Positions 1 through 64,000 of a DNA stretch of 64,000 nucleotides are shown piece after piece. Numbering within the stretch: position 1 is the first letter of the stretch; each line of letters opens with the position of its first letter. The notes under the pieces are model-generated. The model was not told the DNA's origin, ran no database searches, and saw only the letters and a program-made list of their open reading frames with translations. A program made the position numbers and the translations under genes. Source of the stretch: Betaproteobacteria bacterium (lineage in GTDB: Bacteria; Pseudomonadota; Gammaproteobacteria; Burkholderiales; Casimicrobiaceae); NCBI GenBank assembly GCA_013298695.1, contig JAAFIS010000004.1, forward strand, positions 1 through 64,000, in the 5' to 3' direction.

Positions 1-58
1 TTTCTCTAGCAAAACTACAGGTAAATATGTGTGTTTTGGGCGCTACTAATCGGCTATT

Positions 59-145
59 CCGCCTATTTTACTGGGTAAAATGCAGATTTAGCTTGAACAG
101 CGATCGACAGCTTTTGTTCGCTTTCGGCCCAATCAAATAGGCTTT
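59..145. repeat. bipartite palindromic element, copy A
   Basis: Two imperfect palindromes (about 59-78, core gcctattttactgggt; and about 124-145, core ggcccaatcaaataggc) lie about 45 bp apart. The spacing and core match ten other copies in this window. It occupies the gene-free left edge downstream of the LysR gene. The rest of 1-289 shows nothing else I can support. Confidence 0.55.
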
Positions 146-289
146 CGCTACTTAGAGCTTTAAGTTAATCGTGGCAGCGACTATTTACTGAAAAACTTGC
201 GCTATGTAGTTTTTCGTAGTTCTTGCTCGCCTCTGCGCCTGCTCTAAGCGGCCGCACCAGACGCAGAGGATGTTGTTTCGTTTTTCGCG

Positions 290-1255
290 CTACTGTGCGT
301 TCTCAAGTTGGGTCTCAGCGCCGTCGGCTCGGGCTTCGTCTTCCATCCATTGCGTCACCGCCTCCTCAAGCGAGCCGCTGCGGCGCGCTCGGGGGTAACA
401 CGCGTAGTAGCCTCGAGATAGCGTGACCCGCTCGGCGAACACGAGACTGATTCGACCCTGCGCGAGATCGCTTCGCGCCAGCAGCTCGGGCACCAGTGCG
501 ACACCAAATCCCGCCGACGCCGCATTCAAGAGCATGGTGTACTGCGCGAAGCGTGGTCCCGCGTATCCGTTAACCTGTTCTGCAATGCCGAGTGCAGCGA
601 GCGCTTCTGGCCAAGCATCGGGAACCTGCGCGTGATGCAGCAGCGACTTGCCTTGAAGCGCGCGTGTGGGGTCGGGTGTTTGACGTGCGTTGCGGCGCTG
701 GTTTGTCGGTCGCTTTGACGGTCGTTTCGGCGCAAGCGCTGATGGTGCGCCCACGGCAACGTTCTCTCTGCCAAACAAATAGTGCGACTCGAGATTCGGC
801 CACGTGCCCGCACCGTATCGAATAGCGATGTCGACGTTTGAAGGCATGGGCTCAGTCCACACGGGCGGTGCGAGATTGAGCGTAATGCTTGGGAAGCGTT
901 CGCGAAACGCAGTGAGTCGCGGCATCAACCAGATGCTCGCGAAGCTCGGTGGGCAGGCCAAATTAATCTGATTAGGTTGCCCGCCAAACGCTTGCAACTC
1001 AAGCGTTGCCGTTTCGATATCTCGCAGCGCGGCTTCCACTTTCGGTAAGTAAGACGCGCCGGCTAGCGTGAGCGCGAGGCCAGGATTCAGTCGCTCGAAT
1101 AACGGGGCGCGAACGAAGTCTTCCAGCGCCGCAATTTGCCGCGAGATTGCGCCTTGCGTGAGGTTCATTTCAAGTGCGGCTTTGGTGAAGCTCAAATGGC
1201 GCGCGGCTGCAGAAAACGCGAGCAGCGCTTGCGTGGAAGGGGTGGCGCGACGCAT
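290..1255 (-). CDS. LysR-family transcriptional regulator (GcvA-like)
   Basis: A LysR-type DNA-binding regulator of 321 residues. The N-terminal winged helix-turn-helix (residues about 5-65, with FTKAALEMNLTQGAISRQI) is intact, and an effector-binding domain follows, of the GcvA subgroup judging by its FASIWLMPRL and DIAIRYG segments. I chose the ATG at 1255 because a GAGGT ribosome site lies just upstream and the protein then begins directly before the helix-turn-helix; the frame is open for 42 more codons. It is divergent from the Bug-type receptor gene at 1481, so it may control that gene through the shared 225-bp gap (inference). Oddity: a basic, low-complexity stretch of about 17 residues (APKRPSKRPTNQRRNAR) interrupts the effector domain. 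Confidence 0.85.
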   Translation of the reverse strand: MRRATPSTQALLAFSAAARHLSFTKAALEMNLTQGAISRQIAALEDFVRAPLFERLNPGLALTLAGASYLPKVEAALRDIETATLELQAFGGQPNQINLACPPSFASIWLMPRLTAFRERFPSITLNLAPPVWTEPMPSNVDIAIRYGAGTWPNLESHYLFGRENVAVGAPSALAPKRPSKRPTNQRRNARQTPDPTRALQGKSLLHHAQVPDAWPEALAALGIAEQVNGYAGPRFAQYTMLLNAASAGFGVALVPELLARSDLAQGRISLVFAERVTLSRGYYACYPRARRSGSLEEAVTQWMEDEARADGAETQLENAQ

Positions 1256-1480
1256 TGTTTTGACCTCACTGCGCAGATTGATCTCGTCTGGATCGTAACA
1301 AGAACGACGAGCTTTAGCATGAGAATTTCTCATTTGCTCGTTAGAAAGATTAGTTTGTCGTGAGAAATAACGGCGACTCATAATCAGAATGTGAAAGCGC
1401 GGGTCTGGGCTAGACAGACTTCAGCCGCAGCGCATTAATTGCGCCGTTGTTTCGAATTTATTGTTCTTCGGAGGTGTATT

Positions 1481-2449
1481 GTGTTTCGTCGGCTGGCTTT
1501 GTTTTCTGCGGCGATCACGTCGCTCATCTGCATGACAATCGCTCATGCGCAATATCCAAGTAAACCGATTACCTTGATCGTTGGCTATCCTGCAGGCGGC
1601 AGCGTAGATCTCGTCGGTCGGGCGCTGGCTGTTGAGCTTGGAAAGCGCGTCGGGCAACCCGTTGTTGTCGAAAATGTGGGGGGTGCGGGCGGCGCGATTG
1701 GCGCACAAAAAGCGGTAGCCGCACCCGCGGACGGGCACACGCTTCTTCTCGGCACTAACAGCGAAATTGCAATCGCGAGACTCACCAACAGCGCGATCAA
1801 ATACGACGGAACGAAGGATTTGGTCGCCATTGGGTTGATGGGGACACAACCTATGTTGCTGGTTGCAAAGCCGTCGCTTGGCGTGAAGAGCGCTGATGAA
1901 TTGTTAGCGCTCGCGAAGAAGTCTCCCGGCAAGCTCACGTACGGCACTTCTGGCATTTCAACGCCGCTTCACCTCGCAGGCGAAATGGTGAATCAAACCG
2001 GTGGCGTTGCGCTCACTCATGTGCCGTACAAAGGTGCGGCGCCAATGGTCACCGATTTGCTCGGTGGCAACATTGATGTCGGCATGTTCGTGCTTTCTTC
2101 AGGATTGCCACACGTGAAATCTGGCAAGGTCATTGCGCTCGGGATCACCGAATCCAAGCGCTCGCCCGCTGCGCCAGAAATTCCAACGCTCGGCGAAACC
2201 AAAGCGCTCGCAGGGCTCGATATGGGAATCTTTTTCGGGTTGTTTGCACCGGCAAGAACGGAGCGCACGATCATCGAACGTTTAGAAAAAGAGATGCTGG
2301 CGATTCTTGGTGATGCTGAATTTGCAAAGAAACTCTCGGATGCTGGCGTCAACGTGCGTGCGATGCGTGGCAATGATTTCTCTAAGTTAATCGCGGGCGA
2401 AGTGGGGAAGTATCAACGCGTGGTTGAGATCGCAAAAATTCGCGAGTAA
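1481..2449 (+). CDS. Bug/TctC-family tripartite tricarboxylate transporter receptor
   Basis: Periplasmic solute receptor of the Bug (TctC) family, 322 residues. It has a signal peptide ending in IAHA just before QYPSKPITLIVGYPAGG, the typical start of mature Bug proteins. A GTG start at 1481 follows a strong CGGAGGTG ribosome site at 1470-1476; an upstream ATG at 1439 is in frame but lacks such a site and would spoil the signal peptide. Family hallmarks include HVPYKGAAPM and the C-terminal AEFAKKLSDAGV region. Such receptors bind carboxylated organic acids, with or without TctAB membrane partners; no tctA or tctB is present in this window. The ligand cannot be told from sequence. Confidence 0.9.
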   Translation: MFRRLALFSAAITSLICMTIAHAQYPSKPITLIVGYPAGGSVDLVGRALAVELGKRVGQPVVVENVGGAGGAIGAQKAVAAPADGHTLLLGTNSEIAIARLTNSAIKYDGTKDLVAIGLMGTQPMLLVAKPSLGVKSADELLALAKKSPGKLTYGTSGISTPLHLAGEMVNQTGGVALTHVPYKGAAPMVTDLLGGNIDVGMFVLSSGLPHVKSGKVIALGITESKRSPAAPEIPTLGETKALAGLDMGIFFGLFAPARTERTIIERLEKEMLAILGDAEFAKKLSDAGVNVRAMRGNDFSKLIAGEVGKYQRVVEIAKIRE

Positions 2450-2460
2450 TACTGACTGGG

Positions 2461-2535
2461 TTTGGGCGATTCGTCGTGGCGCCGACAAAAGCGCTATCAA
2501 ACCCGTAGTTCAACGCCCTATTTGAATTGGCAATA
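2461..2535. repeat. bipartite palindromic element, copy B (degenerate)
   Basis: Arms tttgggcgat (2461-2470) and cgccctatttgaattggc (2514-2531) are about 42 bp apart, matching the family. A further fragment, cgcccaattaaat, lies at 2581. It sits between the Bug receptor and cytochrome c genes. Confidence 0.5.
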
Positions 2536-2630
2536 AGCAGCATTTCTAGAATATTCGGGTTACCACGAAAAGCTCGGTAGCGCCCAATTAAATCGACGTT
2601 TCTTGCTTAATTCTTTACCGCAAATAAAAA

Positions 2631-2650
2631 AGCCGCGAATCATCGCGGCT
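2631..2650. terminator. rho-independent terminator, probably bidirectional
   Basis: Stem agccgcg/cgcggct with a 6-nt loop, flanked by an A-run on the left and a short T-run on the right. On the minus strand it is followed by a T-rich tract and fits termination of the cytochrome c gene. It may also stop readthrough from the Bug receptor gene. Confidence 0.8.
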
Positions 2651-2669
2651 TTTGCTCTGTTAGCCAGGC

Positions 2670-3047
2670 TCAGGCTTTTGGCTTGAATTCCTTTGGGCAT
2701 TCCGTGACTTTGACGTCTTTCATCACCCAGTCGATAATTTTTTTCAGCTCGGCATTCTTTGCGCCGTCCTTCAACTGAGGGTGAGCCGGCATCGGAATCG
2801 CGCCCCAAACCCCCGCTCCGCCTTCAATAACGTGCTTCGCAAGCGCAGCCTTGTTGGCGTCAAGCTTCTTCGCGTCTTTTGATGCGTAGCACGCGGCAAC
2901 CTGGCCGTATGCTGGGCCAATGACTTTCTTGTCAAGCTGATGGCAAGCCGTGCAGCCGTTTGCCTTGGCGAGATCTTCACTAGCGAGTGTGGGGGCGCTA
3001 AACGAAACAAGAGCTGCTGCTGATAACAGCGCGATGACTGACTTCAT
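2670..3047 (-). CDS. monohaem class I cytochrome c
   Basis: Small exported electron carrier of 125 residues. A signal peptide (MKSVIALLSAAALVSFSAPTLA) is followed by ANGCTACHQLDKKVIGPAY, whose CTACH is the single haem-attachment site. The downstream PMPAHPQL segment probably provides the axial methionine, and IIDWVMKDV forms the usual final helix. This is the c551/c552-type architecture found in periplasmic respiratory chains. The start is supported by an AGGA ribosome site 8 nt upstream. It stands alone, with terminators on both sides. An extra cysteine pair (C at about 72 and 117) could form a disulfide (inference). Confidence 0.9.
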   Translation of the reverse strand: MKSVIALLSAAALVSFSAPTLASEDLAKANGCTACHQLDKKVIGPAYGQVAACYASKDAKKLDANKAALAKHVIEGGAGVWGAIPMPAHPQLKDGAKNAELKKIIDWVMKDVKVTECPKEFKPKA

Positions 3048-3184
3048 GAATACTTCCTATCGATAAAACAAATGCGTGGGCTGAATTGTCGCTGAATTGC
3101 AGCGGCGAACGTCGGCGCGCTATGCGTTGATTGAAACGCAATTAACGGCGCGCACCGCACTTGGTTTACCACGCGAATAAAAAA

Positions 3185-3211
3185 GGGGTGTTGGCGACTC
3201 CGCCAAACCCC
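3185..3211 (-). terminator. rho-independent terminator of the giant repeat protein gene
   Basis: Stem ggggtgttggcg/cgccaaacccc with a 4-nt loop. Read on the minus strand it is followed by six T residues. It lies 70 bp past the stop codon of the 3281-10372 gene. Confidence 0.85.
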
Positions 3212-3280
3212 TTACCTATCCGCAAACTGTGCGGTTAGCCCACTGGCCGATCTGCGATTGGTCCAATGGGCGCTTTGCAA

Positions 3281-6200
3281 TTAGCGCTTTTGTGACGCCA
3301 AGCGTTGTCGACGGAAGGCGAGCGCCATCATCATCAATAACGCCAACGCGAGGAGCGCCTGCGACCACTGCGACAACGTTGGCACCGGTTGATTCGGCGT
3401 GAAGCCGGCATCGAGCTGTGGGTTGTTATCGCCAGCCGCCACGGTGACCACTGCGGTGCTTCCGGTGCTAACTCCCGGCGGGAGCTGATTGTTGTTGGCT
3501 TCGGGTTGCGTCCCGGTCGTGCCCGCTGGCGGGCCCGACGGCGTCGACGTGTAGCCCGGCGCGTTGAACTCGACCGAGTAGCTGCCCGGAATCAAGTTGG
3601 TAAATTGATACCAGCCCGGGCCTGGGTTGCCAGAGGTTTCGCCCGGAGGACGATCGCGCGTGATTTGCGTGGCTACGACATTTCCAGCACCGTCACGCAG
3701 CGTTACAGCTACGCCATTGATGCCGACTTCGCCGGGGTCGGCTCTGCCATCACGATTTATGTCTAACCAGACAAAGTTACCAAGCCTTGCTGGCAGGAAC
3801 ACACCGAAGTCAATCGTAAGATTGCTTTGGTTATCCGGCGTGGTGTCGGTTTGACCTGGCGTTACGTTTCCGTCTTCTCCGGTCGGTTGTCCAGCGCCGA
3901 GCGTGACCGGACGCGAACGAATTGTGTTGCTTGCAAATTGGATACCGTGGTCGAAATTGGTCGCGGTGTTGCCGAATGCAGTGGCAGGCGTGGCTGGTTC
4001 AAAAGGACCCGTCGTGTTGCCGTTACTACCGCTGGAGCTCACGTAGCTCACGCCACCTACCGTCGGCGTCACAACTTCTACGGTGTAGTTACCTGCAGGA
4101 AGATCCTTGAACAAATAGTAGCCGCCAGTTGTTGTGGTCGTGGTGATTGCCACGCCGCCAACCGCACTCGTTGAGATCACGCCGGTGGTCGTGTTGCGAT
4201 AGAGCTGCGCACCGTTGCCGTCGAGCAGATTCACTGTAACCCCGTCGAGCCCAGCTTCGCCGCCATCAATCGTGCCGTTGTTGTTGGCATCAACCCAGAC
4301 CCGGTTGCCCAGGCTGTAAGTCGCGAAGAATCCGATGTCGAGCGTCGGCTGCACTGTCGTTCCAGTTGCAGTCGTTACGGTTTGGCCGTTGGTTGTCGCG
4401 CCGGGAACAAGCGTGAAATCACCCGAACGCACGGCAACGCCAGCAATCGGGCTCGCCGGTACGCTGCCCTGATTATTGTTGTCGGTGAGCGCTGTGCCGA
4501 GAGGCGTTGGGCGCGTGCCTGGTGGCAACGTCGGCAGCGACACGTAATAACTGCCCGGTGGAATCGGATTACCGTTGGTGGTGCTAACAAACTGGTAGGT
4601 CCCGTCAGGCTGCGTGGTAGTCGTCGCAATTACCGCGTTAGTCGCAGCATCTCTGAGTTCAACCGTGATGCCCTGAACGCTTGCCGGAGTTGCATCAACG
4701 CCTGGGTTATAGACGCTGTTGCCATTGGTGTCGATCCAGATTTGATTACCAACGGTGAGTCGATAGAAACCGAAATCAATCGCCATATTGTCATTGCCAT
4801 CACCGTCAAGCCCAACGGTTGCTGGGTCAGTGTCGCCCGCCGCGCCGTTTTCGCCCGTAGGCTGCAAACCAGCGCCCAGCGTTACGGTCGGCGAAACGAT
4901 GCCGTTAGTTGCGGGGCTTGCATTAGTAATTCCTTTGTCGGTCCCGTCGGCCGCGCCCACCGCGCCCGCGCCGGGAACTGCATTGTCCGGCGTCGAATTT
5001 CCATAACCACGAAGCGGAGTGGTGCCAACCAAAGCGGCATTTCCGACCGCGGTTGCTTGCGCGCTGGTGATACCGCTCCAGTTTGAGGCCGGAATACGAA
5101 CGCTGTACTGACCCGCGCCCAAACCGTCAAATACATATTCGCCCGTAGCGCTAGTCGCGCGAGTGGCGACTACCGCGCCCGAAGAATTCAATAATTCAAC
5201 GATCACGCCAGCGGCGGCGGCTTCGCCTGCATCACGGATGCCGTTGTTGTTGGTGTCAAACCAGACGCGATTGCCGAGGGCATAAACCGGCACGTTGAAG
5301 CCGAAATCAATCGTCGAGTTGGTGCTCGCGTCGCCGCTCGGACCCTGCGCCGATGCGCCAGTCGTGCCCACGATGTCGGGTTCGCCTGTGGGCTGCAAGC
5401 CCGGGCCAACCGCCACGGGTACGCTGCGGAAATTGCCTGCGACAGGCGCGTCGATTCCCTTGTCGCCGCGATCGCCAGCTTGCGTTCCCGTCGAGCTCGC
5501 CGCACCTGCTGGTAGCGTGCTGCCGACCACTTCGACGGTGTAGCTGCCTGCTGGCAAACCGTCAAAACGGTAGTACCCGTTGGCATCCGTGACTGTGGAG
5601 ATAGCCGTGTTGCCTGCAGCGACCGTAGTGATCGAGCCGTCCGCCGCGCGGTAGAGCTGCGCGCCGGTGCTGTCGAGTAGTCGCATTGTCACAGCAGCGA
5701 TGCCGGCTTCGGCACCATCTTGCACGCCGTTGTTACGCGTACCGCCGCCGTTGCCAATGTCCAGATAGACACGATTTCCCAAACTAAACGTTGGCGTTAC
5801 CGCGAAGTCCATGCGCGGCTGATCGGTTGTTCCAGTGCTGTTAGTAGCAGTTGCTCCCGTTGGCAACGCACCTGCAGCGGTCAAGTTAACAACGGCGGAG
5901 TTAATCGGCGATGTGCTTGGCGTAGTTCCAGCACCGTTATCGCGGCTGTCGCCCACCGGTTGACCTCCACCAGCGGGGTCAGCAGAGCTCACTAGATTAG
6001 AGAGCGGTGCCTGCCCTGCAGGAAGGCGCACGGTGTAATTACCCGGTGGGATCGGATTGCCGTTGGCCGTGCCCGCCGTGCCTACCGCTGGAACGCTGGT
6101 GAGCTCCATGAACATGTAGTTACCGTTGGCATCGGTGAGCGTTTGTGCAACGACCACATTGCTGCTGTTGACCAGCTGCACGGTAACCCCGCTAATGCCC

Positions 6201-9200
6201 GGCTCAGTTCCGTCGCGCACACCGTTGTTGACTGTGCCACCACCGGTGCCATTGTCGTTAAACACCAAATTACCAACGCTCAACTTGTAGAAACCAAAGT
6301 CAACCGCGCGGTTATCAAAAGCGTCGCCCGGCGATGACGCAGTCGCACCATCGTTGTCTGCAGTGCCGTCTTCATTGAGCGGTTGATTGCCAACTGCCAA
6401 AGTAATGGGTGGCGACAAAATGCCGTTCGCAGCGGGCGTGCTGTTGAAGATGCCCTTATCAGTTGCGTCGACTGTCGTCGGGCCAGAAGCTGCGTTATCC
6501 GGGGTCGAATTGTTATAGCCCGCCAGTGGACGGGTGCCCGCCAATGCCGCATTACCCGCCGCCGTTGCTTGCGCCGCAGTAATGCCAGTCCAGTTCGAGG
6601 CCGCCACACGCACGGTGTACACGCCAGCGTTTAAGTTGTCGAATAGATATTCACCAGTCGCGTTGGTCGACGTGGTGGCGATGACGTTCGAGCTACTGTC
6701 GAGCAGTTCGATTACCACGCCTGGCACGTTGGCTTCAGCAGCGTCTTTTACGCCATTGTTATTGGTGTCGAACCACACACGGTTGCCAATGGCGAAACGC
6801 GGCGGAACGAAACCCAGATCCACGTTGGGCTTATGGCTAGTGCCGTCGTTGGCGAGGCCTTGCGTGTTTGGATACGTCCCGGTGGTATCGGCGGAATTAA
6901 ATATCGCTGAGGCACTCGCACCGAGCGTAAAGTTTGCGGTGGAGGTCGCATTTGCGGATGCGTCTGCTGTCCCCGCCCCAGAATCACCATCATCGTTAGT
7001 GGCCGCGCCTGCGCTCGTCACTGTGGGCAAGCTTGCTGGGTTTGTACTGCTCGAAGTGCCCGCGAGCGCGGCTTGACCCGCAGGAACGCGCACTTGATAG
7101 TCGCTGCCCGGTAGCAATGGAGCACCCACTGTTCCTGTGGCGCCGGCCAGGTTGTTTTGCTGGGTGAAGATGTAGTTACCGTTGGCATCGGTTGTGGTGC
7201 TAGCAACCACTACGCCGCCCTTGAGCAGTTCAACCACCACACCTGCTGGAACGCCAGCTTCAGTGCCGTCTTTCAGTCCGTTATTTCGCGTGCCGCCACC
7301 TGCGCCGCTGTCGTACCAGAGGGTGTCGCCGACGGTGAGGCGGAAGAGACCGAAATCAACCGTGAGGTTATCGCTAGCATCGCCTCGTGGCCCATTCAGA
7401 CCTGCCGGAGTGGCGGTCGAGTCAACGTCTGCGGTGGGCTGGTTGCTCGTTCCCAAAGTGACAGAACCACTCGAGACGCCAGCCGTTGTGTAGGCGGCGG
7501 CGGTTGCCGGGTTGATCCCTTTGTCATTGTTGTTGGTGCTGCCCGTGCCCGACGTTACGCCGGTAACCCCGTTCGCGCCCGGCGTAGAGCTCGTGAAACC
7601 TGCTAGCGGTCTTTGCGGCTGAGCAAATCCCGATGCGCCGCCGTTAAGCGTGCCGGTGGGGAACGAGCCTGTGAAACCAGTCCAGTTACGCGCGTCGACC
7701 ACAACGCGGTAGTCGCCTGCAGGCAGGTTATCAAAGCGATAGTAGCCGTCACTCGTGGTGACGACCTGTGCGGGCGTGTTGCCGCTTGAAACCGACGTAA
7801 TGTTGCCCGTTGGCGTAACGAAAAGCGGATTGCCCGATCCATCCGTCAAGGCCACCAACACATCAGCTCGGCCCACTTCGCTGTTGTTAAAAATGCCGTC
7901 GTTGTTGGTGTCGCCCCAAATGCGATTACCGAGGCTAAACGTTGGCGGAGTGAAGCCAGCGTCTAGTCCGAAATTGTTCTCGCCCGCTCCGCCCGTGCTG
8001 AATGTGATGCTCGGGAAGTTGCCCGCTCCGATAGCCGCCGTTGGCGTTGGAAGGGTCGCGTCAGAATCGGTGAGGTCTGTCAGAGCGTTATTCGTCGTGT
8101 TGCCCGACGCATTTGGCGTTGCGAGCCCCAGACTCGCCAGCGGGCCAGCGCCTGTGTAGTTTGTCGCGTTGTCAAAACGAATTTGATAGCCAGTGGTGTT
8201 CGGGGTTAAACCAGTGATTGCGTTTACCGTCGAACCACCGTTGGTTAACGTAAGCGCATTGCCGTCGGCATCGGTTGTACGGTTGTTAAAGTAGTAGTTA
8301 CCGTTAGCGTCTGTTACGGCAGTCGCAAGTAGCGTCGTGCCATTAGGCGCGAACAGGTTGACCGTTACGCCTGCAATGGGCGGCTCGCCCGGATCTTGAA
8401 TGCCGTTGAAGTTTGCATCAAACCAAACGCGGTTTCCAATTTCAATCGGCGCGGCGTCACACAGCGCTTCGACATCGCCAAACGATGATGACTTGCCCAT
8501 GTTGTTGTAGACATTGCCCGTTTGCGGTCCGGGGTTGCTAAACAAAATCTCATAGCCCTTGGTGAGCGCACCGCTTGTGTGATTGTTCCAGCCGATACCC
8601 GAAGACCAAATACGCACCGGATCTTTTTTGGTGTACACATAGTCTGGGAAACCTGGCACCTGCGCGAGGCCACCCATCGAGCTGTTTTGATCGATCTGGT
8701 CATCTTGATAGAACGTAAAACCACTCGTTGCACAATTCGCGGGGTCGTAGATGCCCACAGCGCTCGGACAAGCGAGATAGGTGTCACCATGGCCGCGACC
8801 ATCGGCCAGCGAGTTGTTGTTAGTGTCGAAGAAAAATGTACCGCGGCCCGTGGTGTCGCCAAATCGATCACGTACACCCACCAACATGTTCGCCCCGTTG
8901 AACTCAATATCTGCGACTAACGGTTGCGGGCGTTGACCGGTGTTGTCTGAGTTGTTCCACGCCCCAAAGTCAGGATTGGCGCGAGCGGTGACGTTTAGTG
9001 TGAAATTTGCGACTTGTGTAAACGCGTTAGTCGTCGTGTCCATCCGATAAACGAAGGCGCGCAATCGCGTTGGATCGCCGCCGGGGTTTGCTGCGTTTTG
9101 GCTAACGTCTGTGATGGTCGATTCTGCGGTACAAGTAATGCCAACGTACAAAAAGCCTTTGTTGTATTTCAGCGCAAATGGTCGCAAATCGCCCTCGACT

Positions 9201-10372
9201 GGACACCCGGTCGCTGCGCTGGTGCCAATGTCTGTAATCGATGGAAGATTGATCGTCGTTGCTGAGGTGGGTGACGTAAGCGTCACGCCGTTGCCCACAT
9301 TCATCCGGTACAAACGCTTCGAAGCAAGCCCGATTGCGTAGAGTGTCGTGTTGTCATCTGACAAATCGATATCGCCAATACCAAGTTTGCCAACTAACAA
9401 ACGATTACTGCCGTCGAGCACTGCGAGGTCGCGAGTGAAGTCTGACGCTGCGGTTCGCGGATCAACGCCTGTCGAGCCAGGCACTAAGGTTTCTAAATTT
9501 ACGAAACTGGTTGGCGCGCCGCTAGCTGGCACCGAATAGATCTGCCCAACGCCGCCCGGCCCGACGCCGATATGGCGTTTAAAGTACGCCGACACCAGCA
9601 CATTTTTCGACTGCTTGTGATAAGCGATACCCCACGTCGAACCAATTTGAGCAGCAGATGCTCGCGCGGTTGGCGTTGGCGCGTCCGTGCCAGCGGGATT
9701 TGAGCGCGCGCTGTAAGGGAATTGATAAAGCGCAGCCGCCGTGTTGGTCGAAGCTGGCCCAAAGGTGCCGCAGTTGGCGGCGAGATTGGGATTGTTTTGG
9801 CAAAAATCGCTAGGGTAATTCAAACCAAGATTGACGTTCGTCGCGGTGGCGTCGACGAATTGCGTAGCGGTATTACTGCCCGTGCCAACAAATGCCGGGC
9901 GCATGCCGAACAGTGGGTTTGGCACGCCGGCGAGGAGCGGAGCGGCTTCGTTCCAAGTAAACGACAAGCGACACGCTTTCTTCCCCGCAGCCGTTTCAGA
10001 AGCACTTGGCGTCACTGCACCGGTGATCGGCAAAGAGTAGTTGCCAAGGGTCGCGGCAACGTTACTCGTTGCGACCGGGCCAAACGTCGTGACGACGTCA
10101 TCGGCGGTTCCGAGAATATTGTCACTGCCACGACCCGTGACGCAGACGGCGCTTACCGACACGTCCGCGAGCCCGACGTCCACGGCAGCGCCAATCGTGC
10201 CGCCGGTCGTTCCAGCGTTTGCGATCGTCGTCGTCGTGTCGCGAACACCGTTACTGTTGAAGTCTTGGAAAACGTTGCCTGTAATGTCGGCGTGCGCCAC
10301 AACGGCGACAAGCATTGCGCTCGCACCCAATAGATTCGTGGCTGCGTTTGCAATTTTGCGAAGTGAATTCAT
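3281..10372 (-). CDS. giant SdrD-B-like repeat surface protein with IPTL-CTERM-like sorting tail
   Basis: Exported protein of 2363 residues. Signal peptide 1-28 (ends VVAHA), one SdrD-B-like unit (GNVFQDFNSNGVRD), then a propeller-like region (about 190-640) with Asp/Asn-rich loops. Ten tandem SdrD-B-like units follow from about residue 642 to 2310, each opening with a variant of GNRVWFDTNNNGIRDAGE, an EF-hand-like calcium loop. Units 4, 6 and 7 carry a GGGTxNNG insertion. The tail has VPTLSQW, a hydrophobic helix (ALLALALLMMMALAF) and RRQR, which fits the IPTL-CTERM sorting signal handled by exosortase XrtH in the known system; no exosortase gene is in this window. It probably acts at the cell surface in adhesion or matrix formation (inference). 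An AGGA site lies 9 nt before the ATG. Confidence 0.85.
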   Translation of the reverse strand: MNSLRKIANAATNLLGASAMLVAVVAHADITGNVFQDFNSNGVRDTTTTIANAGTTGGTIGAAVDVGLADVSVSAVCVTGRGSDNILGTADDVVTTFGPVATSNVAATLGNYSLPITGAVTPSASETAAGKKACRLSFTWNEAAPLLAGVPNPLFGMRPAFVGTGSNTATQFVDATATNVNLGLNYPSDFCQNNPNLAANCGTFGPASTNTAAALYQFPYSARSNPAGTDAPTPTARASAAQIGSTWGIAYHKQSKNVLVSAYFKRHIGVGPGGVGQIYSVPASGAPTSFVNLETLVPGSTGVDPRTAASDFTRDLAVLDGSNRLLVGKLGIGDIDLSDDNTTLYAIGLASKRLYRMNVGNGVTLTSPTSATTINLPSITDIGTSAATGCPVEGDLRPFALKYNKGFLYVGITCTAESTITDVSQNAANPGGDPTRLRAFVYRMDTTTNAFTQVANFTLNVTARANPDFGAWNNSDNTGQRPQPLVADIEFNGANMLVGVRDRFGDTTGRGTFFFDTNNNSLADGRGHGDTYLACPSAVGIYDPANCATSGFTFYQDDQIDQNSSMGGLAQVPGFPDYVYTKKDPVRIWSSGIGWNNHTSGALTKGYEILFSNPGPQTGNVYNNMGKSSSFGDVEALCDAAPIEIGNRVWFDANFNGIQDPGEPPIAGVTVNLFAPNGTTLLATAVTDANGNYYFNNRTTDADGNALTLTNGGSTVNAITGLTPNTTGYQIRFDNATNYTGAGPLASLGLATPNASGNTTNNALTDLTDSDATLPTPTAAIGAGNFPSITFSTGGAGENNFGLDAGFTPPTFSLGNRIWGDTNNDGIFNNSEVGRADVLVALTDGSGNPLFVTPTGNITSVSSGNTPAQVVTTSDGYYRFDNLPAGDYRVVVDARNWTGFTGSFPTGTLNGGASGFAQPQRPLAGFTSSTPGANGVTGVTSGTGSTNNNDKGINPATAAAYTTAGVSSGSVTLGTSNQPTADVDSTATPAGLNGPRGDASDNLTVDFGLFRLTVGDTLWYDSGAGGGTRNNGLKDGTEAGVPAGVVVELLKGGVVVASTTTDANGNYIFTQQNNLAGATGTVGAPLLPGSDYQVRVPAGQAALAGTSSSTNPASLPTVTSAGAATNDDGDSGAGTADASANATSTANFTLGASASAIFNSADTTGTYPNTQGLANDGTSHKPNVDLGFVPPRFAIGNRVWFDTNNNGVKDAAEANVPGVVIELLDSSSNVIATTSTNATGEYLFDNLNAGVYTVRVAASNWTGITAAQATAAGNAALAGTRPLAGYNNSTPDNAASGPTTVDATDKGIFNSTPAANGILSPPITLAVGNQPLNEDGTADNDGATASSPGDAFDNRAVDFGFYKLSVGNLVFNDNGTGGGTVNNGVRDGTEPGISGVTVQLVNSSNVVVAQTLTDANGNYMFMELTSVPAVGTAGTANGNPIPPGNYTVRLPAGQAPLSNLVSSADPAGGGQPVGDSRDNGAGTTPSTSPINSAVVNLTAAGALPTGATATNSTGTTDQPRMDFAVTPTFSLGNRVYLDIGNGGGTRNNGVQDGAEAGIAAVTMRLLDSTGAQLYRAADGSITTVAAGNTAISTVTDANGYYRFDGLPAGSYTVEVVGSTLPAGAASSTGTQAGDRGDKGIDAPVAGNFRSVPVAVGPGLQPTGEPDIVGTTGASAQGPSGDASTNSTIDFGFNVPVYALGNRVWFDTNNNGIRDAGEAAAAGVIVELLNSSGAVVATRATSATGEYVFDGLGAGQYSVRIPASNWSGITSAQATAVGNAALVGTTPLRGYGNSTPDNAVPGAGAVGAADGTDKGITNASPATNGIVSPTVTLGAGLQPTGENGAAGDTDPATVGLDGDGNDNMAIDFGFYRLTVGNQIWIDTNGNSVYNPGVDATPASVQGITVELRDAATNAVIATTTTQPDGTYQFVSTTNGNPIPPGSYYVSLPTLPPGTRPTPLGTALTDNNNQGSVPASPIAGVAVRSGDFTLVPGATTNGQTVTTATGTTVQPTLDIGFFATYSLGNRVWVDANNNGTIDGGEAGLDGVTVNLLDGNGAQLYRNTTTGVISTSAVGGVAITTTTTTGGYYLFKDLPAGNYTVEVVTPTVGGVSYVSSSGSNGNTTGPFEPATPATAFGNTATNFDHGIQFASNTIRSRPVTLGAGQPTGEDGNVTPGQTDTTPDNQSNLTIDFGVFLPARLGNFVWLDINRDGRADPGEVGINGVAVTLRDGAGNVVATQITRDRPPGETSGNPGPGWYQFTNLIPGSYSVEFNAPGYTSTPSGPPAGTTGTQPEANNNQLPPGVSTGSTAVVTVAAGDNNPQLDAGFTPNQPVPTLSQWSQALLALALLMMMALAFRRQRLASQKR
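3600..8450 (-). repeat. ten tandem SdrD-B-like coding repeats
   Basis: Ten units of roughly 150-200 codons each begin with the GNxxWxDxNxNGxxD loop; boundaries are approximate. Units near residues 1190-1365 and 1697-1874 are closely similar over their whole length: both contain ASNWxGIT, AQAT, GNAAL and NSTPDNA. This indicates an internal duplication. Confidence 0.8.
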
Positions 10373-10697
10373 CCCCGTCCTAACACTTTCTTGTTTTCGA
10401 TATTAAGCGTTGCCGTACGTAGCTGCGCGCGCAATATCTCTCAAACTTAATCGTAGCAAGTAATCGCTTGCTTCAGCACGCTACCTCCCAAAAATAGGGA
10501 TAAGTCTGATGGAGTTTTCTGACCAAGAAAGTGAGCAAAAACAACACTTTGTAACAAGGTTGATTCGCCCTCGCCACTGCTCTGCGCGCCCTTGATCACA
10601 GCGCTAGAGTCGAAAAGATGCCCGATTTCGCTATTGGTATTTTTTGCGCTATTGCCCCAATATCACGGGGCGAGCATGAGTGACGCCGTAAATGTGT
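10373..10697. other. gene-free upstream region of the giant surface protein
   Basis: 325 bp between two minus-strand genes, presumably holding the promoter of the 2363-residue protein. I see a hairpin ctattgccccaatatcacggggcgag at about 10651-10676 that resembles one arm of the bipartite element. No convincing -35/-10 pair or gene is visible. Confidence 0.4.
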
Positions 10698-11798
10698 TTA
10701 ACGTGTAACGGATGCGGGTTGCGTCGGCGGCTCTCGCAGGGTGGGCGCGGGTAGATCAACGGATCGCTGATCGATCAATTTAAACGTTCGCGATTTCCCG
10801 TCTAGATTGTCCACCGCAAAGTTCATTTCGGTCGTCGGAATGACGGTTCGCGCTGCAAGGTTGTATTCAAACGGAATCGAGCGTACGTAAAGCCGCCCTC
10901 GTCCGTCAAGCCGCAGCACGCGGGCGCGCTTGTCTTGCGCGGCAGGAATGGCATCGAGTTTTATTTCGACCGCTTCATCCGCGCTCAATGCGCCCGTCTT
11001 CGTGATGGCGTACGACACAATGGCGTTGTCGCGCGCGCTACCGACGAAGAGCCGTTTCTGGCCGCGATCAAAGGCCACCAAGAGCGACAGCGCATCGATG
11101 CCGCGTTTCACAATCGTGACTCCCCTGGTCGCTAAATCGATCTTCGCAATCACGCCGTTTTCGGTGCTTGCCGTTGAGCCATACACGCTTGCCGCATACA
11201 GCGCATGTTGCTCGCAATCCAGCGCGAGCGCGAGCAAACCAAACGGGTTTTGCTCTGTGGCAGGCGCGGCTTTCGGAATCTCAACAAAAGCGCTCATCAC
11301 GCCCGTGTCGCTGTCAACGCGATAAACGATGTTTGATTTCTCAACCGGGTTGTAGGCCAGTGTGATGCTCGGTACGGGATAGGTGAATACGTGGCCGTCG
11401 CGATCACGCTGCACACGTCCGAGAAAGCCGCCGATTTGCCACGATTCATGCTGCGTGCTGCGTGCCGATTTCCCTTGCACTGTGACGTCGGTGACCAGCA
11501 ATCCAAGGCGGTGGGTCGACGTGGTGTCGACCATCGCGCGTTTTGAAAAGCCAATTTTTTCGAGAAATTTCGGATCGCCCGTGCAACGATCCCCTGATAC
11601 GAGGGTTTGCGCAGACGCTGTTGTTGCTGCCGGTGCGATCGTTGTGGCAGCGGCTTTTTGGTTATTAGCATCCGTCTTTTTAGCCCCTTCCGATTGGGCG
11701 AAAACCGCTAAAGGCATTACCGTCAGTGATAGCGTAAACATGGCTTTTCGCCCAATCAGACCGGCTTTTACACAGTAAAGTTGTGGCGGAAATTTCAT
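10698..11798 (-). CDS. exported beta-propeller-like protein, function unknown
   Basis: 366-residue secreted protein not matched to a named family. After a signal peptide ending VFAQS and an Ala/Thr-rich linker come blades suggestive of an NHL- or lactonase-like propeller (ALDCEQHALYAASVYG, AFDRGQKRLFVGSARD, RLDGRGRLYVRSI). The ATG at 11798 overlaps the stop of the preceding gene in an ATGA arrangement, so the two are probably translationally coupled and work together. A later ATG at 11741 is possible. The hydrophobic core of the signal peptide (MFTLSLTVMPLAVFAQS) is encoded by repeat copy K. No catalytic motif is evident. Confidence 0.7.
   Translation of the reverse strand: MKFPPQLYCVKAGLIGRKAMFTLSLTVMPLAVFAQSEGAKKTDANNQKAAATTIAPAATTASAQTLVSGDRCTGDPKFLEKIGFSKRAMVDTTSTHRLGLLVTDVTVQGKSARSTQHESWQIGGFLGRVQRDRDGHVFTYPVPSITLAYNPVEKSNIVYRVDSDTGVMSAFVEIPKAAPATEQNPFGLLALALDCEQHALYAASVYGSTASTENGVIAKIDLATRGVTIVKRGIDALSLLVAFDRGQKRLFVGSARDNAIVSYAITKTGALSADEAVEIKLDAIPAAQDKRARVLRLDGRGRLYVRSIPFEYNLAARTVIPTTEMNFAVDNLDGKSRTFKLIDQRSVDLPAPTLREPPTQPASVTR
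11690..11768. repeat. bipartite palindromic element, copy K (inside a coding sequence)
   Basis: Arms ccgattgggcgaa (11690-11702) and tcgcccaatcagaccggc (11748-11765) are 45 bp apart, as in intergenic copies. This copy lies within the 5' end of the 10698-11798 gene and encodes most of its signal peptide. Confidence 0.7.
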
Positions 11799-13666
11799 GG
11801 CGAACGCGAAAAAGAAGCAGGCCGATACGAAAGCGTCGGCCCCGAATAGCAAGGATACGCGCGCGGGACGTAAACACCATTTTCGATCACGAAATCAGCC
11901 CAACAGTATTCGTGACCCTGGCGCGAATCGTTGACCATTTGCGCGACGTACCACAGCACCAGCGGCACGTTTGCTTTGGGTTCAATGGCCTCCTTAGGTT
12001 CCAAAAAGCGATGCGGCCCTTGTCGATGATCATCATTGCAACACGTGCCGATCGGCGGCAAATCCGATGCGCCTTCATCACGACCCGGCGGATGAATTGT
12101 CACGTAGACGTAGGCATCGTCGCCGCGTGTTTGTGGCAGCCCCAGCGTTCGCGCACTATCTGCACGCGGCTGGATCGGTTTATCGTGACAACTCGCGCAG
12201 GTGCGACCGTCGGTTTTCGCACCTGGCGCACCATCATTCGCTCGCATCAAAATTGTGCTGCCCGCCGCGTTCGCGAATCGCAACTTCGCCTCCTCGTTGT
12301 TCGATGTCAGCTCGCGTGATCGTTTCCAGTCCTCTGTTTTCCACTCATTCCATGCGCCTGCGTTTTGTGAGGCAACGCCTGACATCGTTGCGAATTCAAT
12401 GCGTGTGACGGGGCGATAGGTTGCACCGTCGCCGCAACCGCGACCATAACTCGCCGACCAAGGGCGGAAGCGACCGTCATTAAAAAAATCAAAGCGTTGT
12501 CGATAAAAATAATTGCACGGGCGCGGCCATTGTTCGCTGCGGAAATCTTGCACGAGCGAGAAGCCGACTTCGACACCGCTTTCTTTCAGCGTTTCGAACA
12601 CCGGTGGATCAATCGCCACCACCGCCGCTTGACTAAACACCGGGCAACCCACGGCATCCGAATAGCCGAGCTTTTCTTTCCACGGATAGGACACATGCCA
12701 ATCCACCGTCTTCACGCTTTTGTAGAGCTTGTCGCCTTTGTATTCGACGTCTGCAACGCGCACGCCGTCAGAGCTCGTAATCTGAAAATTGAACTTCCAA
12801 CCATTGCGATCAACACTCGTCGCACGTTCACAATAGTCACGCGCAATCGTTTCGTTTTGTACGCGCTTCTCTGATGGCACATTCGCCGAGCGACCGGTTT
12901 TTGACCAGCGCGCGCCAACCACTCTAAGCGCCGTTAAATCAACCACAACGAACAGCGCGGTGTTGCCCTCGACAATGGTTGGCGCAACGCATAAATGCTG
13001 TGATCGCTCGCAGCGCGTTTTAGCAAGCGACGCTTTCGATGTCGCCATGATGAATTCGTCGAGCGAGGGCGCACGACCCAACGCCGTTACGACCAGTGGC
13101 GATGATGCTGCGAGTTCGAGCGCGATGCGTTCGAGCGTTGGCGAAATTTCCGGTTGAATGCCGACCAGCGTCCGCACGGAGAGCACGCGTTTGGCAGCAA
13201 CATCGACCACCGCGATTCGCGTATCGTTGAGCGCGAACAAAAACATTTCCACGCGATAACAGCGGTTCGCGGCGCTTTTGCAAACTTGCAAATCAGGCGT
13301 CACCATATCGCTGTCGCGCAAGACGTAAACGCCCATAATTTCGTTGCGCAGCGATGCGTTCGCTGATTTGTCGCGAACACCTTCTACGAAACGTGCGTCG
13401 GCCAACGCGAGCGACTGCGCGTCTTGTTGCCGCGCATCAAGCGAAGCGCTCGAGCGCATCACCGGAAGCGGCAGCCGCAGCGCGTTAGCGATTTGCGCGC
13501 GGTACGTTGCGATGGCTGCGCGAGCCTCGGTTGCGGCAGACGCGCGTGAAGAAAGCGCCGTTCCAGCGCGGCCCTCTGCGGCTACGGGCGCACTGCCTAG
13601 CAACGCGCCCGCGACGGCGAAGACCAAAGAGACGCAAATGCGCGTGATGGGAAAAAATACGACCAT
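11795..13666 (-). CDS. exported protein with copper-amine-oxidase-like region and CxxCH haem motif
   Basis: 623-residue exported protein (signal peptide about 1-30, ending APVAAEG). The central region (about residues 320-450: VDWHVSYPW, DAVGCPVF, RPCNYFYRQRFDFFNDGRF) resembles the catalytic region of copper amine oxidases, where an N-Y-D/E-Y segment carries the topaquinone tyrosine. Here it reads NYFY, so activity is uncertain. Further on, CASCHD (about residue 500) is a c-type haem-binding motif, which is unusual in this fold. The C-terminus is Cys- and Trp-rich (GHEYCWADFVIENG). It overlaps the downstream propeller gene by 4 nt. The family assignment is by pattern only; a periplasmic oxidoreductase is the likeliest role (inference). 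Confidence 0.65.
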   Translation of the reverse strand: MVVFFPITRICVSLVFAVAGALLGSAPVAAEGRAGTALSSRASAATEARAAIATYRAQIANALRLPLPVMRSSASLDARQQDAQSLALADARFVEGVRDKSANASLRNEIMGVYVLRDSDMVTPDLQVCKSAANRCYRVEMFLFALNDTRIAVVDVAAKRVLSVRTLVGIQPEISPTLERIALELAASSPLVVTALGRAPSLDEFIMATSKASLAKTRCERSQHLCVAPTIVEGNTALFVVVDLTALRVVGARWSKTGRSANVPSEKRVQNETIARDYCERATSVDRNGWKFNFQITSSDGVRVADVEYKGDKLYKSVKTVDWHVSYPWKEKLGYSDAVGCPVFSQAAVVAIDPPVFETLKESGVEVGFSLVQDFRSEQWPRPCNYFYRQRFDFFNDGRFRPWSASYGRGCGDGATYRPVTRIEFATMSGVASQNAGAWNEWKTEDWKRSRELTSNNEEAKLRFANAAGSTILMRANDGAPGAKTDGRTCASCHDKPIQPRADSARTLGLPQTRGDDAYVYVTIHPPGRDEGASDLPPIGTCCNDDHRQGPHRFLEPKEAIEPKANVPLVLWYVAQMVNDSRQGHEYCWADFVIENGVYVPRAYPCYSGPTLSYRPASFSRSP

Positions 13667-13704
13667 GCGCGAATCGTAAACGGTTTAACAGCAACGTAGC
13701 TGAT

Positions 13705-13793
13705 CGCGCATTTAAATTGGGCGATTCTAGATTTTGAAGGCTTTACCGCGTAAGCGTATAAACAAACTTTTAGCCCAATTTAACTGGGCTATT
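13705..13793. repeat. bipartite palindromic element, copy C
   Basis: A well-preserved copy. Arm 1 is tttaaattgggcgat (13711-13725). Arm 2 is the palindrome tagcccaatttaactgggcta (13771-13791), 45 bp further on. It fills the gap between the 623-residue gene and the sensor kinase gene. A fragment, agctgggcgctaccctgggt, follows at 13801. Confidence 0.8.
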
Positions 13794-13832
13794 AGTGAAG
13801 TAGCTGGGCGCTACCCTGGGTCGATTTGTTCG

Positions 13833-15191
13833 CTACGCTGCGCGCAAAGTCAGCCCCACTCGCGTGACGCCGTTTTCCGAACTTACCAGCGGACGCCCGC
13901 CGTGCATTCGCGCGATCGCGCTCACGATCGCAAGCCCCAGCCCGTGATGCGTTTCGCAGCAGCCGCGCGCAGCGTCGCCGCGAAAAAAGCGATCAAACAA
14001 ACGCGGAATCAAACTCGGCTCGATGGTTTCGCCCTGGTTTTCAACGATCACTCGAATTTCGTGCGCGCCCTCGGGTTCAATGCGTACACACACTTCTGAG
14101 CCGCGCGTGGCGTAACGTGTGGCGTTGCCGATCAAATTCGAGAGCGCACGCTGCATGAGCGGCGCGTCGACCGCTGCAACGGCGGTGCCTTCGACGCTTG
14201 CCGTAATACCGGCTTCTTCGAGCGCGAATTCGTGAAACTCCACCACTTTTTTGGCGATCTCGCAGATACGCGTGGGTTCGCCGCGGCGGGCGAGTGCGCC
14301 ACGGTCTGCGCCCGAAAGAAACAGCATGTCGTTAATCATTGACGACAAATCTCGCATCTGCTCAAGCGAGGTGATCATCGTTTCGCGCAGTTCGCATGCG
14401 GGGCGATTTTTCGCCAGTGCGACTTCGGTGTTGCCCATCAGCGCGGCAAGCGGTGTGCGCAGCTCATGCGCTACGTCAGCGTTGAAACCCTCGAGCTGCT
14501 CAATGCCTGTTTGCAAGCGATCCATCAACGCATTGAACTGGTTCACCCACGGCGCGAGCTCCTCAGCAACCACAGGAATCGACAATCTTGCATCGAGATG
14601 TTGTGGCGAAATCTTCTTGGTTTGATCGGCCAGCACTTGCAGCGGCCGAAGTTCGCGACGCACGCGCCACGCGGTGCTCCAGCCCACCAATAAACCACCA
14701 AGAAACGGCACACTCAACAACGTCCAGAAAAAGTCGTCCATCAGATGCGTGTCTTGCTCGGTGTCGATGGTGAACGTCGCGTTCAACACGCCGATGTTGT
14801 AGCGCGTTAGATCCACCGAGAACGACTGGCTTTGCGTGTGTTTCGAAAGAACAAACGGCGCTTGATCAGGGTCGCGGTACAGCGTGTCGCCATTTTGGGT
14901 AACGATATCAAGGCGGGTGCCGGGTCGACGCAGCGCCATCATCGACGCGGTGCGCGAGAGCTGCGCATAGCCGCCGTCAGCCGCAGCTTCACGAATAATC
15001 GACTCAATGGTTTCAATTTTTTTTGTAAGCTCGGTGCGCTGTTTACGCTCCATCAGCATGTGCGCCGCGCAGTAAATAAGCACACTCAACACCGAGAGCA
15101 CCACAAAAACCTGTAGCGCAATTCGCTTCGAAAGCCGTTTGCCGATGGAATAGGTTGCCACCACCGGCGACTTGTTGCGCGACTCATTCAT
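13833..15191 (-). CDS. sensor histidine kinase of the CusS/QseC type
   Basis: 452-residue membrane kinase. TM1 at about 25-48 ([19 protein letters not shown]), a periplasmic sensor of about 110 residues, TM2 at about 158-178, then HAMP. The HisKA box [18 protein letters not shown] carries the phosphorylated His. The ATPase domain has N ([10 protein letters not shown]), G1-like ([23 protein letters not shown]) and G2 (HHGLGLAIV) boxes. The periplasmic part has the [19 protein letters not shown] style of heavy-metal sensors. Its ATG overlaps the stop of the response regulator gene in ATGA, so the two are coupled. The signal sensed is not known; metal is likely given the family. Confidence 0.92.
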
Positions 15192-15886
15192 GCTGATCGA
15201 TCCTCAAGCACATAACCCATGCCGCGCTCGGTATGCAAAAGCTTCACGTCAAACGGATCATCGAGCTTCGTGCGCAGCCGCCGCACGGCGACTTCGACGA
15301 TGTTGGTTTCGGAATCGAAATGCATATCCCACACTTGCTCAGCAATCGTCGTGCGCGACAAAATCTGACCGCGACGACGCAGCAACAGGGTGAGCAACGC
15401 AAATTCCTTTGCGGTGAGTTCAAGTCGCTGCTTTGCGCGAGTGGCACGTCGTGCCACCAAATCCACTTCAAGATCGGCGATTGCAAGGGTTGTTGCTTGT
15501 GCACCGTTCGGCGTGATTGCTGAGCGCCGTGTGATCGCATTCAACCGCGCGAGCAGTTCGGTAAAGGCAAACGGCTTCACCAAATAGTCATCGGCGCCCT
15601 CTTCAAGCCCGCGAACACGATCATCGAGTTTGTCGCGCGCAGTGAGCATAAGCACCGGTGTGCTCTTTTGCGGCTCGCCGGCCGCGCGCAATGCCTTCAA
15701 CACACCAAAACCATCAACGCCAGGCAACATCACGTCGAGCAAGATGGCATCGTATTCACCAAACACCGCCAAGCGTTTTCCTTCAATGCCGTCGGGTGCC
15801 ACATCCACCACATGGCCGTGCTCAGTCAAGCCTTTGACTAAATAGTCAGAGAGTCTTTTTTCATCTTCTACAACGAGCATTCTCAT
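15188..15886 (-). CDS. OmpR-family response regulator (CusR/QseB-like)
   Basis: 232-residue regulator: receiver domain with DE pair (VEDEKRL), phospho-acceptor Asp in [13 protein letters not shown] and K in YLVKPF, then an OmpR-type winged-helix domain ([40 protein letters not shown]). It pairs with the kinase gene it overlaps at its 3' end. The palindrome ATTACAAATTTGTAAT upstream of its start, in the gap shared with the divergent DUF4148 gene, is a plausible binding site, so the pair probably autoregulates and controls that gene (inference). Confidence 0.93.
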
Positions 15887-15965
15887 AGTCGTGTGCCCCG
15901 GTTGGCGGTCTGGATTTCTAAGTGTTATGTGGGCGCTATGTTGTCAGAAAGTAAGCCTTCGCGGG

Positions 15966-15981
15966 ATTACAAATTTGTAAT
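15966..15981. promoter_or_regulatory. 16-bp perfect palindrome, candidate response-regulator operator
   Basis: ATTACAAATTTGTAAT is perfectly symmetric and lies 80 bp upstream of the response regulator and 125 bp upstream of the divergent DUF4148 gene. Its ACAA-NN-TTGT form matches the layout of CusR/CopR-type boxes (known: TGACAANNTTGTCA). Assignment to this regulator is by position and form. Confidence 0.6.
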
Positions 15982-16105
15982 TTTGTTGTCGGTTGTTTCT
16001 CAGATTCGACCTCTACATTGCATCCCGTGGTGACGAAAAACAGTTACTGCAAATCAAGAAAAAAAGACTCCTCTCCTCCTCTTACAACTTCAAGGAAATT
16101 TGATT

Positions 16106-16510
16106 ATGAAAACTCTGAATGCAACCCTCCTCGCCGCTTTGATTGGGATTCCTGCCGTGTCGTTTGCCGACGGCGGTGCTGAACCGTACGTCAACATCCA
16201 CAGCGCTGCAACAGCGAGTGACGTCCGCGCGCAAGCAGTTGCCGCACGCGTCTCGTTCAACAGCAACGACGCAACCTCGGGCTTGGTCGTAATTAACGAC
16301 AGCGTTGCAAAAACGCGCGAGCAAGTGCGCGCTGAAATCGCCGAAGCACGCCGCCTGGGTGTATTGACGATGGGCGAACAATCAGTGGTGCCAACCATTG
16401 ACCAACAACTCGCGATTAGTGAAGCGGGACTGCGTGCGATCAACAGCGCGCCAGTCGCAGCAAACGCAACGCTTGCCGCGTTGATCGCAAGCCCAAACAG
16501 CGCACAATAA
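16106..16510 (+). CDS. DUF4148-like small exported protein
   Basis: 134-residue exported protein with a signal peptide ending VSFADGG. A KTREQVRAEIAEARRLG segment near residues 72-88 matches the signature of the beta-proteobacterial DUF4148 family, followed by LTMGEQS. Function is unknown; members often neighbour stress or metal two-component systems. The ATG at 16106 follows an AAGGA ribosome site; a TTG two codons earlier is possible. It is divergent from the two-component genes and shares their palindromic site, so it is a likely target. A strong terminator follows. Confidence 0.75.
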   Translation: MKTLNATLLAALIGIPAVSFADGGAEPYVNIHSAATASDVRAQAVAARVSFNSNDATSGLVVINDSVAKTREQVRAEIAEARRLGVLTMGEQSVVPTIDQQLAISEAGLRAINSAPVAANATLAALIASPNSAQ

Positions 16511-16526
16511 TCTCGATATGTTGAGT

Positions 16527-16577
16527 GATTGACGCAGTCCAACCGCACGGGCGGTCGGCTGCGTCACGCTTTTTTTG
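16527..16577 (+). terminator. rho-independent terminator of the DUF4148 gene
   Basis: Long stem tgacgcag...ctgcgtca with an inner ccaaccg/cggtcgg helix, followed by cgcttttttt. It lies 17 bp after the stop codon. Confidence 0.9.
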
Positions 16578-16607
16578 TTCCATACAACCATTGCAATTCG
16601 ACGCCGT

Positions 16608-16690
16608 TTTGTCAGGGCGAAGAGATCGTTCGTTGGCTATTCCGAATAATTGTTTAATCGTTGCTACTGCCCAGTTAAATTGGCGTTGTG
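16608..16690. repeat. bipartite palindromic element, copy I
   Basis: Arm gtcagggcgaag (16611-16622) and arm tgcccagttaaattggcg (16668-16685) are 46 bp apart. It lies in the 419-bp gap between the DUF4148 terminator and the next gene. The rest of that gap (16691-16995) holds no gene or clear signal I can support. Confidence 0.6.
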
Positions 16691-16995
16691 ACGCGATGAC
16701 TATTCGAAATATTCAGACATAGCGCCAACATGGATTGAGCTGGTTGCTCAATCGTAAACAGCGGCGGTGTTGTTGCTAATTTATCGCGGTCGCGACACCC
16801 TCACGGGTCGCATGCCGCTGCGCACATCAGCGTTAAAACTAAATCAGCGCGAATCCGCTCGCTACGTAAGAAACTGTATGTCGAACTCGCACCATGAATA
16901 AAGCTCATGGCGCGATGTGACTATTTCGATTGATCGCGCGAAACACTGCGCGCATAGTGGTGCCGTCAGAAAAAAACAAATGATCGAGGGCTACC

Positions 16996-17904
16996 ATGAA
17001 ACTATTTCTCGCAGGCGCGAGCGCGAGTTGCGCTGCGCTAATTGCAGTCGCATTTTCGACGCCGGGTTTCGCGCAATCAAACAACGCTAGCGATTCAGCG
17101 ATCTTGCAAAAAATTAAGCGTGGCGAGCCCATTGTGATGGGGCATCGCACCAATTCGCCGCCGCTTTCTTACGCGGGAGAGAACGGCGCGGACGGCTACA
17201 CCGTCGACGTGTGTCGCGCCGCCATCGCCCGGCTTGCCAAGCAACTTCAACGCAAAGAAATTGCGATCATTTACAAGCCCGTGAGCCTGGAAAATCGGCT
17301 CAGCAAAGTTGCCGATCGCGAAGTTGATATGGAGTGCGGTCTGACAACAAACACGATCTCGCGCGCGCGCACTGTTAATTTCTCGCCAACAATTTTGGTG
17401 ACGGGCACCAAGATCGTAGTGCTCGCAGATTCGCGCATTCAATCGCACTCCGATTTAGCTGGGCGCGCGGTGAGCGCAGGTCGCGGCAGCACCAATTTAA
17501 AGAGCGCAAAACGCTTCGCCAACGAGCGAAATCTCGCGATTAGTCTGCGCGAAACGAACGATACAAAGGCTGCGTTCATCGATATGGTTAACCGCTCGAC
17601 CGACGCAGCGGCGTTAAACGAAATCTCTGCACGCGGTTGGTCGCGAGAGGACACGAAGAACGCGGTACGTTTTTTAGATCGCTATCTTTCAACCGAACCG
17701 GTTGCGATTGCGTTGCCGAAACACGACGCTGCGTTTACCAATGCGTTCAGCGCGGCGGTGTCGGAAGTGCTCGTGAGCGGGGAAGGTGAGCGCATTTACG
17801 AGCGCTGGCTGGGTCGTTACGGCCTCGGTCTGCCGCTCAACCAGTTCACGCGCGAAGCGTATCGTTTGCCGCTCGCGTTCAGTATTGCGGACGAGCTTTT
17901 ATAG
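16996..17904 (+). CDS. family-3 extracellular solute-binding protein (amino-acid type)
   Basis: 302-residue periplasmic binding protein with a signal peptide ending GFAQS. The mature part has the SBP family 3 pattern: GEPIVMGHRTNSPPLSY near the N-terminus, GYTVDVCRAA, then DMECGLTTNTISRARTVNFS, which lines the ligand site in polar amino-acid receptors. There is no ABC permease or ATPase gene nearby, so it is an orphan receptor. A GAGGG ribosome site precedes the ATG. Glutamate/aspartate-type ligands are likely from the family, but unproven. Confidence 0.85.
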   Translation: MKLFLAGASASCAALIAVAFSTPGFAQSNNASDSAILQKIKRGEPIVMGHRTNSPPLSYAGENGADGYTVDVCRAAIARLAKQLQRKEIAIIYKPVSLENRLSKVADREVDMECGLTTNTISRARTVNFSPTILVTGTKIVVLADSRIQSHSDLAGRAVSAGRGSTNLKSAKRFANERNLAISLRETNDTKAAFIDMVNRSTDAAALNEISARGWSREDTKNAVRFLDRYLSTEPVAIALPKHDAAFTNAFSAAVSEVLVSGEGERIYERWLGRYGLGLPLNQFTREAYRLPLAFSIADELL

Positions 17905-17947
17905 AGCTGCACGCACGTGCAGTCTCCCCTCAGCGATTTGTGCTCTT

Positions 17948-18032
17948 GCGCTATTACATTGGGCGCTAAGGCTAAAAATACTGCGTTTCGATAATTGCCA
18001 AAATTAACGCTTTCGCCCAGGCTAATCGGGGA
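17948..18032. repeat. bipartite palindromic element, copy J
   Basis: Arm gcgctattacattgggcgcta (17948-17968) and arm tcgcccaggctaatcgggga (18013-18032) are 44 bp apart. It fills the gap between two convergent genes, the solute-binding protein and parB, so it may also act as a terminator-like hairpin. Confidence 0.7.
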
Positions 18033-18052
18033 ATTCGGGATAGGGCTAGGGA

Positions 18053-18976
18053 TCAACGCTTCACTTTTGCCAAAATCCCATCGAGCTGATCCAAACTCGC
18101 ATAGCGAATGATCACTTCGCCTTTGCCATCTTTCGCATGCACGATTTCGACATAGGTGCCGAGCGCGTCGGCGAGATCGGTTTCTAGGCGATCAAGGTCG
18201 CTGTCGCGTACGGCGTCTTCGGGGGCGATGCGTTGGCCTTTGCCCGGTTTCGATGCTTTCGTCGACTGGCTTGCTTTGTTGCTCGACGAGGTTGCGCCAC
18301 TCGCGTTGCTCTCTTCTTTCACCAACGCTTCAGTCGCGCGCACAGAAAGATCGTTGATCGCGATTTTTTCGGCGAGCATCACTTGTTTGTCTTTCGGCAA
18401 ACTCGCAAGCGCGCGGGCGTGACCCATCTCGAGCGTTCCGGCGACGACGCGATCTTGCACCGCTTGCGCGAGCTCAAGCAAGCGCAACAAATTCGTGACC
18501 GCGCTGCGCGATTTCCCAACCGCATCGGCCGCTTGTTCGTGCGTGAATTTGAATTCGCTGATGAGCCGCTGCAAACCGACCGCTTCTTCAATAGCGTTCA
18601 AATCTTGCCGCTGCAAGTTCTCAATCAATGCAAGCGTGAGCGCGGTCTTGTCATCGACTTCACGAATGATGACTGGCACTTCGGTGAGTCCCGCAAGTTG
18701 CGCGGCGCGGAAGCGGCGTTCACCGGCGATGATCTCGTGCGCGCCGGAGGTTGTTTTACGAACAACAATCGGCTGCATGATGCCCTGCGCTTTGATCGAC
18801 GCCGCGAGCTCAGTCAACGACGCATCTTCGAAGCGTTTGCGCGGTTGATATTTACCTGCAGTGAGAGCGCTAATTTTGAGCGACGCAACGCCTGCTGCCG
18901 GTGTTGCCACTTTGGTCGGCTCCGGCATCAAGAGTGCATCGAGTCCGCGGCCGAGGCCTTTTAATTTAACTGCCAT
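18053..18976 (-). CDS. parB: chromosome partitioning protein ParB
   Basis: 307-residue CTP-dependent DNA clamp that loads at parS and recruits ParA and SMC. It begins MAVKLKGLGRGLDALL, the usual ParB start. The N-terminal domain has PRKRFEDASLTELAASI and the CTP-binding GERRFRAAQLAG (box II). The helix-turn-helix (HEQAADAVGKSRSAVTNLLRLLEL) and the C-terminal dimerisation domain follow. An Asn/Ser/Lys-rich linker of about 25 residues precedes the C-terminal domain. The ATG at 18976 was preferred to codons nine residues upstream. It sits downstream of parA, separated only by an 88-bp palindromic repeat. Three parS sites lie 6 kb away. Confidence 0.97.
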   Translation of the reverse strand: MAVKLKGLGRGLDALLMPEPTKVATPAAGVASLKISALTAGKYQPRKRFEDASLTELAASIKAQGIMQPIVVRKTTSGAHEIIAGERRFRAAQLAGLTEVPVIIREVDDKTALTLALIENLQRQDLNAIEEAVGLQRLISEFKFTHEQAADAVGKSRSAVTNLLRLLELAQAVQDRVVAGTLEMGHARALASLPKDKQVMLAEKIAINDLSVRATEALVKEESNASGATSSSNKASQSTKASKPGKGQRIAPEDAVRDSDLDRLETDLADALGTYVEIVHAKDGKGEVIIRYASLDQLDGILAKVKR

Positions 18977-18987
18977 GGTGTCATTTC

Positions 18988-19075
18988 GTAGGGTGGGCAC
19001 CCCGTGCCCACCGTTGTGTTGATCGATTGATTCGAGGTGATGTTGTTCTTGGTGGGCACGGGGTGCCCACCCTAC
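18988..19075. repeat. GTAGGGTGGGCAC inverted-repeat element, copy 1
   Basis: 88-bp element whose two ends are inverted copies (gtagggtgggcaccccgtgcccacc and its complement at 19051-19075), around a 38-bp centre. It forms the whole parA-parB gap and supplies the parA stop codon. The second copy is at 21229-21312. Confidence 0.85.
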
Positions 19076-19860
19076 GTGGCTTCATGCTTCGCGATTAACT
19101 CTTGCGCAAGCTGCAAGTACGCCTGAGCACCTTTACTTGCTTTATCTAGCAACAACACTGGAATACCGTGCGACGGCGCTTCCGCGAGTCGAACGTTGCG
19201 CGGAATGATCGTTTTGAAAAGCTTGTCGCCGAAATGTTGTTCGAGCTGCGCGGCGACTTGTTGCGACAAGCTCATGCGGTTGTCGTACATGGTGCGCAGC
19301 AATCCTTCGATGTGCAAATCGGGATTCAAGTGCTGCTGTAGTTTACGCAGCGTTTGCACGAGATCGCTCAAACCTTCGAGCGCGTAGTACTCGCATTGCA
19401 TCGGAATCAACACGCTGTCTGCGGCGCAAAGCGCGTTGAGCGTGAGCAAATTTAGCGTCGGCGGGCAATCGATCAAGATGTAATCATATTGATCAGCGAC
19501 GGCTTCAATCGCTGCCTTCAACGTGTGAATCGCATCCTTCAATTTTGTTTCGCGATCCGGCATGCTGACCATTTCGATTTCCGCGCCCGCGAGCTCGCGA
19601 TTCGCAGGAATCAAATCAAAATCACCTTGCGCGCGTACGCGAGCCTCGATCAAACCCGTCTCGCCAAGCAGCACGGTGTATACGCTTTGCTCGATGCCAT
19701 TTTTATTAACGCCCGCGCCCATCGTTGCATTGCCTTGCGGATCAACGTCGATCAGTAGCACGCGGCGTTTTTGCGCAGCGAGTGAGGCGGCGAGATTCAC
19801 GGCAGTGGTGGTTTTGCCGACGCCGCCCTTCTGGTTCGCTATTGCGATGGTTCTAATCAT
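19072..19860 (-). CDS. parA: chromosome partitioning ATPase ParA (Soj)
   Basis: 262-residue deviant-Walker ATPase that drives segregation of ParB-parS complexes. The Walker A motif KGGVGKTTTAVNLAASLA has the signature Lys of the family, LLIDVDPQGNATMGAG is the A' motif, and YILIDCPPTLNLLTLNAL is Walker B. No N-terminal DNA-binding extension is present, as usual for chromosomal Soj/ParA. Its ATG overlaps the end of the small upstream gene by 8 nt. The TAG stop lies in the terminal repeat of the following palindromic element. Confidence 0.97.
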   Translation of the reverse strand: MIRTIAIANQKGGVGKTTTAVNLAASLAAQKRRVLLIDVDPQGNATMGAGVNKNGIEQSVYTVLLGETGLIEARVRAQGDFDLIPANRELAGAEIEMVSMPDRETKLKDAIHTLKAAIEAVADQYDYILIDCPPTLNLLTLNALCAADSVLIPMQCEYYALEGLSDLVQTLRKLQQHLNPDLHIEGLLRTMYDNRMSLSQQVAAQLEQHFGDKLFKTIIPRNVRLAEAPSHGIPVLLLDKASKGAQAYLQLAQELIAKHEAT

Positions 19861-20071
19861 TTTCTTTTTTCAACAGAATGTGCTCAGTTGCGCTTTCATC
19901 TTCATTAAGCAATGCCGATAGTTGTTCTGGTTTCATTTGTTTGATTCGTTGCTCAATTGAACGATCGTATCGGCGATCATTTGGCTCGATTCCCCGCTGC
20001 GCTTTACGAGCGTATTCTTTTGAGAACAGCGCGATCTCATTTGTCAAATTTTCTGGGCGCTTTGACGGCAA
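19853..20071 (-). CDS. small protein of unknown function between LysE and parA
   Basis: 72 residues, highly charged, no membrane segment (NLTNEIALFSKEYARKAQRG, RSIEQRIKQMKPEQLSALL). A TTG start at 20071 is supported by a GAGGT ribosome site 9 nt upstream. Its last 8 nt overlap the parA start, so it is probably cotranslated with parA. I do not recognise a family. The strong ribosome site and tight packing favour a real gene. Confidence 0.6.
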   Translation of the reverse strand: MPSKRPENLTNEIALFSKEYARKAQRGIEPNDRRYDRSIEQRIKQMKPEQLSALLNEDESATEHILLKKEND

Positions 20072-20076
20072 CTGTT

Positions 20077-20745
20077 CTACCTCTGCACAGCAAACTTAAT
20101 GGAAAACCCAATCAACGCCGTCCCCGCAATCCGCTTCAACCACATCGGCGCATTCGGCACGCGCACAAACACTTTTTTCGCCACCGATGCAATTGCAATC
20201 AACCACATGCAATACAAAAAACAAATCGCGAGCACGATGCCGATCATGCGCGCGTAGGTCGCGATGCCGTCGAACGTGTTCGTATCGATAAAGAGCGGGA
20301 AAAACGCGACATAAAAGCCAATTACTTTCGGGTTCGATAACGACACGAACATCGATTCCACAAACCAGTTCTTTACGCCGCGCGCTCTCCGCACCTCTCC
20401 CTCCGGGAGAGGTAACGACGAAGTCGTTGGTGAGGGATCCCCTAACTTGTATTTCGCATTCCTAATCAACGAAAACCCAATCCAAGCCAAATACAGCGCC
20501 CCCGCGTAACGCAACACATCAAACGCACGCGGATACGCCGCCGCGAGCGCCGCCACGCCCGAGAGCGCGAGCACCATCCACACTGTGTCGCCCGCCATGA
20601 GCCCAAGCGTGCTCCACACCCCCGCGCGAGCACCACCGTTTTTCTCCGCCATCGACGCGAAAAGTTTGATCGTGCCGGGGCCGGGGATCGCGAGGAAGAT
20701 GATCGTCGCGATGACAAGCGCCCAGAGGTCGTTGATGCCTGTCAT
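20077..20745 (-). CDS. LysE/RhtB-family exporter with in-frame repeat insertion
   Basis: 222-residue inner-membrane exporter of the LysE/RhtB family (amino-acid or homoserine-lactone type efflux). It starts MTGINDLWALVIATIIFLAIPGPGT, where PGPG is a family hallmark, and has about six hydrophobic segments and the SNPKVIGFYVAFFP motif. A LysE gene in this place (rsmG-LysE-parA) is common in Burkholderiales. Oddity: residues about 103-118 (DPSPTTSSLPLPEGEV) are encoded by the hairpin repeat at 20394-20437, inserted in frame in a cytoplasmic loop after the third helix. The reading frame survives and both flanks align with the family, so it may still work. Confidence 0.88.
   Translation of the reverse strand: MTGINDLWALVIATIIFLAIPGPGTIKLFASMAEKNGGARAGVWSTLGLMAGDTVWMVLALSGVAALAAAYPRAFDVLRYAGALYLAWIGFSLIRNAKYKLGDPSPTTSSLPLPEGEVRRARGVKNWFVESMFVSLSNPKVIGFYVAFFPLFIDTNTFDGIATYARMIGIVLAICFLYCMWLIAIASVAKKVFVRVPNAPMWLKRIAGTALIGFSIKFAVQR
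20394..20437 (+). repeat. CTCTCCC-GGGAGAG hairpin repeat, copy a (inside LysE gene)
   Basis: 44-bp unit: hairpin cctctccctccgggagagg, second hairpin aacgacgaagtcgtt, then ggtgaggga. The same layout occurs in five other copies in this window. It is inserted in frame in the LysE coding sequence. Confidence 0.9.
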
Positions 20746-20803
20746 TTGCGACCTCCGGTCGCAGGACGAATGAACAGTGACGAGTGACGGAATACAAGGC
20801 GCA

Positions 20804-21325
20804 TCACTTCGTGCTCAGTTTGTATTTCGCGTAGTCGTTGGTCTGCGACTTGTAGTAAAGCGTGTCTCCGTCTCGCGGAAAAACATTTCGCATGGTCGAT
20901 GAAAGAAAAATGATGTCCGTTTCACCACTAACAAATCGTTCAAACACGTGATCACAAGCTGTCATTGGAGACTCGAAGTAACGCGCAGTCGGCATCGGGC
21001 CTTTGAGCGATCTGATTGGTGTGAATCTAATTCGGCGAGTTTGTTTTGACCAGTCTTCTTCGACCTTTTCGATCTTAACTTCGAGTATGTACGCCGATTG
21101 CTCAATCAACGGTATCGCGATTGATTCAATAGGTGGGTGTTTGTAATCGGCGCGCCAAGCTGGTGGTGAGCAAGCAACTGCATGAGTCGTAAAGCAGGAT
21201 ATCGCCAATCCGAGCGACCAATTCAGTCGTAGGGTGGGCACCCTGTGCCCACCAACACATCGCCGCGAACCTACTCGCGACCCGAATGGTGGGCACGGAG
21301 TGCCCACCCTACAAAATCGCCTCAC
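20804..21325 (-). CDS. exported protein of unknown function with repeat-derived 5' end
   Basis: The convincing part is about 142 residues: a hydrophobic leader (LGLAISCFTTHAVACS) and a mature domain with ILEVKIEKVEEDW, IRSLKGP and TDIIFLSSTM; no family recognised. The only usable start codon is a GTG at 21325 overlapping the rsmG stop (GTGA). From there the frame runs through the whole 84-bp palindromic element, giving an Arg/Gly/Pro-rich leader unlike a signal peptide n-region. The element has probably replaced the original start. A TTG inside the leader (near 21209) is an alternative. Confidence 0.5.
   Translation of the reverse strand: MRRFCRVGTPCPPFGSRVGSRRCVGGHRVPTLRLNWSLGLAISCFTTHAVACSPPAWRADYKHPPIESIAIPLIEQSAYILEVKIEKVEEDWSKQTRRIRFTPIRSLKGPMPTARYFESPMTACDHVFERFVSGETDIIFLSSTMRNVFPRDGDTLYYKSQTNDYAKYKLSTK
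21229..21312. repeat. GTAGGGTGGGCAC inverted-repeat element, copy 2
   Basis: 84-bp element with ends gtagggtgggcac and gtgcccaccctac in inverted orientation and an unrelated centre relative to copy 1. It lies between rsmG and the next gene and overlaps that gene's 5' end. Confidence 0.85.
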
Positions 21326-22041
21326 GCGCGCTCAAGCCACAACAAACACCGATCCGCATCCAAAAACGGCACCTTCAACTCCCGTTTCCGATCGACCACC
21401 CAGCCCGTGCCTGCAAGCTCGGCGACTTCGTCTTCGGGGAACTTGCCTTTCATCGCAAGCATCAGGCCGTCTTCTTCTGGGACGACACATTCACCCGCTG
21501 TTTTCACGAAGTCTTTGAGCGAGGCGTAGGCGCGCGAAATCACGACGTCGTAGGTGACCAAATGTTCTTCGACGCGTTGATGCACGGCGGAGAGATTGCC
21601 AAGTTTCAAATGCTCGGCGGCCTTCTCAACGTAGTCAGTTTTCTTTCTGACCGCATCGATCGAGACCACTTCAAGATCGGGCCGCATCACGGCAATCGGC
21701 AGCGCAGGGAAGCCGCCGCCCGAGCCCACATCGAGCAACGTGGTCGCTTCTGCGGGAATGCAATAGAGCACGGAGAGCGAATCGAGAATGTGTTGCACGA
21801 GCATGTCGTGCGGATCGCGAATGGCCGTTAAGTTGATCACCGCATTCCATTCGGAGAGAAACGAGAGTGATTCGATGAGCGCATCTTTTTGTTTGCCGCT
21901 CGCGCTGAGGCGCAGCGTTTTCAGACCTTCGGAGAGTTTTTCATAGAGCGCAGCGCGAAGCTCAGGCGTGAAATCGATCAATTCGCGACCCTCTTTAAGT
22001 GGACGATCAATAACGGGACGTAAACCGGCGGATGTAGTCAT
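21322..22041 (-). CDS. rsmG: 16S rRNA (guanine527-N7)-methyltransferase RsmG (GidB)
   Basis: 239-residue SAM-dependent methyltransferase that modifies G527 of 16S rRNA. It has the FLSEWNAVINLTAIRDP segment, the SAM-binding LLDVGSGGGFPALPIAV, VVSIDAVRKKTDYVEKA, and VVISRAYASLKDF. I start at the ATG at 22041 because it matches the family's length; the frame is open far upstream into mnmG but that part is not RsmG-like. It follows mnmG by 92 bp, the classical mnmG-rsmG order. Confidence 0.95.
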   Translation of the reverse strand: MTTSAGLRPVIDRPLKEGRELIDFTPELRAALYEKLSEGLKTLRLSASGKQKDALIESLSFLSEWNAVINLTAIRDPHDMLVQHILDSLSVLYCIPAEATTLLDVGSGGGFPALPIAVMRPDLEVVSIDAVRKKTDYVEKAAEHLKLGNLSAVHQRVEEHLVTYDVVISRAYASLKDFVKTAGECVVPEEDGLMLAMKGKFPEDEVAELAGTGWVVDRKRELKVPFLDADRCLLWLERA

Positions 22042-22133
22042 GCCTTGACCTTGAGGATTGATATTGTTTTGCACGACGGGACGCGTTCCTGTTTTGTTGG
22101 ATTTATCGCTTCGCGTGGGGGATTCGGAGGTTT

Positions 22134-24602
22134 TCACGCAACGCTTTCGTTTAAGGTAGTAGCTCTTGCTGCATTTGCCCGTTTTAAATGGACGAGGAGC
22201 AGGGAAACCGCAGCAGGTGTAACGCCCGATATTCGGCCTGCTTGCCCAAGTGTTTGAGGCGTTGCTAGCGAGAGCTTTTGCTGCACTTCTTTGGAGAGAC
22301 CTCTCACCTGGGTGTAATCCAGGTGCGCCGGAATCACGAGATTTTCGTTGGCAAGCTGACGCTCGATTTCGTCGTTTTGACGATCGATGTAACCGGCGTA
22401 TTTGGCGGCGATTTCGATTTGTTCGGCGACGCACTCTCCCTCTGGGAGAGGGTGCCCCTGAGCTTGGCGAAGCGGCGGGTGAGGGAGTTCCTCTCCCCCT
22501 GGGAGAGGTCGCGCGGTAAGCGCGGGTGAGGGAACACCACCTCGGCACGCAAACCAAATCGAATCGAGGACGCCTTCAAGGTTCTGAAACAACTCGTTGT
22601 TCCAGATACGAAGCACTCGTATTCCATTGGCGGCAAGCGCGGCATCGCGCACTGAGTCGTAGTTCGAATCAAGATGCTGCGAGCCATCTAGCTCGACGGC
22701 GACTTTGGCTTCGTGACAGTAGAAGTCGAGAATGTAGCGATGCTCGCCTAGTTCTATCGGGTGCTGGCGGCGGAATTTGAGATCGTCGAGTCGGCGGTCG
22801 CGCAGGAGGGACCACAAGTAACCTTCCGGGTCTGTCTGGTCTGCACGGAGGGTTCTCGCGTAGTCCAACAATTGCGGATCAGTCGGGCGTTTTTTTCCCT
22901 CACCAACGACTGTGTCGTTACCTCTCCCAACGGGAGAGGTGGAGCTTCCCTCACCCGCGCCTTTGTCGCGACCTCTCCCGGAGGGAGAGGTATCACTCTT
23001 TGCTTTCAGCGAAAACTCCGTGCGCAAGCCATCAATTGTGGCGTAGGTCACGCCCGGCCTGCGAAGCAGCTCAAACAGGCTGTATTCCCGTTCAATAGGC
23101 GTTCCGAGCGTAGCGAGCGCTCGCTCATTATTCAAAATCTGGGGGTTGATCCAGGTGGATTTGAGGCGCTCAGTTTCGGCGGCAATGGCGTCTCGTTTCC
23201 GATTAAACGCGTCCCAACGCGCATCATCGACCAATCCAAGCGCCCTGCCCTGCTCCGTCAAACGCATGTCTGCGTTGTCTTCGCGAAGCTGCAAACGGTA
23301 TTCGGCGCGGCTGGTAAACATGCGATACGGCTCGGAGACGCCTTGCGTGGTGAGGTCATCGACGAGCACGCCCAGATAGGCTTCATCCCGTCGCGGGCAC
23401 CAACCCTCTTTGCCTTGGGCTTTGAGTGCCGCGTTCACGCCCGCGAGCAAACCTTGTGCGGCAGCCTCTTCATAGCCGGTGGTGCCGTTGATTTGCCCAG
23501 CCATGAAGAGGCCATCGAGATACTTGGTTTCGAGCGTTTGTTTAAGCTGGCGCGGATCGAAATAGTCGTATTCGATCGCGTAGCCTGGGCGCAGAATATG
23601 CGCGTTTTCGAGCCCGGCCATTGAGCGGATCAGCGCGATTTGAATGTCAAACGGCAAACTGGTCGATACGCCCGCTGGATAAACCTCTTGCGTGGTCAAG
23701 CCCTCCGGTTCAAGGAAGATTTGATGACTCGTTTTGTCTGCAAACCGATGAATCTTGTCTTCGATGCTCGGGCAATAGCGCGGACCGACGCCTTCAATTA
23801 CGCCGGTAAACATGGGGCTTCGATCCAGGCCGCTGCGAATAATGTCGTGCGTCCGCTCATTGGTATGCGTGATCCAACACGGCACTTGGCGCGGATGCAT
23901 CGCACGCGAGCCCATGAAACTGAACACCGGTTCGGGATCGTCGCCCGGTTGGATGCCGACTTTCGTGTAGTCGATCGTTTTGCCATCGATGCGCGGCGGC
24001 GTGCCTGTCTTCAAGCGCCCTTGCGGTAGCTTCATTTCTTTAAGTCGCGCGCCAAGCGTGGTGGCAGCGGGATCGCCCGCGCGTCCTGCGGTGTAATTCT
24101 GCAAACCGATGTGAATCAAGCCAGAGAGGAACGTGCCCGCAGTAAGCACCACGGTTTCGCTCTCGAAGACCAATCCCATTTGGGTTTTTACGCCTGTAAC
24201 TTTGCCACCGATAACCATCACATCGTCAACCGGCTGCTGAAACAAAGTTAGGTTAGGTTGGTTTTCAAGGCGCGCGCGGATCGCGGCGCGGTACAAAACT
24301 CGGTCGTTCTGCGCACGAGTTGCGCGAACCGCCGGGCCTTTCGAAGAGTTCAGGATTCGGAATTGAATACCCGCCTCGTCTGTGGCGATCGCCATTGCGC
24401 CACCGAGCGCGTCCACTTCCTTAACCAGATGCCCTTTACCGATGCCGCCGATCGACGGGTTGCAGCTCATCTGCCCCAGAGTTTCAATCGAATGCGTGAG
24501 CAATAGCGTTTTCGCGCCCGCGCGAGCAGACGCCAGCGCAGCCTCACTACCTGCGTGGCCGCCGCCAACGACGATTACATCGAAACGGGTGGGGAAAATC
24601 AT
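22134..24602 (-). CDS. mnmG: tRNA modification enzyme MnmG (GidA) interrupted in frame by a DUF559 endonuclease domain
   Basis: MnmG is the FAD-binding subunit that, with MnmE, makes the cmnm5 modification at the wobble uridine of tRNAs. The FAD motif [16 protein letters not shown], the GTPPRIDGK loop, [10 protein letters not shown] and the C-terminal domain ([40 protein letters not shown]) are all present. The protein is 822 residues against about 630 for the family. The excess, residues about 538-723, is a foreign block in the linker before the C-terminal helical domain, with no frameshift or stop. Removing it leaves about 636 residues. Retention of both halves suggests a functional enzyme tolerating a domain insertion (inference); splicing at protein or RNA level is not indicated. 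It heads the mnmG-rsmG block. Confidence 0.95.
22433..22486 (+). repeat. hairpin repeat copy b
   Basis: Variant copy: actctccctctgggagag hairpin, then a segment with cctgagcttggcgaag resembling the TTCGACAAGCTCAGGG repeat seen at 25098, ending gggtgaggga. It forms the 3' boundary of the mnmG insertion. Confidence 0.8.
22490..22533 (+). repeat. hairpin repeat copy c
   Basis: cctctccccctgggagagg hairpin, second hairpin cgcgcggtaagcgcg, then ggtgaggga. Same orientation as copy b and inside mnmG. Confidence 0.9.
22896..22939 (-). repeat. hairpin repeat copy d (inverted)
   Basis: Reverse orientation: tccctcacc, aacgactgtgtcgtt, cctctcccaacgggagagg. It faces copies b and c across the endonuclease coding segment. 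Confidence 0.9.
22947..22990 (-). repeat. hairpin repeat copy e (inverted)
   Basis: tccctcacc, cgcgcctttgtcgcg, cctctcccggagggagagg. It forms the 5' boundary of the insertion in mnmG. Confidence 0.9.
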
Positions 24603-24627
24603 CTGTTGATTTTAGCTGCGTGTTTCT

Positions 24628-24671
24628 CCTCTGCCCTCGGGAGAGGTCGCGCGGGAAGCGCGGGTGAGGGA
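24628..24671 (+). repeat. hairpin repeat copy f, upstream of mnmG
   Basis: cctctgccctcgggagagg hairpin, cgcgcgggaagcgcg hairpin, then ggtgaggga. It lies between the mnmG start and the first parS site, and is the only copy in this window outside a coding sequence. Confidence 0.9.
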
Positions 24672-24690
24672 AATTTCGCGCATAAGCAGA

Positions 24691-24706
24691 TGTTCCACGT
24701 GAAACA
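24691..24706. promoter_or_regulatory. parS site 1
   Basis: TGTTCCACGTGAAACA matches the conserved 16-bp parS palindrome bound by ParB (family consensus TGTTTCACGTGAAACA), with one arm mismatch. Confidence 0.93.
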
Positions 24707-24878
24707 TTCGATGCCGGGGGCATCGAATGGTCGAGAAATAGATATGCGCGAATAGCGCCGTGGCAAACTCATGCGGATTATGGACGCGCCATACGCGTAC
24801 TCAGGAACAGTTTTTTTGCAACCAAGCGTCCACCCGCGAAGCGGTCAGTTCAAATCGTAAGCGCGTAGGCGCGAACGA

Positions 24879-24894
24879 TGTTTCACGTGGAACA
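24879..24894. promoter_or_regulatory. parS site 2
   Basis: TGTTTCACGTGGAACA, exactly 188 bp after site 1. It is the reverse complement of the site 1 sequence. Confidence 0.93.
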
Positions 24895-25066
24895 AATCGA
24901 GCCGGGGGCTCGATTTGGTCAAATATTAGATATGCGCGAACAGCGCGGCAGCAAACTCATGCCGGTTATGGACGCTCGGTTCATGTTTGGAAGAACAATG
25001 GTTTTGCAACCTAACGTCCGCCCGCGAAGCTGTCGGTTTAGATCGAGAGCGCGTATGCGCGAAAGA

Positions 25067-25082
25067 TGTTCCACGTGAAACA
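25067..25082. promoter_or_regulatory. parS site 3
   Basis: TGTTCCACGTGAAACA, identical to site 1 and exactly 188 bp after site 2. Confidence 0.93.
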
Positions 25083-25097
25083 TACAACAGGCTCATG

Positions 25098-25125
25098 GTT
25101 CCCTTCGACAAGCTCAGGGTGAACT
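25098..25125. repeat. TTCGACAAGCTCAGGGTGAAC dispersed repeat
   Basis: Segment gttcccttcgacaagctcagggtgaact with imperfect dyad symmetry. It matches a short repeat common in many proteobacterial genomes. A related fragment lies inside hairpin copy b at about 22457-22472. Confidence 0.55.
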
Positions 25126-25145
25126 CAAGCTCATCACAAACGAAA

Positions 25146-25616
25146 TCAACCCAACCGCTCCCGCACATAAACCAAAAGCCCCTCCCCCGCCGCCTCCACC
25201 AAATCCAACACATACTCAAAATCCCCGCGCTCCCCATAGTAAGGATCGGGCACTTCGCGCACCTTGAGCTCTGGTGCAAACTCCATCAAACCACGAATCT
25301 TTTCCCGCGCTTCGGCGGGCGCGCGATGCATCAGAGTCGAATAGTTCATCGCGTCCATTGTGATCAGCAGATCGAACGCCTCAAAATCTTGATCGGTCAC
25401 CGCCCGTGCGCGCAGCATCGAAAGATCGTAGCCGCGCTGTTTCGCATGGAATTGTGAGCGCGCATCCGGCGCTTCGCCGGGATGATAATTGTGCGTTCCA
25501 GCGGAATCCAACGTGATCTGCCCGAGCAAACCGGCGTCCGCCGCCTTCTTGCGAAACACGCCTTCCGCCGTCGGGCTGCGGCAAATATTGCCCATACAAA
25601 CAAAGAGAATCTTCAT
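25146..25616 (-). CDS. low-molecular-weight protein-tyrosine phosphatase
   Basis: 156-residue cytosolic phosphatase. The P-loop CMGNICRSPTAEGVF (CX5R with Cys8 nucleophile and Arg14) is at the N-terminus, and the catalytic acid is in VPDPYYG near the C-terminus, as in the family. SAGTHNYHPGEAPD and LLITMDAMNY are further conserved parts. Stand-alone enzymes of this type act on small or protein tyrosine phosphates; the substrate here is unknown. No tyrosine kinase gene is adjacent. Confidence 0.95.
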   Translation of the reverse strand: MKILFVCMGNICRSPTAEGVFRKKAADAGLLGQITLDSAGTHNYHPGEAPDARSQFHAKQRGYDLSMLRARAVTDQDFEAFDLLITMDAMNYSTLMHRAPAEAREKIRGLMEFAPELKVREVPDPYYGERGDFEYVLDLVEAAGEGLLVYVRERLG

Positions 25617-25753
25617 GTCATCCGGTCTATTACTTATAGTTAGACCGGGATTTTCACCGACTCAGCGGTTGCAGTAAATAGCGCGCGTCTTTCGGCTCTA
25701 GATTGTGAACCACAAATTGACACGAAAGCGTGGCCCGAATCGAGCGCCGCGCT

Positions 25754-26110
25754 CTAGTTCAACACGCCACGACCGTAACCGCCATGCGCCATCGGCAACA
25801 CGGCGCACACCATTGCCGCGCCTTTATCTTTTTCGACGCCTTTGAGCGCATTGACTTGGTCTTCGTAATCCTCGTCTTTGCGCAAATCCTCGATGGTTTT
25901 CCCAGTGCGCTTCACGAGCGAGGCGAGCTTGTCTTCATCGATCTTCACGCGCTTGCACTTCTCACGCGCGAAATCGGCGGATGCTAGGGTGCTAGCGGTT
26001 TGGGAGATCAAGGCTTCTTGATCGGTGGCTGCGTGGGTACTTGTAGTGACAACAAGGAAGATCGCGATGCACAGTAGAAACTCATAGGTTTTTGCAACAC
26101 CGACAACCAT
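25754..26110 (-). CDS. small exported protein of unknown function
   Basis: 118 residues from the ATG at 26110. Signal peptide (YEFLLCIAIFLVVTTSTHA), then a charged helical domain (EKCKRVKIDEDKLASLVKR, TIEDLRKDEDYEDQVNALKG) and a Gly-rich end (HGGYGRG). In-frame upstream ATGs exist up to 26179 but would extend across the divergent promoter. No family recognised. It is divergent from the accessory cassette driven from 26125. Confidence 0.6.
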   Translation of the reverse strand: MVVGVAKTYEFLLCIAIFLVVTTSTHAATDQEALISQTASTLASADFAREKCKRVKIDEDKLASLVKRTGKTIEDLRKDEDYEDQVNALKGVEKDKGAAMVCAVLPMAHGGYGRGVLN

Positions 26111-26124
26111 ACAATCAATTTGTG

Positions 26125-26152
26125 TTGACATATATACAAAAAAGAGTAGTAT
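26125..26152 (+). promoter_or_regulatory. strong sigma-70 promoter of accessory cassette
   Basis: TTGACA (26125-26130) and TAGTAT (26147-26152) with 16-bp spacing in an AT-rich stretch. It leads to an mRNA start about 38 bp before the small gene at 26197. The -35 is a perfect consensus. Confidence 0.7.
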
Positions 26153-26196
26153 CTGTTTTGTGGGCATATCTCCACACAAAATTAACAGGAGTCATT

Positions 26197-26385
26197 GTGA
26201 TCAAACAAGCATATATCTTCCGTGGTCGCCGACCACCCGGCTCTCCAGCCGCAAAAGCCCGCGCCAAACCGCAACCAACACAGTGTGCGGCTAGTCGCGA
26301 AACCAACTCGAAGCGCGCTGCTTTAGTCTCGAATCTGAGAAAACTTCTAGATCGGATTGATCTACCAGCAGCGTCTCTCGCGTAA
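26197..26385 (+). CDS. small basic protein of unknown function
   Basis: 62 residues, Arg/Lys/Ala-rich (IFRGRRPPGSPAAKARAKPQ), ending in a possible amphipathic helix (LVSNLRKLLDRIDLPAASLA). The GTG start at 26197 follows AGGAG by 5 nt and lies just downstream of the strong promoter. The frame is open upstream, but only this start has a ribosome site. No family recognised. It is the first gene of a three-gene cassette. Confidence 0.5.
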   Translation: MIKQAYIFRGRRPPGSPAAKARAKPQPTQCAASRETNSKRAALVSNLRKLLDRIDLPAASLA

Positions 26386-26495
26386 TTCATTGCAAATTTA
26401 TGTCACCAGCAAATACTGCCGTGACTCGTGATAGCCACTTAAAACTTGGCGCACGTTTGGAATACTTTTTAACTCCGTAAGGAAAAGATAACTTC

Positions 26496-26846
26496 ATGTT
26501 GAAACGAAAAATCAACGTTGTGACAAGCGACGGGGCGGTAAAGGCACTTCCGCTGACCGAATACCTTGTTTTCGCAACGTTAGCCGATCTACACGCAGAG
26601 CATGGACCAGTGCATGGCCCCGCTATCGCTCGCGCTTCGAATGGCGAGCTCACTGTAGCGACCGTTTATGGATCGCTTGAACGACTTCGAAAGAAAGGAG
26701 TGGTCGACTCGAACGAAGAATTGTTCGAGATTGGCCCTTCAAAGGTACGGCGCGTACTTTGGTGTCCACGCGCCACCGCTACTGAAACAAGGACACCAAA
26801 GAAAGCAAATCCATATGACGTTATACCCCTTCCGGAACCCGCCTAG
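26496..26846 (+). CDS. winged-helix DNA-binding protein
   Basis: 116 residues. LTEYLVFATLADLHAEHG, PAIARASNGELTVATVYGSLERLRKKGVVDS and a following beta hairpin have the layout of a PadR/MarR-like winged helix, with the recognition helix in TVATVYGSLERLRKKG. AAGGA precedes the ATG. It overlaps the next gene by 32 nt. It probably represses its own cassette (inference). The 110-bp gap to the preceding small gene shows no terminator. Confidence 0.7.
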   Translation: MLKRKINVVTSDGAVKALPLTEYLVFATLADLHAEHGPVHGPAIARASNGELTVATVYGSLERLRKKGVVDSNEELFEIGPSKVRRVLWCPRATATETRTPKKANPYDVIPLPEPA

Positions 26847-27216
26847 TGAGAAAGACAAGGCACCGGGTTTTCGGATAAGAAAAATATACGAGCAACAGAA
26901 ATGGCTTCAACCAATCCTGCACGATTGTTATCTTTTGGCTAACGATTGTGCGGCTGATTGGTGCGAGTCAGATACAGAAGAAGAGCGGATCCAGATCGTG
27001 GATTGGTACGAGCGTCAACGCAACGAGTTGTTTTATGAAGGACTCAAGCGAACAACGTTAGCTACCTTTGTACACGGGGGCATCCTTTCCATCTGGTCGA
27101 CGCTTTATGACGAAAGTGGAAGGGTGCTTGAATGGGTTCTCGCGAACCCATTCAAAACCCTCTTCTCAATTGCGCTCGTAGTGGTAGGCACAAAACTGCT
27201 ACGTAAACGCAAGTGA
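26815..27216 (+). CDS. small membrane-tailed protein of unknown function
   Basis: 133 residues from the ATG at 26815. A charged soluble part (KIYEQQKWLQPILHDCYLLA, EEERIQIVDWYERQRNELFY) is followed by a hydrophobic segment (about 70-95) and a C-terminal membrane helix (FKTLFSIALVVVGTKLLRKRK) with a basic tail. The frame is open back to 26668, inside the winged-helix gene, so an upstream start is possible. Overlap with the regulator gene suggests coupled expression. No family recognised; an effector controlled by the regulator is one idea. Confidence 0.5.
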   Translation: MTLYPFRNPPSEKDKAPGFRIRKIYEQQKWLQPILHDCYLLANDCAADWCESDTEEERIQIVDWYERQRNELFYEGLKRTTLATFVHGGILSIWSTLYDESGRVLEWVLANPFKTLFSIALVVVGTKLLRKRK

Positions 27217-27352
27217 GGGCACGGTAGCTGACCTATTGGCGAGCAATTGCACGATACGGTCCCGAACGAGTTTACCAAGCGACACTAATCAGTGTGTCAA
27301 CTACGGTCTCCTTACAAGGGTCTACTCTCGACCCTTTATTTATTTGTGCACA

Positions 27353-29782
<2,430 letters not shown>

Positions 29783-29796
29783 CTAACTTTTTGATC

Positions 29797-29885
29797 GTTC
29801 GCCCAATTTATTTGGGCGAGAGCGAAATTAATCGTAACTGTCGTAAATACTGTTTTTTATCGTTATCGCCCATATTAATCGGACG
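29797..29885. repeat. bipartite palindromic element, copy D
   Basis: Arm 1 palindrome tcgcccaatttatttgggcga (29799-29819) and arm 2 tcgcccatattaatcggacga (29866-29886) are 45 bp apart. It starts 21 bp upstream of gyrB and fills the dnaN-gyrB gap. Confidence 0.85.
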
Positions 29886-29917
29886 ACTACGCATAGAGCT
29901 TACTTCTAACGCCGGGA

Positions 29918-31021
29918 CTAAATCCGCATTGGCATCACCACATATTTGAAATCAGTGCGGCCGGGCATCGTGAATAGCGCGCTGGCGGCGGAATCTTGCA
30001 TCGATAGTGTGATTTCGGTGGAGCCAATCGTGCCCAACGCGTCGAGCAAATAATTGATGTTGAAACCGATGTCGACGGGGCCGCCATCGTACGCAATTTC
30101 GATCTCTTCTTCGGCTTCCTCTTGCTCGTTATTCGTACAAGCGATTTTTAACGTTTGCGGCGACAAACCGACGCGAACGCCGCGGAAGCGCTCGTTCGAC
30201 AAAATCGCTGCGCGCTGTAGCGTTTGCAATAAGAGCGTGCGATCCAGTGTGACGTGTTTCGTGTGCGCGGTCGGGATCACGCGGTTGTAATCCGGGAATT
30301 TGCCGTCGATCACTTTACTCGTAAGCTCGATGTTGCCGAACGAAAACCGCACTTGATTGGCCAAGATATCAATCTTGATGGCTTCATCGGTATCGGCGAG
30401 CAGCTTGGAGAGCTCCATGATCGTTTTGCGCGGCACGATGATTTCTTGTTTCGAGAAATTTCCTTCGACTGGCATTGAGGCATAACTCAAACGATGGCCG
30501 TCGGTGGCGACGCACACGAGCAAATCCTTTTCGAGCACGAAGAGCATGCCATTCAAATAAAAACGAATGTCTTGTTGCGCCATCGCGAATTCGACCAGTC
30601 GCAGGGTGGATTTCAATAATTTCTGCGGCACCGAAAAGCTTTGCAATTGCTCTTGGCTCATCGTCAAGCGCGGGTAGTCGGCGGCCGGCAAGGTCTGTAG
30701 CGAGAAGCGGCTCTTCGCGGCCTTCACCGCCATCTTGCCGTCTTTGGCATCAAGCGATACGGTGGATGCCTCAGGCAGGGCGCGCAAGAGATCCTGGAGC
30801 TTCCTGGCGGCCACGGTGATCGATTGATCGCCGCTTTGCTCGACCGCCACTGAGGCCGAGATCTGCAACTCAAGATCGGTGGCCACTGTGGTGAGCTTGG
30901 TGCCCTTGTGTTCGAGCAGCACGTTGGCAAGGATCGGCAGCGTCTGGCGACGCTCAACGATCCCGGAAACAGCTTGCAGCGGCTTCAGGACGAGATCGCG
31001 AGAGATAGATTTAAGTTGCAT
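29918..31021 (-). CDS. dnaN: DNA polymerase III beta subunit (sliding clamp)
   Basis: 367-residue sliding clamp, three clamp domains. It starts MQLKSISRDLVLKPLQAVSG and ends in the conserved PMRI tail. TLPILANVLLEH and the ATDGHRLSYA loop lining the protein-binding pocket are present. The ATG at 31021 is preferred over the codon seven residues upstream because it matches family starts and follows TTAGGT. It lies downstream of dnaA. Confidence 0.98.
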   Translation of the reverse strand: MQLKSISRDLVLKPLQAVSGIVERRQTLPILANVLLEHKGTKLTTVATDLELQISASVAVEQSGDQSITVAARKLQDLLRALPEASTVSLDAKDGKMAVKAAKSRFSLQTLPAADYPRLTMSQEQLQSFSVPQKLLKSTLRLVEFAMAQQDIRFYLNGMLFVLEKDLLVCVATDGHRLSYASMPVEGNFSKQEIIVPRKTIMELSKLLADTDEAIKIDILANQVRFSFGNIELTSKVIDGKFPDYNRVIPTAHTKHVTLDRTLLLQTLQRAAILSNERFRGVRVGLSPQTLKIACTNNEQEEAEEEIEIAYDGGPVDIGFNINYLLDALGTIGSTEITLSMQDSAASALFTMPGRTDFKYVVMPMRI

Positions 31022-31059
31022 AGATATACCTAACCCTAACAATAAGAGATGAGGGAAAT

Positions 31060-31068
31060 TGTGAATAA
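31060..31068 (-). promoter_or_regulatory. DnaA box (near-consensus) in dnaA-dnaN gap
   Basis: TGTGAATAA, the reverse complement of TTATTCACA, one change from the DnaA box TTATCCACA. It lies 39 bp upstream of the dnaN start. Confidence 0.6.
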
Positions 31069-31182
31069 GTCAAAAAAAGTCATTGCAATCAATGGTATGG
31101 CGCACAACAAAGTGCCGTGTAAGGCGCTTGTCTGAGTGTGGGCGAGTGTGCATGGAATTTGGCAGAAGAGAAAAAAGCTGAG

Positions 31183-31191
31183 TTATCCACA
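31183..31191 (+). promoter_or_regulatory. perfect DnaA box in dnaA-dnaN gap
   Basis: TTATCCACA, exact consensus. The 319-bp dnaA-dnaN gap (31022-31340) contains this and the box at 31060 but no gene. It may be part of the origin or serve dnaN regulation. Confidence 0.8.
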
Positions 31192-31340
31192 AAAGCTACT
31201 GGCTTATACCGATTCGTGAGTGAGTACACCCTTACAACCATTCGCCGCAGTTCAACCCGCATAAACATCGATCGAAATCGCCCATTCGTAGGCGGATCGA
31301 GTTGTTCTAAATCGGTGTTCATCGGTGAGAAGCAATTGCC

Positions 31341-32864
31341 TTAGCTGCGCAGTAACTGCAACAGAAATGAATAATCGTGCTGGATCTGCGGAGTACTCTC
31401 GCGTAGCACGATAATTTGTCGACAAGCGTGAAGTACGGTGGTATGGTCCCTGCCCCCAAAGTTTTGGCCGATTTCTGGTAAAGATAATGAAGTGAGCTCT
31501 TTCGCAAGCGCCATCGCCATTTGCCGCGGCCGCGCCACGATCCGCGACCGATTTTTCGAATGCATGTCGCTGACTTTCACTTTGTAATAGTCAGCGACGA
31601 CTTTTTGAATGTTTTCCACCGAGATTTGGCGCGATTGCACAGCGAGCAAATCACGCAGGGCTTCTTTCGCAATTTGCGGGTTGATTTCCACATTGTGAAA
31701 TCCGGCATACGCAATTACACGCTTTAAACCGCCTTCGAGTTCGCGCACGTTGGAGCGAATGTGCTTTGCGATGAAAAACGCAGTGTTCTCATCGAGATCG
31801 GCGTTGAGCTGCTTGGCTTTAGCGAGCAAAATCGCCACCCGCATTTCCGTTTCCGGCGGTTCGACTTGTACGGTCAAACCCCAGCTAAAACGGCTCTTCA
31901 AGCGATCTTCGATGCCTTCGATCTCTTTCGGATAGGTGTCGCAGGTAATGATGACTTGTTTTTTTGCCTCAATGAGCGTGTTGAAGAGATAAAAAAACTG
32001 CTCTTGAGTTGAGCCTTTGTTATTGAAGAACTGAATGTCATCAATGAGCAGCAGATCGAGCGTGGAATAACTGGCCTTAAATGCATCCCAGGCTTTGTGT
32101 TGATACGCTTTCACCACGTCCGACACATACCGCTCCGCATGAATGTAGCGAACCCGAGCGTGCGGCCGAAGCATCAACAGTTCATTGCCGATCGCTTGCA
32201 CCAAGTGCGTCTTACCGAGCCCCACGCCGCCGTAAATAAACAGCGGGTTGTACGCATCACCCGGATCGGTCGCCACTTTTTGCGCGGCGGCGCGAGCGAG
32301 TTGATTGGCTTTACCCGTGACAAACGAATCGAACGTGAAACTTGAATTTAGAGCGTAATCGCGAGCCGCCGTTTCGGCGCGTGGTCCGGTTTCGGCGCGT
32401 GGTCCGGTTTCGGCGCGGAATCCGGTTTCGGCGGTGGCACCTGAATTACCTGAGGCGGGCGTGCCGGAGCGCTCAATGACCACGTGGGCAGCGGCTGCAG
32501 GCGTCGATAACGGTCGCGTAAAAAACGATGGCGCGGTCGATGAACGCACGCTGACACTTGCGCGGTTAGCCGTTGTGCCATGGGCAGAAGAACCTTCGAT
32601 ACCCGCGCCATTTTGCGTGGCTGCCATCGCGCTATCGACGCGAACTTCGACGTTGATCGGGCGATCAAAAAAGACGACCGCCTGGTCTTTGATTGCGGAC
32701 AAAAAACGCTCGCGCACCCATTTGCCCACGAATGAATTCGGGGCCAACACCACGACTTGCTCGTCGGTTTCAATTGCTGCCAACGGCCGCAACCACGTAG
32801 TGAACTGTTGCGCAGACAGTTCACGCTCAAAATGAGACAAACAGTGGGACCAAAAACTCGACAT
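31341..32864 (-). CDS. dnaA: chromosomal replication initiator DnaA
   Basis: 507-residue AAA+ initiator that binds DnaA boxes and opens the origin. Domain I (WSHCLSHFERELSAQQFTTW), a long low-complexity domain II (about 85-180), and domain III with Walker A (GGVGLGKTHLVQAIG) and Walker B (LLLIDDIQFF). Domain IV has the DnaA-box-binding signature (FGGRDHTTVLHAC). Domain II contains tandem hexapeptides (RAETGP-like) from an 18-bp DNA repeat. It heads dnaA-dnaN-gyrB. A perfect DnaA box lies 102 bp upstream, consistent with autoregulation and an origin there. Confidence 0.98.
   Translation of the reverse strand: MSSFWSHCLSHFERELSAQQFTTWLRPLAAIETDEQVVVLAPNSFVGKWVRERFLSAIKDQAVVFFDRPINVEVRVDSAMAATQNGAGIEGSSAHGTTANRASVSVRSSTAPSFFTRPLSTPAAAAHVVIERSGTPASGNSGATAETGFRAETGPRAETGPRAETAARDYALNSSFTFDSFVTGKANQLARAAAQKVATDPGDAYNPLFIYGGVGLGKTHLVQAIGNELLMLRPHARVRYIHAERYVSDVVKAYQHKAWDAFKASYSTLDLLLIDDIQFFNNKGSTQEQFFYLFNTLIEAKKQVIITCDTYPKEIEGIEDRLKSRFSWGLTVQVEPPETEMRVAILLAKAKQLNADLDENTAFFIAKHIRSNVRELEGGLKRVIAYAGFHNVEINPQIAKEALRDLLAVQSRQISVENIQKVVADYYKVKVSDMHSKNRSRIVARPRQMAMALAKELTSLSLPEIGQNFGGRDHTTVLHACRQIIVLRESTPQIQHDYSFLLQLLRS
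32371..32436. repeat. 18-bp tandem repeat within dnaA domain II
   Basis: Three consecutive 18-bp units gtttcggcgcgtggtccg (the third with two changes) and a partial fourth. They encode repeated RAETGP hexapeptides in the disordered linker of DnaA. Confidence 0.9.
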
Positions 32865-32965
32865 GTAAGGGTGTGTTCCGCAGATCCCACCACCACGAAA
32901 AAGACGCGTCGGACAACCGGAATCAAGCCCTCAATTCTACTGCGGAAAGCGACCCAGGAGTGTAC

Positions 32966-32974
32966 TTATCCACA
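32966..32974 (+). promoter_or_regulatory. perfect DnaA box upstream of dnaA
   Basis: TTATCCACA in the 176-bp gap upstream of dnaA, next to a ttattcatg sequence. It is a candidate origin or dnaA autoregulatory site. Confidence 0.8.
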
Positions 32975-33040
32975 GGACTTGGCTTATTCATGAACCGCCC
33001 AGTTAAAGCGGGCAAGCGACGACAAAACTGCGGCTCTCGA

Positions 33041-33937
33041 CTACGCTGCACCCCGTCGCGCTAGAAGTGTGTACCACGCGCCGGCGAGAGCGCACGCGAT
33101 GCCCAACCAGCCCAAAACGTCTAAGCGAAGTCCTTCGAACATGAGCGAAATGAGCAGCGCACCGATGGGCGACAACACGCCGATATACATTGCGCGCGCG
33201 GCACCCTCGCGTCGAAGCAATTCGAGGTAGCACAAAAAAGTGGCCACGGTTCCTGCGAGCGACAGGTAGAGGAACGCCGCCCAAAATGAGGCACGCGTGT
33301 CCCAATAAAGAATTTGACCGGTGGCCACGGCGTAAAGCATTGTCGCCAACGCACCATAGAGCATCGCCCACGCGGTGTAGGTAGTCACCGGCACTTTGCG
33401 TTCGTTGAGGCGAACAGAAAGCACGGCGGAAATCGAAGAAGCCAGCGCTGCCAAGATCATCGCCCCGACCGCCCAAAGCGCAAGCGGGGCAACCGCGGAC
33501 GCACTAAACAGCGCGCCAGGAAGAAAGCAAAGCGCGACACCCAACACACCCAAACTGCCGCCAATCCAAGTCGTGCGAGTGATCGGCGTCGCAAACGCGA
33601 TTCTCGCAACCAGCGGCGTGAGAAAGACCATTAAAGTGAAGGCAACCGCCACCAATCCGGACGGGATTACTTGTTCGGAAACATAGGTAAGCACATAACT
33701 TAGGCCGTACGCAAACACCCCGGAAGATGCGGCGTAAACGTGATCGGCTTTTGCCATTGAAACACGGCTTCTGCGGGCGATCAAATAGATGAATATCACT
33801 AACGAAGCCAGCAAGAAACGGAGTGCGACCGCGTACGTCTCTGATGTTGCACTTCCCAGCTGGAAAGTAATCGCATAGAACGTGGTTGACCAAATCACCA
33901 CCGGCACAAAAAACAATATCCAGCTACTTCGCGCCAC
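33041..33937 (-). CDS. EamA/DMT-family transporter
   Basis: 298-residue inner-membrane protein with about ten hydrophobic helices in two EamA halves, as in the drug/metabolite transporter superfamily. It starts WILFFVPVVIWSTTFYAI, and PSGLVAVAFTLMVFLTPL and SPIGALLISLMFEG are family-like loops. A GTG start at 33937 follows AGAGGA. The substrate cannot be inferred. It lies immediately upstream of dnaA in the same direction, in place of the rpmH-rnpA genes found there in many proteobacteria. Confidence 0.88.
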   Translation of the reverse strand: MARSSWILFFVPVVIWSTTFYAITFQLGSATSETYAVALRFLLASLVIFIYLIARRSRVSMAKADHVYAASSGVFAYGLSYVLTYVSEQVIPSGLVAVAFTLMVFLTPLVARIAFATPITRTTWIGGSLGVLGVALCFLPGALFSASAVAPLALWAVGAMILAALASSISAVLSVRLNERKVPVTTYTAWAMLYGALATMLYAVATGQILYWDTRASFWAAFLYLSLAGTVATFLCYLELLRREGAARAMYIGVLSPIGALLISLMFEGLRLDVLGWLGIACALAGAWYTLLARRGAA

Positions 33938-34011
33938 GCGCGTCCTCTACAAAAAAGTAAATGATCCGATCTCGCGAGACTCGCCGCGAGTTATTTTGGA
34001 CATCTGATTGC

Positions 34012-35283
34012 TTATTGTTCGACGCTTGCGCGGCGCGGAAAACGTATCGACAGCTGCTTTAGCTTGCGATACAGGTGGGTACGCTCAAGACCCGCCTTAT
34101 CGGCAACGCGGCTCATGTTGCTCGACTCACGGCCAAGCAAATTCTCAAAATAAACGCGCTCAAAGGCTTCACGCGCTTCGCGTAGCGGCAGCTCGAAAAA
34201 TTCAGGCGGCAACTGGGGTTGTTGCGGCGCGGCGGGCTCTTGCAGGTCGCCCAAAATCGCCTGCAAATGATCCACCGTGATGGTGTCGTTGTTTGACAAA
34301 AGCAAACTCGACAGCACGCTTTGCAGTTGAATCAAGTTCCCCGGCCACGGCGCAGATTCGAGCAACGCTCTGACCTCGACTGGCAATCGCGACGGCGCGT
34401 CCGCAGAGAACGCAAGCGCACAACGCTCAATTAACGAGGGCAGATCGCTGCGACGTGCGCGAAGCGGCGGCACCACGACCGTTGCTGCTGATAAGGCCGA
34501 ATACAAGCTGGGATCAAAGCGGCCTTCGCCCGAGAGCTGACCCAGCGGCTCGGAGCTTGCGCAAACAATGCGAACACCGTAATTGGTCATCTTTCCGAGC
34601 ATGAACGAGAGCGAGCGCTGTTCGCTACGCGACAGGTGCGCCACCTCAGCGCAAAACAGCGTGCCACCGCGCGCGCTCTCCAGAATTTCGAGCGGGTTAC
34701 TGATCAAGCGCTGACCGCTTTCCAGTGAAATCCACGGCGTGTTCGCTTCGTGCAGCGCGCGCGCGCACTCACTGAAACCCACGCCCACCTCGCCTGTTAA
34801 CAAGATGGGCCGGAGATCACCCATCAGCGCCTCTAAGCGCGACTTCAATTCCGTAATCGGCGGACTCGCGCCGAGCTCTGATAAGTCAATCACTGCTTTC
34901 GGTTTTGCGCGAACGTTTTTAAGCGCCCGCTGAACCGTCGCCAAGAGCTTTTGCAAACCAATCGGCTTCTCAAGGAAATCAAAGGCGCCAATACGCGTCG
35001 CTTCGACCGCAGTTTCAATCGTCGCGTGGCCGGAGAGCATGATCACGGGCATCGTGAGCTGACCAGCAAGCTTCCACTCTTTGAGCAACGTCACGCCATC
35101 AGAATCAGGCATCCAGATGTCGAGCAAAATGAGTGCGGGATTGTGTTTCGCGCGCAGCGCGCGGGCCGTGGCAGCGTTCTCAGCCAGACGCACCACAAAG
35201 CCTTCGTCTTCGAGAATCTCACTGAGCAGTTCGCGGATGCCGACTTCGTCGTCGACCACAAGAATTTCGGTTGGCGTAATCAA
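34012..35283 (-). CDS. ntrX: NtrX-like response regulator with degenerate sigma-54 AAA+ domain
   Basis: 423 residues. Intact receiver domain (VVDDE, phospho-Asp in ALILLDIWMPDSDG, K in FLEKP) and a C-terminal Fis-type helix-turn-helix (NMSRVADKAGLERTHLYRKL). The central domain is eroded: the Walker A region reads TGEVGVGFSEC, without the GK-S/T residues; Walker B reads GGTLFCAEVAH instead of GGTLFLDEI; and the ELFGHExGAFTGA segment is missing, so roughly 20-30 residues are absent. It therefore should not hydrolyse ATP or activate sigma-54 polymerase, and may act as a simple phosphorylation-controlled DNA-binding protein (inference). It follows ntrY by 3 bp, so the pairing is clear. Confidence 0.9.
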   Translation of the reverse strand: MITPTEILVVDDEVGIRELLSEILEDEGFVVRLAENAATARALRAKHNPALILLDIWMPDSDGVTLLKEWKLAGQLTMPVIMLSGHATIETAVEATRIGAFDFLEKPIGLQKLLATVQRALKNVRAKPKAVIDLSELGASPPITELKSRLEALMGDLRPILLTGEVGVGFSECARALHEANTPWISLESGQRLISNPLEILESARGGTLFCAEVAHLSRSEQRSLSFMLGKMTNYGVRIVCASSEPLGQLSGEGRFDPSLYSALSAATVVVPPLRARRSDLPSLIERCALAFSADAPSRLPVEVRALLESAPWPGNLIQLQSVLSSLLLSNNDTITVDHLQAILGDLQEPAAPQQPQLPPEFFELPLREAREAFERVYFENLLGRESSNMSRVADKAGLERTHLYRKLKQLSIRFPRRASVEQ

Positions 35284-35286
35284 CTA

Positions 35287-37563
35287 CTACCCTTTTTGTT
35301 CATTGACCGATGATGTCGGTGCTGCGCTTGAGGCCGCGGCCATAGGTTGCGCGGAAGCTAACTGTGTGGATGACGCTAGTGGCAAAACGACGCTCACCAC
35401 CGCGCCGCCTTCAGGTGAATTTTCTAATGAAATTCGGCCCTTGTGTTCGTCAACGATTTTCTTCACGATCGCGAGGCCGAGCCCCGTGCCTTTCGGCTTG
35501 GTGGTTACGTAGGGTTCAAACGCCCGCGTGCGCACCGACTCCTCAAATCCGTTGCCATTGTCGCAGAATCGGAGTAAGAGCTCGGTCGTGCCGTCACTGG
35601 CACCGCGATTGATCCCCTCAACGCGAACCTTTGCGTCAGCGCGATCCACGCACGAGTCGACTGCGTTTTGCAACAGGTTGTGGATGACTTGCCGTAGCCG
35701 CGTGCTCTCGCCGCGAACCACGCCGTCAGCCGCGCGCCAATCGAGCGTGACGTTGACTTGATAGGATTCATAGAGCTCAAGCGTCTCGCGAAGCAACAGC
35801 CCCACATCAACCGGCTGCAAACTGCCGGGCCGCGGACGACGCGCGTAAATGGCGAAATCGTTCACCATGTTTTTCATTGCCGTGACTTGATTCACAATCG
35901 TCTGCGTACCGCGTTTGAGCGCCTCGGCTTCGGCGTCAGCGAGTCGCGGCGACAGTTTCATTTCCAGACGCTCTGCTGAGAGCTGAATAGGGGTAAGTGG
36001 ATTTTTGATCTCGTGCGCGAGTCGGCGAGCCACCTCGGCCCACGCCGTGTCGCGCTGCGCTTGCAGCACTTCCGTGATGTCATCAAACACCACGATCCGA
36101 GCCGCCACATCGGCCACCACGCGGCGCGATCCCCGCATGATGAGCGTACGCGCGTTGCCGCCAATCATGATTTCTTGTTCGTGCTGCCAGTCGGCGTCAC
36201 TCGCGCGCGTGAAGTGACGGCTGACCAATTCAGCAAACTGGCCGAGCGCGGGTTCGGTGTTAGCCCAACTCGAAAGCACGCTGCCCACATGTTCATCAAT
36301 GCGCGCTTGCAAGATCACGGCGGCAGCAGCGTTGGCCACACGCAGCACGTAGTCATCGGTGAAAACCAACACGCCTGCGTTTAAGTTGCGCAGAATGTTT
36401 TCAAGATACAGATTGCTGGTTTCGATTTCGCGGCGATTAATAGCGTCGCGTTCGCGAGCGTCGGCCAACTGCGCCGTCATCAAATTAAACGAGCGCGCAA
36501 GCACCGACAGCTCATCGCGACCCGCAACCGGTTGTCGCCGCGAAAAATCGCCGGCTGCCACGGCACGGGTACCGGACGCAAGATTGGCAAGCGGTCCCGC
36601 GAGCCGCTCGGAGAACACGCTCGCAAGCGACAGCGCAGTGAGCAGGGCGAGCAACAACAACAACGTCAAGGTAAACGCGAACAATCGTTTCAATGCGTTA
36701 CGCTGAAAGGACACTTCTTGATAGTCACGAAATCCGGCGTCAACGCGCTCGGTTTGCTCCCGAAGCGCGGGCGCAACGCCCTGCCCGACCAGCAGAATTC
36801 GCGATGGCGAGGCCGCCGACGAACTGACTGGCACTAGTGCGCGCAGCAAAAGACCAGACTCACCTTGCGACTCAACGTTACTAATCGTCTGCATTGAGCG
36901 CACACTGCGTAGTTCAAGCGGCGAGGGCGGGCTTGGCGCGAGCGCCTCACGTGACTCGGTGGCCAATGCAATCGTGCTACCGGTTGCAGTCAGGAGCGCG
37001 GCGTAAGTGACGCCTGAATTTTCGCGAGCTAGCGCAAGCGCAGCGCGCGCCTCGGCGGGTTCTGCCGCCGCGACAACAGTGGCCATCGATTCCGCTTTAC
37101 GCGATAACTCTTTAAGCGGGGTTGACAGCGCAGTGCGGCCCAATTGCAAGCCCGCGTCTAAGGCTTTCTCGATCCGCGTATCGAAAAAACTCTCGATTGA
37201 GGACGCCATAAACGCAACCGACACCGCGTAGACCACCGCGCCCGGCAGCACCGCGACGACCGCGAAAAACATCATCATTCGGGTCGTGAGTTTGGCGCCA
37301 AAGACGTTCGCGCGGCGCGCACGAAGCAACACCGACACCTGATAAATCACCATGCCTGCCAGGCCAAACACGACCACCGCATTCGCCACTAAGAGCGCGG
37401 TGTAGTAGCGCGTCAAAAGCTCAGAGTTCGCAGAGGCAGTAGCCAGCAAGGTAATGAGCACCGCACCAGCCATCGCGAGCACCCAGCGCGTCCAGCGAAT
37501 CCACCGCGGCGGCGAAAGGGAGAGACTCGCGTCTTTTTGCGCGTCGACCGAGGCCTCGCTCAT
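35287..37563 (-). CDS. ntrY: NtrY-like sensor histidine kinase
   Basis: 758-residue membrane kinase. Two N-terminal helices (about 28-85), a third at about 105-130, a periplasmic sensor, another helix near 300, then HAMP (LASVFSERLAGPLANLASGT), PAS (about 390-500), HisKA (EVARRLAHEIKNPLTPIQLS) and HATPase (NLLQNAVDS, FCDNGNGF, GTGLGLAIVKKIV). The ATG at 37563 overlaps the DUF4390 stop as ATGA; a longer frame exists upstream. The C-terminal tail is Ala/Ser-rich. The gene order rsmB-DUF4390-ntrY-ntrX is typical of betaproteobacteria. The kinase looks intact although its partner has lost ATPase motifs. Confidence 0.94.
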   Translation of the reverse strand: MSEASVDAQKDASLSLSPPRWIRWTRWVLAMAGAVLITLLATASANSELLTRYYTALLVANAVVVFGLAGMVIYQVSVLLRARRANVFGAKLTTRMMMFFAVVAVLPGAVVYAVSVAFMASSIESFFDTRIEKALDAGLQLGRTALSTPLKELSRKAESMATVVAAAEPAEARAALALARENSGVTYAALLTATGSTIALATESREALAPSPPSPLELRSVRSMQTISNVESQGESGLLLRALVPVSSSAASPSRILLVGQGVAPALREQTERVDAGFRDYQEVSFQRNALKRLFAFTLTLLLLLALLTALSLASVFSERLAGPLANLASGTRAVAAGDFSRRQPVAGRDELSVLARSFNLMTAQLADARERDAINRREIETSNLYLENILRNLNAGVLVFTDDYVLRVANAAAAVILQARIDEHVGSVLSSWANTEPALGQFAELVSRHFTRASDADWQHEQEIMIGGNARTLIMRGSRRVVADVAARIVVFDDITEVLQAQRDTAWAEVARRLAHEIKNPLTPIQLSAERLEMKLSPRLADAEAEALKRGTQTIVNQVTAMKNMVNDFAIYARRPRPGSLQPVDVGLLLRETLELYESYQVNVTLDWRAADGVVRGESTRLRQVIHNLLQNAVDSCVDRADAKVRVEGINRGASDGTTELLLRFCDNGNGFEESVRTRAFEPYVTTKPKGTGLGLAIVKKIVDEHKGRISLENSPEGGAVVSVVLPLASSTQLASAQPMAAASSAAPTSSVNEQKG

Positions 37564-38174
37564 GGCGTCACCACCACGCGATACCAATCCGACGACAGCG
37601 TCCATTCACGCGACACCAGCGTATTTACCTGTAGTGGCTTCGGGAGTTGCGTCGTGTCGAGTCGCAGCCGCAGTGAAACTTCATAGCGCTCGCCGCTGCG
37701 CAGCGCCTTCCGCTCCACCAATTCACGTCCACGAAGCACGCGGATTTGCCGCAGCGCGTCGTCAAGCGACGAGTAACTCGCGCCGCCGCTCACCGTGCCG
37801 CCCGCATCAACGCGGTAGGTGCTAGTCAGTGGCACGTAGGTCAGGCGGCGCACCGATGCTCGCGTGGGCACAGTTTCGTCGAACCACAACGACCGCGAAC
37901 GGGTAATTTCTGCGTCGAGAACGAAGTACAGTGGCGTGCCACGGAGCAGCGCGTTCTCTAACGGGGTTGTGAGGCTAAATTCGAATTCAGCGTCAATCAC
38001 CCATGCATCGTCAGACGCCTTCACAAGTGCGCTTTTAGTATTAATGACTTCTGCATAAACGGGGTTTATTGCCCAATTAAATTGGGCGATAACCAAGATC
38101 GCCATTAGAAATCGTTTGACTGCGTGGCGCACGCCTGCCCACCCGATTTGAAGCAAGAAACTCCGCAGCATCAT
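37560..38174 (-). CDS. DUF4390 protein with repeat-derived signal peptide
   Basis: 204 residues. After a signal peptide ending NPVYAEVI, the mature part (WVIDAEFEFSLTTPLENALL, GTPLYFVLDAEITRSRSLWF, TYRVDAGGTVSGGASYSSL) matches the DUF4390 family found between rsmB and ntrY in betaproteobacteria; function unknown, probably periplasmic or outer-membrane facing. The start overlaps the rsmB stop and the stop overlaps ntrY (ATGA), so all three are coupled. Residues about 7-36, including the hydrophobic core AILVIAQFNWAINP, are encoded by a copy of the genome's bipartite palindromic element. Confidence 0.85.
   Translation of the reverse strand: MMLRSFLLQIGWAGVRHAVKRFLMAILVIAQFNWAINPVYAEVINTKSALVKASDDAWVIDAEFEFSLTTPLENALLRGTPLYFVLDAEITRSRSLWFDETVPTRASVRRLTYVPLTSTYRVDAGGTVSGGASYSSLDDALRQIRVLRGRELVERKALRSGERYEVSLRLRLDTTQLPKPLQVNTLVSREWTLSSDWYRVVVTP
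38068..38155. repeat. bipartite palindromic element, copy E (inside a coding sequence)
   Basis: Arm 1 is the near-perfect palindrome ttgcccaattaaattgggcgat (38069-38090). Arm 2, tgcccacccgatttga, begins at 38136, 45 bp further on. The copy lies wholly within the first 36 codons of the DUF4390 gene. Confidence 0.75.
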
Positions 38175-39637
38175 GATGCGGTTTTCTCCAGCAGCGCGTA
38201 GAAGAAACCGTCGTGGTTGTGCGTTTTTTTATTGCCACCAGGAAGCAGCTGACCACCGGCCGAGGCGGGGTCGCCGGGCAAGCTAATGCGAACGCGTCGC
38301 ATGTTGCTGTGGCGGACGAGTGCTGCGTCAATTTGCGCTGCGTTCTCGTCGCGAAACACCGAACAAGTGCAATACAAGAGCCGGCCGCCGACCGCGAGCG
38401 TTGTCCACAAGCCGTCAATGAGTTGAGTTTGCAGCGCCGCGAGCTGCGCAATATCGCTCTCCCGTTTGAGCCATTTGCCGTCGGGATGGCGTCGCACAAC
38501 ACCGGAGCCGGTGCACGGCGCATCGAGCAAGATCCGATCAAACGGAGCACCGTCCCACCAAGTCGATACATCGGCTGCGTTGGCAACCTGCGTTCGCGCG
38601 GTCAATCCCAGGCGCGACAGGTTCTCGGCAACGCGCAGCAGGCGCTCAGCGTCAACATCAAGCGCCACCAAGTTGCACGGCGCAAGCTCAAGGATATGCG
38701 CTGTTTTCCCGCCCGGCGCTGCGCATGCGTCGAGCACTCGATGTTCGGCTTTCGCTCCGAGCAGCGGCGCGGCGAGTTGCGCGCCACCATCTTGAACCGA
38801 AAACCAGCCTTCGGCAAAGCCCGGCATCCGATGCACCGGTCGCGGGCGCTTCACGACGATCATCGTTTCACCCAGCGTTTCGACTTCGATCTTTTTGGCC
38901 GCAAACGCGTCAATGAGTTTCTCGCGACTGCAACGGAGGGTGTTCACCCGAAGCGTCAATGGCCCGTGTCCGTTGCCGCCGCGCAAAATGGCTTCCCACC
39001 ATTCAGGATGGTCGGCTCGCACGCGATCGATCCACCACTGCGGATGATTCCAATGGCCCTCTTCGCTCGCCGCGCCCTTTGCTCGCGCCTCGTCGGGATT
39101 GCGCAATACGTTGCGCAGCACCGCATTAACGAACCCCTTCGCGCCGCGATTGACGCGCTCTGCAGCCTCAACCGCCTGCGACACCACAACGTGCGACGCG
39201 GTGCGCGAATACAGCAACTCGTAGATCGCGATCCACAGCACGGCTTCAATCAGCGCATCTGGTTTAGCACGAACAAAGGCGCGAACGATCACTCGCAGTT
39301 CACCCAAGTGCCGCAATGTGCCCAGCACCAAATCGGTGAGCGCGCCACGCGCCGCGCCATCGAAGCCCGAAGTGTCTTGCCGAGCGATGGCATTGTCAGC
39401 GTTGGTGCCTGCCAACACGGCAAGCACGGCTTGCGCAGCAGTCAGCTGAACGCGGGCCAGCGATACTGCCGATGCGGGCGCGGCGCCTGGTGCACCACGC
39501 GGTTTCGTGGCGCTCGCGGTTGGCGGCGGCGCAGCAGCGGGTGTTGGGGGAGGGGAAAGGTTGGCCACGGTAGAGGGGTCGCGGGAAGGTGTGTCTGAAG
39601 CGGCGCGTTGGCATCGCGTCAGGATTAAAAAGAACAA
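38171..39637 (-). CDS. rsmB: 16S rRNA (cytosine967-C5)-methyltransferase RsmB (Sun)
   Basis: Up to 488 residues. NusB-like N-terminal domain (VLGTLRHLGELRVIVRAF, ANPDE-type FVNAVLRNVLR), then a SAM-dependent m5C methyltransferase domain with VLDACAAPGGKTAHILEL, ILLDAPCTGSGVVRRHPDGK (motif IV with catalytic Cys) and LLYCTCSVFRDENAAQI (second Cys). It modifies C967 of 16S rRNA. The first 55 residues are Pro/Ala/Thr-rich and not family-like, so the true start may be an internal codon, such as the GTG of VANLSPPP. Upstream lies palindromic element F. Confidence 0.93.
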   Translation of the reverse strand: MFFLILTRCQRAASDTPSRDPSTVANLSPPPTPAAAPPPTASATKPRGAPGAAPASAVSLARVQLTAAQAVLAVLAGTNADNAIARQDTSGFDGAARGALTDLVLGTLRHLGELRVIVRAFVRAKPDALIEAVLWIAIYELLYSRTASHVVVSQAVEAAERVNRGAKGFVNAVLRNVLRNPDEARAKGAASEEGHWNHPQWWIDRVRADHPEWWEAILRGGNGHGPLTLRVNTLRCSREKLIDAFAAKKIEVETLGETMIVVKRPRPVHRMPGFAEGWFSVQDGGAQLAAPLLGAKAEHRVLDACAAPGGKTAHILELAPCNLVALDVDAERLLRVAENLSRLGLTARTQVANAADVSTWWDGAPFDRILLDAPCTGSGVVRRHPDGKWLKRESDIAQLAALQTQLIDGLWTTLAVGGRLLYCTCSVFRDENAAQIDAALVRHSNMRRVRISLPGDPASAGGQLLPGGNKKTHNHDGFFYALLEKTAS

Positions 39638-39679
39638 TGCGAAGTGTACGGGGTGCTATTAGCAGAAGCCGCTAGTGCG

Positions 39680-39765
39680 CGTAGTTATTGGGCGGTAACA
39701 ACGAAAAAATGTGTTTTCGATACAACACATAGTCGTTTATTAGCCCAAATTCAGCTGGGGCTAGC
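39680..39765. repeat. bipartite palindromic element, copy F
   Basis: Arm gttattgggcggta (39683-39696) and arm tagcccaaattcagctggggcta (39741-39763) are 44 bp apart. It lies in the 225-bp divergent gap between rsmB and the carboxypeptidase gene. The spacer also holds atgtgttttcgatacaacacat, a further small dyad. Confidence 0.8.
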
Positions 39766-39862
39766 GCGAGAAAGCCGCCTACAGAAAGTACGACCGTCAA
39801 GGGCCTTGATCGTTTCTCAAGCAAGGGTAAGATGCCGCGCTTCGCTTAAAAGTTTCCCGATC

Positions 39863-41350
39863 ATGTCAGCAACCGCCTACGCCGATCTCACCCGCACGTT
39901 CACCCGCCTCTATCGTTTTCGTCATCTCGCCTCATTGGCGGGCTGGGATCATGCCGCGATGATGCCGCCAAGAGGCAACGACGCTCGCGCGGCCGCCATG
40001 GCTGAATTGGGTGTTCACATGCACGGGATGCTCACCGACACGGCGCTTAAGGCAAAAATCGATGCGGCCGAACAAGAAAAGTTGAAGCCCATTGAGCAAG
40101 CCAACGTGCGTGAAATGAAACGCAGTTGGGAAGCTGCGAATTTGTTGCCCGCGAAACTGGTGGAAGATATGTCGCTGGCTAGTTCTAAATGTGAACACGC
40201 ATGGCGCGAGCAACGCCCGGCCAATGATTGGAAAAGCTTCGCGCCAAACTTGGAAGAAGTCGTGCGCCTCACGCGCGAGCAGGCAACACTTCTCGCGGAG
40301 GCGAAAGGCACGTCCCGTTACGACGCATTGATGGATCTCTACGAACCAGGCATGACATCAAAAAAAATCGAGGCGATTTTTGGTGATGTAAAAACCTGGC
40401 TGCCCGATCTCATTGCAACGGTGCAGAAAAAACAAGCCAGCGACTCAGTTATCGCGGCGAAAGGGCCGTTCGCCATCGAGAAACAAAAAGCGCTCGGTCT
40501 CGCCGTGATGAAACACCTTGATTTTGATTTCGAAGGCGGGCGACTCGATGTGAGTACGCATCCGTTTTGTGGCGGCGTACCGGAAGACGTGCGCATTACA
40601 ACGCGCTATCGCGAAGATGATTTTGCACAAAGCCTGATGGGCATCGTGCACGAAACCGGCCACGCGCGTTACGAGCAAAATTTGCCGCGTGACTTGGTTG
40701 ATCAACCGGTCGGCGTTGCGCGCTCGATGGGCATTCACGAAAGCCAAAGTTTGTCGTTCGAGATGCAGCTTGGTCGATCAAAGCCATTTCTTTCATTGAT
40801 CGCCCCGCTCGTGCGCGAACATCTTGGCGAGCAGCCTGCGTTTACTGCCGAAAACTTGGGCAAACTCTACACTCGCGTGAAACCGGGATTTATTCGCGTT
40901 GACGCCGATGAAGCTTGCTACCCTGCCCACGTTATTTTGCGTTTCGAAATCGAGCGCGCCCTTATGGACGGTGAAATCGAAGTCGACGATATTCCTGCAC
41001 TGTGGGACGAAAAAATGATGCAGTATTTAGGCGTCGACACGCGGGGCAATTTCAACAACGGCGCCATGCAAGACATTCACTGGCCAGGCGGCGCTTTCGG
41101 CTATTTCCCAAGCTACACGCTCGGCGCGATGTACGCGGCACAGTATTTCGCAACGATTCGAAAACAGATTCCCGATCTCGATCAACGTATCGAACGGGGC
41201 GACTTGGCGCCGATCTTTGATTGGCTAAAAACAAACATCTGGTCAAAGGCAAGCTCGCTAAGCACCGATGAACTGGTCGTTCAAGCCACCGGCGAAACCC
41301 TCAATCCAAGTCATTTCCGCGCTCACCTAGAACGACGCTATCTCGGTTAA
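39863..41350 (+). CDS. M32-family zinc carboxypeptidase (Taq-like)
   Basis: 495-residue cytosolic metallo-carboxypeptidase that removes C-terminal residues. The zinc motif HETGH is in GIVHETGHARYEQNLP, with the second helix Glu in MGIHESQSLSFEMQLGRS (HESQS is an M32 signature). The C-terminal YPAHVILRFEIERALMDGEI and GAMQDIHWPGGAFGYFPSYTLGAMYAAQ are also family-conserved. I start at the ATG at 39863, since MSATAYADLTRTFTRLYRF matches M32 N-termini; the frame is open 73 codons upstream through palindromic element F. Confidence 0.95.
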   Translation: MSATAYADLTRTFTRLYRFRHLASLAGWDHAAMMPPRGNDARAAAMAELGVHMHGMLTDTALKAKIDAAEQEKLKPIEQANVREMKRSWEAANLLPAKLVEDMSLASSKCEHAWREQRPANDWKSFAPNLEEVVRLTREQATLLAEAKGTSRYDALMDLYEPGMTSKKIEAIFGDVKTWLPDLIATVQKKQASDSVIAAKGPFAIEKQKALGLAVMKHLDFDFEGGRLDVSTHPFCGGVPEDVRITTRYREDDFAQSLMGIVHETGHARYEQNLPRDLVDQPVGVARSMGIHESQSLSFEMQLGRSKPFLSLIAPLVREHLGEQPAFTAENLGKLYTRVKPGFIRVDADEACYPAHVILRFEIERALMDGEIEVDDIPALWDEKMMQYLGVDTRGNFNNGAMQDIHWPGGAFGYFPSYTLGAMYAAQYFATIRKQIPDLDQRIERGDLAPIFDWLKTNIWSKASSLSTDELVVQATGETLNPSHFRAHLERRYLG

Positions 41351-41418
41351 TGCTGCTAACGAGTTGAAGTTGAAGCGCGGCACGTTGGTGCGGTGTCACG
41401 CTTCAGAATCGAGGGAAA

Positions 41419-42090
41419 TCAGGGTGCTGCGTGACGCGGATCACGGCCCTGCACAATATGGATCACGTATTCGCTGATGTTTTTACTGTGATCGGCAACA
41501 CGCTCGGCAGCTTTTGCGAGAAACGCGACCTCGATGCCCGCACCGATCGTGCGAGGATCTTCAAGTGTGTAGGTGACGATTAAGCGCATGATGCGCTCAA
41601 ATTCTTCGTCCACCGCTTTGTCGCGACCAATGACCTCGCCTGCGGCTATGACATCGAGTCGGGCAAATGCGTTGAGCGTTTCCTTGAGCATTTCTTGCAC
41701 GAGCCCGCCAATGTGTCGCACTTCATTTAAACGAAGCGACTGGAATCGCTCGTTGGCCTGAAATTCTTTTGCGCGCTCGGCGATTTTTTTAATCTCGTCG
41801 CCTACGCGCTCGAGATCGCCCGCGGCCTGCATGGTGCAGATGATTTGTCGTAAATCGACCGCTGCCGGTTGCCGCTTGGCAATGATTTCCATGCCTTTGC
41901 GATCAATGTCCATCTGCATGCTATTGACCCGCTTATCTTCGCGAGTCACCGCGCTCACGAGTTCGCTATCGTTTGAGGCGATAGCTTCCATTGCGCGTGC
42001 GAGTTGTGCTTCAACGATACCGCCCATCGCGAGCAAGCTGCTGCGAAGATCTTCAAGCTCAAGTTCAAACTGTTTTGAAGTGTGTTCCAT
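41419..42090 (-). CDS. phoU: phosphate-signalling protein PhoU
   Basis: 223-residue helical protein of two PhoU repeats (SLLAMGGIVEAQLARAMEAI; MQAAGDLERVGDEIKKIAER; and FLAKAAERVADHSKNISEYV). The ExxD metal-binding motifs (ERVGDEIKKI, ERVADHSKN) are conserved. PhoU links the Pst transporter to PhoR control of the phosphate regulon and protects against excess uptake. Last gene of the pst operon, 5 bp after pstB. phoB and phoR are not in the window. Confidence 0.97.
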   Translation of the reverse strand: MEHTSKQFELELEDLRSSLLAMGGIVEAQLARAMEAIASNDSELVSAVTREDKRVNSMQMDIDRKGMEIIAKRQPAAVDLRQIICTMQAAGDLERVGDEIKKIAERAKEFQANERFQSLRLNEVRHIGGLVQEMLKETLNAFARLDVIAAGEVIGRDKAVDEEFERIMRLIVTYTLEDPRTIGAGIEVAFLAKAAERVADHSKNISEYVIHIVQGRDPRHAAP

Positions 42091-42095
42091 GATGT

Positions 42096-42896
42096 TCAGC
42101 CAAATCGTCCTGTGATGTAGTCTTCAGTGCGCTTATCTTGCGGTTTAACAAAGATTTGCGCGGTGGGGGTGAACTCGATTAACTCGCCGAGATACATGTA
42201 CGCAGTGAACTGTGAAACGCGCGCGGCTTGCTGCATGTTGTGGGTCACGATCACGATGGTGTAATCGGTGCGCAGCTCGCTTACTAACTCTTCGATGCGA
42301 GCCGTTGAAATGGGATCGAGCGCAGACGTGGGTTCGTCGAGCAAAAGAATTTCGGGTTTAACCGCGATCCCGCGCGCAATACACAATCGTTGCTGTTGAC
42401 CGCCTGACAGCGACAAACCGCTCTGGTTTAACTTTTCTTTGGTTTCTGTCCACAGCGCCGCCTTTTTGAGCGCCCATTCAACGCGATCATCCATATCGCT
42501 CTTGTTGAGTTTTTCATACAAACGGACACCAAATGCGATGTTGTCGTAGATCGACATCGGAAACGGTGTCGGCTTTTGAAACACCATCCCCACCGAACCG
42601 CGCAGCGCATTCAAATCATATTTCGGATCAAGAATGTTTTCGCCGTTAAACATCACCTCACCCTCAGCGCGTTGCCCGGGATAGAGCGAATACATGCGGT
42701 TGAGTACGCGCAGCAGCGTTGACTTGCCGCAGCCGGAAGGCCCGATAAACGCAGTGACCTGTTTCTCAGGAATATCGAGCGAAATGTTGCGCAGTCCCTG
42801 AAACGAACCGTAGAAAAAATTCAAGCCGTTAATCTTGAGCTTTGTCGCGTTTGCCACCGCGGAGGCATCATTGCCGAGGCTAACTTGAAATGACAT
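42096..42896 (-). CDS. pstB: phosphate ABC transporter ATPase PstB
   Basis: 266 residues. Walker [14 protein letters not shown]-loop, signature [17 protein letters not shown], Walker [15 protein letters not shown] and H-loop [41 protein letters not shown] is typical of PstB. It energises phosphate import through PstCA. It lies 23 bp after pstA. Confidence 0.98.
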
Positions 42897-42918
42897 AGTG
42901 GGTGTCCCTCTCGCAGTC

Positions 42919-43785
42919 TTATTGAGTTTTCTGGCGGAATACAGTCCGCGCCAAAATATTGAGTAGCAGCACGGTCAACGTAATCAAGAGCGCTCCGGCC
43001 CAAGCAAGACGTTGCCAATCTTCATAAGGGCTCATCGCAAACTGGAATATGACCACGGGCAGATTGGCCATCGGCGCTGACATATCGGTGCTCCAGAATT
43101 GATTGTTAAGCGCAGTAAATAACAGCGGCGCAGTTTCGCCAGCGACGCGAGCCAGCGCGAGCAGTACGCCTGTGATTACGCCGCCGCGCACCGCTTTCAA
43201 GGTGACCTTAAGCACGACTTGCCACAGCGGCGCGCCGACGGCAAACGCGGCTTCACGCAAGCTGTTCGGCACTAAGAGCAACATATTCTCAGTGGTGCGA
43301 ACAATCACAGGCACTGCAATGATGGCCAAAGCCGCAGCGCCCGCCCAACCCGAATACTGTTTGAACTGAAATACGATTGCGGTGTAGACGAAAAGTCCAA
43401 TGACGATTGACGGTGCGGATAGCAAAATGTCATTCACGAAACGCGCAATGTTCGCAATCAGGCTTTCGCGCCCCACTTCTGCCAGATAAATGCCCGCCAT
43501 GATGCCGATCGGCGTTGCAATCAGCACCGATGCGCCCACCATCATCACACTGCCAAGAATCGCGTTCGCAAGACCGCCATCAGAGCCTGGTGGCGGTGTC
43601 ATTTGAGTAAATAGTGCGGGTCCGAACGCTGCAAAACCTTTGCCAAAAAGTGTGACCAGTATCCAGATCAAGAAGACCATGCCGAACGACATGGTCGCCA
43701 GCGACATGAGCATGTTGAACCGATTGACCCATACCCGACGGCGATAAATAGGGTTGCTGGCGCGCGCGTTGTTGCTGGTTTTCAT
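42919..43785 (-). CDS. pstA: phosphate ABC transporter permease PstA
   Basis: 288-residue inner-membrane permease with about six helices. [15 protein letters not shown] and the EAA-loop segment [24 protein letters not shown] contact PstB. Its ATG overlaps the pstC stop by 4 nt (ATGA), so PstC and PstA are translationally coupled. Confidence 0.97.
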
Positions 43786-44732
43786 GTGCGTTTTCCTTCA
43801 CGTTTTGCCAGGCTAGAAAGCATCCATCGAGACGCCGCCAACACGCAAAAAGTGAGTAAGAACAACACTAGGCCTAGCGCGATTAACGCCGACATGTGCA
43901 GTGGGTCAGATGCTTCGTTAAATTCGTTAGCCAGTGACGACGCAATCGAATTGCCAGGCTCAAATAGCGCAAGCGAGATGTTGTAAGCGTTTCCAATGAC
44001 AAAGGTGACCGCCATCGTTTCACCCAGCGCTCGGCCAAGACCGAGCATTACGCCACCTACCACACCGGTCTTGGTGTACGGAAGCACAACGTTCCACACG
44101 ACCTCCCAGGTAGTTGCGCCCAAGCCATACGCGGATTCTTTAAGAATCGGCGGTGTCGTTTCAAAAACGTCTCGCATCACCGACGCGGTAAACGGAATCA
44201 CCATCACCGACAAAATGATGCCAGCTGTGAGCACGCCAATCCCGATCGTTGGCCCTTGAAATAGCACGCCGATGAACGGAAGTTTGCCGATAGTTGCCGC
44301 GAGAAAAGGTTGTACGTATTCGCCGAACAGCGGCGCAAAAATAAACAAACCCCACATCCCATAGATGATCGACGGAATGGCTGCCAACAACTCAACCGCA
44401 GTGCCTAACGGTCTCTTTAGAACGGGCGGACACATCTCGGTTAGAAAGATTGCGATACCAAAACTTACGGGCACCGCAATCACCATTGCGATGGTCGCTG
44501 TGATCAACGTTCCCCAGAGCGGAGCGAGACCGCCGAACAAGCTGCGAACCGGATCCCAACTGCCATCCACCAAAAACTTAGGTCCGACCTTGGTAAGCGT
44601 AGGCCACGCACCGTGGATCAATGAGATGATGATCGCGAGCAGCGTGACTAAAACTAGCACGGCAAAAAACTGCGTGCTGCGAGCAAAGATGGCGTCTTGT
44701 CGTGCGAATGTTCGCGTTGAAGTAGCGTCCAT
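43782..44732 (-). CDS. pstC: phosphate ABC transporter permease PstC
   Basis: 316-residue inner-membrane permease, about six helices, partner of Pst[12 protein letters not shown] and the EAA-type [20 protein letters not shown] are family motifs, with [22 protein letters not shown] following. It lies 96 bp after pstS, with a hairpin in the gap. Confidence 0.97.
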
Positions 44733-44766
44733 TGTGTTTTTATACCCCAGTCATCTAGAGAAACAA

Positions 44767-44790
44767 AACCCGCAGTCGTGGCTGCGGGTT
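44767..44790 (-). terminator. hairpin between pstS and pstC, probable attenuator
   Basis: Stem aacccgcag/ctgcgggtt with a 6-nt loop; on the minus strand it is followed by ttgttt. Its position inside the operon suggests partial termination, giving more PstS than PstC (inference). Confidence 0.7.
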
Positions 44791-44827
44791 CTTGCGGTGA
44801 CTCGCTGCGCGCGAGATCACATGGACA

Positions 44828-45856
44828 TTACATCACTGCTTTACCGGATGCGTCTGTAACTTTCTTCCACTCGTCGCGAATCAAATTGACCGTTGCGGGC
44901 GGCAGCGGAACATAATCGAGATCGCTTGCGGCCTTCGCGCCATTCTTGAATGCGAAATCGAAGAACTTGAGCACTTCACGCGACTGCTCTGGCTTCGAAG
45001 GTTTGGCGTATATCAGAATGAATGAAGCACCGGCCATTGGCCATGCGTTCTTGCCAGCTTGGTTGGTCAACACAACACCCATGCCAGGTGTGCCTTTCCA
45101 ATCAGCGTTCGCCGAAGCGGCGGCAAAGCTTACATCGTCTGGCGTCACAAAGTTGCCGTCGCGATTCTTCATTTGAATGTAGTCAAGCTTGTTTTTCTTA
45201 GCGTAAGCAAATTCAACGTAACCAATAGAGCCCTTGATGCGCTGAACATACTGCGCAACGCCTTCGTTGCCTTTGCCGCCCACGCCTTCCGGCCATGAGA
45301 CTGCGGTGCCAACGCCAACTTTGGTCTTCCACTCAGGCGACACTTTCGCCAAATAGTCCACAAACAAGAACGTAGTGCCCGATCCATCCGAGCGGCGAAC
45401 AACGGTGATTGGACCGTCAAGCTTCACGCCAGGATTTAAATCGGTGATGGCTTTTTCGTTCCAGTTTTTGATCTTACCCAAATAAATGTCGGCGAGAACT
45501 TCACCCGTCAATTTCAATTGACCCGGTGCCACGTTGTCCATGTTCGTAACGGGCACCACACCACCGATGATGGCCGGGAACTGAATCAAGCCGTCTTTGG
45601 CGAGATCTTCAGCTTTTAGCGGCATATCGGTCGCACCGAAATCAACCGTTTTCGACTGAATCTGTTTGATACCGCCGCCAGAGCCGATCGACTGATAGTT
45701 CATAGCGATGTTGGTCGCTTTTTTATAGTCATCCGCCCATTTCGCATAAATTGGAAAAGGGAAGGTTGCACCGGCGCCAGTGATGGTTTGTGCGTGTGCA
45801 GCGGCACTGATCGCGGTTACCGCCAAAAGCGCAGAAATTAATTTAATTGATCGCAT
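44828..45856 (-). CDS. pstS: periplasmic phosphate-binding protein PstS
   Basis: 342 residues with a signal peptide ending AAAHAQ. The mature start TITGAGATFPFPIYAKWADD and SIGSGGGIKQIQSKTVDFGATDMPL, VVRRSDGSGTTFLFVDYL are phosphate-contact regions of the family. The ATG at 45856 follows GTGGAA; a GTG four codons upstream is in frame. First gene of pstSCAB-phoU. I could not find a convincing PhoB box in the 150-bp gap upstream, so control by PhoB is assumed from the family only. Confidence 0.97.
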   Translation of the reverse strand: MRSIKLISALLAVTAISAAAHAQTITGAGATFPFPIYAKWADDYKKATNIAMNYQSIGSGGGIKQIQSKTVDFGATDMPLKAEDLAKDGLIQFPAIIGGVVPVTNMDNVAPGQLKLTGEVLADIYLGKIKNWNEKAITDLNPGVKLDGPITVVRRSDGSGTTFLFVDYLAKVSPEWKTKVGVGTAVSWPEGVGGKGNEGVAQYVQRIKGSIGYVEFAYAKKNKLDYIQMKNRDGNFVTPDDVSFAAASANADWKGTPGMGVVLTNQAGKNAWPMAGASFILIYAKPSKPEQSREVLKFFDFAFKNGAKAASDLDYVPLPPATVNLIRDEWKKVTDASGKAVM

Positions 45857-46005
45857 TATTTTTTCCACAAGATACGAGGAGAAGGAAATACCTTTCGGTC
45901 GCTTCGCATTTTGTGCAGAAATTATTACGGGAATATTTCACAAGACTGGCGCTCGATGAACCGTGTAAACTATATAAATCATTTACTCACATATAACTTT
46001 GAAAC

Positions 46006-46452
46006 ATGCCGACAATTTCCAAAGCGAAAACCCCGTTGCAAAAAGCTAGTAATGAAATTTCGAAACTATCGAAATCTTCAGTTAAGCGCCCGGTAGCCAC
46101 GCAAAAAAGTGCCAAACGCGCAAAACCCGTAGGTAGTGCCGTCGAACCTGCGCCCGCACCAAGCCCGTCCGCAAAAGCGACCACAGCGACCAAAGCAACC
46201 ACCGCCGTCGCACCGAAGATCGAGCCACGCCTCAAAGCGAAACTGGTGCGCGATAGCTTTACGCTGCCTGAGACGGACCACGATTTGATCAAACAGTGCA
46301 AAAAGCATGCGATCGCGAGCGGACGCGAAACCAAGAAAAGCGAAGTCGTGCGAGCTGCCATCCAAGTATTCGCGGCGCTGTCAGTTGCGCAACAACTCGC
46401 CGCTTACGAGAAATTACAGTCAATCTCCGTTGGGCGCCCGAAGTCAAAATAG
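46006..46452 (+). CDS. Lys/Ala-rich protein with ribbon-helix-helix-like C-terminus
   Basis: 148 residues. The first 75 are disordered and rich in Lys, Ala, Thr and Pro, resembling histone H1-like tails. The C-terminal part (AKLVRDSFTLPETDHDLIKQ, then RETKKSEVVRAAIQVFAAL) has the beta-strand plus two-helix outline of a ribbon-helix-helix DNA-binding domain. Similar proteins with KLVRDSFT occur widely in betaproteobacteria; function unknown. It is divergent from pstS, so it could be phosphate-linked (weak inference). No strong ribosome site is seen. Confidence 0.7.
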   Translation: MPTISKAKTPLQKASNEISKLSKSSVKRPVATQKSAKRAKPVGSAVEPAPAPSPSAKATTATKATTAVAPKIEPRLKAKLVRDSFTLPETDHDLIKQCKKHAIASGRETKKSEVVRAAIQVFAALSVAQQLAAYEKLQSISVGRPKSK

Positions 46453-46465
46453 CTTGGGCGAGCAT

Positions 46466-46750
46466 CTACTCCACTTGCGCGAATAGAGCTTCGGCTTCCG
46501 CGTTTTGATTGGCGCATGCGCTCGCTATGCAGTCGAGCGCACGCCGATCCGCGCGCGCTTGTGAATGCAAAAGTGCGCGTAACGATGGCGTGATCGATAC
46601 GTCTTGCTCTGCGAGTGTGCACTCGACGAGCGCAATCAGCCCGTAGGGCGCGATACAAACACACACGTCACCGCACAATACTCTGAGATTGAGCGCGTAA
46701 CACGCGGCGTTTAGTGCAGCGATATCTAAGTTGCTTTCACGGTTCACCAT
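46466..46750 (-). CDS. small protein of unknown function
   Basis: 94 residues, Ala/Cys-rich (LDIAALNAACYALNLRVLCG, LDCIASACANQNAEAEALFA). Seven cysteines and no signal peptide suggest a cytosolic, perhaps metal-binding, protein, but no motif is clear. An AGGAG ribosome site upstream of the ATG supports translation. It is convergent with the preceding gene and divergent from the phosphatidylserine-decarboxylase-like gene. Confidence 0.5.
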   Translation of the reverse strand: MVNRESNLDIAALNAACYALNLRVLCGDVCVCIAPYGLIALVECTLAEQDVSITPSLRALLHSQARADRRALDCIASACANQNAEAEALFAQVE

Positions 46751-46878
46751 TGCGCGCTCCTATCTGACTGACGGTGCGAATCGTCGTTGCCGCCGATGAC
46801 ATTCGCGTGACAACATCGTCATCTGTTCGACACACCACGCGAAGAACATGCGCTACTTCAGCAATTCAAGCTTCGCGC

Positions 46879-47901
46879 ATGTCAGTCCATCAATATGTTG
46901 AGCGAACAAGAAATCAGATTGCCGACGAGCGATTGATCGCCGATCAAATCATCCGTTTTCTCTACAACCAAAGCCGTGATGAACCCGGCTTTCTGCAGCG
47001 TGCATTGGCGACGGGCGTCATCACCGACGCGCTCGCGTACTGGCAATTTGATCGCCGCGTCGCTGCAGGTTCGGAAGTGATCGCAAACACCGCGCACCGA
47101 ATGATGGTGCGTGAAAGCGAGCTGCTAGTGCCCTACTCGCGGATGCAAACGCTTCGTGAATTGTTTGAACGACAAATTCGTTATTGGGACACGCGGCCAC
47201 TTCCCGAGCAAACGCGCTGTATCGTCTCGCCTGCTGATGGAAAATTATTGCCTTTTGCGGCGTTTTCGCGCGAGGCGTTGCCAATCAAATCGCGTTTTCT
47301 GAAGATCGACGCGTTACTTGCTGGCGTGAATCCTTGGGCATCATCCCGCCCGAGCGCACAGCACGCGCTGGCTGGCGTTGTTGTTCGGCTTACGCCTGAT
47401 GTCTACCACTACACCCACGCTCCTGTGGCGGGCATTGTCAGGAAGCGCGTCACTCTCGAAGGCGCGTTTCATTCGTGCAATCCGACTGCGCTGGTGCGCT
47501 TTGAAGGATCGTACGCACTAAATAGACGCGTTGTGACCGTCTACGACACCAACGTTCACGGCGGAAGCGGCGTCGGACATGTGGTGCAAGTGGATGTTGT
47601 CGCGATGATGATTGGCGACATTGAATCTCGCTTTAGCACGCATCGCTACGATCACCCACGTGAACTGCAAGCGGGAGATTTCGTGCCACGCGGCGCACCG
47701 GTTTCTCTGTTTCGCCCGGGGAGTAGCACCAGCATTGTGCTGTGGGACGGTAAGCGGTGTTCGGTTGCAGAAGAGTTACTTGCCAACGCAAAGCGAGCGG
47801 ACGTGAAAAGCCGATTCTCGGAATGGCTTGGTCAACCCTGGGCGGAAACCTCGGTAGCGGTTCGTCAAGCTATTTCTGAAACCATCTTTGAGGACAAGTG
47901 A
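46879..47901 (+). CDS. phosphatidylserine decarboxylase-like proenzyme
   Basis: About 340 residues. The decarboxylase core has SPADGKLLPF (catalytic Asp), YHYTHAPVAGIVRK (His), and VYDTNVHGGSGVGHVVQVDV. The self-cleavage site is PGSST near the C-terminus, where the family motif is LGST or GSST and the second Ser becomes the pyruvoyl group. It normally makes phosphatidylethanolamine, or in relatives decarboxylates other seryl or amino-acid substrates. The start is uncertain: the frame is open from 46774, and I chose the ATG before SVHQYVERTR. Its stop overlaps the next gene (GTGA). No obvious N-terminal membrane helix, unlike classical PSD. Confidence 0.85.
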   Translation: MSVHQYVERTRNQIADERLIADQIIRFLYNQSRDEPGFLQRALATGVITDALAYWQFDRRVAAGSEVIANTAHRMMVRESELLVPYSRMQTLRELFERQIRYWDTRPLPEQTRCIVSPADGKLLPFAAFSREALPIKSRFLKIDALLAGVNPWASSRPSAQHALAGVVVRLTPDVYHYTHAPVAGIVRKRVTLEGAFHSCNPTALVRFEGSYALNRRVVTVYDTNVHGGSGVGHVVQVDVVAMMIGDIESRFSTHRYDHPRELQAGDFVPRGAPVSLFRPGSSTSIVLWDGKRCSVAEELLANAKRADVKSRFSEWLGQPWAETSVAVRQAISETIFEDK

Positions 47902-48983
47902 ATATGACAGACTTTCTCTCAATTGAGTTTGGCATCGCGCTGCTCGCGCTAAGCGCTGTGATCGTATTCCGATGGGGCTTCAAACATTTACCTGGGGAAG
48001 GATGGCAGTTCGCCGTCGCGATCCCCGCAAGAGTGGATGGCGCGGAAGGCAAGTACTGGCCCGCCGTCAACATTACTTTCTACGGAGTTATCTCCAGCGC
48101 TGCTTACGCGCTGTCTTTGCTGCTCTATGTCTTTTTGATGGGTGCCACCGGGCAACCATTCGCGCCCGCTGCACTGTTCGTTGCGATTCTGCTGCTGGTC
48201 GGCATCCCTGCGTCAAAAATCGTTGCGCGCTGGGTAGAAGGCGCAGCGGGCCACACGATTGGCGGAGCCGTGTTTGCAGTGCTGGTAGCCGCAATGCCCG
48301 CGATGGCGATCACTCAGGCGGTCGCAAAGTTTCTAGGCTGGCACGCGTTTAGTCCTGCTGCGTTGACCGCTGCGGCGGCTATTGCATACGTCCTTGGCGA
48401 AGCAATTGGGCGGCTTGCATGTTTGTCATTTGGATGTTGCTACGGACGCCCTATCGACACGTGCACTTCGCTACAGAAAGCGCTCTATTCAAAATTCACA
48501 GAAACCTATCGCGGACGCTTTAAGAAAATTGCTTTCGCCGGAGGCCTACATGATCGCGCGGTGATCGCGGTGCAATCCATCGCGTGTGCGCTGCTGTTCG
48601 GATTATTTCTCATCTCACTCTGGCTGTTCTGGCGCGGTCATTTCGCCATGAGTTTGATTGTTGCGCTCGGCGGATCGCAACTTTGGCGAGCGTACTCGGA
48701 GCAACTTCGGGCCGACTACCGCGGGCGCGATGGATTTACGTTGTATCAAGCCATGGCGCTAGTCGGTGCCGCACTCTCGGCCGCTTTCGCCGCAATCTAC
48801 GCGCAGCCAAGCGATGCTCAGATCGTCGCCCTTGCCGCTCGCGGATGGACTGCGATTGTGCGCGTCGAAGTGCTCGTTGCATGCCAAGCGCTCGCGGTCA
48901 TGATTCTTTTTTATATGGGGCGCAGCTCCATCACGTCGTCTCGCCTAGAACTCGTACTCAATGCACCCTCTCCGAAATCCTAG
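47898..48983 (+). CDS. Lgt-like (prolipoprotein diacylglyceryl transferase family) membrane protein
   Basis: 361-residue integral membrane protein with about seven to eight helices. The segment EAIGRLACLSFGCCYGRPID parallels the Lgt signature (GRxxNFxNGExxGR), with its Arg and Gly-Arg kept but Asn/Glu replaced by a Cys-rich SFGCCYGRP. Lgt proper moves diacylglycerol from phosphatidylglycerol to lipoprotein cysteines; this divergent relative may use another acceptor. The GTG start overlaps the PSD-like stop (GTGA); an ATG two codons later is possible. Its 3' end overlaps the next gene by 23 nt. A housekeeping lgt is expected elsewhere in the genome. Confidence 0.7.
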   Translation: MNMTDFLSIEFGIALLALSAVIVFRWGFKHLPGEGWQFAVAIPARVDGAEGKYWPAVNITFYGVISSAAYALSLLLYVFLMGATGQPFAPAALFVAILLLVGIPASKIVARWVEGAAGHTIGGAVFAVLVAAMPAMAITQAVAKFLGWHAFSPAALTAAAAIAYVLGEAIGRLACLSFGCCYGRPIDTCTSLQKALYSKFTETYRGRFKKIAFAGGLHDRAVIAVQSIACALLFGLFLISLWLFWRGHFAMSLIVALGGSQLWRAYSEQLRADYRGRDGFTLYQAMALVGAALSAAFAAIYAQPSDAQIVALAARGWTAIVRVEVLVACQALAVMILFYMGRSSITSSRLELVLNAPSPKS

Positions 48984-50097
48984 ACCCCATTTCTCGTTAG
49001 CCACTCGACTGTGGCCAATCGCCTGTGCGCTGTTCGCAAGTTTCGTTTTCAAACCGCTGTATGCGCGAGATATCGTGATCGCTCAAAGTCTTGACCTTTC
49101 GGGGCAAACCAACCTCGGCAAAGACTTCTCCAACGGCATCCGCACCTACTTCGACGCGATTAATAACCGCGGTGGCGTGCGCGGAAGAAAAATCACGTTC
49201 GTTCAGCTCGATGATTCAGGTGCGCCGGAAAAAACGGTGGAAAACATCACGAAACTTCTGCGCGAAAACGAAGTGGATGTGCTGATCGGCCCAACGTCTG
49301 CGAGAAGTTATCTCGCAGCGCTCAGTGCGAAGCCGTTCTCGTCTAGTAACGTGGCATTGCTGGGTGCGCCGACCGGCATTCGAACCAACACCGGTGAGAG
49401 CGCGCGAGTTTTGCATGTTCGCGCAAGCTACCGCGATGAAGCGCGTCAACTTATCGCTCACGCAACCAAAGTGCTCGGTGCACGCAGCGTGGCGCTAGTT
49501 CGCGGTGAGGGCGAAGAATCGGAATTTGCTGCGGCAGCATTCCGGGAAGAAGCTCGCTTGCAAAATCTTCAGCTCGCGTTTGATGGTGATGCTACGCAAT
49601 GGCAAGCGCGCCGAGCTCAAAACTCCGCGCTTGAAGCCGTAGTCATTTCCGGTGACGCCATTGGTGTAGCGCCGCTGCTGACGCACGCGCGCGCCACCGC
49701 GCGCAATGCAACGTTGTTTGGATTCTCTACCGTGGATCATCGCACGTTGTTGGAGCTCTCGAAAACGGCTGCAATCGGGATGATCTTGAGCCAAGCGATG
49801 CCCTCTGCTGAAAAAACCGTGCATTCATTCCAGCGCGAGCATCGCCAATTTATGAAAACCTATCGTGATGAACCCCCTTCCTTGCACACGCTTGAAGGTT
49901 ATGTGGTGGCACGTGCGTTGGTTGGTGCACTCAATCGAGTTGACGGCGAACCCACCGCTGAGCGCGTAACCGCAGTGCTCAAACGAGGCGTCGCGCTTGA
50001 ACTTGGCGCACTAAACATAAACGCCCGGGCTGACAACGATTCAATTCGATTCGTGAATCTGTCGGCGATTTCAAAACGCGGTGAACTCATCGACTAG
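48961..50097 (+). CDS. type I periplasmic binding protein (branched-chain amino-acid receptor-like)
   Basis: 378 residues with a long leader (hydrophobic WPIACALFASFVFKPLYA) and a type I binding fold: IVIAQSLDLSGQTNLGKDFS, YFDAINNRGGVRGRKITFV, DVLIGPTSARSYLAAL and VPLLTHA-like hinge segments, as in LivJ/HmgA-type receptors. It has no transporter genes beside it; instead it overlaps the Lgt-like gene and so belongs to a three-gene operon with lipid-modifying enzymes. It may sense a ligand rather than import it (inference). The ATG lies inside the preceding gene. Confidence 0.8.
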   Translation: MHPLRNPRPHFSLATRLWPIACALFASFVFKPLYARDIVIAQSLDLSGQTNLGKDFSNGIRTYFDAINNRGGVRGRKITFVQLDDSGAPEKTVENITKLLRENEVDVLIGPTSARSYLAALSAKPFSSSNVALLGAPTGIRTNTGESARVLHVRASYRDEARQLIAHATKVLGARSVALVRGEGEESEFAAAAFREEARLQNLQLAFDGDATQWQARRAQNSALEAVVISGDAIGVAPLLTHARATARNATLFGFSTVDHRTLLELSKTAAIGMILSQAMPSAEKTVHSFQREHRQFMKTYRDEPPSLHTLEGYVVARALVGALNRVDGEPTAERVTAVLKRGVALELGALNINARADNDSIRFVNLSAISKRGELID

Positions 50098-50162
50098 CGG
50101 TGCAGCCTAACGACAACTATCCGCAAATCAGACCATCCGGCTCGTTAAGCGTAACGTCAACT

Positions 50163-50245
50163 CGAATGGGCGAAGCGGTCAATTGATCATGTTATCCAAA
50201 ATAAACGTATTTAGCACGCTAGCCCAATAAAATAAGCGCTTTAGC
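50163..50245. repeat. bipartite palindromic element, copy G
   Basis: Arm cgaatgggcgaa (50163-50174) and arm tagcccaataaaataagcgct (50220-50240) are 45 bp apart. It lies in the 245-bp gap upstream of ppk. Confidence 0.65.
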
Positions 50246-50342
50246 GTATGTCCTGTGAGATAAATTCGCAACCAACGACTGTCGTCAATTTGTAACGTAG
50301 CGCAGTCATATTCAGTGTGAATAAAAAATTGGGAAGACCGCT

Positions 50343-52412
50343 GTGTTTCCGCTAATCAATCGCGAGCGCTCGTTGCTTGCGTTCAACGAACGCGTGCTGG
50401 CGCAGTGTGAATTGCCATGGACGCCGCCGCTAGAACGGCTGCGCTACCTCACCATTGTCAGCGCGAATCTTGACGAGTTGTTTGAGGTTCGTATTGCAGA
50501 GTTGAATCAAAAACTCGACGCACTCGAATTGGCTGGGTCTACCGACGCGTCCGCTTTGCGCGCAAGTCTTCTTGACGTGGCCGATCATGCGCACGCGCTG
50601 GTAGAAAAGCAGTATCGAATACTCGATCAAACGGTGTTACCCGCGCTCGCGGAACACAACATCATTCTGGTGCGAGACGCTGGGTTGAACGCTGAACAAC
50701 GGCGTTGGGTCGTGGCTACCTTCAAGCGCGAGGTCGCGCCGGTGATGACGCCGATTGGCCTTGATTCCGCGCATCCGTTTCCCACCGTTGCGAACAAGGG
50801 CCTGCACTACATCGTAGAGCTCGCTTCAACGCGAACAGCTGCGAAGCGATCCGTCGCAATCGTTAAAGTGCCGCGCAGTTTGCCGCGCGTTTTAGAGTTG
50901 CCATCAAAGAATGGGCAACGCTTTTTCGTGTTGCTTTCTACCGTCATTCAATCGGAACTTTCGAGCCTGTTCCCGGGGCGCGTGGTAACAGATTTTTCGC
51001 AATTTCGCGTGACCCGAGATAGTGACTTGTGGGTTGGTGAAGAAGAGACAGACTTGCGCCGCGCGCTAACCGGTCAGTTGCGCCGCCGACCCTTCGGCCA
51101 GCCGGTGCGCCTCGAAATCAACGCCGATTGCAGCGAATCAATGGTCGAGTTGCTGCGATCACAATTCAAAATCGAGCAGCACGAGGTGTACCGCGTCAAC
51201 GGGCCTGTGAATCTCGCGCGACTGCAAGCGCTTGGCGAGATTGCCGATGATCCGACCCTGCGTTTTCCGACGATCATCGCGTCGCGATCAGGTCCATCGG
51301 TACACGGCAGCGCGTTATTTGATTCGTTGAAGCGTGGGGATGTGTTGGTGCATCACCCGTATCAATCGTTTGATGCGGTCATTGATTTTCTGCGCGTCGC
51401 AGTTGAAGATCCTGATGTCATTGCGATCAAGCAAACGATCTATCGCACGGGGAGTAAATCGGTATTGATGGATTTGCTGCTTGAAGCGGTGCGTCGTGGG
51501 AAAGAAGTCACCGTTGTGCTTGAACTCAAAGCAAGGTTTGACGAGGAAACCAATATCAACTGGGCCGACAAATTAGAACAAGCTGGCGCGCATGTGGTGT
51601 ACGGTTTGGTGGGGTTAAAAACCCATGCCAAAATGCTGCTTGTGCTGCGGCGCGAAGGCAAGAGCGCGAAAAATATTCACCCTTACGTCCACGTCGGCAC
51701 CGGTAACTACAACCCCGGCACTTCGCGCTTCTACACCGACTTCGGCCTACTCACCGCAAACCGATTGATCGGTAACGACGTTGCCGCAATCTTTCATCAC
51801 CTCACGAGTCTTACGCATCCGCCGCGGCTGAACGCGCTATGGTGGTCACCGCACACAATGCGCAATGAAATGCTCGCAGCCATTGATGCCGAAATAGCAA
51901 ACGCGACAGCGGGTCGTCCAGCGCGTGTGATGGCTAAAGTCAACACCCTGAGCGACGAACTCATCATCGAAGCACTTTATCGCGCGAGTGCGGTGGGCGT
52001 GAAGATTGAGCTGATTGTGCGCGGCGCATGTTGCCTTGCACCACAGCAGCTTCGCGTATCGATGAACATTCGTGTGCGCTCCATCGTGGGCCGTTATCTA
52101 GAACATTCACGCGTGTACTATTTCGAAAACAATGGCGACCCGCGTGTGTTTATTTCTAGCGCAGATTGGATGAGTCGCAATCTGGATCGTCGCGTTGAGG
52201 TGGCCGCCCCCATTCTTGATAAGGCGCTCCGCGATCGTGTGATCGAAGAAGCGTTCACCATCGCGCTTAAAGACAATCATAGCGCGTGGACGTTGTTGAG
52301 AAACGGCGCTTATAAGCTGGTTCAACCGCCTCGCGGACACGCCGCACTCTCGATGCAGTCGACGTTAGCGGCTCGATGGGCTGCACCCGCCGTTGAGCCC
52401 GCAAGCTCATGA
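50343..52412 (+). CDS. ppk: polyphosphate kinase 1
   Basis: 689-residue membrane-associated enzyme that makes polyphosphate from ATP. N domain (FPLINRERSLLAFNERVLAQ), H domain, and two phospholipase-D-like C domains. The catalytic His is in GLKTHAKMLLVLRRE, with the second conserved His in YLEHSRVYYFEN; YVHVGTGNYNPGTSRFYTDF binds ATP. GTG start at 50343. The stop overlaps the sixA start by 4 nt (ATGA). It is next to the pst operon, consistent with phosphate storage. Confidence 0.97.
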   Translation: MFPLINRERSLLAFNERVLAQCELPWTPPLERLRYLTIVSANLDELFEVRIAELNQKLDALELAGSTDASALRASLLDVADHAHALVEKQYRILDQTVLPALAEHNIILVRDAGLNAEQRRWVVATFKREVAPVMTPIGLDSAHPFPTVANKGLHYIVELASTRTAAKRSVAIVKVPRSLPRVLELPSKNGQRFFVLLSTVIQSELSSLFPGRVVTDFSQFRVTRDSDLWVGEEETDLRRALTGQLRRRPFGQPVRLEINADCSESMVELLRSQFKIEQHEVYRVNGPVNLARLQALGEIADDPTLRFPTIIASRSGPSVHGSALFDSLKRGDVLVHHPYQSFDAVIDFLRVAVEDPDVIAIKQTIYRTGSKSVLMDLLLEAVRRGKEVTVVLELKARFDEETNINWADKLEQAGAHVVYGLVGLKTHAKMLLVLRREGKSAKNIHPYVHVGTGNYNPGTSRFYTDFGLLTANRLIGNDVAAIFHHLTSLTHPPRLNALWWSPHTMRNEMLAAIDAEIANATAGRPARVMAKVNTLSDELIIEALYRASAVGVKIELIVRGACCLAPQQLRVSMNIRVRSIVGRYLEHSRVYYFENNGDPRVFISSADWMSRNLDRRVEVAAPILDKALRDRVIEEAFTIALKDNHSAWTLLRNGAYKLVQPPRGHAALSMQSTLAARWAAPAVEPASS

Positions 52413-52876
52413 GCGATTTGATTCTCTGGCGACATGCGGAAGCCTTCGATGCGCTCGAATCACAATCTGATTTAGAACGCAAACTCACCGTGAAGGGGCA
52501 GCGCAATGCCGAGCGCGTTGCGCACTGGTTGGATCGCAATTTGCCGCAGCGCTGCCGAGTGTTTGCGAGCGAAGCGAAGCGATCACAGCAAACCGCGCAT
52601 TGCCTACCGCGCAAATTTAAGGTGCTGCCCACGATCAATCCTGATGCCACTGCGCAACAGGTTTTTGCTGCCGTCGGTTGGCCTGAATGCGATGACACGA
52701 TTGTCGTTGTCGGCCATCAGCCTTGGATCGGCGAATGCATCGCGACACTTTTGCACGTCAATCACGTAAACGGAATGAGTGTGAAGAAGGGTGCAGCGTG
52801 GTGGTTTCAGCGGCGCGTTAAAGACGATTTGCCTGAAGTTAGCGTGCGTGCAGTCATCTCGCCAGAGCTTTTGTAA
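52409..52876 (+). CDS. sixA: SixA-type phosphohistidine phosphatase
   Basis: 155-residue histidine-phosphatase-fold protein. The catalytic motif is LILWRHAEA near the N-terminus (RHG/RHA with the nucleophilic His), and the second His is in VVVGHQPWIGECIATLL. The length fits SixA. Coupled to ppk by an ATGA overlap, an arrangement common in betaproteobacteria, suggesting control of phospho-signalling along with polyphosphate. Confidence 0.92.
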   Translation: MSDLILWRHAEAFDALESQSDLERKLTVKGQRNAERVAHWLDRNLPQRCRVFASEAKRSQQTAHCLPRKFKVLPTINPDATAQQVFAAVGWPECDDTIVVVGHQPWIGECIATLLHVNHVNGMSVKKGAAWWFQRRVKDDLPEVSVRAVISPELL

Positions 52877-52898
52877 CTCATATGGGCTTTGAGCCACT

Positions 52899-52990
52899 AA
52901 ACCCAGTTACATTGGGCGATAGTCACATTTTATCGCGTTTACGATAACTTAGTTTTGTGTTACGTAGCCCAGGAAATGTCGGGCGTAGCG
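52899..52990. repeat. bipartite palindromic element, copy H
   Basis: Arm acccagttacattgggcgat (52901-52920) and arm tagcccaggaaatgtcgggcgta (52965-52987) are 44 bp apart. It separates the convergent sixA and olsB genes and encodes the last residues of the latter. Confidence 0.75.
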
Positions 52991-53755
52991 CGGTTGCATT
53001 TGCTGGACAGAGAGCAGCACAAAAAAGTCCGCGCAATCGAACTGTGGATCCCAAGCCGGTTCACCACAAATCCATGCGCCAAGACGCAAGTACCCCTGCA
53101 AGAGAGCCGGCATTTCGGGCTTCACGCCATTGGGATCACCCAGCGGCGGCAACCCGTGAAGCGGCTCGATTCGGAATTCTTCAGGCGCTAGATGAGCTGC
53201 GAGCAAACGCGCACGTAACGCGCCAAGATTGTTGGCACCGCGCTCAAGCGGAACGCTCGCGCAACCGGCGAGATACTTGACTTGATTGTCGCGCACGTAG
53301 CGACCGAGCCCTGACCACAACCGCGCGAGCACCACAGAGCCCTCAGCGTTGCGATACGCAGGGTGAACGCAGGCGCGGCCGACTTCAAACATGTCATTTT
53401 CAATCGACCGAAGCGCGTCCAGTCTGAATTCAGTTTCCGAATATCGCTTCGCAAGCTGACGCGCGCCCCAGGGCGGCAAAATTCGATACGTGCCCACCAC
53501 TTTATCGCGCCATTCATCGACCACCACGAGATGCTCGCAGTAGGCGTCGAACTCATCAAGATCACGGCCGTCATGGCGATCAAGATCGGCGCCCATCTCC
53601 TCACAAAACACTTTGTATCGCAGGCGAAGTGCCGCATTGATAAGTGCGGCATCGCGGGCAATACTGACAGAGAAACGCGTTGTTGATTCAACGCTTGAGA
53701 CGACTGAGCCGGTCTGTAGTTGCATGAGCGCCATCGCGGAAGAGAGATGCAACAA
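52949..53755 (-). CDS. olsB: OlsB-like ornithine-acyl-ACP N-acyltransferase (GNAT fold)
   Basis: 268 residues. Matches the hemolysin/OlsB family pattern: ALRLRYKVFCEEMGAD, DEFDAYCEHLVVVD, MFEVGRACVHPAYRN, PLPPLGDPNGVKP-type, and LLQGYLRLGAWICGEPAWDP with CADFFVLL. OlsB makes lyso-ornithine lipid, a phosphorus-free membrane lipid often induced by phosphate starvation, which fits the nearby pst and ppk genes (inference). OlsA was not seen. The start is uncertain (TTG at 53755, or ATG at 53734 or 53725). The C-terminal 10-14 residues come from repeat copy H. Confidence 0.85.
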   Translation of the reverse strand: MLHLSSAMALMQLQTGSVVSSVESTTRFSVSIARDAALINAALRLRYKVFCEEMGADLDRHDGRDLDEFDAYCEHLVVVDEWRDKVVGTYRILPPWGARQLAKRYSETEFRLDALRSIENDMFEVGRACVHPAYRNAEGSVVLARLWSGLGRYVRDNQVKYLAGCASVPLERGANNLGALRARLLAAHLAPEEFRIEPLHGLPPLGDPNGVKPEMPALLQGYLRLGAWICGEPAWDPQFDCADFFVLLSVQQMQPRYARHFLGYVTQN

Positions 53756-54330
53756 CTGTAGGTTTCGCTGATGACGATTGCGCTACATTTTCGCGACGCT
53801 TCAATGACTCTGCACCAGTCAGTGTCACTGCGCTGTCATCTGAGCGCAGCAAAATTTAGCTGTGATCTTGAGATTGTTTATCGGTAGTGATCGCGCACGA
53901 TGGTTGCGACGCTCTCAATGTGCAGTCTGTTTATCGAAGCGTTTCGATAAATGCCCATGCGGTGCAATCGCGCTGCCGCACGAGCCGAGGTCACGGCACG
54001 CCGCACAAGTGTTCCGCGCGCGGTCGCGAGGCGCAAGTCATCCAAACACGATTTCAACATCAGGTGAGGAAAATTCGAGCGGCTCAATCGTGGCAATGTC
54101 TTTCCACATGTCGACGGCTGTCGTGCGAGTTTCGTGAGCCATGACGCGCTGCTTGATGTCTGCTGTGCAGCGATTGCAGTCGGTCAAGCCGGTTGCCCTG
54201 AGACGCAGCAAACGGCCAGAAGCGGACTGTCACTTTCGCCACGCCCGTGATTTACGCGCGATACAAGCCTATCGCCTCAATGAGTGGTTTCGATCGTTCC
54301 TTGTCTTCCGGCGGGCTGAGATGTGAACTT
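53756..54330. other. 575-bp stretch without a supportable gene
   Basis: Between olsB and the CrtO-like remnant. Only short, overlapping frames occur, without ribosome sites or family-like sequence. There is no tRNA-like cloverleaf or terminator I can support. It may be decayed coding sequence. Confidence 0.4.
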
Positions 54331-54726
54331 TTACGCGGCGCCACGAGAATATTTGACGGTCAACCGATGCCTAAGTATCCGGAATCTGTTGTAGCGTGCG
54401 ACAGCGATGGGAAGCAAGTTGATGAAAAAGTTCACCGCCAAAACCACAGAAGCCTCAACAAGCATGTTGTTTCGAGCGAAGGCGATCACAATCAGCATGA
54501 GAAAAGCCAAAGACGCACTGTGTGCGATTTCCGCGTAGATTGACTGCTTCACGTAACCCGAGACGTTGGAACGATTCCAGGAAGGGCGCCGTGAAGCAAG
54601 TCCTTGTCGCTGCCAGAACGAGCCACCAGAGACAAACGGACGAACTCTGCGAACACCAAAACGAACATAAAGAGTACCGTCGTTCTCCCATCGATAAGGT
54701 TGAAAGTGCGAGTGCATGAGAGACAA
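54331..54726 (-). CDS. acyltransferase-like membrane protein, CrtO family (PF18927-like), N-terminally short
   Basis: 131 residues. The order YRWENDGTLYVRFGVRRVRP, then KQSIYAEIAHSASL, then a hydrophobic helix and NLLPIAVARYNRFRILR matches the pattern of the glycosyl-4,4'-diaponeurosporenoate acyltransferase-like family (RYNR-x-R at the C-terminus). The family usually has an N-terminal membrane helix, which is lacking here because an in-frame TAG stands four codons before the ATG. So it may be truncated or start elsewhere. No carotenoid genes are nearby. Confidence 0.5.
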   Translation of the reverse strand: MSLMHSHFQPYRWENDGTLYVRFGVRRVRPFVSGGSFWQRQGLASRRPSWNRSNVSGYVKQSIYAEIAHSASLAFLMLIVIAFARNNMLVEASVVLAVNFFINLLPIAVARYNRFRILRHRLTVKYSRGAA

Positions 54727-54919
54727 CTACGGTTTATAAATCACCAAACGAAACTCCGTAACGAAGGTGGGCGCTGAGCGCATTAGTACGAGTAGTAGCT
54801 TCATTGTTATCGGGCTGTTCCTCTACGACGGTCAAATGCGAACAGGTGCTACGTGCGTCATCTACCCAATCAAACGCTTGATTGCTTCGATGAAAAAGCG
54901 CGGGGGCGCAGCGTTTACT

Positions 54920-55588
54920 TCATTGTAGAAACGACCGTATGACACCGGGTGCATTGAAGAGTGCGTGGCACACGATGGCTGGAATAAGGCTGCCACTTCG
55001 CGCGCGAAGTTCTCCCGCCGTAAACCCCAGAATAAACGCAAAAAAGGCGGTGACCGGCCCCACGACTAAATGTATTGCCGCAAACAAAAGGGCGACGGCC
55101 ACGATCGCAAACCTAGGAGTAACTTCAATTTTCACGCGCGCTGCGACGATTGTCTGGAGCAATCCGCGAAAAATCAATTCCTCCTGAACCGAAGCTCCGA
55201 TGAAAAAATAAGCGAACAACAGCCCTGGCGCAATCGCAAGGCCAGCGAGCGGCCCCGGCTCGACGACCTGTGAGAGTACAAATGCCGCACAGGTGCTCAG
55301 AGCCGCGCCGATAGCGAGCGCGGCGTAAATGTATTTGCGATTAGCGTACGCGAACCCAAAGTCAGAAAACGTCAGGCCGGTCTTCTGTAGGGCGATCATG
55401 CACACCAGCGCTACCAATGCAGTGATTGCCATCACCAAAAGCAGTGCGGTAGGCAGCTTGGGTCGCAGAACACTCACGACTCCGAACGCTGTGCTGTATA
55501 CCGCGACGAATAGCATAAGCGCAAACAATAACGCGACGACGATCCGCAGAATCCGGGCAACGGAGAGGGGCAACTTCATCGTGCGCAA
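54920..55588 (-). CDS. CPBP-family intramembrane glutamic protease
   Basis: 222-residue membrane protein with about seven helices. The CPBP/Rce1 motifs are EELIFRGLLQTIVAARV (EExxxR), FAAIHLVVG (FxxxH), and GSLIPAIVCHALFNA (HxxxN/B), as expected for the family. Such proteases act in prenyl-protein or bacteriocin-related processing, or as membrane partners of unknown role. It stands alone between unrelated accessory genes. Confidence 0.9.
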   Translation of the reverse strand: MRTMKLPLSVARILRIVVALLFALMLFVAVYSTAFGVVSVLRPKLPTALLLVMAITALVALVCMIALQKTGLTFSDFGFAYANRKYIYAALAIGAALSTCAAFVLSQVVEPGPLAGLAIAPGLLFAYFFIGASVQEELIFRGLLQTIVAARVKIEVTPRFAIVAVALLFAAIHLVVGPVTAFFAFILGFTAGELRARSGSLIPAIVCHALFNAPGVIRSFLQ

Positions 55589-55799
55589 TGTAGCGTATCT
55601 TTAAGTATTACTTGCATGTTTTCGTGCGAGCGAACTTTGTATTGAGCGAGATCAGCCGACAAGCCGTAAACGCCGAGGACTCAAGACACGACCGACCACT
55701 CAAATTAGTTTCGCTGAAGCAGTCCGCGATGTCCGTCGTGCGCTAGTCTGTGCATCCATAGGTGGAGGTACGACTTGTCCTCTTTCTTAAGGAATCATC

Positions 55800-56438
55800 A
55801 TGAGAACATTCGATCAGTTGCGTAAGCTATCTGTCTTTGCGGCACTGCTATGGTGCGGAGCGCTCACGCTACCGTTCCATGTATTTGCACAGCAAACCTC
55901 GGGACTGATACCGAGCACCGCGCTAGCGCGAGAAGCGTTGGTCAATCTATCGGGTACCTACGCGAGTACAGCCGCTGAACCTTGGTATGGTGCGTGGGGA
56001 ACACGCGAATTTAGTTTCCAGGAAGGTCGTTGGTCGCTCAAGTTTGTGTTTGCACTTGACCCAAAAATGGAGCGCCCTGTGTTTGCATTTCGAACGCACG
56101 GGACATACTACCTTGGCGTACAAAACAAAAGCGTCCCTAACGCGTTCAATGCGCTCTTCACCGAGGACGCAAAATTCGTCACACTTCTTACAAGCGAACG
56201 CGAGCTTGCGAACAAATTTCGCTTCGCAAACTGTGGGCTTGTCGCAAACCAAGAGAAAGACATCTCTATCGACGGTTGTGCCAACTGGAAACCCGTGATG
56301 CAATGCGGTCAGGATCATGACCTGTTGGCGCTCACATCGACTGGCGGAGTGCAGTTTGGGGTGCGCCCGATGAACAACGACATGTGTACAGCCGACAAAC
56401 GCCCGAGCGCATTGCTGCAACCAGTGTCGAAACGCTAA
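55800..56438 (+). CDS. exported protein of unknown function
   Basis: 212 residues with a signal peptide (LSVFAALLWCGALTLPFHVFAQQ). The mature domain has GTREFSFQEGRWSLKFVFAL, RTHGTYYLGVQNKSVPNAFN and a Cys pair (FANCGLV, IDGCANW), perhaps a disulfide-stabilised beta fold. An AAGGA ribosome site precedes the ATG and a strong terminator follows, so it is a single-gene unit. I do not recognise a family. Confidence 0.7.
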   Translation: MRTFDQLRKLSVFAALLWCGALTLPFHVFAQQTSGLIPSTALAREALVNLSGTYASTAAEPWYGAWGTREFSFQEGRWSLKFVFALDPKMERPVFAFRTHGTYYLGVQNKSVPNAFNALFTEDAKFVTLLTSERELANKFRFANCGLVANQEKDISIDGCANWKPVMQCGQDHDLLALTSTGGVQFGVRPMNNDMCTADKRPSALLQPVSKR

Positions 56439-56452
56439 ATTAAGCAGTTAAC

Positions 56453-56497
56453 GAAGGTTTCTGTTCGACGCCAGTTCGGCAAGCAGAAACCTTTTTT
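56453..56497 (+). terminator. rho-independent terminator
   Basis: Stem aaggtttctg...cagaaacctt followed by ttttt, 14 bp after the stop of the 55800-56438 gene. Confidence 0.9.
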
Positions 56498-56675
56498 TGC
56501 GGAATCTGTGACGCGCTTTGCGTTGGCGGAAACTGAACCGCCTGCGCAGCGGCGCTGAAGTGGTAATCGCTATCGAACGACGTTGCGCGCTTACGAAGGT
56601 TATCCAAGTGGCAATGTTCAGCCGTTAGACTTTGACTCGCCTTGGTTGGTACAACGCCTTTGTGAGTAATTCGAG

Positions 56676-57439
56676 ATGACCCCATGGACAATCTTTCTGC
56701 TGGTTCTCGCTGCGATTATGGTTGCGGTGACATACGGCGTGTGGTGGGTCAGATACGGCGACAGTAAACGTCAACGCGATACTGAGAAACAAAACAGCGA
56801 TGCCCTTGCCGTCGGCGTCCGTACGCACGGTTGGCGGCACGAATCGTTCGAACGGGGTGATATCAAGTACCAAGTAAGCGGCACACCAGACTCGGGCGTC
56901 GCATGGACACTCCAGTACGATGCTAACCATCGAAGTGACACTTCCACGCCCCGTCTGACGTTTGAAGTTGACTGGCTCGGCAGTGGCGCGAATGAGTGGC
57001 ACATCGAAGATCGGCCAATCTACGAAATGACGCAGAAAACGCGTAGCCAAGGCGGTGATTACTGGGCTCACAAAAAATGCTCACGTCGAGGAACGATGGC
57101 ATACGTTTGAAGCATGCGTTCTACGAGCGCGCGACTGCCCGAGCCGCAGGCAGCGCGGCGTTTGGTAGGCAATTTGTATTGGTCTCGACGGAATCGAAGT
57201 GGGCCGACATCGTCGATGCGGAGATCGAACAAATGATTCTGCGCCCGTCAAACTTTCGCGGGAGCACGTCAAAAATTGACGATGATCTGAACGCGTGGCT
57301 CGAACCCGACGGGCTCAGATTGACTATCGGTATCGATGCGCCGTCAATTGATGTGATCGCTCATGTGATTCTGCTTGGGCAGGGCTTGGTAGATCGTACC
57401 AAACGCATCGATGAGCAATCACAACGTTCGAAGCGCTAG
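56676..57439 (+). pseudogene. membrane-anchored protein broken by a homopolymer frameshift
   Basis: The first frame (56676-57110) gives an N-terminal membrane helix (WTIFLLVLAAIMVAVTYGVW) and a beta-rich domain up to YWAHKK. The second frame (57077-57439) carries on with MLTSRNDGIRLKHAFYERAT to RIDEQSQRSKR. The switch falls in the run of six A residues at 57072-57077. One additional A would join them into a single protein of about 254 residues. No family recognised. Either a natural frameshift or a sequencing error; two overlapping genes is the alternative. Confidence 0.6.
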
Positions 57440-57622
57440 GATGCTGCGCTCCAACTCATGACCTGAACCTCACTTTCGCCGGTTCGGACGTCGCACGTCG
57501 GCTACATCGTAGACGTAAATGCCGTCCACAATGTAGTCTTGGCTCCGCGTCCTGCAACTCAGATTCCGCTCGAAATCCGATACTTGGGCGTTCAATGATC
57601 AAGCGGTGAGTAAATCGAATCA

Positions 57623-58657
57623 CTAAGTAAGCCAAGGCTTGAGGATCAATTTACCGATCGTCCTGCGAGATTCGAGTAGACGATGTGCTTCTGCTGCGGC
57701 GCTTAGCGGCATCGTCGTAATCGTAGGTGCAGCAACTTTGCCTGACAACTGCATACCCGTTAATTCGCCGACGGCCGCACCAGCCGCCTCAGGGCGCCCC
57801 ATAAACCAGCCACCAATGTTGAAGCAAACGATCGATTGATTCGGTGCTGGTTCATAGGCAAAGGCGTCAAAGGCAGCCTCGCTGAGGTAGCCACTTCGCC
57901 CGCTGGCGGAACCGAAAATTACCATACGCCCAAAACTTGCCAGCGCACTTAGGCTTTGCCCAGTTAACAATCCGCCCGCAGAATCCAGAACGATATCGGC
58001 ACCCCGGTGATTGGTAATACGTTTAACTTCATCAACCCAGCCGGGAGTGTTGTAATTGATTACCGCATCTGCGCCGAGCTTTTTGGCTTGTGCAGCTTTC
58101 TCGGCGCCGCTGGTTGCTGCAATCACGGTTCCCGCGCCAAGCGCTTTGGCGATCTGAATGGCGTATTGCCCAACCGCTCCGCTCGCTGCAGGTATCAGCA
58201 CCGATTCCCCAGCCTGCAGACGCGCGCTCTGTTTGAGTACCAGGAGCGCTGTGGTGCCTGCAACCATGATGGCGCTGGCCACATCGAAACTGATCCCGGG
58301 AGGAATGGGTGCCACCTGCGGCGCATAGGCTTTTGCGTATTGCGCGTAGCCATTCTTACCATCACCGCCGACCAGCGCGAACACCGGAGCGCCCACAACA
58401 AGCCCATCCACGCCGTCACCCAAAGCGGCAATATGCCCAGCGACTTCGCCGCCCGGCGTGAACGGAAATATAGTCGCGAAAGGGTATAAGTCGCCTCGTC
58501 TTCGCTTCACATCGGAAAAGTTTACGCTGGCGGACTCCACACGAATGAGTACTTCGCCTGGCTGTGGCAGCGGGACTGGACAAGTTTCCAAGCTTAGGTT
58601 GTCTACGTCGCCGCGTTTTGAGGCGACGATAATCTGCATTTGGTCGGGGATTTCCAT
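57623..58657 (-). CDS. NADPH:quinone reductase-like zinc-independent alcohol dehydrogenase (MDR)
   Basis: 344 residues. GroES-like N-terminal domain (PQPGEVLIRVESASVNFSDV, PFTPGGEVAGHIAALGDGVD), then a Rossmann domain with SVLIPAASGAVGQYAIQIAK and KAAQAKKLGADAVINY, the quinone oxidoreductase subgroup; Cys ligands for structural zinc are absent. ATG at 58657 with CGGAG 7 nt before it. Divergent from the DGPF/ECF42 module. The 384-bp gap 58658-59041 contains no gene and probably the two promoters. Confidence 0.9.
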   Translation of the reverse strand: MEIPDQMQIIVASKRGDVDNLSLETCPVPLPQPGEVLIRVESASVNFSDVKRRRGDLYPFATIFPFTPGGEVAGHIAALGDGVDGLVVGAPVFALVGGDGKNGYAQYAKAYAPQVAPIPPGISFDVASAIMVAGTTALLVLKQSARLQAGESVLIPAASGAVGQYAIQIAKALGAGTVIAATSGAEKAAQAKKLGADAVINYNTPGWVDEVKRITNHRGADIVLDSAGGLLTGQSLSALASFGRMVIFGSASGRSGYLSEAAFDAFAYEPAPNQSIVCFNIGGWFMGRPEAAGAAVGELTGMQLSGKVAAPTITTMPLSAAAEAHRLLESRRTIGKLILKPWLT

Positions 58658-59041
58658 ACGTTGCTCCGATTGGCCAAACAGCACCTGCTGTTTGTATCTG
58701 GAGGAGCACTCTGCGATGGGCAAACGGACAGCGGGCTAGAACAGATTGATTGAACAAATCGGTTTTCTCAGGATCAAGAACATCACGTTTTCGCGGAAGC
58801 GCTTGCGCTCGATGTCAAGTGCTCGTTTCCAAACGCTCCAGATTTGGATAACTTGCGTTTAGAAAGCCGTAGTCGTACTGCGAGTCCCGTTCAAAAGCGC
58901 ATACCAACAAAAATTGTTGCACTTCGGTGTCCGAAAGTACCAAGGCCGAAGATCCAAGATGTGCGGTGCGACATGGCCGCCAATCGTGCCCGGTTCCGAG
59001 CCAGCTGCCTACCGAACATCAATCTTTCCTTTGGAGTCATC

Positions 59042-59398
59042 ATGGAATACGTCCTCACCTTCAACCAGCCCACCGACGTCATAGAAATGCACGAAGACCC
59101 TGTTAGAGGTCCTCCGTCACTCGCGCCTTGGAAGGCCTATATGGACGAGTTGGTCGCAGCAGGCGTCATGCGCGGTGGCAATCGCCTGTCACCGCCCTGG
59201 ACAGCGACGACCGTGCGTATTCGCGATGGCAAACGCGTGATTCAAGACGGCCCATTTGCCGATACCAAAGAACTTGCTGCGGGTTATATTGTGATTGATG
59301 TTGCCTCGCTGGACGATGCCTTACGTTGGGCGGCAAAGAGTCCGAGCTCAGGCACCGGGAGCACTGAGGTTCGCCCCGTCGCGATGCCACCGAAATAG
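59042..59398 (+). CDS. DGPF/YCII-related protein, ECF42 partner
   Basis: 118 residues of the YCII-like alpha-beta barrel family with the defining DGPF motif in VIQDGPFADTKELAAGYIVI and the N-terminal MEYVLTFNQ strand; the C-terminal VRPV is typical. Start at 59042 behind a GGAG site. Proteins of this group are encoded beside ECF42 sigma factors, as here (sigma gene starts 32 bp later). Their role is unknown; regulation of the sigma factor is one suggestion. Confidence 0.9.
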   Translation: MEYVLTFNQPTDVIEMHEDPVRGPPSLAPWKAYMDELVAAGVMRGGNRLSPPWTATTVRIRDGKRVIQDGPFADTKELAAGYIVIDVASLDDALRWAAKSPSSGTGSTEVRPVAMPPK

Positions 59399-59430
59399 CG
59401 ATGCAATGCCGTTAAGACAAGGCCACAAGC

Positions 59431-60708
59431 TTGACAGCACAATCCCCAAAGCCTAGTCCGGTCGCCGCCTCGTCTCGAGCGGCAGAGACAGCCGCTCGAG
59501 CGGCACGCGAAAGCTACGGGCGTCTAGTGTCTTGGCTGGCATGGCAATGGAAAGACATCGGCGCGGCCGAGGACGCACTTGGCGACGCATTTGCCACGGC
59601 GCTCGCCCGATGGCCCATTGACGGCGTGCCGGATTCACCAGAGGGATGGCTCATGACTGCGGCCAAGCGAAATCTGTTGAAAGCTGCGCGTCGGCAGCGC
59701 CTCGCCAACGATCCTGCGTTGACGATTCTGTGGCCGGACGAGAACACACCCGTGGCCAGCACGAATGAGATTCCAGACGACCGCCTGCGCTTGATGTTCG
59801 TCTGTGCTCATCCGTCTATCGAAAGCTCGGTTCGCACGGCGCTTATGCTTCAGGTGGTACTGGGTCTTGAAGCACATCGCATCGCCGACGCCTTCTTGGT
59901 TTCGGCTGAAGCGATGACCAAACGGCTCGTGCGTGCTAAAGCAAAAATCCGCACTGCTGGAATTAGGTTCGACGAACCAACGAGCATTGAGCTGCCGGGA
60001 CGCCTTGATGCCGTGCTCGAAGCTATTTATGGCGCGTATGTCTGCGGATGCGGACAGGCGCTCGACGACGCCGTCGACGTTCTTGCGCAGGAGGCGGTCT
60101 ATCTTGCAGAACTCGTCTGCCATCAGGCCGCCGATGAACCGCATCGCGCTGAAGCACAGGGACTCTTCGCGCTTCTCTTGTACTGCGAAGCACGCAGACC
60201 GGCGAGACTCGACGCAGAGGGCGACTTCGTGCCGCTGGATCGTCATGATGTCGCTGAGTGGAACGAGGCCCTAATTTCACGAGCGAACGCATTGCTAGCT
60301 GCTGCTGCCGATCGCCGAATGCCAGGGCCGTTCCAGTTGGAAGCGGCAATTCAATCCGCGCACTGCGATCGACTTCGATTCGGATCAGCAAGTTGGAGGG
60401 ACATTGTCACGCTGTATCAACGGTTGTTGGCCATATCGCCCAACGTCGGCGCTCGGATCGGGCACGCCATGGCTGCAGCGAAAGCATCGACTGATCCTCA
60501 AATCGGACTAGCCTTGCTTGAAGCGATTGGCCCTGAACAGATGGTTCACCATCAACCATGGTGGGCCGCGCGCGCACAATTACTCAACGATGCCGGGCGT
60601 TTTGCTGAAGCTCGCAGCGCTTACACCCGAGCGCATAGTCTTACGAAGGACCCCGTGCTGCAACGCTACCTGATGAAGCGAATCGAGATGACGGCACTGC
60701 TCTCCTAA
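59431..60708 (+). CDS. ECF42-type RNA polymerase sigma factor, copy 1
   Basis: 425 residues, with a TTG start at 59431. Sigma region 2 (AAEDALGDAFATALARWPID, PEGWLMTAAKRNLLK) and region 4 (RLRLMFVCAHPSIESSVRTA, HRIADAFLVSAEAMTKRLVR) are followed by a long C-terminal TPR-like domain of about 230 residues characteristic of ECF42 (DUF6596-type; AEAQGLFALLLYCEARR, FQLEAAIQSAH). The C-terminal extension replaces an anti-sigma factor in this group. It probably activates the adjacent genes, including the SnoaL-like gene and the oxidoreductase (inference). Confidence 0.93.
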   Translation: MTAQSPKPSPVAASSRAAETAARAARESYGRLVSWLAWQWKDIGAAEDALGDAFATALARWPIDGVPDSPEGWLMTAAKRNLLKAARRQRLANDPALTILWPDENTPVASTNEIPDDRLRLMFVCAHPSIESSVRTALMLQVVLGLEAHRIADAFLVSAEAMTKRLVRAKAKIRTAGIRFDEPTSIELPGRLDAVLEAIYGAYVCGCGQALDDAVDVLAQEAVYLAELVCHQAADEPHRAEAQGLFALLLYCEARRPARLDAEGDFVPLDRHDVAEWNEALISRANALLAAAADRRMPGPFQLEAAIQSAHCDRLRFGSASWRDIVTLYQRLLAISPNVGARIGHAMAAAKASTDPQIGLALLEAIGPEQMVHHQPWWAARAQLLNDAGRFAEARSAYTRAHSLTKDPVLQRYLMKRIEMTALLS

Positions 60709-60768
60709 GTAGAGTTCGCTGAGATGATCTACGTGCTTAACTGTTGTCCAAACAAGCGGAGAAAGAAA

Positions 60769-61284
60769 ATGACTTGCGGAAATGTTTTGACCGTGCGCTC
60801 TTTTGTTGCTGTTGCCTCTCTAGTACTCGCGACGGCTCTACTGACACCCCTGCAAGCACTGCAGGTGACTGAGAATTCGCTCGCCAACCGGAATAGAGAG
60901 ATCGTTGTGGCGATGTACTTGAAGCTCTTCAACCAAAAAGACATAGCAACTGCCGACGAATATATTGGTGAAAAGTACGTCCAGCACAACCCACTTGTAC
61001 CGGACGGCAAAGAGGCGCTTAAGAACTATGTTCGATACCTTAAGACGCAGACACCTGATTCAAGCGTCGAAATCAAGCGTGTCATTGCATAAGCTGAGCT
61101 CGTGGTCCTACACGTGCACAGCAAAAACAATGCAACCGACCCCGGTACAGCCATCGTTGATATCTTCCGCGTCCAGAACGGAAAAGTTGTCCAGCACTGG
61201 GATGTCGTACGGGTCGTACCAGAAAAATCCGCCAACAAAAACACGATGTTTTACTCTCCAAAGGGTTGGGCACGCCTCGCTTGA
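60769..61284 (+). pseudogene. exported SnoaL-like protein interrupted by an in-frame stop
   Basis: The ATG at 60769 follows CGGAG. A signal peptide (FVAVASLVLATALLTPLQA) and a SnoaL-like domain (AMYLKLFNQKDIATADEYIG, YVQHNPLVPDGKEALKNYV) run to RVIA, then TAA at 61090-61092. The same frame continues with AELVVLHVHSKNNA and VVQHWDVVRVVP to 61284, the expected end of the family. Relatives read VIAEGDLV at this point, so a GAA-to-TAA change is likely. Both pieces remain collinear, which implies a recent event or an error. Confidence 0.75.
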
Positions 61285-61417
61285 TAAATCGGCGCTTCCC
61301 TAGCGCCACCACCGGAGGGCGTCCCCGAGATTGGACTTTTTTCAGTGTGTTGTCCGTTTGTGATGCAGTCGAGCATCTCTAAAGGCAAGCTCACGACAAA
61401 TCTCAACTGGAGCAAAC

Positions 61418-62239
61418 ATGAAAAGTGCCACGACCCATCAAAAACAGGTCGCCATCGTAACCGGTGCCTCTTCCGGTATTGGTTTCGCCACCGCGCGGCA
61501 ATTGCAACAGCGAGGCTATCGCGTCTTTGGATTCTCCCGACGCGGCAGTGCGCCCGATGGAATAGAGGCGATCACTCTCGATGTCACCAATGAGCAGGCC
61601 GTCCGCGCAGCAGTACAAGCGATCATCGAATCTACTGGCCGCATCGACATTCTGGTGAATGCTGCTGGCTTCGTCCTCCTCGGCGCCGTGGAGGAATTTT
61701 CGTCGGCTGAGTACCGTCAGATTTTTGAGACGAATGTGTTCGGCACAATGCTGATGACAAGAGAAGTACTCGCGATGATGCGCCTTGGGCGGCATGGCCG
61801 CATCGTCAACGTTGGGTCAATCGTCGGGCTGGTTCCGACGCCTTTCACCAGTCACTACGCAGCAACCAAACATGCGATTGAGGGCTTTACGGAGTCACTC
61901 GATCACGAGGTCAGGCATCTTGGCATTCGCGCTACGCTGATTGATCCAGGATTTACGAAAACCGCCATTGCGTCCGCAACCTTGAGGCCCGCGCTGCGAA
62001 TCCCACTCTACGAGGCGCTCACCAACCGGATTCTGGCCGCCGTCGTCGGCGGACTGAGCGCAGGAATATCAGCAGAGACCGTTGCCGATCAAATTACGAG
62101 TGTTATTGAGCTCGTCAATCCGCCGTCAAGAGTTGTTGTCGGCGGTGCTGCCAAGCGCCTTGCTTTGATGCGACGACTCCTGCCCGCCGGACTATTCTCG
62201 AAGGGGCTACGTCGCGAATTTGGCCTCGAAGGCCATTGA
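61418..62239 (+). CDS. short-chain dehydrogenase/reductase
   Basis: 273 residues, classical SDR. Cofactor-binding TGASSGIGFATARQLQQRGY, LVNAAG (NAAG motif), and catalytic Ser (VNVGSIVG), Tyr and Lys (YAATK) are all in place. FSRRG after beta-2 suggests NADP(H). The last 40 residues (RVVVGGAAKRLALMRRLLPA) resemble SDR proteins of the retinol-dehydrogenase-like group. It lies just after the SnoaL-like remnant in the same direction, perhaps part of the ECF42-linked cluster. Confidence 0.93.
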   Translation: MKSATTHQKQVAIVTGASSGIGFATARQLQQRGYRVFGFSRRGSAPDGIEAITLDVTNEQAVRAAVQAIIESTGRIDILVNAAGFVLLGAVEEFSSAEYRQIFETNVFGTMLMTREVLAMMRLGRHGRIVNVGSIVGLVPTPFTSHYAATKHAIEGFTESLDHEVRHLGIRATLIDPGFTKTAIASATLRPALRIPLYEALTNRILAAVVGGLSAGISAETVADQITSVIELVNPPSRVVVGGAAKRLALMRRLLPAGLFSKGLRREFGLEGH

Positions 62240-62524
62240 TGATGTTCAGGCATCAAAGCCAGAGATGCCGATTACCCAAATGAGCACCACCGAAACTTAC
62301 CCGGGCGCGCCGTCTTGGTAACGTTCGATTTGAGCAGCATGCGGTAGCGGGTTGGCTCAAGAGAGGGGTTAGAGCCCAGCAGCGGGACGCTACAGCGAAA
62401 AATTGCTGCGAAGACTTGTTCGGCGGTGCTGCGTACTTGCGAGCCGTGCGCGCCTTGCGAGCAACGCGCCTCGTCTGCGACTCTGCTGCGCCGAACTGCC
62501 TTTTCGAAGTTGGCCGCCTGAGGA
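62240..62524. other. 285-bp junction without a gene
   Basis: Convergent gap between the dehydrogenase and ECF42 copy 2. Several short antisense frames cover the region but none has a ribosome site or family-like sequence. Base composition shifts here to a much higher G+C in the DNA to the right. Confidence 0.4.
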
Positions 62525-63724
62525 TCAGCCGCCTTGAGTGGCGAGGAAGTCGCGCAGCCTCAGGTCTTCTGTCAGACCGATGGCGCGCTGCAGCGCCTCG
62601 GCCCTGCCTGGTGCCTGCGCCAAGCGCATCACGTGGGCGCGAGCCACCCAGTAAGGCGCATACGCGGCGACCGCTTCGGGCGGCAGGCCGTCCAGCACGG
62701 CCATCGCACTGGCCGAGTCGCCCGTCTCGGCGAGCGCCACGGCATAGCCAGTGCGAGCTCCCAAGCCGGGGTGATGCTGCGCCAGCGAGGCGTACAGCTG
62801 GGCGATGGCATGCCACGGTGTCTGACCGGTAGCGCGGCGCTGTGCATGGGCGGACTGGATGGCCGCTTCGATTTGGAACGCGCCGGGCTGGCGTAGCCGG
62901 GAGGCCGCCCAGAGTGCAGCTTCGGCCTCGTCGATGAGCGCGGCGTTCCAGACAGCCGGGTCTTGTGCGGCAAGGGGCACGAAGCGACCGCCGCTGTCGA
63001 ACTGCGCCCCGCGGCGCGCCTCGGCATGCAGCAGCAGCGCAAGCAGGCCCTGCGCCTCCGCCTGCGCCGGCAGCAACTGCACAATAAGATGCGCCAGGAA
63101 CAGCGCCTCCTCGCGTAGGTCGCCGGCCGGAGTATCTGGCCCCTGGCGTCCCAAGGTGTAGGCGGCGTAGATGGCTTCCAGCACGGCAGCCAGCCGACCG
63201 GGAAGCTCGCGGGCTTCGGGCGGGTCGAAGCGCAGGCCTGCCTCGCGGATCTTGGCCTTGGCGCGCACTAGGCGCTGCGCCATCGCGGTGGGCGACACGA
63301 GGAAGGCGCTGGCGATGGCCTGCGCATCAAGGCCAAGCACCGCCTGCAGCATCAGCGGCGCGCGCACGTTCTCTGCCAGGGCCGGGTGCGCGCAGACGAA
63401 CATCAGCCGCAGCCGCACGTCGGGCACGGCCTCGGTGGTGGGCGCGGCCGTGTCGTCATCGAACAGCGCCGTGACGTTTGGGTTCCGGGTCAGCCGGGTG
63501 TGCCGGGCCTCGTGCAGCAGCCGGCGTTTGGCTGCGGCCATGAGCCAGGCCTCAGGCGAAGTCGGCAGGCCTTGCACGGGCCAAGTGCGCAGTGCGGCGG
63601 CGAAAGCCTCGCTGAGCGCGTCCTCTGCGGCTGCTAGGTCGCGCCACTGCCAGGCCAGCAGCGCGACGAGCCGGCCGTAGCACTCGCGGGCGACGCGCTC
63701 CGCCGCTTGCGCGGCGTCGCTCAC
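62525..63724 (-). CDS. ECF42-type RNA polymerase sigma factor, copy 2, GC-rich
   Basis: 399 residues from the GTG at 63724, which overlaps the DGPF gene stop (GTGA). Same domain order as copy 1: RECYGRLVALLAWQWRDLAA, PEAWLMAAAKRRLLHEARH, RLRLMFVCAHPALAENVRAP, AIASAFLVSPTAMAQRLVRA, then the TPR-like C-terminal domain with AEAQGLLALLLHAEAR and GAFQIEAAIQSAHAQ. Codons are strongly G/C-ending, unlike the rest of the window, pointing to a separate origin. The longer frame to 63799 overlaps the DGPF gene and is not family-like. Confidence 0.92.
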   Translation of the reverse strand: MSDAAQAAERVARECYGRLVALLAWQWRDLAAAEDALSEAFAAALRTWPVQGLPTSPEAWLMAAAKRRLLHEARHTRLTRNPNVTALFDDDTAAPTTEAVPDVRLRLMFVCAHPALAENVRAPLMLQAVLGLDAQAIASAFLVSPTAMAQRLVRAKAKIREAGLRFDPPEARELPGRLAAVLEAIYAAYTLGRQGPDTPAGDLREEALFLAHLIVQLLPAQAEAQGLLALLLHAEARRGAQFDSGGRFVPLAAQDPAVWNAALIDEAEAALWAASRLRQPGAFQIEAAIQSAHAQRRATGQTPWHAIAQLYASLAQHHPGLGARTGYAVALAETGDSASAMAVLDGLPPEAVAAYAPYWVARAHVMRLAQAPGRAEALQRAIGLTEDLRLRDFLATQGG

Positions 63725-64000
63725 TGCGCGGGCGGCGGCGGCAGCACGGGCCGTACCTCCACACTGCCGGCCGAGGCGCAGGGCGCGCGCGCGGCCCACT
63801 CCAGCGCCTCGTCGAGCGACGCGACCTCAACGATGGAGTAGCCAGCGAGGTGCTCGTGAGTGTCGGCAAACGGGCCGTCCTGCACCTGGCGCTTGCCGCC
63901 CGTCATGCGGACTGTGGTGGCCGTGTGCGTCGGCTGCAGGCCGTTGCCGCTGACGAAGACGCCCGCGCCGACGAGGGCACCGATGTAGGCGGTCCAGGCA
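63721..64000 (-). CDS. DGPF/YCII-related protein, partial (runs off window)
   Basis: The last 92 residues of a DGPF family protein: AWTAYIGALVGAGVFVSGNG, QDGPFADTHEHLAGYSIVEV, EVRPV near the end. The N-terminus lies beyond base 64000. It overlaps ECF42 copy 2 by 4 nt. Arrangement and motif match the module at 59042-60708, in opposite orientation. Confidence 0.9.
   Translation of the reverse strand, partial: AWTAYIGALVGAGVFVSGNGLQPTHTATTVRMTGGKRQVQDGPFADTHEHLAGYSIVEVASLDEALEWAARAPCASAGSVEVRPVLPPPPAQ

Follow-up and report, generated by a model that had tools for sequence, protein, structure and literature searches.

Palindromic repeats that sit in frame within many unrelated proteins are known from Rickettsia through the work of Ogata and Claverie; to our knowledge, these Rickettsia palindromic elements carry no enzyme. 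Another family, the intrastrand-triplex repeats called BoxC, PIT or TMECO, consists of a hairpin of CCCTCNCCC and GGGNGAGGG blocks plus a third block (Holder et al. 2015, PMC4666352). In the available parts of that 2015 survey, some BoxC/TMECO repeats are tandem inverted and are tied to genome instability, the TMECO copies of E. coli are without exception intergenic and no remnants of a transposase or integrase surround their sites, and the triplex repeats have no known mover, no mobility activity being recorded at the TMECO sites examined (PMC4666352). REPtrons consist of REP or REPIN sequences together with RAYT (TnpA-REP), an HUH transposase, and some REPs lie inside genes, according to the sections available (PMC3733652). 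Regarding nucleases, I-Bth0305I (PDB 3R3P) is described in the accessible text as an EDxHD homing endonuclease of a group I intron with extra DNA-binding regions (PMC3943268). In methylation-deficient Caulobacter cells, the DUF559 protein VsrA is responsible for the DNA damage response, and a function as a nuclease of mismatch repair has been proposed for it; the word ‘palindrome’ is absent from the available text of that report (PMC12907096).

The window analysed here, a stretch of 64,000 nucleotides, contains mnmG (gidA) as a single uninterrupted frame of 822 codons on the minus strand (22134-24602), in which the host protein is read through an in-frame insert of nuclease, repeats and linkers (22434-22991, minus strand; MnmG residues 538-723). 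A sequence-only reading of this DNA had described an 822-residue MnmG with these residues as additional ones, an open frame and two intact MnmG halves, and each of these points was borne out by the ORF, Pfam and the alignment. In detail, Pfam placed GIDA at residues 8-399, GIDA_C_1st at 460-524, DUF559 (PF04480) at 579-686 (E 4.3e-33) and SAM_GIDA_C at 748-803, with both MnmG halves retained around the insert. The same reading had called the domain DUF559-like on the pattern E593, D626 and E637-x-D639, while allowing that it might align to no DUF559 profile. The domain (22545-22868, minus strand) in fact scored 113.9 bits, far above the curated cut-off of 20.6, and the residues were found at these positions, together with H643. 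It is the sole DUF559 match in the available sequence of this genome.

We take E, D, E-x-D and H to be the active-site residues of DUF559; they were unchanged in 28 of 28 nested copies in the subset that was aligned. The predicted structure of the nuclease domain had a pLDDT of 89.9, its best PDB match was 3HRL (NGO0050, endonuclease-like; E 1e-7), and a relation to I-Bth0305I was detected both by Foldseek (E 1.6e-4) and by profile comparison (E 4.7e-4). The model of the full-length fusion (pLDDT 54.9) was informative only as a view of low-confidence linkers, and matches to LT/cholera-type B chains in the profile comparison (E 0.011-0.11) were taken as chance. By profile, residues and fold, the inserted domain is a DUF559 Vsr-like PD-(D/E)XK nuclease, with cleavage as its predicted activity. 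Purifying selection acts on the MnmG nuclease (pN/pS 0.10 in the MnmG pair and 0.10-0.37 over all 10 pairs computed), and its frame and active site are maintained by selection.

Two hairpin repeats were located on each side of the nuclease, and the left and right pairs have opposite orientations, as the earlier reading had proposed. On the N-terminal side, the outer repeat (22946-22991) consists of a hairpin, a second hairpin and a GTGAGGG tail toward the nuclease, and the inner repeat (22895-22940) has the same orientation. On the C-terminal side, the inner repeat (22490-22534) is inverted relative to the N-terminal pair, and the outer one (about 22434-22487) is degenerate; the stretch 22431-22487 folds barely better than shuffles (z -1.2). 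A repeat combines a CTCTCCC-N3-GGGAGAG hairpin with a GTGAGGG tail, in most cases together with a second hairpin whose sequence varies, and at the MnmG insert these tails are directed to the nuclease. A DNA pattern with a 4-nt hairpin loop had no match in the window, because the actual loop is of 3 nt.

The hairpin core was detected in 44 copies in the 4.08 Mb genome (reversed control pattern: 0), and four copies lie within 758 bp at MnmG, where about 0.008 would be expected by chance. A third-block tail on one side was present in 41 of the 44 copies. Between tail and hairpin core, 19 repeats of this genome have a stretch of 9-28 nt, mostly 16-18 and mostly a second hairpin; a short spacer occurs in one unit from another genome (L017 of G031). 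Almost half of the hairpins, 21 of 44, are read in frame as parts of 14 recognised proteins, and the window holds one copy without a nuclease (20395-20411) in frame within the LysE gene (20077-20745, minus strand). Stop-free frames numbered 5 of 6 in 29 and 4 of 6 in 8 of the 37 distinct tailed repeats.

Alignment of MnmG homologues, suggested by the sequence-only reading for locating the empty site, gave empty, repeat-only and nuclease-bearing alleles among relatives. Far from being present in all of them, the insert was absent from 19 of 21 aligned linkers, the nuclease being found only in G000 and G002, whose linkers keep the frame and differ in length by whole codons. In the MnmG tree of 18 species, G009 falls in the nuclease clade but has no nuclease. 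Similar states were seen in HrpA, where 56 of 60 genomes matched and 30 loci were retrieved: filled, repeat-only and empty alleles occurred at each of two sites (site 2 read in 28 loci, site 1 in 13), and at site 2 the insert takes the place of about four codons. The hscB-hscA gap was empty, repeat-only or nuclease-filled within one genus (10 of 11 genomes read). At the loops of MnmG, LipB and HrpA site 2, the majority of the relatives read were without the nuclease domain, and palindromes of other types are found in the LipB (G014) and HrpA site-2 (L344, L346) loops.

In the G011 DnaG and the L137 HrpA, direct copies of a complete repeat pair stand on either side of the nuclease, and the DnaG allele of G015 resembles the scar of an in-frame nuclease loss. 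This scar and the placement of the G009 MnmG imply that repeat-only alleles can be deletion products. Target-site duplications were sought by eye at LipB, HrpA and hscBA, and none was clear, because the loops vary in length. When the L017 unit was compared with L019 or L020, which lie at non-homologous loci, only the segment between the outer hairpin edges was common, apart from repeat-to-repeat matches and one match of 21 bp; the unit is therefore discrete.

Nested copies are not restricted to MnmG. In 30 of 30 further long-frame proteins, DUF559 was found together with a host family, altogether 20 families from several phyla, including MetG, ValS, DnaG, LipB, Mfd, HrpA, BioA, MetH and PurQ. 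A copy was counted as nested when its open frame had at least 300 codons, so that gene-breaking insertions escape the count, which is a selection bias; L064, a LipB copy ended by the contig end, falls below 300. The genome-contig set comprises the best 80 of 585 loci and the query was built from nested copies, and its nested share is thus not an unbiased rate. Among the 25 nested loci of these best 80 of 585, 12 have restriction-modification hosts (HsdM 3, HsdS 3, MmeI/type IIG 5, Mod 1) and one, L178, has no identified host family; the host of L157 was assigned by eye. Nested copies also occur in the one-contig genome G005 (DnaG) and in the named isolates Stagnimonas aquatica THS-13, Methylomonas sp. 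WSC-7, Mariprofundus erugo P3 and Pseudanabaena sp. FACHB-1998.

The genomes were also searched for DUF559 between inverted repeat copies, as the first reading had recommended, with a hairpin pattern that tolerated one mismatch only. Hairpins lay on both sides within 150 bp in 28 of 40 nested and 17 of 90 free loci (p 5e-8; viral loci excluded, genome contigs being the best 80 of 585). The nearest tails pointed inward in 68 of 83 resolved cases, with 52 further cases unresolved (viral loci included; genome contigs again the best 80 of 585). Hairpins were denser at less than 400 bp from the nuclease than beyond 1200 bp, by 10 times in relatives, 21 times in genome contigs (best 80 of 585) and 10 times in viral loci; no such hairpin was found within 150 bp of the nuclease at 24 of 50 loci in relatives, 33 of 80 in genome contigs (best 80 of 585) and 31 of 42 in viruses. 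An own ATG within 20 codons was present in 5 of 36 nested vs 48 of 73 free copies (43 loci without a start motif and viral loci excluded; genome contigs the best 80 of 585). Hairpins on both sides at 6 of 42 placed viral loci (46 in all) and DUF559 matches in 37 of 72,556 plasmid records, many of the matches listed being megaplasmids, indicate that a virus or plasmid vehicle is not a main route.

In a domain tree of 126 rows, from which domains under 85 aa were dropped and whose bootstrap is unsettled with few columns, several copies cluster by lineage and not by host gene, as do those in ValS and Mfd of a single Rickettsiales genome. The MnmG pair, the DnaG trio, MetG L117/L118 and HsdS L125/L157 cluster by host gene, a pattern that would fit long inheritance more than recent movement.

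We conclude that the MnmG insert is probably a full-length copy of a palindrome-ended mobile element with a Vsr/EDxHD-like nuclease as its only gene, translated unspliced in host proteins. The idea of a nuclease that travels with palindromic repeats and settles in a conserved gene, already raised from the sequence, gains support from the nested DUF559 copies in many genes and from the HrpA allele states. BoxC-like palindromes would bound the element in the order hairpin-tail, Vsr-like (DUF559) nuclease, tail-hairpin, and its nuclease-less forms would be the hairpins dispersed in the same genome, often as inverted pairs. Movement would be driven by the nuclease: the unit may be copied as DNA when the enzyme nicks or cuts hairpin or target DNA and repair copies the unit, with resident repeats perhaps serving as landing homology. 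As tailed repeats are stop-free in 5 or 4 of 6 frames, landing in a surface loop at the right length would keep one long protein. The nuclease would then be synthesised within the host enzyme, as one of its domains, with no own start codon and no splicing required; any nonsense or frameshift mutation would disable the host enzyme as well, which would shelter the nuclease from such changes.

That the insert stays unspliced in the host protein is suggested by its open and selected frame and by the search for known splicing elements. No Hint domain of inteins was found by Pfam in the 31 fused proteins scanned, and a comparison with Rfam, for group I or II introns, gave 0 matches at the gathering score between positions 20000 and 24700 of the window; the mnmG frame is open throughout. 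Ribosome bypassing was rejected because the linkers stay in frame, with whole-codon length changes between G000 and G002.

Several other explanations were weighed against this proposal. The closest is a version of it in which the repeats came first and the nuclease later, cutting resident repeats and copying itself into them by repair while founding no new repeat sites. Nuclease-less repeats and nuclease units do share places in MnmG, LipB, both HrpA sites and the hscBA gap, and the direct repeat-pair copies in DnaG and HrpA agree with such an order; the scar-like G015 allele and the G009 MnmG would also allow the reverse order, and we regard this version as possible while leaning against it. 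A nuclease that is only a passenger, caught between repeats spread by a RAYT/HUH transposase, slippage or recombination, is in our view unlikely. Repeats are indeed plentiful in some genomes without a DUF559 match (G014 110, G024 100, G048 85, G021 22, G052 22, G073 15). Completeness is only 80% for G014 and 73% for G048, but G021, G052 and G073 reach 97-100%, so that spread or persistence of the repeats does not require a detectable nuclease; the other palindrome types in the LipB and HrpA site-2 loops favor this reading as well. However, at least four palindromes were present in 25 of 31 genomes with strong DUF559 vs 11 of 69 others (p 7e-10; genomes with weak matches only, G043, G061, G071, G078, G080, G082, G091 and G097, scored as without), a co-occurrence that was not significant within the genus (p 0.12). 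The inward tails (genome contigs the best 80 of 585) and the intact active sites of the aligned nested copies also argue against a passenger.

Purifying selection on the nuclease would equally be expected if each host had gained the domain for a useful fused activity, and in the restriction-modification hosts, 12 of the 25 nested genome-contig loci (best 80 of 585), a nuclease could make sense. We nevertheless consider this very improbable, as the remaining hosts have no common function (MetG, MetH, BioA, LipB, PurQ, ValS), the insertion sites differ even inside HrpA, and the domain is missing from most relatives at the MnmG, LipB and HrpA site-2 loops. The chance that we are dealing with an assembly chimera or a spurious open frame is negligible. 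Many of the genomes are MAGs, but two species share the MnmG site, the nuclease is under selection, and the artefact that the first reading had kept in mind is hard to reconcile with a unit recurring across independent assemblies, isolates and a one-contig genome.

No published link between DUF559 and these hairpin repeats was found in a literature search, and the evidence points to a previously undescribed sort of mobile element. For the broader claim of a new class, i.e. palindrome-ended units that a sole Vsr/EDxHD-like nuclease moves as DNA and that persist as translated, unspliced domains of essential enzymes, we consider the case evenly balanced. A candidate enzyme makes the spread of BoxC/triplex repeats directly testable, including in E. 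coli K-12, where TMECO copy 9 (1,351,204-1,351,239) lies 168 bp from the DUF559 gene ycjD, its tail directed away from ycjD. Hairpins read within recognised proteins illustrate a way for selfish DNA to inhabit proteins without splicing, of relevance to protein evolution through the domains and linkers newly added to aminoacyl-tRNA synthetases, primase and MnmG. A nuclease protected within an essential frame would amount to a strategy against mutational decay. For annotation, DUF559 is currently treated like a host domain, and the units could be used for locating loops that accept a domain of ~120 residues.

As far as the available portions of the published accounts allow, the repeats of this genome resemble BoxC: they share the CTCTCCC/GGGAGAG hairpin, the third GTGAGGG/CCCTCAC block and, with some BoxC/TMECO repeats, the tandem inverted arrangement. 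TMECO is described as exclusively intergenic in E. coli, whereas in this genome 21 of the 44 hairpins occur in frame within proteins and a nuclease lies between some; the spacer between hairpin and third block measures 3 nt in the TMECO consensus, and at this place the present genome mostly has a second hairpin. Judged by their sequence, the repeats of this genome are thus BoxC-like and not strict BoxC members. With REPtrons, as partly described, they have in common the tailed hairpin, the inverted pairing, repeats on both sides of an enzyme gene and gene-less copies elsewhere, but the REPtron enzyme is an HUH tyrosine transposase with a GTAG tail on its repeats, and here we find a PD-(D/E)XK/Vsr-like nuclease of the DUF559 type only, a GTGAGGG tail, and units that lie whole and in frame within proteins. 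I-Bth0305I, in the text accessible, is alike in its Vsr-like fold and in being the nuclease of an inserted element; in our case there is a small catalytic domain only, and no intron or intein was found. Caulobacter VsrA has the Pfam domain in common with the MnmG insert and is not nested according to the available text (PMC12907096); it exemplifies the other roles that the DUF559 family has besides the nested element. The Rickettsia palindromic elements resemble the DUF559 units in their mode of insertion, in frame and palindromic within proteins; unlike them, the DUF559 units carry a nuclease and extend over several phyla.

The mnmG gene (22134-24602, minus strand) is one open frame of 822 codons, and Pfam recognizes in its product two MnmG halves with DUF559 in between at residues 579-686 (E 4.3e-33). 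The insert, residues 538-723 or window 22434-22991 (minus strand), has two repeats on each side, the pairs being inverted to each other. The sequence-only reading, which described an intact MnmG of 822 residues carrying a DUF559-like nuclease in frame between inverted hairpin repeats, was thus correct in its observation, as judged by open frame, Pfam and repeat search. Folded as DNA, each repeat forms two hairpins, one of CTCTCCC-N3-GGGAGAG and a small second one, and leaves its tail free. Three repeats have folding z-scores of -3.6, -4.3 and -3.6; the outermost (22431-22487) reaches only -1.2. The window also holds a second, unrelated inverted repeat pair (21229-21254 and 21287-21312; 26-nt arms, 92% complementary, 32 nt apart). 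It lies immediately after the stop of rsmG, where a small open frame without Pfam family begins.

Alignment of MnmG with the homologues of relatives showed that the insertion is not general. Among 21 linkers, the nuclease is present only in the genome of the window (G000) and one relative (G002); G001, G010, G011, G014 and G031 carry at the same place peptides that we read as palindrome-derived, without nuclease, and the remaining linkers are short or empty. In the MnmG tree, G000, G002 and G009 form one clade (100/99), and as the nuclease is missing from G009, either this genome lost it or it was acquired at least twice. In the comparison of G000 with G002, the nuclease shows an omega of 0.033 with saturated dS (pN/pS 0.10), similar to MnmG itself (omega 0.051 and 0.109); the two linkers, for which only 40 and 32 codons, gapped in several places, could be compared, show dS of 0.34 and 0.21 (few synonymous changes) and omega of 0.45 and 0.75. 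From the low nuclease omega and the low linker dS, the nuclease seems conserved in its protein frame and the repeats in their DNA.

The ends of the unit can be read from three loci with related nucleases, L017 (G031), L019 (G050) and L020 (G027). L017 has in common with either of the others only the stretch from about -104 to +341, corresponding to the outer hairpin edges; the exceptions are matches between repeats and a single match of 21 bp. Between L019 and L020, the flanks match as well. The hscB-hscA gap, where L017 lies, is empty in G021 and G044, lacks such a repeat in G027, G050, G035 and G041, and contains palindromes without nuclease, some of another type, in G038, G048 and G052. HrpA of Gallionellaceae has two insertion sites. 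At site 1 (13 of 30 loci read), the nuclease is found in L331, L336 and L337, repeats in L318, L334 and L341, and seven loci are empty; L135, outside these 30, has the site 1 nuclease too. At site 2 (28 of 30 read), 20 are empty, L328 has one repeat, L334, L336 and L341 have a pair, L318 (the L137 gene) has pair-nuclease-pair and L319 a short unexplained extension. L344 and L346 carry there a quite different in-frame palindrome family, its peptide containing SGLRRNDG, in the same loop as the BoxC-like units, so that certain loops in proteins act as hot spots for several families of palindromes. The L135 and L137 nucleases, from different HrpA sites, are 80% identical.

In the nuclease tree, which has few columns and a bootstrap that had not settled, nested copies cluster (16 changes versus 33 in shuffles) and several group by lineage instead of host gene. 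One Rickettsiales genome has just two DUF559 matches, in ValS and in Mfd, and these are sisters (98/91), as are a ValS and a type IIG copy from two Anaerolineae (99/82) and the HODM (G016) and HyuAB (G004) copies (100/96). Grouping by host gene was seen for MnmG, DnaG, MetG (L117/L118) and HsdS (L125/L157).

DUF559 matches occur in 39 of 100 relatives, many within long frames, and reading these together with the best 80 of 585 named-genome loci revealed DUF559 in frame in further proteins. In all 30 further fusions submitted to Pfam, DUF559 and the host family were both recovered. By our own naming of Pfam families there are 20 host kinds: MetG, MetH, ValS (2), Mfd, BioA, Mur ligase, HrpA (2), HsdM (3), HsdS (2), MmeI/type IIG (5), Mod, PurQ, YgiQ, AsnB, DnaG, TatD, LipB, HyuAB (2), a HODM-like protein and EarP. 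When MnmG is counted as well, host matches lie on both sides of DUF559 in 18 of 31, provided that second stretches of unprinted position lie across the insert; in the others, TatD, PurQ and YgiQ included, DUF559 sits at the end of a protein or contig, or one side lacks annotation. The insert splits the catalytic-domain match in several hosts, e.g. BioA, AsnB, EarP and LipB. Carrier phyla include Pseudomonadota, Chloroflexota, Nitrospirota, Cyanobacteriota, Candidatus Binatota, Kapabacteria and Coatesbacteria. Restriction-modification hosts make up 12 of the 25 nested loci among those best 80 of 585 (L123, L125, L128, L143, L155, L157, L119, L127, L129, L176, L182, L186).

The association of nuclease and hairpins is not due to chance. 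Hairpin density within 400 bp of the nuclease is 10-fold (relatives), 21-fold (named genomes) and 10-fold (viral loci) that beyond 1200 bp. With viral loci left out, 28 of 40 nested loci versus 17 of 90 free ones have a hairpin within 150 bp on each side (Fisher p 5e-8). Among 135 nearest hairpins (viral included), the tail was resolved in 83 and points inward in 68 of these (p 3e-9). No hairpin lies within 150 bp at 24/50, 33/80 and 31/42 DUF559 loci of the relatives, named genomes and viral set, respectively. At the genome level, at least four palindromes are present in 25 of 31 strong-DUF559 genomes and in 11 of the 69 remaining ones (p 7e-10). The co-occurrence extends to other genera of the family and to the order, and is not significant inside the genus alone (p 0.12). 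Six relatives (G014, G024, G048, G052, G021, G073) have 15 to 110 palindromes and no DUF559 match.

The repeats by themselves also get into proteins. The 4.08 Mb genome of the window contains 44 hairpin cores (none for the reversed control pattern), 41 with a GTGAGGG tail on one side. Outside the window there are ten close pairs (45-158 bp): six inverted with both tails inward, which is the mnmG layout without nuclease, three with one tail unresolved and one direct. In 19 repeats the length of the second stem averages 4.74 versus 2.96 in shuffles (single p <0.05 in 10) and varies in sequence, so that the hairpin shape itself seems conserved. In-frame hairpins number 21 of 44, below the expectation for random placement as a bacterial genome is mostly coding, and lie in 14 Pfam-recognised proteins: an MmeI-like enzyme, a His_biosynth protein, acyl-CoA dehydrogenase, aconitase, prolyl oligopeptidase, urease alpha, GMP synthase, a PurL-type protein, DEAD helicase, glycine cleavage P protein, hydantoinase B, a DUF7948 protein, LysE and MnmG (four hairpins). 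The LysE-family gene lies near mnmG (20077-20745, minus strand), and its Pfam match covers the nuclease-less hairpin (20395-20411). Tailed repeats are open in five of six frames for 29 of 37 and in four for the remainder, making in-frame landing easy.

The modelled nuclease domain (pLDDT 89.9) best matches 3HRL, then the catalytic domain of the I-Bth0305I homing endonuclease, and the E, D, E-x-D, H set is kept in all 28 aligned nested copies. An own ATG within 20 codons upstream was found for 5 of 36 nested versus 48 of 73 free nucleases. Pfam gave no intein match in MnmG, and Rfam no match around the nuclease. In G015, DnaG keeps the flanking peptides and, by reading, a short piece left over from the beginning of the nuclease, i.e. 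an in-frame loss. The simplest reading is translation as a fusion with the host protein; alternatively, an internal start at GTG or TTG may be used.

The empty, repeat and filled alleles and the unit ends at L017 make a discrete mobile unit, nested in frame, very probable, and the interpretation of the sequence-only reading was essentially right. The nuclease as mover is graded lower, although we lean towards it. In the palindrome-rich genomes without DUF559, the nuclease may have been lost or may lie within missing sequence, or another mover may exist; several of these genomes are nearly complete, which slightly lowered our overall confidence, still fairly good. That resident repeats serve as landing sites is a tentative idea, with the balance somewhat against it.

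Rickettsia palindromic elements insert in frame in proteins, and the DUF559 units are alike in this habit. In the openly licensed PMC literature we found nothing relevant linking DUF559 with palindromes, REP or mobility, and its DUF559 papers, by title and start of abstract, include none on repeats or nesting. The repeats resemble BoxC/PIT/TMECO motifs. According to Holder et al. 2015 (PMC4666352), the motif occurs in >260 genomes, E. coli MG1655 copies are always intergenic, and its sites have no transposase or integrase remnants around them. Copy 9 therein (MG1655 1,351,204-1,351,239; about 11204-11240 in locus L116) is located downstream of the E. coli K-12 DUF559 gene, ycjD, at a distance of 168 bp, a proximity that would arise by chance with a probability of about 0.004 given 23 copies; as its tail is directed away from the gene, this link to DUF559 is a lead only. 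REPtrons (PMC3733652) have a similar layout, but with HUH RAYT enzymes and GTAG tails of their own. We regard the unit as a counterpart of REPtrons and palindromic elements that dwells in proteins and carries a non-HUH enzyme; the chances that it merits a separate class are even.
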